Shown here one piece after another: positions 1 through 24,836 of a stretch of DNA of 24,836 bases. The notes under the pieces were generated by a model. It worked only from the letters and a program-made list of their open reading frames with translations. It did not search any database and was not told the origin of the DNA. The DNA comes from a virus. Numbering within the stretch: position 1 is the first letter of the stretch; every line of letters starts with the position of its first letter. The translations under genes and the position numbers were made by a program. The DNA is taken from the IMG/VR virus record IMGVR_UViG_3300025750_000007, positions 1 to 24,836 of that record. One strand, 5' to 3'.

Positions 1-659
1 CCGTCCAACTCTGCAAGTTTGGACACACGCCACGCTTCTGTATGCGCGGGGTTGCCCTCATAGTTCTGTTCCATCCGATACCACGCAGGATTGTCCAATA
101 GGGACTCGAATAGAGAACCTTCAGGACCAGGGTTGGGAGTTGATTCGGCAGTAATGGACATGCCCGCAACACCTGAACCACTCACAGCCTGCCAACTTTC
201 ACGGGGGGAACTCCAAAAGGCCAACTCAGAAGCAAGCAGATACTTGGCTCGGAATGAGCGGCCTACGTTCTTCGTCATTTCCATTGCTCTCAGGTGCGAT
301 CCATTTGGGAGTATGGCATGGTAGTCGGTATCCGTTTTGAGCCTTGCTATGGGTTGCCACGCTTCGGGCAAATTGGCAATGAACGTTCTTGCCGTCTCGA
401 ATAGCGACTTGGCAGAGTCCAGCTTATACGAACAGATGACTAGATCTCCCCCAAATACCATTGCGAGATAGGTGTAGAGGATCACCGCCACAGTAGAGCT
501 GCCAATGTCACGACTCTTCAGCACGGCAATCCTGTCATGTGATAGCGTTGCCTTGATGAACTCGCGCTGCCAAGGAAACAAGACCAATGGACGCAACCCT
601 TCCTGCGTCCTGATCTGCCCTATTGTTTCGAGGTCGTCGCAGATACGGGGGGCGTTCAT
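1..659 (-). CDS. terL: terminase large subunit, N-terminal 219 residues (runs off the left edge)
   Basis: This is the ATPase part of the motor that packages phage DNA into the prohead. Reading from the ATG at 659-657, the frame stays open to base 1. Visible motifs are an adenine-binding-like segment around residues 28-33 (LFPWQR), a Walker A variant at about 48-56 (KSRDIGSST), a Walker B segment at about 141-147 (LLASELA, with the catalytic Glu) and a coupling motif near 169-175 (ITAESTP). The start codon overlaps the stop of the small terminase gene (ATGA), as expected for a terS-terL pair. The C-terminal nuclease domain lies outside the window. The missing P-loop glycine pattern is normal for phage terminases. 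The family call is firm; the subfamily is not determined. Confidence 0.9.
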   Translation of the reverse strand, partial: MNAPRICDDLETIGQIRTQEGLRPLVLFPWQREFIKATLSHDRIAVLKSRDIGSSTVAVILYTYLAMVFGGDLVICSYKLDSAKSLFETARTFIANLPEAWQPIARLKTDTDYHAILPNGSHLRAMEMTKNVGRSFRAKYLLASELAFWSSPRESWQAVSGSGVAGMSITAESTPNPGPEGSLFESLLDNPAWYRMEQNYEGNPAHTEAWRVSKLAELD

Positions 660-1078
660 TCGTACCTCTTCTGCAGTCCAGCAAGAATCGACAGCAATGT
701 GTCCTCAGGTGATTCACCTGCTGCGGCCTTGCCCATGTCCTGAGCAATCTTCAACGCACCCGCTATATCTCGCACCTTGCCGCCTGCGTCCATCTCTGCC
801 AACGCCTTGATATTCAACCGCTTTGCTGAATCGACACATGTGCCATTCCATTCAGCAGCAAAGGTTGATACTGCATCGGCTTTCTTTTCGGTTGCCTTAT
901 CGGAGGTCAAGCGCAAAAACGAAGCACGGGCAATATCCCACTGTTCTTTCGTTGCCTTCAGGCTCAGGGTTGTGCGATTGATCCCGTACTTATCTGCCAA
1001 GTCCTGCTTGCTGATTGCCTCGGGACTCGTTGTGTACTCGTTGTGTATCTGTTGCCAATTGATGCGAGGCCTACCCAT
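656..1078 (-). CDS. terS: terminase small subunit
   Basis: The 140-aa product lies directly upstream of, and overlaps, the large terminase gene. Residues about 20-50 form a helix-turn-helix of the kind used by small terminases to recognise the packaging site: AISKQDLADKYGINRTTLSL, followed by KATKEQWDIAR. The rest is helical and charged, fitting an oligomerisation region. The start ATG at 1078-1076 overlaps the stop of the preceding frame as TAATG, with a GAGGA sequence about nine bases upstream. The assignment rests on position, length and the HTH; sequence similarity alone would be weak. The gene is probably expressed from the promoter at 1363-1395. Confidence 0.8.
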   Translation of the reverse strand: MGRPRINWQQIHNEYTTSPEAISKQDLADKYGINRTTLSLKATKEQWDIARASFLRLTSDKATEKKADAVSTFAAEWNGTCVDSAKRLNIKALAEMDAGGKVRDIAGALKIAQDMGKAAAGESPEDTLLSILAGLQKRYE

Positions 1079-1356
1079 TACGGCAGATCCTCAATAGCTA
1101 TCCATGGAGGGTTGGTGAGCCTCGGGACTCTAACCCGAGCAGGCGCGACCGCAGTCACAGCCTTGTCAAATGCGCTCACCATATTGGATGTACCGTTTGC
1201 AATTCTTCGTAGGGTTCCTATGTCTGGATATGAAGAAAGCCCCACCTGTCCCCCGACTATGCGAAGGGATGAGTGGGGCGTATAGTTATAAGAATCCTGT
1301 ATATCCGATAGAAACTGATGTTTCGCGCTTGCCGGCGCGGCTACGAGGGTCACCAT
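1078..1356 (-). CDS. hypothetical protein immediately upstream of terS
   Basis: This is an open frame of up to 92 aa that ends in a TAATG junction with terS, the coupling typical of real genes here. The C-terminal half reads like protein (MVSAFDKAVTAVAPARV, then PRLTNPPWIAIEDLP). No Shine-Dalgarno sequence precedes the first ATG at 1356. The promoter just upstream would start RNA at about 1361, so that ATG would be nearly leaderless. An alternative start is the ATG at 1182 (34 aa), also without a good ribosome site. A 7-bp hairpin at 1239-1279 lies inside the frame. I recognise no domain. It may be a small real gene or only the terminase leader. Confidence 0.35.
   Translation of the reverse strand: MVTLVAAPASAKHQFLSDIQDSYNYTPHSSLRIVGGQVGLSSYPDIGTLRRIANGTSNMVSAFDKAVTAVAPARVRVPRLTNPPWIAIEDLP
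1239..1279 (-). other. hairpin in the terminase leader, possible attenuator
   Basis: The arms GCCCCAC and GTGGGGC form a 7-bp stem around a 27-nt loop. On the minus strand the stem is followed by CTTTCTTC, a mixed U-rich tract. It sits about 80-120 nt after the predicted start of the terminase transcript, so it could attenuate or terminate part of the transcription. The large loop makes this uncertain. Confidence 0.3.
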
Positions 1357-1362
1357 TTGCAG

Positions 1363-1395
1363 ATTATATTATACCGTATTTTTGTCCCCAGTCAA
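1363..1395 (-). promoter_or_regulatory. sigma70-like promoter for the terminase genes
   Basis: On the minus strand TTGACT (1395-1390) is separated by 16 bp from TATAAT (1373-1368). A second TATAAT overlaps just downstream (1368-1363). The promoter lies in the only gap between the AP2-domain gene and the terminase leader and would start RNA near 1361. This is close to consensus and is the best promoter in the left half of the window. Confidence 0.7.
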
Positions 1396-1411
1396 GCCGG
1401 AAAACCGCTTC

Positions 1412-1864
1412 CTATGCTACAACCGCATCAATGGGAAAATTCAGATGTAGCGCGAGACCATGATCGATAACATACCTGTCTCTCGCTTTTGCTGCGCTGA
1501 TCGCGTCCAGATATGTTCCTACGTAAATTTCCTTATGGTTCACCCATATCCTGCCCATGAACTTCTTGCCGCTTTTCCTCACCCCCGAATACTCTCCCTT
1601 GCGCTGAACCCAGCGATGAGAAACTGGAGGCAATACGGCAAAACGAACCTGGTTCAGTCCTACGTCCCGCAGGTCGCGCGTTCCATCTGCGTTGCGGACA
1701 ACGATTGTATAATGGTCATAGATGCGACTGTGCCGCACAAACCGCCGACAGGCTCTTTCTACTCGCGTCCAATCGCCGTCGCCCCCCAGCTCCATAACCG
1801 TCAATCCATAGTGGCTGATGACGGTGTAGCCAGCGCGATTTGCAACGTCCACAAGGGAGATCAT
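1412..1864 (-). CDS. AP2/ERF-domain DNA-binding protein
   Basis: This 150-aa protein ends in an AP2 DNA-binding fold at about residues 92-144: GEYSGVRKSGKKFMGRIWV, then VGTYLDAISAAKARDRY, then a terminal LNFP. In phages this domain usually accompanies HNH homing endonucleases, but no HNH or other nuclease motif is visible here. The first 90 residues contain a helix and strands that I do not recognise. The ATG overlaps the preceding stop as ATGA. It is the last gene of the long early operon; the terminase promoter follows within 60 bp. It may be a homing-endonuclease relative that lost its nuclease, or a small DNA-binding regulator. Confidence 0.75.
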   Translation of the reverse strand: MISLVDVANRAGYTVISHYGLTVMELGGDGDWTRVERACRRFVRHSRIYDHYTIVVRNADGTRDLRDVGLNQVRFAVLPPVSHRWVQRKGEYSGVRKSGKKFMGRIWVNHKEIYVGTYLDAISAAKARDRYVIDHGLALHLNFPIDAVVA

Positions 1865-2139
1865 TCGGATACCTTCTCCGTTACAGCTTCGCCTGCCGCT
1901 GGTTCAAGCACGAACCCCGGCACGATGTAGGCCCCCGAAGCGTAGCCTGAGGGAATATACCCGTCGCCATTTGTCTTTCTTGCGCAGCGCTGGATTTCTG
2001 CCTTCTGCCACAGTCGGCCTTCCGTATAAGCAGCGGCGTAGATGGATTCCATGATTTCCACGACTGTCTCACGATCGACGCCCAGTTCACGGTGGTACTC
2101 ACGAACGACGTGTAAATTTATGATCTCAATCCTCTCCAT
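1861..2139 (-). CDS. hypothetical protein, 92 aa
   Basis: The start is the ATG at 2139, preceded by GAGGGGGTGAGC, a strong ribosome site. The product begins MERIEIINLHVVREYHREL and is helical and acidic in the first half. It includes a short basic stretch (RCARKTNGDGY) and ends VTEKVSE. I recognise no domain. It overlaps the 28-codon membrane peptide upstream by 14 bases and the AP2-domain gene downstream by four bases, so it belongs to the same operon. Confidence 0.7.
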   Translation of the reverse strand: MERIEIINLHVVREYHRELGVDRETVVEIMESIYAAAYTEGRLWQKAEIQRCARKTNGDGYIPSGYASGAYIVPGFVLEPAAGEAVTEKVSE

Positions 2140-2212
2140 GCTCACCCCCTCGATTTTGCAGCCAAGCCAATAGCAGACACAAAGCAATGATCGTCCAGAG
2201 AGGGCTGGTCAT
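2126..2212 (-). CDS. 28-aa single-span membrane peptide
   Basis: The ATG at 2212 overlaps the stop of the 3D-domain gene as ATGA, and the frame runs 28 codons to TGA at 2128-2126. Residues 3-19 (SPLWTIIALCLLLAWLQ) form one hydrophobic helix and the tail is hydrophilic (NRGGEHGED). Its position directly after a membrane-anchored peptidoglycan-type protein suggests a partner in the envelope, for example a small holin- or spanin-like peptide. No lipobox is present. Start/stop coupling is the main support, and the function is unknown. Confidence 0.5.
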   Translation of the reverse strand: MTSPLWTIIALCLLLAWLQNRGGEHGED

Positions 2213-2760
2213 TTCTTCACCCTAGGTACGTATAGCACCTGGACTTTGACATTGCGTCTGCGCCCGAAGTGAGCAGCTTCATGTGTCGAAAAGAAAAACA
2301 CGTCCAGCTTGGCGCCCTTGATGGCAGAGCCGGTGTCGATGACTTGACACGGTTTCCCGCCGTTATAGCCAGGTATCAGCAGAATTGTTCCAAATGGGAA
2401 CCTGCTAAGGTCTGCAGCCACACCGCCGACATAGACACGTTTGCCGCTGGCCGTTGTCATGGGGTTGCTGTCACACTCAAAAACCGAGGGCGAATATGCT
2501 GAAACCTCCATGAACAGGGTCTTGACGGGTTCTGACGCCCTTGTCGTAACCTTGTCGATGGGAAGGACTGCCAGACGGCGGGCCTGACGGTAGTTGGTAA
2601 CATCACCGGCAGTTGCAACCCCGGGGCTCATGATGAAAACCAACAGGGCAATCACCAGAGAGGCGATGAGGGCAAGAACCAGCGTCACAAACATGACACG
2701 CCCGAGATCTTGCCATGCGTAATAGTCAGGACAATGATTACGAGACTTAGCCCATTTCAT
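2209..2760 (-). CDS. membrane-anchored 3D-domain protein, likely peptidoglycan-active
   Basis: The 183-aa product has a short cytoplasmic N-terminus, a transmembrane helix at about residues 22-45 (VMFVTLVLALIASLVIALLV) and a C-terminal 3D domain at about 82-178. The domain includes the entry strand FMEVSAYSPS, the central KPCQVIDTGSAIKG and LDVFF, which supply the conserved aspartates of the double-psi barrel also found in lytic transglycosylases and resuscitation factors. A substrate in the cell wall is expected. The gene sits in the early/terminase operon, some 12 kb from the endolysin and holin, so it may act in entry or wall remodelling rather than final lysis. The start ATG overlaps the preceding stop. 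Confidence 0.8.
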   Translation of the reverse strand: MKWAKSRNHCPDYYAWQDLGRVMFVTLVLALIASLVIALLVFIMSPGVATAGDVTNYRQARRLAVLPIDKVTTRASEPVKTLFMEVSAYSPSVFECDSNPMTTASGKRVYVGGVAADLSRFPFGTILLIPGYNGGKPCQVIDTGSAIKGAKLDVFFFSTHEAAHFGRRRNVKVQVLYVPRVKK

Positions 2761-2903
2761 TTCTGCGCCTTCGACTTCTTGGCTTTCTTGCGCTTCTTAA
2801 CCACAGACTTGACGGCCTTAGCAAGTTTCTCTGCTTCAAGGCGTTCCCGCCACATCCTGAGATAAGGCATTTCAATCGGCTTGAACTGATCGCCGGAAGT
2901 CAT
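2757..2903 (-). CDS. hypothetical basic protein, 48 aa
   Basis: The ATG at 2903 overlaps the stop of the HNH gene as ATGA and the frame ends at TGA 2759-2757, overlapping the next start. The product begins MTSGDQFKPIEMPYLRMW and ends in a lysine-rich tail (VVKKRKKAKKSKAQK) that may bind nucleic acid. There is no recognised domain. Coupling on both sides makes it a likely real gene. Confidence 0.65.
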   Translation of the reverse strand: MTSGDQFKPIEMPYLRMWRERLEAEKLAKAVKSVVKKRKKAKKSKAQK

Positions 2904-3358
2904 GTCATCACCGCCTGCAACTTTTCAAGTTTCGCCCGCAATTGCGCTTCCTGTTCGGCATACCAGGCGTCCGTTGTCTTAACCGTTGCCATTGTCCTGG
3001 CGTGTAACGCTTCCCATTTCTTAAGCCCAAGCCATTGATGCTGTTCCCAGTATGCAAAATCGCCACTGACTGCACGATACTTATGGCAGGGCCAGCAGAG
3101 AGTGATCCCATTGTCCAGATCAAACTTTGTTGACTTGTGCTGACGCGTGAAGATATGGTGTGCCTCCGCTTTCTTCGTGGGGGTTCCACAATACTGACAG
3201 ACATATCCATCTCGGGTCCTGACCGCCGCGGACCAGAGGGTACAACATAAATCATCCTCGATCTGACGCGGGGTTCTCTTCTTGCGTTTCGGCTTGTCGA
3301 CCGACGATTCGACCCTGACAACTTGCCCACTAACCTTCCTACGCAATACTACGCTCAT
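2900..3358 (-). CDS. HNH endonuclease, NinG-like
   Basis: This 152-aa protein has a basic N-terminus (PKRKKRTPRQ) and a zinc-supported HNH motif: CQYCG at residues 54-58, the catalytic HH at 67-68 (EAHHIF), Asn83 in DNGITL and CWPCH at 88-92. The C-terminus is a helical, charged extension. The arrangement resembles NinG-type recombination nucleases of lambdoid phages, which sit in the same early region. It is not related to the three NUMOD3-type HNH proteins elsewhere in the window. The ATG at 3358 is preferred over the GTG at 3364 because GGAGG lies nine bases before it. Confidence 0.8.
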   Translation of the reverse strand: MSVVLRRKVSGQVVRVESSVDKPKRKKRTPRQIEDDLCCTLWSAAVRTRDGYVCQYCGTPTKKAEAHHIFTRQHKSTKFDLDNGITLCWPCHKYRAVSGDFAYWEQHQWLGLKKWEALHARTMATVKTTDAWYAEQEAQLRAKLEKLQAVMT

Positions 3359-3402
3359 ACTCACACACCTCCGCCCTTGCCGGGGCTACTGCGATTTGGG
3401 TA

Positions 3403-3528
3403 CTACTTGCCTTCTACTTGCTTGACTTGCTTGGCCTCCCTTGCTTTTATCTTAATCACCTCATCGGCAATCTCATTCAGCAATACCTTAACCTTGAAGA
3501 TATTGTCTAGAATCTTGTCAATCTTCAT
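3403..3528 (-). CDS. hypothetical protein, 41 aa
   Basis: The ATG at 3528 follows GAGGGGGTGACGC and overlaps the end of the upstream gene by 11 bases; the frame ends with TAG at 3405-3403. The product (starting MKIDKILDNIFKVKVLL, ending KQVKQVEGK) is predicted to be a single amphipathic, coiled-coil-like helix. The strong ribosome site and overlap support expression. The function is unknown. Confidence 0.6.
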   Translation of the reverse strand: MKIDKILDNIFKVKVLLNEIADEVIKIKAREAKQVKQVEGK

Positions 3529-3775
3529 GCGTCACCCCCTCTTTCTCCATCGGCAACAGTTGCATCGGAAAGTCCTGCGGCTCGATTCGCCCGAACAGCT
3601 CAATCACTTCTTCTTTGCTGATCCTATTCACTAGCCCAACCATGACGGTCGCGCTTGCCCGCAACATTGCCGCCTGTAGCCTTTCTGCATCAATCGGCGG
3701 ATAGACAATGTGGTACGAGGGGATGTTTAGAACCTTTGATTTGCGCGTCTCACGATGCCGATGCGTAGTCCTCAT
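3518..3775 (-). CDS. hypothetical protein, 85 aa
   Basis: The start ATG at 3775 overlaps the stop of the mini glycyl-radical-like gene as ATGA. The N-terminus is basic (MRTTHRHRETRKSKVLN). The middle has a hydrophobic helix (LQAAMLRASATVMVGLVN) followed by an acidic segment. I recognise no family. The gene is part of the tightly overlapping early operon. Confidence 0.65.
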   Translation of the reverse strand: MRTTHRHRETRKSKVLNIPSYHIVYPPIDAERLQAAMLRASATVMVGLVNRISKEEVIELFGRIEPQDFPMQLLPMEKEGVTHED

Positions 3776-3969
3776 TTGGTCTCCTTTGGCGTTGTTGTGG
3801 CCGTAAAGCATATTCTATCCGCCCATTCCGCCTTCTTCCCCTTGTTCCACTGGGCTACGGGTCTCAAATAACCAACAACCCTGCTATAGACCTCACACCT
3901 GGTACGCTTGGCTGCCGGGATGATGACACCGTTGTCCAGTTGGAGATCACCGTTCTGCAACTCTGTCAT
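3772..3969 (-). CDS. mini-protein resembling the C-terminal glycyl-radical segment of anaerobic ribonucleotide reductase (copy 1)
   Basis: The 65-aa product contains RTRCEVYSRVVGYLRPV followed by QWNKGKKAEWADR, which matches the C-terminal tail of class III ribonucleotide reductase NrdD, where the RVxGYL glycine carries the radical. The zinc-binding cysteine pairs of NrdD are absent, so this is the tail alone. Similar short phage proteins are often annotated as anaerobic ribonucleoside-triphosphate reductase, but their role is not established. A spare-part function like that of YfiD/GrcA is an inference. A second copy lies at 14356-14550. Start and stop both overlap neighbours (ATGA). Confidence 0.7.
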   Translation of the reverse strand: MTELQNGDLQLDNGVIIPAAKRTRCEVYSRVVGYLRPVAQWNKGKKAEWADRICFTATTTPKETK

Positions 3970-4238
3970 GTGGTCTCCTTGTGAGGAACGATGTCGTAGT
4001 CGCTTGCCACACCATTATGCGACAGTTTCACCACCCCCACGCTTGCCTCTTCGATAACCTTGCGACGAAGGGCGGCAACAAGGGCATGTTTTCTTGCCAC
4101 CACATTCAACGGATTCTCATCATCAACAACCACGCCCTTTTCCCCATGTATCTCCCAATGAGTTCCAGCATGGTTACGCGCCCATTCCGCATACTCAAAC
4201 AACAGTTCATCAACAGTCATGCTGTCATACTGATTCAT
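3966..4238 (-). CDS. hypothetical protein, 90 aa
   Basis: The ATG at 4238 overlaps the preceding stop (ATGA) and follows GGAGGTGGCGGG. The product begins MNQYDSMTVDELLFEYAEWA and contains two helical stretches separated by a turn (GEKGVVVDDENP). I do not recognise it. It is part of the early operon and couples directly to the mini glycyl-radical-like gene. Confidence 0.65.
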   Translation of the reverse strand: MNQYDSMTVDELLFEYAEWARNHAGTHWEIHGEKGVVVDDENPLNVVARKHALVAALRRKVIEEASVGVVKLSHNGVASDYDIVPHKETT

Positions 4239-4666
4239 CCCGCCACCTCCTTTGTGGGCGCGAGGACGTTCGGAGCGAGAGCAGATGCGGCAACGATGTA
4301 TACGTACCCCTCTGTCGAAAACTTCTTTCGCAATTCCGGCACGCCTCCAACCAACAGGTCTCCATCATGCAATACTAAACCACGGGAGCCAACTGCTACT
4401 ATCCTCTCCCTCTCCTGCTCTTCCCCCTCTGCCACGCCTTCGGCACGAGCGGTAACAAGTTTGGCGTTCGCTTCTGACAATAAGTTGGCCACCTTTCGGA
4501 AATTGCTCCCTTGTAGTCCCTTATCGCGCTCCCCTTCTGCCACGCCTTCGGCATGGGAAACGGCGGCATAAGAATCAAGCAATCCAAGAAAGCAGGTAAT
4601 TTCCGAAAACGAAACGCCATCCGCCATATCAACTATGTGTCCGCGCAGTTCCTCAACCTTAGTCAT
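4235..4666 (-). CDS. hypothetical protein with an internal duplication, 143 aa
   Basis: The start follows GAGGAGGTAAA and overlaps the preceding stop as ATGA. The protein has helical N- and C-terminal parts and two copies of a short acidic unit, AEGVAEGERDK near residues 39-49 and AEGVAEGEEQERER near 75-88. These are encoded by an 18-bp direct repeat 108 bp apart. The unit is probably part of a charged coiled coil. No family is recognised. Confidence 0.65.
   Translation of the reverse strand: MTKVEELRGHIVDMADGVSFSEITCFLGLLDSYAAVSHAEGVAEGERDKGLQGSNFRKVANLLSEANAKLVTARAEGVAEGEEQERERIVAVGSRGLVLHDGDLLVGGVPELRKKFSTEGYVYIVAASALAPNVLAPTKEVAG
4428..4553. repeat. 18-bp direct repeat inside the 143-aa gene
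   Basis: TCTGCCACGCCTTCGGCA occurs at 4428-4445 and again at 4536-4553. The spacing is exactly 108 bp (36 codons), so both copies are read in the same frame and give the repeated AEGVAEGE unit. This points to an in-frame duplication within the gene rather than a regulatory site. Confidence 0.75.
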
Positions 4667-5109
4667 TTTACCTCCTCAGGCCAGGCCAGTTGTTTCTCTT
4701 TCCGTTTCTCTTCTTTGCTTGTATCAGCAAATGCAAAGTTCCGCCGTGGACACCGCTCTGTTCCCTCATAGGGACAAGCCATAACAAACCGCGCCAGTTG
4801 TGCGACGTTGACTTGAATCTCGGGCTTCGGCTCGCTTCTGCGTACTGGAACCCCGGGATCTTTGGCAATCATGTAATGGTGCGGATTGTTCCGCTCAGAG
4901 AATATCTCGCGGTTGCCCCAGGCACACTGGAACAGGTGAGTTCCTTCGGGTACCTCCTCAAGCGCGTCCACGATGTCGCCGTGACAAACAGACGTCCAAA
5001 ACGTATGATCATCCATTCCTGCCAGTTCCTCACGCACAAGCATCTCGAGAGGTTCTATGTTCCGGCTTAACTGAGCAAGACGCCCCATAACGCTACTGAT
5101 TTCGTCCAT
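4663..5109 (-). CDS. hypothetical protein, 148 aa
   Basis: The ATG at 5109 follows GAGGTGAAGTG. The N-terminal 45 residues are helical (SSVMGRLAQLSRNIEPLEML). A middle segment carries HGDIVDALEEVPEGTHLFQC and NPHHYMIAKDPG. The C-terminal part is basic, with CPYEGTERCPRRNF that could bind zinc with nearby Cys and His residues. The pattern is compatible with a small replication or DNA-modification accessory protein, but I recognise no family. It is coupled to the genes on both sides. Confidence 0.65.
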   Translation of the reverse strand: MDEISSVMGRLAQLSRNIEPLEMLVREELAGMDDHTFWTSVCHGDIVDALEEVPEGTHLFQCAWGNREIFSERNNPHHYMIAKDPGVPVRRSEPKPEIQVNVAQLARFVMACPYEGTERCPRRNFAFADTSKEEKRKEKQLAWPEEVK

Positions 5110-5113
5110 CACT

Positions 5114-5482
5114 TCACCTCGGGCGCGAGGCAAGAACGGTGAACACAACGTCTGCCAGAGCGTCAGCAAGGGTTTTTGCCCTCGTTTCAACCGTGCCGAT
5201 AGGAAAGGCACTGTCACTGAATGCCACTACTATTTCATCTGCGGCGTTTGCCATGATATATTCAAAATACCCACGTCCCAGAAGCCACGATAGAAGCGTG
5301 TCGGCACGGTAGGCGGGGTATTCATACAATTTTGTATTGGCAAACTGTTCGACAAAACTCGTGTCCAGCGAATAGTCGTACTTACCCATGTATATTGCGT
5401 CACAGGGATAACCTTCATCTTTCTTCATAAATTGCATCTTTGCCAACTGCTTGCTTTTTTCCAGGCCCGTATATTCAACCAC
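5114..5482 (-). CDS. hypothetical protein, 122 aa
   Basis: The start is a GTG at 5482 with an ideal AAAGGAGG seven bases upstream; it overlaps the end of the replication gene by eight bases. The product has a mixed alpha/beta pattern, with DEGYPCDAIYMGKYDYSLDT in the first half and two hydrophobic segments (DTLLSWLLGRGYFEYIM, EIVVAFSDSAFPIG). I recognise no domain. Its place directly after the replication initiator suggests, but does not show, a role in replication. Confidence 0.65.
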   Translation of the reverse strand: MVEYTGLEKSKQLAKMQFMKKDEGYPCDAIYMGKYDYSLDTSFVEQFANTKLYEYPAYRADTLLSWLLGRGYFEYIMANAADEIVVAFSDSAFPIGTVETRAKTLADALADVVFTVLASRPR

Positions 5483-6509
5483 GATTTACCTCCTTTGTCT
5501 CTGCTTTGGATTCCGCTGTCTTAATGCGGATTGCCTTCTTGTACATGGCATAGTCTGCGTCTTCAAAGTACACCAGCCGATTCTTCTTCGCCTCATTGAA
5601 CGCCCGCATAAAAGCATCAGCGCGGGCAAGAGGGTCAACGAAACGATCAAAGTCCATGTCGGGATTCTGCTGAACCCATTGTCTCAGACTGATTGCCTTG
5701 ACTGACGATTCTGCCATCCAGTTGCCAAAGTTGCGATAGATAGAAGCAGACGAAATATGCGTTGTCCAATACCCATCAGAATCAGAGGTAAGTCGCCACT
5801 CAATACCCTTTTTGATGACAGACTCAGAGTAGAACTGCAACAACAGCTTAAAGTTCCGCATATCGGCAGGGGTGGGCTGAGCGGGAATACCGCGCGAGGA
5901 ATAGAACCAGGAAGCCAACAGATAGGGAACAGAAGTCGTAACCTGGATTGCCTTGTCTGGTTTAGTCTCTGGTTCTTTGATGACTTCAGGAAGATTTTCG
6001 AAGAGAGGAGCGCCGGTTTTTTCATTTTCGGCGCAATCTTTTTCTTTTAATCCTTTATCTGTTGTAAGAGTATCTGTTGTGGGTACCGATTTCGGTACCA
6101 CCTCCGTAACCGATTTCGGTAACGTAACCGATTTCGGTAACGATTGCCAAGTGCCATAACGCTTGTTGAATTCATACATACAGATAACGCCGTAACCGAT
6201 TTCGGTTACGCCCCTATCATTACCGATTTCGGTTACGGTCGCTTTGCGTCCGGCGTACTTGATGATGATGTTGCGCTGGACAAGACGCTTGATAGTGGTG
6301 GCGACATGTTGCTTGCATATGCCAGTCCCATCAACCCACTGGCTTAGACTTATAAGGTCGGTTTTCTTCGACCAGCCATAGGTCTTGCGCCAGAGAAACC
6401 ATAAAACCCGCGACTCGTACCCGGACAACTGGGTACGCGCAAGGGTTTCGGCTATGCTGTTGACGATCCTAAGGTGGCCGTCTTCAAGTTGGGGATTTTC
6501 AAGACTCAT
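5475..6509 (-). CDS. phage replication initiator, lambda O-type
   Basis: The 344-aa product starts with an O-type winged-helix DNA-binding domain at about residues 8-100, with LSGYESRVLWFLWRKTYGWS, DLISLSQWVDGTGICKQHV and ATTIKRLVQRNII. A linker follows that is encoded by five iterons, then a helical C-terminal half that would contact a helicase or its loader. No helicase is visible in the window, so the host enzyme may be recruited. The ATG at 6509 has no Shine-Dalgarno of its own and sits inside a nine-residue leader ORF, pointing to translational coupling. No other in-frame start is available because TGA lies just upstream. Its promoter is at 6685-6712. Confidence 0.85.
   Translation of the reverse strand: MSLENPQLEDGHLRIVNSIAETLARTQLSGYESRVLWFLWRKTYGWSKKTDLISLSQWVDGTGICKQHVATTIKRLVQRNIIIKYAGRKATVTEIGNDRGVTEIGYGVICMYEFNKRYGTWQSLPKSVTLPKSVTEVVPKSVPTTDTLTTDKGLKEKDCAENEKTGAPLFENLPEVIKEPETKPDKAIQVTTSVPYLLASWFYSSRGIPAQPTPADMRNFKLLLQFYSESVIKKGIEWRLTSDSDGYWTTHISSASIYRNFGNWMAESSVKAISLRQWVQQNPDMDFDRFVDPLARADAFMRAFNEAKKNRLVYFEDADYAMYKKAIRIKTAESKAETKEVNRG
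6017..6233. other. putative phage replication origin: five iterons plus an AT-rich block inside the replication gene
   Basis: Five copies of the inverted-repeat unit ACCGATTTCGGT lie at 6085-6096, 6109-6120, 6127-6138, 6195-6206 and 6222-6233, mostly flanked by GTA or TAC. Next to them, at about 6017-6080, is a T-rich block on the plus strand. The layout copies lambda ori, where O-binding iterons and an AT-rich unwinding region lie inside gene O. Copies 1-3 are translated as PKSV and copies 4-5 as TEIG, so the DNA is conserved, not the protein. Confidence 0.8.
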
Positions 6510-6528
6510 TTGCCGCTGAGCAGTACAT
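6499..6528 (-). CDS. nine-residue leader peptide ORF overlapping the replication gene start
   Basis: ATG at 6528-6526 follows GGAGGTGAGT, the only good ribosome site before the replication gene. It opens a ten-codon frame (MYCSAANES, then TGA at 6501-6499). The replication gene's ATG lies within it, eight bases before the leader's stop. Ribosomes ending here could restart on the replication gene, giving translational coupling. Expression is not shown. Confidence 0.55.
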   Translation of the reverse strand: MYCSAANES

Positions 6529-6649
6529 ACTCACCTCCAAACCTAGTTAGGATTTTGCCATTCCTATTGGTGGGAGGCTCCGCACAAGACTCTCACCATA
6601 CACCATACAAAAGAAAGATGGAGGCGGCGCCGGTATGGTCGGCTGTCGA

Positions 6650-6664
6650 ACAGTAGCTAACTGT
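6650..6664. promoter_or_regulatory. operator-like near-palindrome downstream of the replication promoter
   Basis: ACAGTAGCTAACTGT is a near-perfect palindrome with ACAGT/ACTGT arms around AGCT. It lies about +14 to +28 relative to the start predicted from the promoter at 6685-6712, a position where a bound protein would block transcription. The protein that would bind it is unknown. Confidence 0.4.
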
Positions 6665-6684
6665 CCCAAGCCGTCTCCCATATC

Positions 6685-6712
6685 AGTATAGCAGAAACGA
6701 CTAGCCGCACAA
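6685..6712 (-). promoter_or_regulatory. extended -10 promoter for the replication gene
   Basis: On the minus strand TGCTATACT (extended -10; hexamer at 6690-6685) is preceded, with a 16-bp spacer, by TTGTGC (6712-6707), a weak -35. The extended TGn motif compensates for the poor -35. Transcription would start near 6678 and leave a leader of about 170 nt before the replication gene. Confidence 0.55.
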
Positions 6713-6752
6713 CCCAGCAGCGGGGACTCGCGCCGGGGGGGGGTATGTTCGT

Positions 6753-6872
6753 CTAGACTATCGATGGATGCCCAGTTGTTCTGTCTGAGCTATTTCCATT
6801 TTGGAAACAGTTGATACCCCCTAGTGTATACCCTTTGCTGGATGCCGCATGAATAGCGGGCAGATTTTCCAT
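6753..6872 (-). CDS. possible 39-aa ORF coupled to the methyltransferase gene
   Basis: An ATG overlaps the methyltransferase stop as TGATG, and the frame runs 39 codons to TAG at 6755-6753. There is no Shine-Dalgarno sequence, the product is low-complexity polar (QNGNSSDRTTGHPSIV) and it contains the inverted repeat at 6793-6807. The rest of the 6529-6871 gap holds a promoter, an operator-like palindrome and a run of nine G residues. I consider expression possible but unproven. Confidence 0.25.
   Translation of the reverse strand: MENLPAIHAASSKGYTLGGINCFQNGNSSDRTTGHPSIV
6793..6807. repeat. short perfect inverted repeat in the gap before the replication gene
   Basis: TTTCCA and TGGAAA flank TTT to form a 15-bp inverted repeat about 85-100 bp upstream of the replication promoter's -35. 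It could be a protein-binding site or a small hairpin. No T-tract follows, so it is not a convincing terminator. Confidence 0.3.
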
Positions 6873-7351
6873 CACCGTAAATTACCGTTTGTAGAGATGG
6901 GGGGCGGTTCCAAAATGAAACAGGCTATGTGCCGCCCCGTTCCTTTCCCCTCAGAACCATCCTCTGTCGCAAGCCACCTTACGTCCCCAAGGTTCTCTAC
7001 TGTCGCGCCAGCCGCCAACAGCATCAATATCCACTTATCAATCGGATAGACAAGAACAACGCGCTTCCCCTTCTTGTTTTCCTCAATCGCCTTTCTAGCC
7101 CACGCCGTCGGCCCCTTCTTTTTCCCTTGGTGAATAATGGATCCAAAGGGGGGGTTGACATAGTTAGATGATTCCCACTCACAAGTCAAACCGTCGAAGT
7201 CATCGGGCTTTGGATAAGGACAGGGGTCAAAGGTAAAACCAAATCGCGCCAACAATCGTTGGAACAGGGCGGGCGGGGTTAACCAGTAGTGCTTCCCGTC
7301 CGCGCCATTACCTTTATGAAACTTATTCTCTGCCGGGATCAAGGTACTCAT
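6872..7351 (-). CDS. phage N6-adenine DNA methyltransferase (Dam-like)
   Basis: The 159-aa product matches the small phage Dam family. WLTPPALFQRLLARFGFTFD at residues 23-42 leads to DPCP at 42-45, and the catalytic motif IV is NPPF at 66-69. A basic segment (QGKKKGPTAWARKAIEENKK) and a strand-rich C-terminus (VVLVYPIDKW) follow. It would methylate adenine in phage DNA, probably to avoid host restriction or to mark replication origins. Members of this family are of similar length, so it looks complete. The ATG at 7351 overlaps the stop of the membrane protein gene as ATGA. Confidence 0.85.
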   Translation of the reverse strand: MSTLIPAENKFHKGNGADGKHYWLTPPALFQRLLARFGFTFDPCPYPKPDDFDGLTCEWESSNYVNPPFGSIIHQGKKKGPTAWARKAIEENKKGKRVVLVYPIDKWILMLLAAGATVENLGDVRWLATEDGSEGKGTGRHIACFILEPPPISTNGNLR

Positions 7352-7509
7352 GCCCGCCTTGCCGGGGCAAGACAAATCCCAACAATGAATCCGACCAATG
7401 GGGAAAAGAAGAAGCTAAGCCAAAACCCACCTGCGTAACTTCTGCCCTTCCAGCTCCAAAGTCCAGCCACCATGAGACAGAGAATGAACCAGAGAATGAA
7501 AATGATCAT
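7348..7509 (-). CDS. 53-aa membrane protein with two predicted spans
   Basis: The ATG at 7509 overlaps the preceding stop and the frame ends in an ATGA junction with the methyltransferase. The protein has two hydrophobic segments, residues 2-18 (IIFILWFILCLMVAGLW) and about 29-48 (FWLSFFFSPLVGFIVGICLA), separated by a basic loop (SWKGRSYAGG), giving a two-span hairpin topology. Phages use such proteins for superinfection exclusion or membrane anchoring; I cannot say which applies. Coupling at both ends supports it. Confidence 0.6.
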   Translation of the reverse strand: MIIFILWFILCLMVAGLWSWKGRSYAGGFWLSFFFSPLVGFIVGICLAPARRA

Positions 7510-7673
7510 GTTGTCATCTCCCTTTTGAGATAACTTTCTGCCCGCTGCACTTCCTGGATCTTGTGCATAATCTTCGCCGTCTCCCGGGCGGCCTTTCCAT
7601 AGGTTTTCGCAGTATGTACCAGGTCCTGCCGGAGGTCGTGCTTGCGTAATTCAAGAGCGGTCAAGGTGTTCAT
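7506..7673 (-). CDS. hypothetical helical protein, 55 aa
   Basis: The ATG at 7673 overlaps the previous stop (ATGA) with GGAGG nine bases upstream of it; the frame ends at TGA 7508-7506. The sequence (MNTLTALELRKHDLRQDL to YLKREMTT) is entirely charged and helix-forming, like a small coiled-coil or DNA-associated protein. No family is recognised. Confidence 0.6.
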   Translation of the reverse strand: MNTLTALELRKHDLRQDLVHTAKTYGKAARETAKIMHKIQEVQRAESYLKREMTT

Positions 7674-7894
7674 ACGGATACCTCCACGGGCTTCTTCTTC
7701 GGCCCCTTCTTGACCACCTTGTGCTCAGCATAAGAATAGGTGACGTGTAAGTCTTGGAAGTACAGGTCGCCCGTCTCCCTTCCATTCTCGGCGTGCATTT
7801 TGACGCAAGAGGATATCAGCCCAGCAACATCGGGGGTAAGCCCAAGTTCACCCTCGGCCTTGATGGTAATGGTGCGGATTGTTTTCTCGCTCAT
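7670..7894 (-). CDS. hypothetical protein, 74 aa
   Basis: The ATG at 7894 follows GGAGGTGTGAC and overlaps the preceding stop (ATGA). The product starts MSEKTIRTITIKAEGELGL and has a mixed strand/helix pattern, with a basic C-terminus (VVKKGPKKKPVEVSV). It is not recognised. It belongs to the run of small coupled genes between the ssDNA-binding-like gene and the methyltransferase. Confidence 0.65.
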   Translation of the reverse strand: MSEKTIRTITIKAEGELGLTPDVAGLISSCVKMHAENGRETGDLYFQDLHVTYSYAEHKVVKKGPKKKPVEVSV

Positions 7895-8307
7895 GTCACA
7901 CCTCCAAACAATGGCTCATGGTTCGGTGGGTTTGCGTTCGGCGTTGCTTCCAGTTCTGCTTTGGCGTAGGCAAGGGCCGACTGACAGGCCCCGATCGTTT
8001 CTTTCTGCAGCTCCATCGCCTCCCTGGTACCCTTACTGAGGGCTTCGGCAATATCGGCAACCTTTTCGGCGGCGTTGACGCGCTTCGTGACTTTGGCTTT
8101 GAGTTCGTCGACGGTGACCTTGACGTCCGGCCCCGCCTTTTCTTCAATCAACACCGTGGCATACAGTAGCTTGAAGGCGGCAGACTTGTTGATAGCATCA
8201 CCCAATTCGGTACGGTACAGCTCATTCAGGGTGCCAAGCGTTGACAGGGCAGCAAACATCTTGTCGATGTACTCGTTCGCTTGCGTGTTGCAGGGAGGGG
8301 TCAGCAT
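7891..8307 (-). CDS. hypothetical helical protein, 138 aa
   Basis: The start ATG at 8307 follows GGAGGACTTGCC and overlaps the preceding stop as ATGCTGA. The protein is almost entirely alpha-helical: KMFAALSTLGTLNELYRTEL, VDELKAKVTKRVNAAEKVAD and AMELQKETIGACQSALAYAK. Such helical proteins beside a single-strand-binding gene can be recombination or replication accessories in phages, but I see no diagnostic motif. Confidence 0.7.
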   Translation of the reverse strand: MLTPPCNTQANEYIDKMFAALSTLGTLNELYRTELGDAINKSAAFKLLYATVLIEEKAGPDVKVTVDELKAKVTKRVNAAEKVADIAEALSKGTREAMELQKETIGACQSALAYAKAELEATPNANPPNHEPLFGGVT

Positions 8308-8462
8308 GGCAAGTCCTCCGACCAACAATCTTCTTCTTTCCAACCCCTTCTTGCCAGTTCCCGTTTCGCCGCTGCCCGGACTTCTTCTATGGTGTCGCCG
8401 GATACGATAAAGTTGTCCTCGGCCAATTCTGCTAGCACAAAATGATGTATTCTATATCTCAC
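8301..8462 (-). CDS. hypothetical protein, 53 aa
   Basis: I choose the GTG at 8462 because it overlaps the previous stop as GTGA and has GGAGG nine bases upstream. The earlier ATG at 8486 has no ribosome site. The product contains FVLAELAEDNFIVSGDTIEE followed by the basic helix RAAAKRELARRGWK, a beta-beta-alpha-like pattern. The function is unknown. Confidence 0.6.
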   Translation of the reverse strand: MRYRIHHFVLAELAEDNFIVSGDTIEEVRAAAKRELARRGWKEEDCWSEDLPC

Positions 8463-8644
8463 GCCCTGCCTCCAATTAGTCCCCATGCCTGTGGATCGTC
8501 GGTTACCGACCTTTGACCCTCACGGTACACGTCCTCCAGGACCTTGACTGCCGGGATACCATTCGCCAGACATAGCAGAGCCACGGTAACCGCCAGCTCA
8601 TGGGGCGACTTTTTGAGGATTGCAAGTTCTTCGGCTGTGACCAT
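8459..8644 (-). CDS. hypothetical protein, 61 aa
   Basis: The ATG at 8644 lies one base after the stop of the ssDNA-binding-like gene, with a weak AAGG sequence about ten bases before it. The product (MVTAEELAILKKSPHELAVT to AWGLIGGRA) is helical. It has a central LLCLANGIPAVKVLEDVYRE that could form a small helix-turn-helix-like bundle. No family is assigned. Confidence 0.6.
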   Translation of the reverse strand: MVTAEELAILKKSPHELAVTVALLCLANGIPAVKVLEDVYREGQRSVTDDPQAWGLIGGRA

Positions 8645-8645
8645 T

Positions 8646-9473
8646 TCACGAGGCCTTCTTTTCTGTTTTCTTCTTGTTCGTCGCGCAGAAGTCCTGCAAC
8701 TGCTTGATCATCACCTTGCCAGCCGCCAGTAGGTCATCATGCTTCATGGCATCCATATCTGCAGGTTCGGGCAGATGGTCAAATGCAGACGCTTGATGCA
8801 GACTGTCCAACCACTCCTCACGGGTATAGGTCTTAGGACCGTAGATATAGGTCTCAGGTGGTGTGGCTGGTTCGGTCGACTCTTCGGGAATGTCGGGAAA
8901 CGGCATAGAGGTGTCGGCAGCTTCTTCGGGTGTCGGTTCGTCGCCGTCCTTGAACTCCTTGCTCTGCTCAATCATGGTTCGGATCCATTCGGGCAGCTTT
9001 TCCCACACCACATCCTTTCCATTTTCCACATCATAGGAAATCATAGGATTGCTCTGTTCGGGCACGGTTGTTCCTTTTGGTACAGACATCACGCCCGCCA
9101 CGTTCGCGTACGTCTTGCCGCCACTCTCAGCATGAATCACGGAGAGCAAACACGGAGCGCCCAACATAGAACCAAGCGCGAACCCCGCTTTCTCTTCTTT
9201 CTCGGTGATGCCTCTTCCCAACCAGCTTTCAAGGTCTTTCCTCAGGCTAGCCTTGTCGTTAAGGCTGAGCGTATATTTCTTGCTAATAGCCAAAGGTCTG
9301 CCATCATCCATTAATTCGTTACAGAGTTCAAACTGTACCTGGATTTTGTGACTCCAGTTCCCGAACTTCTCTGAATATTGCGTTCCCAGATCAATCATTC
9401 CATAGCAACGCGCGACGTGTGTTCCGGCCGGTATAAGGATGCGTTCGCTACCCTCGTTCTTAGCCACTAACAT
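8646..9473 (-). CDS. phage single-stranded-DNA-binding-like protein
   Basis: The ATG at 9473 follows AAAGGAGACAACCA. The 275-aa product begins with a strand-rich domain: ILIPAGTHVARCYGMIDLGT, the KIQVQFELCNEL segment, then SKKYTLSLNDKASLRKDL. This pattern is seen in phage ssDNA-binding or recombination-associated proteins, where PAGTYxARCxxxxDLGTQ is a recurring signature. A proline- and acid-rich linker (DGDEPTPEEAADTSMPF) and a basic, lysine-rich tail follow. I infer a role in coating single strands during replication or recombination. The family is recognised by pattern only. Confidence 0.6.
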   Translation of the reverse strand: MLVAKNEGSERILIPAGTHVARCYGMIDLGTQYSEKFGNWSHKIQVQFELCNELMDDGRPLAISKKYTLSLNDKASLRKDLESWLGRGITEKEEKAGFALGSMLGAPCLLSVIHAESGGKTYANVAGVMSVPKGTTVPEQSNPMISYDVENGKDVVWEKLPEWIRTMIEQSKEFKDGDEPTPEEAADTSMPFPDIPEESTEPATPPETYIYGPKTYTREEWLDSLHQASAFDHLPEPADMDAMKHDDLLAAGKVMIKQLQDFCATNKKKTEKKAS

Positions 9474-9999
9474 TGGTTGTCTCCTTTGCCGCGATTGCGG
9501 CTTCCACCTCTTGTTTGAATAGAAAATTGTAGGCAATGGCGTTCATCTGCGCCATTCCTCTGCCAGTATGCTGATTGTGATGGATGCTTTGATGTAGTTT
9601 TGTGGGCATATAGATGACGTCAAGCCGATTGACGTGATGACCCTCACATCCCGAAAGGGGAGAGTTCAGAGGATTGAAACCGAGCGTGCGGCGCTTGGCG
9701 CGAGTTCTGGCGTCGGCCATTTTCTGACCGCCCCTCCAATGCGCAATAGCTATCTTCGCACACGTTTCAGGCGAAAGTTTGCGCCCCTGTTGCCATGCTG
9801 ACGTCTTTGTTCGCGTCTCGGGGGTAACGACGTGGCCCATAAGGATTTCAGATACCCTTGCCCGCGTTTCAGGTGATGGTCTAATCCCCATGCGCGTCGA
9901 AGATATCTTTGCCCGCGTTTCAATTGATGTGGTATGCCCCAATTTTGACGCAGACTCTTTGGCTCGCTGTTCGTCTGTCATGTGCTGTCCAAGCTTCAT
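9460..9999 (-). CDS. NUMOD3-HNH homing-type endonuclease, copy A
   Basis: The 179-aa product has N-terminal NUMOD3 DNA-binding repeats (units such as GHTTSIETRAKIS, GIRPSPETRARVS, GHVVTPETRTKTS, GRKLSPETCAKIA). A C-terminal HNH-like unit follows: KRRTLGFNPLNSPLSGCEGH, HVNRLDVIY, then SIHHNQHTGRGMAQMNA. Family members cut DNA to spread their own gene. The ATG at 9999 follows AAAGGAGTGTGAGACA. The gene overlaps the ssDNA-binding-like gene by 14 bases at its end. Unlike its neighbours, it has its own promoter and a folded leader. It is similar in its C-terminal half to copies B and C. Confidence 0.8.
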   Translation of the reverse strand: MKLGQHMTDEQRAKESASKLGHTTSIETRAKISSTRMGIRPSPETRARVSEILMGHVVTPETRTKTSAWQQGRKLSPETCAKIAIAHWRGGQKMADARTRAKRRTLGFNPLNSPLSGCEGHHVNRLDVIYMPTKLHQSIHHNQHTGRGMAQMNAIAYNFLFKQEVEAAIAAKETTNVSG

Positions 10000-10034
10000 T
10001 GTCTCACACTCCTTTGTCTCCTTTGTTTTGATGG

Positions 10035-10094
10035 CAGCAGCCCCTAGAAAGGAGTCTAGTTTCACGTGGTTAATTACGCCACGCTAGGCTGCTG
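10035..10094 (-). promoter_or_regulatory. folded RNA leader of NUMOD3-HNH copy A
   Basis: An 8-bp outer stem pairs GGCTGCTG (10087-10094) with CAGCAGCC (10035-10042). It encloses a 5-bp hairpin CGTGG/CCACG (10065-10069 with 10079-10083) and a 5-bp hairpin CTAGA/TCTAG (10044-10048 with 10055-10059). Together they form a three-way junction in the leader between promoter and ribosome site. It may control endonuclease expression; RNA hairpins do this for phage T4 homing endonuclease genes. Confidence 0.5.
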
Positions 10095-10099
10095 TATAT

Positions 10100-10127
10100 A
10101 TTGTACTCGGAATCGGGTTCATGTCAA
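10100..10127 (-). promoter_or_regulatory. sigma70-like promoter for NUMOD3-HNH copy A
   Basis: On the minus strand a consensus TTGACA (10127-10122) is separated by 16 bp from TACAAT (10105-10100). The -35 overlaps the end of the Cro-like gene. It would transcribe only the HNH gene and downstream genes. Confidence 0.6.
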
Positions 10128-10351
10128 GCAGGGGCGTGGTTCGATTCGAGATAGTCCACGAGGACTTCCAGCGGGATGTGTGTTATGCTTGCGATGTGCA
10201 AGATTGTGTCAGTGGTGATACTCAGTTTGCTTGGCAGATATTCAAGAGTCCGATATGTTTCAGGGAGCAATCCAAGTTCTCGCGCAGCATTGGCGGTCGT
10301 CATCATTCTGTTCCACCTCCACTCACGTAGTGGGTTACACTGCTTTGCCAT
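10124..10351 (-). CDS. small Cro/XRE-like helix-turn-helix protein
   Basis: The 75-aa protein starts at the ATG at 10351, which has GGGAGGTGGGGC upstream. An HTH is visible: TTANAARELGLLPETYRTLE, followed by the recognition-type helix ITTDTILHIASITHIPLEVL and VDYLES. This is the size and layout of Cro-like repressors. It sits in the middle of the early operon rather than next to a divergent promoter, so it may give feedback on the early promoter at 11240-11268 or on the replication promoter. Its target sites are not known. Confidence 0.65.
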   Translation of the reverse strand: MAKQCNPLREWRWNRMMTTANAARELGLLPETYRTLEYLPSKLSITTDTILHIASITHIPLEVLVDYLESNHAPA

Positions 10352-10574
10352 GCCCCACCTCCCTTCTTGCTGTGGCAATGAGACGAGCCACGGCGTATTC
10401 GAGTTCGTCAACCGTCTGGCAATGGCCAGTGATGGTAACCGGCTCTCCAATTCTGCATCGCAATGTCAGTCCCGCTTCTCGATTCCCGTTGCCGTCTGAG
10501 CGGTCATAAGAAAACTTGCGAGCGACCGAAACCTTGACGGCGTCCAATGCTGTCACCTGTCCACTACTTAGCAT
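10335..10574 (-). CDS. hypothetical protein, 79 aa
   Basis: The ATG at 10574 lies six bases after GGAGG and overlaps the previous stop as TGATG; a GTG three bases earlier is less well spaced. The product begins MLSSGQVTALDAVKVSVARK and contains a strand-rich centre (LTLRCRIGEPVTITGHCQTV) and a helical, basic end. It is not recognised. The end overlaps the Cro-like gene by 17 bases. Confidence 0.6.
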   Translation of the reverse strand: MLSSGQVTALDAVKVSVARKFSYDRSDGNGNREAGLTLRCRIGEPVTITGHCQTVDELEYAVARLIATARREVGHGKAV

Positions 10575-10699
10575 CACTCACCTCCCGCCGCTTTCGGCCA
10601 GATTGCTTCGATCTGTTTCATGGCGGTCGAGAGGTATATCTCTTGACGCGAAACAGCGCACAGAATGATTTCTATTGCTTCTTTCTGTTCTTCATTCAT
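10574..10699 (-). CDS. hypothetical protein, 41 aa
   Basis: I choose the internal ATG at 10699 because GGGAGGGG precedes it and it overlaps the upstream stop (ATGAATGA). The longer open frame to 10879 has no ribosome site. The product (MNEEQKEAIEIILCAVSRQE, ending IEAIWPKAAGGE) is a helical peptide of unknown function. Confidence 0.55.
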   Translation of the reverse strand: MNEEQKEAIEIILCAVSRQEIYLSTAMKQIEAIWPKAAGGE

Positions 10700-10961
10700 T
10701 GACCCCTCCCGCCAGTCTATCGGCACAGTTTTCAACGAGACAATTACGACAGGTACTAGGGCATACCCAAGCACAACGATCGGGTTCAGGGTCGGGTTTG
10801 GGTTCCAGTCTGCCAACCGTAGAGTTCCACTCGATGTCGGGTTCGGGACTGTCTCTAAGTCCATCTGAAACCATTTCATTCAAGCGGTCGTACTTCTTGC
10901 GGTCGTGCCGTTTAAGTGATTCCATGCGGTAGCCGGTTAAGACAACCATTCGATTCGTCAT
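10692..10961 (-). CDS. hypothetical protein, 89 aa, first gene of the early operon
   Basis: The start is the ATG at 10961 with AAAGGAGATAGAT upstream. The product begins MTNRMVVLTGYRMESLKRHD and has a charged helix. A proline- and acid-rich middle follows (SPEPDIEW, EPKPDPEPDR), and the end holds four cysteines (CAWVCPSTCRNCLVENC) that could form a zinc or disulfide knuckle. It is the first gene after the early promoter and its roughly 270-nt leader, a place where antirepressor, host-takeover or anti-defence proteins are common; this is context only. Confidence 0.65.
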   Translation of the reverse strand: MTNRMVVLTGYRMESLKRHDRKKYDRLNEMVSDGLRDSPEPDIEWNSTVGRLEPKPDPEPDRCAWVCPSTCRNCLVENCADRLAGGVNE

Positions 10962-11193
10962 ATCTATCTCCTTTGGTTAGATTTTTAGATCGCATTCTGG
11001 GACCGAGTAGCCAACTATCGTGATGGTGTCTGGTATCGGGAGCCTTTTTGAGTTATCAGTGCGCTACTTTCGCTTACGGTTGGGAACCCTTGTTCCCCTT
11101 GCTGCTAATATCTTAATCCGATTTCTATTTTGTGAACAGCATGATTGTGAATGAAAATAGCATAATCTTCACAGTGGGGAGTGGGTATAAGGA

Positions 11194-11219
11194 AACCCCA
11201 CTTTTGCCGAAGTGGGGTT
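11194..11219 (-). terminator. 10-bp hairpin in the early leader, possible attenuator
   Basis: AACCCCACTT (11194-11203) and AAGTGGGGTT (11210-11219) form a perfect 10-bp stem with a 6-nt loop. On the minus strand it is followed by TCCTTATA, a weak U-tract. It begins about 14 nt after the predicted transcription start, so it could be an early attenuator or a 5' stabilising hairpin. There is no good gene between 10962 and 11235; the rest of this leader shows no clear feature. Confidence 0.45.
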
Positions 11220-11239
11220 GGGTACGCTACGTCCTTTTT

Positions 11240-11268
11240 AGTATAACACAAAATCGGAACTGTGGCAA
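11240..11268 (-). promoter_or_regulatory. main early leftward promoter
   Basis: On the minus strand TTGCCA (11268-11263) is 17 bp from TATACT (11245-11240); each hexamer differs from consensus at one base. It would start RNA near 11233 and drive the early operon. A second, consensus -35-like TTGACA lies at 11296-11291 without a good -10. Confidence 0.7.
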
Positions 11269-11288
11269 ATGTGCCATAAATGTGGCAA
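11261..11288. promoter_or_regulatory. operator-like repeats covering the early promoter -35
   Basis: TGTGGCAA occurs at 11261-11268 and 11281-11288, exactly 20 bp apart (about two helical turns). Between them TGGCA-AATG-TGCCA (11263-11276) is a perfect inverted repeat. Because these overlap the -35, a protein bound here would repress the early operon. The binding protein is not identified; the Cro-like product is one candidate. Confidence 0.5.
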
Positions 11289-11296
11289 GTTGTCAA

Positions 11297-12119
11297 TACT
11301 GTTTATACATATTGCGGCTAATGCCATTTCTGTGCGTTTTGCGGGGTTTTCATATCTCGCTGTATGAATGGACGTTTATTGCCGCCAATTCTCCTATAAA
11401 ATGGCAGTACAGGGTAGAGTGGGGTTACTGTGACAACTTGCGACAATTTTCTGCAACGCATATGCTTGAAATATACAAAAATGTATATTTAGCGCAGACG
11501 GTTCGCCTGACCATTTCGTCACAACAATGGCCTGCAACATGTGACCACAACACTTTAACGGGGCTATTTCTAGCTTTGACCACAGAAATCAGGACCAACC
11601 GTCTGGAAAAACCGGATACTTCAAATATTTCTAAGGAACATACGAGGAATCCTCGTGAGTTCGAGTAGGTGCATTTTTTGCATCAACTTGTCAAAAGCGT
11701 GCATAGCCGTATATGGAATACCCCTGAACGCAGGAAAGTTACAATAATGATGTGTACCCGCCATGCCCATATGCAGAAGGATATGTCCAAAATATGCAGA
11801 TAGATGGACAGATGTGCATTAAACGCACGAAGGGTACAATTTGCCATCTGAGATGTATACTCAAATCCGTATCTATCCCAAACGATAATAGCGAGTGCCG
11901 CTATTTTAGTTTTCGGGGTTATCCGATAATAGTGGCCTTATCAACGTACCAATCAAGTACCCCGCAACCTTAACCGGCTTAAAGGTTCGTACACATCATG
12001 CGGTGTAACACGAAACGTGTTATGCCAAATGGATAACTCCATCGGATAGTGCCGTTCTGCTCCATGAATACTAACCTTTCTGGGCAATACTGGAACAAAC
12101 TGCCTAGAGCCAAGTGGAC
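11297..12119. other. gene-poor 0.8-kb region rich in hairpins
   Basis: I find no frame with a ribosome site or protein-like sequence on either strand. The stretch looks more AT-rich than its neighbours. It contains perfect hairpins at 11469-11490 (AAATATACA/TGTATATTT, 4-nt loop), 11563-11574 (GCTA-GAAA-TAGC on the minus strand, a GNRA loop), 11642-11656 (ACGAGG/CCTCGT), 11887-11905 (AATAGCG/CGCTATT, followed on the plus strand by TTAGTTTTC) and 12002-12026 (about 11 bp with two G-U pairs). These could belong to a long non-coding RNA, to regulatory sites or to degraded genes. None of these readings is proven. Confidence 0.4.
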
Positions 12120-12122
12120 ATG

Positions 12123-12155
12123 AAAAGACCCCCAGTCACCGAACAGGCTGGGGGT
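12123..12155 (-). terminator. intrinsic terminator at the end of the late transcript
   Basis: ACCCCCAG (12128-12135) and CTGGGGGT (12148-12155) form an 8-bp GC-rich stem with a 12-nt loop. On the minus strand it is followed by CTTTTC. It is well placed to end transcription coming from the lysis genes and the region behind the phosphoesterase. Confidence 0.6.
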
Positions 12156-12517
12156 ACGACTGGCCGAACGCCCTATCGCGCGGCATCTTCAGCTTGGCCC
12201 GCTAAGGCAATATGGTGAACGGCGGGAACCAGTTGTAAAGAAATTGCTTACAACTCAAACATCACGCTTAGCGGGGAACTTGAACCCCAGCATTTCGGGC
12301 CGTTCATCCCGCCTGATTTGGTGCGCCCGATCCTAGTTTTTGGAAGATAAGCGCGAGAGGTCAGTCCTGGCGGGGGCTGTTGCCTTAATCCTGGCTGGCC
12401 CGTAACCATTTAATCTCAGACTGTCGCCATCTGAGAACGCAGGCACTATTAGTGCTGGCTCGCTGGCCTGCCACGGATGTCCCATAGGTTGCAACCGTGG
12501 ACTACTGCGTCACGATA
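12156..12517 (-). ncRNA. candidate structured non-coding RNA after the phosphoesterase gene
   Basis: No reading frame is convincing, but self-complementarity is dense. Stems: CCACGG/CCGTGG (12471-12476 with 12495-12500), GCAGG/CCTGC (12439-12443 with 12467-12471) enclosing GCACT/AGTGC, TCTCAGA/TCTGAGA (12414-12420 with 12430-12436), AGTTGTAA/TTACAACT (12231-12238 with 12248-12255) and CCCGCTAAG/CTTAGCGGG (12198-12206 with 12267-12275). On the minus strand GGGG-TTCAAGTT-CCCC (12288-12273) resembles a tRNA T-loop. The block ends at a terminator, so it would be the tail of the late transcript or a processed RNA. It fits no tRNA, tmRNA or group I pattern that I could find. GOLLD- or ROOL-like phage RNAs are a possible comparison only. 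Confidence 0.45.
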
Positions 12518-13303
12518 CTATTCCGAGACGTGGACGTCCTTACGCGCACCATCCAGTCGAATTCGTGGACAGCCGCAATGGGAAGGGGCAAGCATTTTCT
12601 CTTCTGCATACGACTCATTCCATTTGACAAAAGAACCCGAGTCAACGAGGAACTGCTTATCTGCACTGAGGGTTGCCTTTCCCGATGCAGATACATGGAG
12701 CCGGTACTTATCAACTGGCACACCCGCCTGCATGTGATTATGAGCACCGATGAGCACGTCGGCCCCTTCGAAAATGTCTGAGAGCTTATAGACCCGGTTC
12801 AATCTGCCCCCGGGTGTCCCGCCGCCGCCCGTCGTGTGATGACAATAGGCAACATAGTGGACGCGCGTTGTATCGGTCTTTCCGCCGTCGCCCGTTTTGC
12901 GTCCGATGTTCAATCGGAGAACCGCAGAGAACCTGGCGTAGGGAACCCCGAGCGTATCACAGAGGTCTTCCATCAGATCTTCATTGGCATAGCGCATGAG
13001 TCGCATTTCGTGGTTGCCTATGATACCCCCGATGATAAGATGCTTTACGGGCATGAGCCGGTCTTTCATGTACTTTTTCGCCTCTCTGAGATTCATGGAT
13101 GCGTCAAATGGACTGGAAACGCCGCCCATGACTACTGTGTCGAACATGTCTCCCATGAGGAAAATGTATGCCTTCTCGCGCTTTGCCCAATCGATATACC
13201 CTTCGAATTTCTGGTAATCTGTCTGGCCCGAACCGGCATGGACGTCGCCAAGCGGCAGAAGGTATACGGCCTTGCGCTTGTCGCTTGCTTCGATGAGTCT
13301 CAA
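12518..13303 (-). CDS. calcineurin-like metallophosphoesterase
   Basis: The 261-aa product carries the full motif set: GDVHAG (Asp20, His22), GDMFD (Asp52), GNHE (Asn97, His98), the HH of YCHHTT and GAHNH, which together bind two metal ions. Phage relatives are called DNA repair exonuclease-like or phosphoesterase; the substrate here is unknown. The start is a TTG at 13303 overlapping the previous stop as TTGA, with AAGGGG about five bases upstream. It is the last coding gene of the late transcript before the non-coding block. Confidence 0.85.
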   Translation of the reverse strand: MRLIEASDKRKAVYLLPLGDVHAGSGQTDYQKFEGYIDWAKREKAYIFLMGDMFDTVVMGGVSSPFDASMNLREAKKYMKDRLMPVKHLIIGGIIGNHEMRLMRYANEDLMEDLCDTLGVPYARFSAVLRLNIGRKTGDGGKTDTTRVHYVAYCHHTTGGGGTPGGRLNRVYKLSDIFEGADVLIGAHNHMQAGVPVDKYRLHVSASGKATLSADKQFLVDSGSFVKWNESYAEEKMLAPSHCGCPRIRLDGARKDVHVSE

Positions 13304-13602
13304 CGCTTCCCCTTGCGCTTCTTCTTGTCGACGAGGGCCTTGACCATGACCACATCGATCTCGTTATTGGCCTGCTCCTCCATCGCGCACCCCGCCAGAT
13401 ATTGGTACGCATGGAACAACTCATGCGCAAGCACAAGGCGAGCTTTGTACTGGGGTAGTTTCTCTTGAACCAGGATCTCTATTTTCTTGAATCGATCGTC
13501 CTTACTGGGGGTCAGTGTTACCCCGAGCGGGATATTGCCATCCTTATCTGCATACACCGCCAACATCTTGCGCGGTACACGTTCCACGGTGATGATTACC
13601 AC
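13300..13602 (-). CDS. small zinc metallopeptidase-like protein (HExxH)
   Basis: I choose the GTG at 13602 with AAGG seven bases before it; an in-frame ATG at 13662 has no ribosome site. The 100-aa protein contains LVLAHELFHAYQYL, an HExxH zinc motif at about residues 60-64, with downstream acidic residues (EEQANNEID) that could supply the third ligand. The end is a lysine-rich tail (VDKKKRKGKR). The layout resembles ImmA/IrrE- or SprT-like peptidases reduced to the core helix. The substrate is unknown. It is coupled to the phosphoesterase gene. Confidence 0.65.
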   Translation of the reverse strand: MVIITVERVPRKMLAVYADKDGNIPLGVTLTPSKDDRFKKIEILVQEKLPQYKARLVLAHELFHAYQYLAGCAMEEQANNEIDVVMVKALVDKKKRKGKR

Positions 13603-13680
13603 GCGCCAACCTTTTTCAAATGTGAACGATTGCACGTGAAAAATGCAGAAAGTATGGTACAAGATAAGACGCGCCAGGAG

Positions 13681-13797
13681 CTACGCCCTGACGTGCTGGT
13701 GCGTGTACTCAAATTGCACCTCCAGCGTCTCTGCCAAGTGGCAGAGGCAGAAGTTCACACGACCCGGAAGGCGTTGCCGCGCTGAATCTTCCGGGTC
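13681..13797 (-). other. two strong hairpins and a possible gene remnant after HNH copy B
   Basis: GACCCGGAAG/CTTCCGGGTC (13761-13770 with 13788-13797) is a perfect 10-bp stem, and CTCTGCC/GGCAGAG (13729-13735 with 13740-13746) is a 7-bp stem with a 4-nt loop. A minus-strand frame through both reads like protein (VDPEDSARQRLPGR, then NFCLCHLAETLEVQFEY) and ends with TAG at 13683-13681. It has no start with a ribosome site; the only candidate is a GTG at 13758 (25 aa). It may be the tail of a gene cut off when the HNH gene arrived, or an RNA structure between genes. Confidence 0.4.
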
Positions 13798-13801
13798 AAC
13801 T

Positions 13802-14239
13802 TTATTGAGTTAATTCGCTAGTAAGCCAAGCCGTAGCAAGAGCATTGATCTGTTCCATCCCGCGACCAGTCCACTGGTTATGACTAATACTGCGGTGCAA
13901 TTCGCTCGGGATATAGATGATGTCGCTCTGATTGATGTGATGTGCTTCGCAACCATCAAACGGTTGATTCATGGGAACAAAACCCAACATGCGACGTTTG
14001 GCCTTGGATTTGCGCGTCCATACTTGTGTCCCGCCCCTCCACACGGCCACGGAAATTTTCATACGCATTTCGGGAGATACGAAATGGCCCATTTGCGCCA
14101 CAGACATTTTTGCACAAGCTTCTGGGGATACGTAATGACCCATGCGCGCTAATCGCTGTTTGTCTGTTATCGGAATTCCTTTTCTGGCGGCAGATATTTT
14201 TGCTCTGGTTTCTTCTGACTGAGAGTGTCCATATCCCAT
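13802..14239 (-). CDS. NUMOD3-HNH homing-type endonuclease, copy B
   Basis: The 145-aa product has about four short NUMOD3-type repeats (SEETRAKISAARKG, SPEACAKMSVAQMG, SPEMRMKISVAVWR). The same C-terminal HNH-like unit as copies A and C follows: KRRMLGFVPMNQPFDGCEAH, HINQSDIIYIP and SISHNQWTGRGMEQINA. The start ATG at 14239 has AGGATAGGTGAAAGACA upstream. It lies between the mini glycyl-radical-like gene and the peptidase with gaps on both sides, unlike the overlapping style of the rest of the window, which suggests insertion. Confidence 0.8.
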   Translation of the reverse strand: MGYGHSQSEETRAKISAARKGIPITDKQRLARMGHYVSPEACAKMSVAQMGHFVSPEMRMKISVAVWRGGTQVWTRKSKAKRRMLGFVPMNQPFDGCEAHHINQSDIIYIPSELHRSISHNQWTGRGMEQINALATAWLTSELTQ

Positions 14240-14279
14240 TTGTCTTTCACCTATCCTTTCTCATCCCATTTGACAAAGC

Positions 14280-14334
14280 GGTAGCACCGGGGATAAGACC
14301 GGCTTCGGAGGGTCATGAACCTATCCTAGCTACC
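14280..14334 (-). promoter_or_regulatory. nested hairpin in the leader of NUMOD3-HNH copy B
   Basis: Three nested stems stack into one long hairpin: GGTAGC/GCTACC (14280-14285 with 14329-14334), GGATA/TATCC (14291-14295 with 14322-14326) and GACC/GGTC (14297-14300 with 14311-14314). It occupies the same place as the three-way junction ahead of copy A, between a possible promoter and the ribosome site. Confidence 0.45.
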
Positions 14335-14340
14335 ACCAAT

Positions 14341-14367
14341 AGTATAATACTCTTTCTAGCCGTGCAA
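14341..14367 (-). promoter_or_regulatory. weak promoter-like sequence before NUMOD3-HNH copy B
   Basis: On the minus strand TATACT (14346-14341), with an overlapping TATTAT, has TTGCAC (14367-14362) 15 bp upstream. The spacing is shorter than ideal, so activity is uncertain. The -35 overlaps the end of the upstream gene, as for copy A. Confidence 0.35.
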
Positions 14368-14550
14368 GACAGCAGGAGAAACCGCGAAAGGAACCCTGTC
14401 CGCCCATTCAGCCTTCTTCCCCTTGTTCCACTGGGAAACAGGCCTCAGATAGCCAACAACGCGGCTGTAAACCTCAGTCCTGGTACGCTTGGCTGCCGGA
14501 ATGACAATGCCGTTGTCCAGGAGAAGATCACCGTTTGTCAATTCTGTCAT
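14356..14550 (-). CDS. mini-protein resembling the C-terminal glycyl-radical segment of anaerobic ribonucleotide reductase (copy 2)
   Basis: The 64-aa product matches copy 1 (3772-3969) closely through the first 52 residues: MTELTNGDLLLDNGIVIPAA, RTRTEVYSRVVGYLRPV and QWNKGKKAEWADR. It then ends differently (VPFAVSPAVLHG). The cysteine before the motif in copy 1 is threonine here. The DNA is visibly similar too, so the duplication or transfer is fairly recent. The start overlaps the holin gene's stop as ATGA and has no Shine-Dalgarno, so translation is probably coupled to the holin. Its place in the lysis cassette is unexplained. Confidence 0.7.
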   Translation of the reverse strand: MTELTNGDLLLDNGIVIPAAKRTRTEVYSRVVGYLRPVSQWNKGKKAEWADRVPFAVSPAVLHG

Positions 14551-14936
14551 ACCGCAGGAGGAACCACAGGAATCTCGGTCGGAGTCGTTTCACCAAGCTT
14601 TTCCCAGGCGTCACCCCACGTGAGCGTCATCACTGAAACGGCCTGCTCAATCAACTGCTGTGTTTCGCCAGCCGGAAGGTGAAGCCGCGCGTCCAATTTC
14701 TCAAAGGCAGCTTGGAACTTCTCGCTGTTCGTGAAGGTCTTATACGCATTCTGGACAATCGCCACAATTCCATTAGCGATGTCTTGGTTATTGTCGGCCA
14801 ATGTTTTCACCTGTATGAGCTTTGCCGTGTGTGCGTTGATATATGCCGTAACCATCACGGGAGCCAGCGTGACGATGACCGTGCTGATAAGAGCGACGAT
14901 TGCAAGGATAACGGGGTTCCAATCGATAGGTACCAT
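14547..14936 (-). CDS. phage holin, LLH-type
   Basis: The 129-aa product has one N-terminal transmembrane helix at about residues 9-32 (VILAIVALISTVIVTLAPVM). A soluble helical region follows with NAYKTFTNSEKFQAAFEKLD and LPAGETQQLIEQAVSVM, the pattern of LLH-family holins (an EKF...A..L element followed by an acidic helix near the end). It would form the membrane lesion that releases the endolysin encoded just upstream. The ATG at 14936 follows GGAGGCAAAC. The proline-rich tail (TPTEIPVVPPAV) is unusual. Confidence 0.7.
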   Translation of the reverse strand: MVPIDWNPVILAIVALISTVIVTLAPVMVTAYINAHTAKLIQVKTLADNNQDIANGIVAIVQNAYKTFTNSEKFQAAFEKLDARLHLPAGETQQLIEQAVSVMTLTWGDAWEKLGETTPTEIPVVPPAV

Positions 14937-14945
14937 GTTTGCCTC

Positions 14946-15542
14946 CTATGCCTTTCCAAGTGCTTGTAGCAGACGATAGAGTGACCACTCCAGGGTGTTC
15001 CACGACACGACACCATCGGAGTCGTGACCTGGGTCAATGATTTTCAGCTCAATAAGCTTCTGCTCCGCAATGCTTCTTGTTGACGTTACAACGACTGGTG
15101 GCGCTGTTGGTTTTGTCACTACTGTCTCCTGAGTTATCTTACCGTTCTTCGCATATAGCATCGACCATCCGAGATAGGGGAATGCTCCATTGCGCGTGTA
15201 TCCCGTGACGCTTTGGAATCCAAGTCCGTTGCCAAGTGATTCTTTGAGATAGGAGCTTGCCATGAACACAGATGTTCCGCCGCCCTTGGTATCGAGACCA
15301 ACATGTCCGTCGACGCCGTATTTCCAGTAGTGGAGTGCGCCGATGGGAGCTTTGGAAGCATCGGGATTCAACTTTCCTGCCAAACCAGCCGCAATCTTCG
15401 CAGAAGCGGGAATGGGAATGGGGCCATCCCCGTAAGCGATACACATGCGAGCCATGAGTGCGGCGCACCACCCATCCCACGGCCCGCCATTGTGAGTTGG
15501 GTGCAACTTCTTAAAATCTCTTGCCTTCTCATCAAGGGTCAT
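14946..15542 (-). CDS. endolysin with a CHAP-like domain
   Basis: The 198-aa product has a predicted cysteine-histidine peptidase/amidase domain at about residues 1-140. The likely nucleophile is Cys26 (GPWDGWCAALMARMC) and the histidine His80 (GVDGHVGLDTKGGG), with strands around them. After a proline- and threonine-rich linker (VVTKPTAPPVVVTSTR) comes a helical C-terminal unit (IAEQKLIELKIIDPGHDSD, TLEWSLYRLLQAL) that looks like a cell-wall-binding repeat. It degrades peptidoglycan at lysis. The ATG follows GGAGCGTGAT. The gene is immediately upstream of the holin. Confidence 0.75.
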   Translation of the reverse strand: MTLDEKARDFKKLHPTHNGGPWDGWCAALMARMCIAYGDGPIPIPASAKIAAGLAGKLNPDASKAPIGALHYWKYGVDGHVGLDTKGGGTSVFMASSYLKESLGNGLGFQSVTGYTRNGAFPYLGWSMLYAKNGKITQETVVTKPTAPPVVVTSTRSIAEQKLIELKIIDPGHDSDGVVSWNTLEWSLYRLLQALGKA

Positions 15543-15557
15543 ATCATCACGCTCCTA

Positions 15558-16184
15558 TTACTTCGATAGCGCGGTAATAACGGCTATTGCAACAGAGACT
15601 AAGACTAACAAAAAACTACCAAGGGAGACCATAAGTGACGTGTCCTGTCGCTTGTTGGTGCGCGACTCATCCGTTCCTGTCTCCTGTCCTTTGGACAAAT
15701 CCAGTCGACTCGTCAGACGCAATTCGAGGGAACTGATATTCCTGTCTCGTGCGCTCCCCATGTCCTCAAGATGTTGTGCCTCATAATCGAGTTTATCGGA
15801 GAAAGCCTTCATCCGAACATCCATATCGTCCTTGGTTGCAAATGTCGCAGCCTGATTCTGCAACTGTTGCCGGTATCCGTTGCTCTCTTCAAACCGTTTA
15901 TCTGCCGCAGTCTCAGCTTTGGCGGTGGCCTTATCACTTGCCGCCATGGCCGCATTGATAGCGTCTTTTTGCGCATCCAGAGCGGTATTCATGGCAGTGG
16001 TCTGTTCAGTCTTCGCCGTTTGCATGGCGGTTTGCTGAGAAGAAAAAGCGGCATCAACGGCCTTCGTTTGCTGTTGATATCGTTCTTGGAGCATTTCGCG
16101 CTGGTCGGCTATTTTGGCCAATAGAAACACTCGTAAGGTGTCCACTGTCCACGCCGCAAATGTTTCGTCTTGTACGTCACTCAT
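15558..16184 (-). CDS. coiled-coil protein with a C-terminal membrane anchor
   Basis: I start at the second ATG (16184) because GGAGGG lies four bases before it. The 208-aa product has a long alanine- and glutamine-rich coiled coil at about residues 25-110 (QQQTKAVDAAFSSQQTAMQ and similar repeats). A second helical part follows, and then one transmembrane segment at the C-terminus (LMVSLGSFLLVLVSVAIAVI). Proteins of this pattern are common beside phage lysis genes; holin-accessory or tail-associated roles have been suggested. The start overlaps the upstream gene. Confidence 0.65.
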   Translation of the reverse strand: MSDVQDETFAAWTVDTLRVFLLAKIADQREMLQERYQQQTKAVDAAFSSQQTAMQTAKTEQTTAMNTALDAQKDAINAAMAASDKATAKAETAADKRFEESNGYRQQLQNQAATFATKDDMDVRMKAFSDKLDYEAQHLEDMGSARDRNISSLELRLTSRLDLSKGQETGTDESRTNKRQDTSLMVSLGSFLLVLVSVAIAVITALSK

Positions 16185-16539
16185 CATACCCTCCTATGGG
16201 TAATGCTTTGTCGATCGTTGCCTTAGCCAATTTCTCAGTAACGGGCGCTGTCACCATTTTCTGCATATCTTCCAGTTCTACCGTTGCCACGTCCAAACTT
16301 GCTTGTAACTCTGCCACCTGTACCGTCTTCTCTTTGACCTGCTTCGCCACGACAGCCGCATCCAGCACACCGACAATATCCTCATTGGGAATCACGACCC
16401 CGCCGACCGCAGATCTGAACGCCTCGATTGCCTCATCTGTACCGGTCACCTTCCACACCCTCAATAGTTCTGCGGCAATGGTGTCTAACTTCCCGACTGT
16501 CTTGTCTAGGTATGAGTTCATATGCGCCCGTATGTACAT
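16177..16539 (-). CDS. hypothetical helical protein, 120 aa
   Basis: The ATG at 16539 follows GGGGGCTTGCA. The product is mainly helical, with KLDTIAAELLRVWKVTGTDE and a coiled-coil-like stretch at about residues 67-92 (VKEKTVQVAELQASLDVATV). I recognise no family. Position after the tail genes and before the membrane coiled-coil gene suggests a tail-associated or lysis-associated role. Confidence 0.6.
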   Translation of the reverse strand: MYIRAHMNSYLDKTVGKLDTIAAELLRVWKVTGTDEAIEAFRSAVGGVVIPNEDIVGVLDAAVVAKQVKEKTVQVAELQASLDVATVELEDMQKMVTAPVTEKLAKATIDKALPIGGYDE

Positions 16540-16549
16540 TGCAAGCCCC

Positions 16550-17143
16550 CTATGTCCAGTTTTCCATCAGGTACTGTCCTGCTAGTGCGTTCATCTGTGC
16601 CATGCCCCGTCCGGTGTATTGGTCGTGGTAGATACTGCGATGCAACTTCCTCGGTATGTGAATCACATCATTCTGGTTGATGTGGTGAGCCTCACAATCC
16701 ATAAACCAAGAGTTCAATGGATTAAAACCAAGTAGGCGGCGCTTGGAACGACGTTTACGCATAGATACCCTTGGTCCGCCCTTCCAATGTCCTATACCAA
16801 TTTTCACCCGAGTTTCATCTGACGGGGAAACACCCTTATTCCATGCTGGTTTTCCAATAAGCGCAGCAGACAACCTTGCGCACGTCTCAGGTGATACCGT
16901 CTTCCCCTTTTCTGCTAAAGCCTGTTTTGCTCTTGTTTCAGGGGATGGAATACGCCCCATTCCCGCAGCAGAGATTTTTGCTCGAGTCTCATCTGACGGT
17001 GAAATTCCCTTGTTCCAAGCCTTCTGTCCTTTATGCAATGCGGACATCTTTGCTCTAGTTTCAAGAGATACAACACGTCCAATCCAAGCCGCAGACATCT
17101 TTGCTCGCGCCTCAGGAGAGGGATGGGTTCCTAGTCTCATCAT
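16550..17143 (-). CDS. NUMOD3-HNH homing-type endonuclease, copy C
   Basis: The 197-aa product has the most NUMOD3 repeats of the three copies, about six (SPEARAKMSAAWIGR, SDETRAKISAAGMGR, SPETRAKQALAEKGK, SPETCARLSAALIGK and others). Two longer units are interrupted by a WNKG segment. The shared C-terminal unit follows: KRRLLGFNPLNSWFMDCEAH, HINQNDVIHIP and SIYHDQYTGRGMAQMNA. Unlike A and B, it has no leader or promoter of its own. Its start overlaps the stop of the tail gene as ATGATGA, so it is expressed with the tail genes. Confidence 0.8.
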   Translation of the reverse strand: MMRLGTHPSPEARAKMSAAWIGRVVSLETRAKMSALHKGQKAWNKGISPSDETRAKISAAGMGRIPSPETRAKQALAEKGKTVSPETCARLSAALIGKPAWNKGVSPSDETRVKIGIGHWKGGPRVSMRKRRSKRRLLGFNPLNSWFMDCEAHHINQNDVIHIPRKLHRSIYHDQYTGRGMAQMNALAGQYLMENWT

Positions 17144-19386
17144 GCCTTCCTTTCGAGAGCGCCGATGCGTCTCGCTTGCTCTGCCAGTCTTGTCATGAGA
17201 ACATCCATGGCCCTTCCCGCTGCTAGCGTCTTGCCGCTCTGCCGGTAGTCGATTGCATAGACCGTCATGGGTACGCCATCACCACTGATGGTATCCCCTA
17301 CACCAAGGTCGGTCGACAGCGGCACGTCCCGGGTATACTGTTCTCTGGCCACAGACACGACAGGCAAAAGTCCATCTGCGTATGCTTGCGCTCCAGCCTC
17401 GCTGCCGAAGTCATCAGTTACTGTATAGGCCCGCTGCCCCGTTCCAGCTCGCACAGTGACCGGCAGTGGGTTATCGGCTACCAACACAAGCGTGTCCAGG
17501 TAGTTGTCGCCCGTCCACGTGAGTGCTATCGTAGCGAGGTTCGTGGGGTTACCGGTACGAGTGAAATCAGATAGCGCGAGAGTGACAGACTCAAACAAGT
17601 TGAAGGCAGGACTCCAAATGAAGGGTGCGGAGATCCATGCGTAGTCCTGGACGGTTTCAAGAATGGATACGGTCACGGATATAAGTTGGGGTCCAGCGTC
17701 AGCTGCTCCAAAGTTGTGGTTGTAATCATCCAGGATATACCCATCCGGAAGCATGGTCAGAGTAAGATAATAAGGAGAATTGACCTGATACCATTGTCCA
17801 CCCGTTGACCCCCGAAGGGGATAAACGCCCCGATAACACCCAAACATCGAACTCCAGGTTATGGAAACGTTGGAGTTTACAGTGGACACCATATTCACAT
17901 GCGACCCGACGTTGTTGTATGTCTGCACGGTGATGTCGCAGGTAATGACTTGGACGCCGTAGTTCGCAGCAATGGGGTACAGGTTCGTAAACTCAATGCG
18001 CACTGTTGTGGCTCGATAGTAGTCGGACTGCGATATCCATGTTGGAACATTTGCCTTGAACACATTCCCAAATGTAGGAGCAGAAGTGTCTTGCCAAATA
18101 GGAGCACCAGCGGCGTTTAACAGGATAACACGATAGGAGCATGCGCCGGTCGTCGTCCCTTCCACGGTTGTGACATGCTGAGCCGGAGATAGTGTGATAT
18201 CTTTCGTGAGGGTATCAGTTGTAGCTGTGCCATCCTCGAGGATGAAGCCCGCGCCCGACTCTCCGGCGAATGTATGCGTCAGTTCCAGCTTGTTTGAAGC
18301 GTCCTGTTGAAGCGAGACGGTGACGGTTGCGCCGACATCGGGGGGGCACCAATTGAACCGTACCCGGTCAAACAACTTGAATGCTGCGCTCAATCCTTCT
18401 CTGTGGCAATCCCCTACTGATTTCAACATACCCAACGCACCTGATGGCGGGCGTAGCAATGTCGGGTCCACCTGCGTCACGTCTGTCACCGTACCATACC
18501 AGTTTGCAGCATCATGAAGGGTCATGAAAGTGTCGGGTGTCGGATACTGCTTCACGATGTAATGAGCGATAACCGCATCAAAGGTATCTGCGTCTCGCTG
18601 CCAGCCCGTGAGCTTGTCCAACCGTTGCATGTGGTAGTCAGGTGTCTGACCGCTCACATCCAGCGGGAACACGTACAAATTTCCGTTGCGAACCGATGCC
18701 TGTGCCAATGACTGGATGAGTAGTTGCTTGATGACCTCTGTTGGCGTGATGTTCACGTACAGTTGCGGGTAGGTCGTCTGTGCCAGCAGGTCCGCTCCCA
18801 CGATATTCAGCGAGGGAACCAGTAACGAGATAGCGTTTGCCGTCGAGCCGTACGCCGTTTGGAGTGCCATGATTGCGGAGGTCATGGCATACGACTCAGC
18901 TGCCTTGCAGGTGTAGACATAGAACGGGCCGGATATGGCGACCGTGGCAATCTCGAACTGATATTGTCTCAGGCCGCGTTCTCGGATAACGGCTTGGATG
19001 ATGCCAGACAGGAGTGCCGCACAGGAAAAGTTCAACGTAGGGAGAGCCGGGAACAGTTCATCATGCAGCACCGGCTCAATGGCGTCCAGCTTGGCGTCGC
19101 CTGAATACACGTCTATCCCATACTCAGATAGCTCGTAGGCCATGACATACGTGATAGGGCTTGTTGAGACCGTTCCAACTGAATCAGTCGCCTGAGCGTA
19201 GATGATGTGCGGGCCGCGCTCGAGGGCAAGGTCATAGCTGAAAACGTAGGAGCCAGATGTCCAGATTCCAGTGTATGCCTTGCCGTCCACAACGATAAGG
19301 GCAGAGGGCAGACTGACAGCAGAGGCCACGGTAAGCGTGACCGTGCAACGCTCTCTATTCTGCGAAGCCGTGAGGGTCAAGGTCAT
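17140..19386 (-). CDS. large tail-tip/baseplate-type structural protein, 748 aa
   Basis: Position after the tape measure and the preceding tail protein indicates a tail-tip component. The N-terminal roughly 85 residues look like an immunoglobulin-like fold (TLTLTASQNRERCTVTLTVA). The long middle is rich in Tyr, Thr and Asn with strand patterns, as in tail proteins that contact the cell. The C-terminus resembles the last domain of siphovirus baseplate proteins (TRDVPLSTDLGVGDTISGDG, then a helix TRLAEQARRIGALERKA). No protease or hydrolase motif is visible. The start overlaps the previous gene (ATGA). Confidence 0.7.
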   Translation of the reverse strand: MTLTLTASQNRERCTVTLTVASAVSLPSALIVVDGKAYTGIWTSGSYVFSYDLALERGPHIIYAQATDSVGTVSTSPITYVMAYELSEYGIDVYSGDAKLDAIEPVLHDELFPALPTLNFSCAALLSGIIQAVIRERGLRQYQFEIATVAISGPFYVYTCKAAESYAMTSAIMALQTAYGSTANAISLLVPSLNIVGADLLAQTTYPQLYVNITPTEVIKQLLIQSLAQASVRNGNLYVFPLDVSGQTPDYHMQRLDKLTGWQRDADTFDAVIAHYIVKQYPTPDTFMTLHDAANWYGTVTDVTQVDPTLLRPPSGALGMLKSVGDCHREGLSAAFKLFDRVRFNWCPPDVGATVTVSLQQDASNKLELTHTFAGESGAGFILEDGTATTDTLTKDITLSPAQHVTTVEGTTTGACSYRVILLNAAGAPIWQDTSAPTFGNVFKANVPTWISQSDYYRATTVRIEFTNLYPIAANYGVQVITCDITVQTYNNVGSHVNMVSTVNSNVSITWSSMFGCYRGVYPLRGSTGGQWYQVNSPYYLTLTMLPDGYILDDYNHNFGAADAGPQLISVTVSILETVQDYAWISAPFIWSPAFNLFESVTLALSDFTRTGNPTNLATIALTWTGDNYLDTLVLVADNPLPVTVRAGTGQRAYTVTDDFGSEAGAQAYADGLLPVVSVAREQYTRDVPLSTDLGVGDTISGDGVPMTVYAIDYRQSGKTLAAGRAMDVLMTRLAEQARRIGALERKA

Positions 19387-21071
19387 ACGTCTGTCCTCTT
19401 CAGTTCCACATACCAGCGAGCCGACAAGCCTTGACTCTGCACAATGGTTACCGCACTAGATCCAATCGGGATGTCCACACCGCCTAGGAGTGCCGAGATG
19501 TCGCTGCCATTGGCATTGACAAGTCGCTTGTCCGAGCCTTTTACGATTTCTCCCGCGTACCTGTTGCCGACGTATAGGGTATTGTAGAGCAGCGACAATG
19601 AGGAGTAGACTAGGGCCTGGTATTCTGCACTCGTCAGCACATATGGATACTGGATGAGGTTCGCTAGACTGCCTTCCAACGGCCCTAGTGTCAGTTGCGG
19701 CCACGTAAGCGCTGCAAGTGTTCCAGTTGCAGATGTCCACGAACCGCCATCAGGATGCACCGCTATGGTGACGGCATGAGAGGTATCTTCTATCACCACT
19801 ACATCCAATATTTGTCCGTATACTTGGCCCAACAACCATACATAGATGGGAAAAACAACGCTGACATTCGTAGTCGCGTCAGTCCACGTGAGGCAGTTGT
19901 AGGCAAAATCAAGCCGTAGTGTGTTGTTTGCCGATGACCAAATATAGACACTGTTCCCACCAAACGCGGCAGTCAAGTCATACAAAACAACGGAATCCAG
20001 AAGGAAGTATTCACCGGCAACATTACTATCCATCTGAAATACTAGGTCTCCACTCGTTGCTGCGGCAACAAAGGTCATAGGCACTGTATGGGCTGCCACA
20101 GAACAGTCCACCAAAGCCCCATTTTGGGCTGCGCCGCCCACGGCTGCATATATTTTCATCTTGCGTCCCGCGGCGGCGGTTGTTTTTGCCAGACCCGAAA
20201 AATAATAGGTGTGACCCGAAATTAACGTGGCGCCAGCCCAGTCCATCGTTCCAGCGTTCCCAGCGGCTACGGATTTAGCAGACGCGGTACCAGCAAGCGG
20301 AGAAACAGTGGTTCTTGTCGTTGTATCGGGGCAATACCATCCCGTTGTATTGGTCTCAAAGTCTCCGTTCGTAATAAGGTTGGTCAACGTTATGGGCCGT
20401 GTCTGCTTGATTTGCATTGCTACCGTCCGCAGGGTACTAGCGGGCGGTGTCCACGTTGCCACGTCCTGTGCGGTATCGCTGCCAAGGTAGAGGCCGGAAT
20501 CGAAGATTGGAGTATTGGCAGGATAGGTCACACCGGCATGGTCTTTAGCGGCAGAACGCGTAAAGGTGACGGCTTGACCGGCAAAGTCTATCGGGGTATT
20601 CGACAAAGGAGCGTAAAACAAAGGGGCAAGGTAGTGGATAATCGGATAGGCGTTGACGTTACCGGCCTGACTGATTCCGGTGATGGACTGATTACCCCAT
20701 TTGTAGCCGGTTGTGGGGTAACGGACCGCCGCGCCCTCGCGTAAGGGAGAGGCAAGCAGCGAAAGGATGTATGGATAGATACCGGACCAACAATCTGAGG
20801 CGTAGGGAACGCCTGAAAAGTACACCGTCTGATATGAGGTCCCGCTGTCGAACGAGATCGCAACCACATCATGCCAGAGACAGGCCGACATGTCTAGAGC
20901 GTCACCTGATACCGTGATCTTCTGGACTCCCAGTCCCAGCCGCATCATGCCTACGATTGAGGTATAGGGTACATGGAACTGCCCGTCCAGGTCCTGTACC
21001 TTTTCGATGTCCACCTTGTTCGCAACAACAGTATAGGTACTGCCAGTAGAGTATTTAACTATGATGCTCAT
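19383..21071 (-). CDS. tail protein with lectin-like and carbohydrate-binding domains, 562 aa
   Basis: Residues 1-130 form a tail-type N-terminal part, like a distal-tail protein (HVPYTSIVGMMRLGLGVQKI). Residues about 145-230 and 370-470 look like two halves of a concanavalin-type lectin sandwich (PLFYAPLSN, DSGLYLGS; then AVTIAVHPDGGSW, PQLTLGP). Between them, at about 231-366, is a unit with the signature of carbohydrate-binding modules (NLITNGDFETNTTGWYC, then HTYYFSGLAKT and EYFLLDSVVLYDL). It probably recognises a cell-surface glycan. The start overlaps the tape-measure gene (ATGA). Confidence 0.65.
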   Translation of the reverse strand: MSIIVKYSTGSTYTVVANKVDIEKVQDLDGQFHVPYTSIVGMMRLGLGVQKITVSGDALDMSACLWHDVVAISFDSGTSYQTVYFSGVPYASDCWSGIYPYILSLLASPLREGAAVRYPTTGYKWGNQSITGISQAGNVNAYPIIHYLAPLFYAPLSNTPIDFAGQAVTFTRSAAKDHAGVTYPANTPIFDSGLYLGSDTAQDVATWTPPASTLRTVAMQIKQTRPITLTNLITNGDFETNTTGWYCPDTTTRTTVSPLAGTASAKSVAAGNAGTMDWAGATLISGHTYYFSGLAKTTAAAGRKMKIYAAVGGAAQNGALVDCSVAAHTVPMTFVAAATSGDLVFQMDSNVAGEYFLLDSVVLYDLTAAFGGNSVYIWSSANNTLRLDFAYNCLTWTDATTNVSVVFPIYVWLLGQVYGQILDVVVIEDTSHAVTIAVHPDGGSWTSATGTLAALTWPQLTLGPLEGSLANLIQYPYVLTSAEYQALVYSSLSLLYNTLYVGNRYAGEIVKGSDKRLVNANGSDISALLGGVDIPIGSSAVTIVQSQGLSARWYVELKRTDV

Positions 21072-22915
21072 GGCGTATAGCTCCCCCTGCCCATACCATT
21101 AATTACGCTCCCAACCCCAGGTGCAACCTGTGTCACGGCGGCAGTAAGGGTCACAATGCCGTCATTGAGCTTTTTCAGGGGGCCGGACAGATATTGACCT
21201 ACGGCGGCACTTGCCTCAGACAACGTTTCTGGACCTGCGTTCGACTGCATTCCGTTTGACATCGTGGACACGTATTTGTTTATCAACGAGGGGGCTACGC
21301 CAGACGCAAGGGAGGTCGCTGCTTGCTGCGCAATGTCCATCGCCTCTTTCTGTTGCTCGTTATGAGTCGCGTTAAAAATCTGATCCATGAGCGATTGCGT
21401 AGCGCTGGCAACGGCGTCATTGTACCGCTGTTGTGCCGCCAGACGCTTGTCCAGTTCGGCTTGTACTTTGGAAGTCTGCTCTTCTTCTTTTGTTTTCGCC
21501 AGGTCCGCATATTTCTTCAAGAGGGCATTGCATTCATTGGTATAGAGGGTCTTTGACGCCAGCTTGTCTTTGCTTGCTACAAGATTTGCGGCATATTCCA
21601 CATCGAGGGCACGTTGCTCATTCTGCTGATCTGTGTGAGTGAGAGTGTAAATCTTATCAGAGATGGCCTGTCGCGCTTGCTTGATTGCTTCAGCAGTTGC
21701 CTTGGCAGTATCGGCAACCTTCTGAGCAGCGGCTTTAGCAGCATCGGCAATAGCAGTGCTTGCTGTCTTGGCTGCAGATGCCCCAGCAGTACTTGCCTTA
21801 GTTGCAGCAATGCCCGAGTCAACCGCCGCTACTCCCGCGCCAGCGTAGGCGTCTTTTACCTTCACGATTCCCGCCGCAACATCAGAGAGACTACCAACAA
21901 CGCCCCTATTAGTTGTTCCCCTGCCGCCAGCAATATTCAATAGCGTTCCAACGCTATTTGTGCCAGGGTTCGGGGTAAGCATACCCGTGAGATTGAAGTC
22001 CTCGCCAGCAGACGCATTTGTCGCAGCTCTTGTCTCGTTCGCTACACGGGTTTTGTTGATCCAGTTAATAGCAATGCCAGCATTGGCAATAATCCAATTA
22101 ATGTCATTGGCAACGAGCCTAATAACTTCCCCGGCAACCTTGAACGCCTCGCCAATACCATCACATGCCTTCGCAATGGCGCTCTGTATTTGTGGCATGT
22201 TGTTGATGATGTATTGGGTCAAGTTCTCAATGATCGGACTCAATTGCGTCATGAGCGTATTCACAAGGGGAAGTAATGCTTGCCCTAGTGTTTCGCGCAT
22301 GACCTCATAGGACTGCTTCATCGCGCCGATCATGCCCGCCGTGGTCTTGTTGTAAGCCTCAGTTGAACCACTTGTCTTATCTAGAATCTGTTGAAGGTAC
22401 CCCAACTGCGAGGTTCCCGCTTTGGCTTCAATACCAAACTGTTTCAGAGACCGCGCCATACCATTTGACGCTTGTTCAACAAGAGAGTAGGCAGAGGCAA
22501 CATCAATACCCTTAAGCCTTGCCACTTCCTGGGCGGCAGATACGGCAACCTGAGCAGTACCAAGATCACCATACTTGACGATACCCTTGTCAAGCTGTGC
22601 CATAAGCTCTTCAGCATCGAAATGGTTGACCTTTTCCTGATTCTCTGCCCAACTCTTGCAAGCGGCAACCTGCTCATTCGTGGAATTCAAGGTATGCTTC
22701 ATGGTAGCATCTAACAGTGCAGCGGCCTTTTCTGCTTCAATCCCGAGGTTAATGGTTACTTCTGTCCACTTGACCATGGCAGCAACAGCAGCACCGGCGA
22801 TAATGGTCTTGATGATACCGCCCAGCTTATTAGTGGCGGTCCCGACATTGCCCAGTGCCGATTCGGCGCCCTTACTGTCGCCACCTATGCGTAAGACCAA
22901 CTGTTGGAGATCCAT
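21068..22915 (-). CDS. tail tape-measure protein, 615 aa
   Basis: The product has the tape-measure profile: an N-terminal GDSKGAESALGNVGTATNKL, a hydrophobic segment (IIKTIIAGAAVAAMVKW), helical repeats and long alanine-, lysine- and glutamine-rich coiled coils (for example VADTAKATAEAIKQARQAIS). It follows the tail chaperones, the standard place. Using the usual 0.15 nm per residue, the tail would be about 90 nm. It starts in a TAATG junction with the GT stop, and its end overlaps the next tail gene. Confidence 0.85.
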   Translation of the reverse strand: MDLQQLVLRIGGDSKGAESALGNVGTATNKLGGIIKTIIAGAAVAAMVKWTEVTINLGIEAEKAAALLDATMKHTLNSTNEQVAACKSWAENQEKVNHFDAEELMAQLDKGIVKYGDLGTAQVAVSAAQEVARLKGIDVASAYSLVEQASNGMARSLKQFGIEAKAGTSQLGYLQQILDKTSGSTEAYNKTTAGMIGAMKQSYEVMRETLGQALLPLVNTLMTQLSPIIENLTQYIINNMPQIQSAIAKACDGIGEAFKVAGEVIRLVANDINWIIANAGIAINWINKTRVANETRAATNASAGEDFNLTGMLTPNPGTNSVGTLLNIAGGRGTTNRGVVGSLSDVAAGIVKVKDAYAGAGVAAVDSGIAATKASTAGASAAKTASTAIADAAKAAAQKVADTAKATAEAIKQARQAISDKIYTLTHTDQQNEQRALDVEYAANLVASKDKLASKTLYTNECNALLKKYADLAKTKEEEQTSKVQAELDKRLAAQQRYNDAVASATQSLMDQIFNATHNEQQKEAMDIAQQAATSLASGVAPSLINKYVSTMSNGMQSNAGPETLSEASAAVGQYLSGPLKKLNDGIVTLTAAVTQVAPGVGSVINGMGRGSYTP

Positions 22916-23369
22916 TATCGCCTCGCTTTCATTCTCTTAATAGCCTCATCTCGGAACGCTGTTGCCGATTGCTTTTCGCTTGAACTTCCCAATACGGCTA
23001 AGTCAAAACCCCATTGGTCAAAATCAATATCTAGGAAGTCGTGGGGCCATCTACCTGTGCTGGCGTAACGGTCTTTGAGGAGCTTTTCGATACTCTCGTT
23101 GATTGGGAAGGGAACATCTCCGCGAAAAAACGAGCTACCCACTCCTGGAGGTATGCCCAATCTTTCGGCTCAGAGATGTCATCAAGGGTAAAGTCGGCTG
23201 GAAATCCCGCCTCTACCAGCTTCAACAATCCTGCCATAACTTCAACAGGACTAACTGAGGCATTGGAGGCGTCCAGCATCGCCTTAGCCTTCGGGGGCTG
23301 GACGGTCAATACCAGCCCCGAGGGGAATGTCAGCTCAATAGTTCTATGCTTGTATTCGTCGATGGTCAT
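22915..23369 (-). CDS. tail assembly chaperone GT, made by -1 frameshift (about 151 aa)
   Basis: The first 82 codons are those of the G protein. At T TTT TTC (23130-23124) ribosomes can slip back one base, after which the frame continues RGDVPFPINES, KLLKDRYAST and DQWGFDLAVL to TAA at 22917-22915. The second frame has no good start of its own. G and GT together guide tail-tube assembly around the tape measure in lambda-type phages, and gene order matches. The feature spans both frames. Confidence 0.8.
23031..23369 (-). CDS. tail assembly chaperone G, 112 aa
   Basis: This is the unshifted product: an N-terminal strand region (IELTFPSGLVLTVQPPKAKA) and helical parts (VEVMAGLLKLVEAGFPADF, DWAYLQEWVARFFAEM), ending with TAG at 23033-23031. 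The sequence immediately upstream of ATG 23369 has no Shine-Dalgarno. The tail-tube gene stops three bases before, so translation is probably coupled. The family call rests on position, size and the frameshift. Confidence 0.8.
   Translation of the reverse strand: MTIDEYKHRTIELTFPSGLVLTVQPPKAKAMLDASNASVSPVEVMAGLLKLVEAGFPADFTLDDISEPKDWAYLQEWVARFFAEMFPSQSTRVSKSSSKTVTPAQVDGPTTS
23124..23130 (-). other. programmed -1 ribosomal frameshift site
   Basis: On the minus strand T TTT TTC is a canonical X XXY YYZ heptamer in the G frame (Arg80 CGT, Phe81 TTT, Phe82 TTC). The GT extension is exactly in the -1 frame, and both frames are open on each side. I did not identify a clear downstream pseudoknot by eye. 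Confidence 0.8.
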
Positions 23370-23372
23370 GGG

Positions 23373-23936
23373 TTATGCAATCGCAGTTGCGGCAACGTTC
23401 GCAACAATCTTGAACAAGAGACCGGTTGAATCAGGAATTGCTACAGCTGTAACGGAGATCGTTGCAAACCCATCTTCGGTCGGGAGGATGTTGTCGATCT
23501 TCGTGATCTTGCACTTGCCGAAGTTCACGTGAACATCCGCAGGCAATCCATTCGTAGCATCGACTGTTTCAAGTCCGGTAATGTCTGTTGACTGGACCTC
23601 AAAGCTGAAATAGGGGGGAACGCTTGCCACATTGTAGTTGGACGTTTCAGTCGTTGCGCTTGGGGTTGACAGAGTATCCCCAGTCAGGGCAGACAGAAGG
23701 GCCTTAGATAAACACATGGTGCCAAAAGTAATGTCGGCCTTGTCCAGCTTCGATGAAACTGCAAACGTGGAACCATCGCCCCTTGCTTGCGCAGAGCTCC
23801 ATGAAACCGAAGCCTTGACGTCGCTCACTTCTGCAATGTCGATGAGGGTTGTTGCGGTTCCTGCAACGTAAACTTTGATCTCGCAATCGACTATGCGTGC
23901 GACTGCGATTTTCTCAATCATATTGGTAATTGCCAC
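23373..23936 (-). CDS. major tail tube protein
   Basis: The 187-aa product is strand-rich throughout: EIKVYVAGTATTLIDIAEVS, FEVQSTDITGLETVDATNGL, then ATISVTAVAIPD. This is the usual profile of siphovirus tail-tube subunits. It lies between the tail-completion gene and the chaperones, the standard place. The start is a GTG at 23936 that overlaps the previous stop as TAGTG and follows GGAGGCTTCTA. Many copies would stack into the tube around the tape measure. The family is inferred from position and profile. Confidence 0.75.
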   Translation of the reverse strand: MAITNMIEKIAVARIVDCEIKVYVAGTATTLIDIAEVSDVKASVSWSSAQARGDGSTFAVSSKLDKADITFGTMCLSKALLSALTGDTLSTPSATTETSNYNVASVPPYFSFEVQSTDITGLETVDATNGLPADVHVNFGKCKITKIDNILPTEDGFATISVTAVAIPDSTGLLFKIVANVAATAIA

Positions 23937-24271
23937 TAGAAGCCTCCGAGAGCATCAAATGTGCTCACAACGTGGGTGTTTCCGCTCTCTGGAATCTCGC
24001 GGTGATGTACGACCGAACCATATTTATTAGCGACAACACGTATTGCAGCTTCAACCGCCACTAGGTCAGTAGTGGACTTTGCCCACGAATCAACCTGGAC
24101 GTGCCATGACGCCAAGTTATGATCTATGCCCCGTTCACCGTCAATCGTTGCCATAACACCACAATCAGGCATGGGTGACGTAACGGGCGGCCAACCCCTA
24201 TAAACGCGAGAGGCAAACACAAGGGGAAACTTCTTCAGTTCAACGATAACGGCGTCAACGAGGTCAGTCAT
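23936..24271 (-). CDS. tail completion/terminator protein
   Basis: The 111-aa product begins MTDLVDAVIVELKKFPLV and has an alpha/beta pattern with VYRGWPPVTSPMPDCGVMAT and WHVQVDSWAKSTTDLVAVEA, matching the small DUF3168-like tail-completion family that caps or joins the tail. It lies directly after the gp10-like gene and before the tail tube, the usual order. The ATG overlaps the previous stop (ATGA). Similarity is by layout rather than a diagnostic motif. Confidence 0.7.
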   Translation of the reverse strand: MTDLVDAVIVELKKFPLVFASRVYRGWPPVTSPMPDCGVMATIDGERGIDHNLASWHVQVDSWAKSTTDLVAVEAAIRVVANKYGSVVHHREIPESGNTHVVSTFDALGGF

Positions 24272-24660
24272 TTCTTTACCTCATTGAGATACTTGGCAAT
24301 GAAGTCGGGCATAGCACGAAAGCCAACCTCTGCGGCACGGGTCATAAACAAGAGCGGCTCAATATAGCGAGTGCCAAACTCTTGATAGACTGCATAGTTC
24401 ACGTCCTCTGTCTGCCCTTCGCCCGTACCAGCAGACCCGCCAGCCGTCACCGTAACCGTCTTGTTTTCCTTATCGGGATGTGTTGCAATGGAGGATCGGA
24501 GGTTGTTCGTGTCAATGCGCGTCTCAAACTGCTTGGCTTCCCGCTCAATCCGCAGGCCAGTATCAACACAGCCACGATAGACGGCATTGGGATATTCCTT
24601 TGCCATACCCTGCAATACCTTGTTCAGTTCTGCCATTCCCGAAATCTCTACGTTAATCAT
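24268..24660 (-). CDS. HK97 gp10-like head-tail connector/tail component
   Basis: The ATG at 24660 follows GGAGAGCC; an earlier in-frame ATG at 24696 has no site. The 130-aa product shows the gp10 layout: an N-terminal strand-helix (INVEISGMAELNKVLQGMAK), a helix with VDTGLRIEREAKQ, a basic-acidic centre and the typical ending EFGTRYIEPLLFMTRAAEVG before a final helix. Family members join head to tail in siphoviruses. Gene order with the tail-completion and tube genes fits. Confidence 0.8.
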   Translation of the reverse strand: MINVEISGMAELNKVLQGMAKEYPNAVYRGCVDTGLRIEREAKQFETRIDTNNLRSSIATHPDKENKTVTVTAGGSAGTGEGQTEDVNYAVYQEFGTRYIEPLLFMTRAAEVGFRAMPDFIAKYLNEVKK

Positions 24661-24667
24661 GGCTCTC

Positions 24668-24836
24668 CTACGCCCAAGTATTCCCGCCGCCATCAATCAG
24701 CTGCGGAGTGCCCACGATAGCAAGTCCCCCTGATGCAGTGGCGTGCATGTTGCTGACCTTGCCCGTGGAATATTCGGCAGCGACCGATATGTTGGCGAAC
24801 CCCCATGTAGGGGAACCCGTGTTGCTGATTTTCCAA
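24668..24836 (-). CDS. structural protein, C-terminal fragment (runs off the right edge)
   Basis: The open minus-strand frame enters from the right edge and ends with TAG at 24670-24668, seven bases before the gp10-like start. The visible 55 residues are strand-rich and polar (WGFANISVAAEYSTGKVSN, then GGLAIVGTPQLIDGGGNTWA). By position it could be a head-tail connector, a decoration protein or the end of another head protein. I cannot choose between these. Confidence 0.55.
   Translation of the reverse strand, partial: WKISNTGSPTWGFANISVAAEYSTGKVSNMHATASGGLAIVGTPQLIDGGGNTWA

Follow-up and report, generated by a model that had tools for sequence, protein, structure and literature searches.

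Lambda O dimers bind iterons that lie inside the O gene itself, and the AT-rich region next to these iterons opens (PMC5043065; PMC7466680). The four annotated lambda iterons start at nt 349, 369, 393 and 416 of O, with a spacing of 20-24 bp, and occupy three phases of the reading frame. They all lie in the linker-coding part of the gene. The origin in gene 15 of phi80 is similar, with four annotated in-gene binding sites spaced ~21 bp apart, but it uses the iteron TTCCC-GAAAAC-GGGAA. The Shiga-toxin phages P27 and 933W have extra iterons upstream of the lambda set that are needed for plasmid replication; these copies add 13 residues that are not predicted to touch DNA, and the available portions of the report describe no wing-loop copies (PMC7466680). 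Arrays of initiator sites beside an AT-rich tract are also found in the iteron plasmids P1, RK2 and R6K, however, their iterons are mostly direct repeats that bind monomers (PMC5043065) and not dyads in the reading frame of the initiator.

A gene of the lambda O type is present in the window, i.e. the whole stretch of 24,836 nucleotides of viral DNA that was analysed, and a lambda-type replication origin is very likely embedded in it (Table 1). This reading is supported by the O-like gene, by repeats kept as DNA in two reading frames, by their stereotyped spacing, by covariation between one protein residue and one repeat base, and by the adjacent AT-rich tract. The layout matches that of the lambda ori, in which in-gene dyad iterons in more than one frame are followed by an AT-rich tract, and both initiators have a Phage_rep_O winged-helix domain. 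The window differs from lambda in the iteron sequence, in having five iterons instead of four, and in having two of them outside the linker, in the stretch that encodes the wing loop. A hidden lambda iteron 68 bp upstream, or any other wing copy, was looked for in lambda and not found, and no wing copies were found in phi80. The preliminary description of this DNA implied that iterons read in two frames are a novelty. This was overstated, since the annotated lambda iterons are already in three phases and the two-frame argument therefore applies to lambda as well; multi-frame iterons are not new in principle.

Table 1. Features of the initiator gene and its putative origin (window positions).
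Feature	Position	Strand	Basis or remark
O-like replication initiator gene, 344 aa	5475..6509	(-)	Pfam Phage_rep_O E=1.2e-21; PHROG 'replication initiation O-like' 8.8e-24
Winged-helix DNA-binding domain, residues ~7-115	6165..6491	(-)	AlphaFold2 model
Predicted recognition helix, residues 66-78, with covarying H68 (codon 6306-6308)	6276..6314	(-)	Model and covariation
Iteron 1 (gene order), wing copy, frame TEIG	6220..6235	(-)	12-mer 6222-6233
Iteron 2, wing copy, frame TEIG	6193..6208	(-)	12-mer 6195-6206; 68 bp to iteron 3
Iteron 3, linker copy, frame PKSV	6125..6140	(-)	12-mer 6127-6138
Iteron 4, linker copy, frame PKSV	6107..6122	(-)	12-mer 6109-6120
Iteron 5, linker copy, frame PKSV	6083..6098	(-)	12-mer 6085-6096
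Putative DNA-unwinding element, 15-bp tandem ACAACAGATACTCTTACAACAGA	6058..6080	(-)	4 mismatches to lambda's AT-rich 23-mer
AT-richest 50 bp of gene, 72% A+T	6017..6066	(-)	Composition scan; overlaps, then extends past, the putative unwinding element

Residues 7-91 of the initiator match Phage_rep_O (PF04492) with 77.4 bits against a curated cut-off of 28.7, which places the protein in this family. The AlphaFold2 model (mean pLDDT 83) has the helix and strand order H-E-H-H-E-E, which is the winged-helix order. MarR-type and DnaD N-terminal winged helices were listed when the model was searched with Foldseek, none with E<=1e-3. Residue 68 lies in the model close to the beginning of the motif's third helix, which is usually the recognition helix of winged-helix proteins. 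The wing loop is a low-confidence part of the model and is encoded by iterons 1 and 2. Weak PDB sequence matches of C-terminal residues 262-329 to DNMT3B (E 1.6e-6) and calpain small subunit chains are probably due to chance.

As had been described, the 12-mer ACCGATTTCGGT occurs five times within 149 bp and the copies encode two different peptides. An exact search of the window gave exactly five copies (starts 6085, 6109, 6127, 6195 and 6222 on the (+) strand), all within the 344-codon frame and none outside the 6085-6233 array. Translation of all five agrees with the assignment of the first three copies on the (+) strand to PKSV and of the last two to TEIG; in gene order TEIG is encoded at nt 276 and 303 and PKSV at nt 371, 389 and 413. 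When up to two mismatches are allowed there are 13 matches in the window compared to 1.9 expected, a number reached in 0 of 100 shuffles. The repeat is also a dyad, which was absent from the earlier account. The most symmetric copy is GTAACCGA-TT-TCGGTTAC, and perfect arms are 5-9 bp long.

The AT-richest 50-mer of the gene starts at nt 443, directly after the last iteron, and is at the 99th percentile of the gene. A similar bias is seen in 80 relatives, where the 60 nt after the array have an A+T content of 0.66 versus 0.58 for the gene (Wilcoxon p 3e-12), although the tract of one close relative, L010, is unremarkable (69th percentile). The AT-rich 23-mer of lambda, ACAAAAGACACTATTACAAAAGA, is found exactly in 10 of 119 O-like genes, lambda included, and within two mismatches in 38 of the 119, compared to 0.0 and 3.25 expected from synonymous shuffles. 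At a lax threshold of six mismatches the excess is modest (73 versus 52.6 expected), and only the strict thresholds are convincing. The element is read as TKDTITKD in most genes and as IQKTLLQK in others. The form in the window is degenerate, with mismatches at 4 of 23 positions. Its conservation points to a sequence-specific unwinding element, beyond mere AT-richness. No description of a 23-mer conserved across the family in two frames was found in the searched literature. The genes with the exact 23-mer are L040, L041, L045, L047, L059, L060, L106, L118, L173 and L270, and many of them have very different iterons and proteins, with the 23-mer in two reading frames. A lambda-type 23-mer, ACAAAAGA[A/C]ACTATTACAAAAGA, also occurs in L296 at 1307-1329 (-), within a gene of no apparent resemblance to O, where it encodes HTKETITKEK.

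Could the repeats be an operator, through which the O-like protein or another phage regulator controls transcription of the gene while replication starts elsewhere? The dyads to which winged-helix proteins bind often serve as operators. In addition, two related viral contigs (L014 1513-1545 and L015 1156-1188) contain pairs of the exact 12-mer ACCGAAATCGGT at sites that look non-coding and have no O-like gene; the members of each pair are 21 bp apart and perhaps form an operator there. In the window, however, the array lies within the gene, 270-430 bp into its coding sequence, a search of 6000-6800 gave no promoter-like site, and the AT-rich tract adjoins the array in a layout like that of the lambda and phi80 origins. 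An operator is therefore an improbable explanation of the array, and an origin remains the preferred one.

Why would the same 12 bases be kept in two reading frames? It could be proposed that selection maintains the repeated peptides, PKSV and TEIG, because they fall in the flexible wing loop and linker, and in the model these are low-confidence, probably disordered stretches that would tolerate repeats. Several observations make this highly unlikely. The two peptides are unrelated, yet they are encoded by identical bases. When codons were shuffled synonymously 20,000 times, with the protein and codon usage held fixed, the most frequent 12-mer reached three copies in only 5 shuffles and never exceeded three, compared to the five observed, which speaks against maintenance through the protein only. 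Relatives keep the positions and both frames at the DNA level. The earlier proposal that the DNA itself is under selection is thus borne out by the shuffles and the relatives together, but the exact 12-mer is not what is conserved. Two viral contigs, L006 and L007, encode the same initiator protein as the window. L010, which is 66% identical to it in amino acid sequence over the N-terminal 143 residues, and L011 (59%) do not have the exact 12-mer. At the matching places they have an altered iteron, GTACC-GAAATC-CGTAC, present once in the wing, where it is read in the TEI frame, and three to five times in the linker, where it is read in the PKSV frame. L026 and L027 keep the core of the window iteron, TTACCGAAATC, likewise in two frames. 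The absence of repeats from close relatives, named in the earlier account as a refutation, was thus not observed. What is conserved, as judged from these alignments, is the set of iteron positions and frames, while the exact sequence changes as a set.

The same pattern is seen in a second pair of genes. An ungapped comparison of the first 450 nt gives 78% identity between L043 and L116, which have six iterons at identical positions. All six differ in concert, CGTTATCAAAAACGATAACG versus CGTTACCCAAAAAGGTAACG, minor variants aside. Both peptides are altered at once (LSKTI becomes LPKKV, and in the other frame VIKNDN becomes VTQKGN), but the DNA dyad is kept, and in the recognition helix KKPN is replaced by SKVH. 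Judging by the two sequences, selection on the peptides alone is no explanation for this concerted change.

A paired search of viral contigs for the exact 12-mer returned the same phage (two contigs) and four other contigs, in which no O-like gene was traced for the pairs. A scan of a genome collection gave only two relatives, both in metagenome bins of Deltaproteobacteria.

The wider family was assembled from viral-contig scans, one genome scan and named phages, and comprises 252 O-like genes, of which 119 are non-redundant. Each was compared with synonymous-codon shuffles for 12-mer copies with one mismatch allowed (p<=0.01). In-gene repeats beyond the synonymous-codon expectation are present in 83 of the 119 genes; 73 of these 83 have copies in more than one frame and 12 have them in all three. 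The repeat sequences vary between phages, for example CGTTATC-AAAAAA-GATAACG, TTACC-GAAAAA-GGTAA and TTAGC-AAAAAA-GCTA, but they have in common a dyad with a 6-bp, usually A-rich centre and a stereotyped spacing. Neighbouring copies have a gap of 55-80 bp in 50 cases, and in 34 of these the gap is exactly 68 bp; it separates the last wing copy from the first linker copy. A wing-to-linker gap of 60-75 bp is found in 46 of the 60 genes with clear dyads, and the shorter spacings cluster at 18 and 21-24 bp. None of the spacings 68, 22 and 23 bp is divisible by three, which forces a change of frame between copies. Read in the third frame, most copies in the family have a stop codon in their right arm, which closes this frame; 302 copies are distributed over the three phases as 159, 131 and 12. 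The fixed 68-bp gap may alternatively reflect common descent, because a shift of one or two bases would break the gene. A recent tandem duplication or gene conversion without function could produce copies as identical as those in the window, but this can hardly be the explanation, as the sequence between copies is mostly unrepeated and distant relatives with different repeat sequences at the same positions and spacing contradict it.

Which part of the initiator would read the repeats? Covariation was examined in a set of 60 genes, for which the alignment and the repeat registers were picked by analysis scripts. Counted from the centre, the second arm base can be C, T or G. Among 85 protein columns, and leaving aside those that the iteron itself encodes, residue 68 has the top association with this base (z 11.4, 0.94 bits, full set of 60 genes). 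At core-type sites, C occurs with H or R in 16 of 19 cases, T with N, T or A in 15 of 17, and G with S in 4 of 5. The phi80 protein has H at the aligned position, as does the window protein. In the subset restricted to C versus T, T26 scores slightly above H68, a ranking that may have its source in relatedness. In a tree-based test on independent, path-disjoint pairs, residue 68 differs in all of the 17 pairs whose bases are different, against 8 of the 21 pairs whose bases agree (Fisher p 6e-5), and H68 ranks first of 79 columns. Residue 68 is probably the amino acid that reads the repeats. The columns G96 and T93 also scored high, but both are encoded by the iteron itself and were left out of account as circular.

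Binding, melting and initiation would all take place at this array. The five dyad-symmetric iterons would be bound by dimers of the O-like protein, in which residue 68, close to the N-terminus of the recognition helix, would read the second arm base. The assembled complex would bend and wrap the DNA, and a helicase would be loaded at the AT-rich tract immediately downstream in the gene once the complex had melted it. In a further difference from lambda, no P gene, helicase or loader resembling lambda P was recognised in those genes of the window that were tested, the window being a fragment, so that the helicase-loading step is unsupported in this phage. For the downstream frames 4663-5217 (searched against Pfam and PHROGs) and 5114-5482 (searched against Pfam) no family was matched. 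The GC skew has no turning point at the array.

A broader reading, whose chances are judged evenly balanced, is that in a large branch of O-like genes the origin extends into the coding sequence of the DNA-binding domain, so that the wing loop of the initiator would be encoded by one or two of its own binding sites, set off from the other iterons by a constant 68 bp. Origin specificity would be set by a simple code in which H or R at residue 68 goes with C as the second arm base, N, T or A with T, and S with G, and all copies in both frames would switch together when residue 68 changes, giving rise to new replication-specificity groups. No description of wing-loop-encoding copies, of the 68-bp gap or of the correlation between residue 68 and the base was found in the searched literature, the scope of which stopped short of the 1979 lambdoid-origin comparisons, and the novelty of the wing copies is uncertain. 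The comparisons demonstrate from sequence alone that an origin inside a gene evolves as DNA and is at the same time translated in two frames. They also yield a candidate code between one initiator residue and one origin base, which could become a route to predicting origins and replication specificity in many uncultured phages.

Other genes in the window deserve mention. Two very similar stand-alone proteins of ~65 aa are encoded at 3772-3969 (-) and 14356-14550 (-). Both match only the last ~32 positions of anaerobic NrdD (PF13597 531-562; E 3e-9 and 1e-9) and contain RVVGYLRP, by appearance a glycyl-radical motif. By analogy they are possibly detached radical-domain spare parts; GrcA is a comparable spare part for pyruvate formate-lyase. 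Three related frames at 9460-10065, 13802-14239 and 16550-17143 (-) have NUMOD3-type repeats (E 0.005, 1e-7 and 3e-23) and a similar C-terminal region, and they probably represent a homing endonuclease family that has multiplied within one phage.
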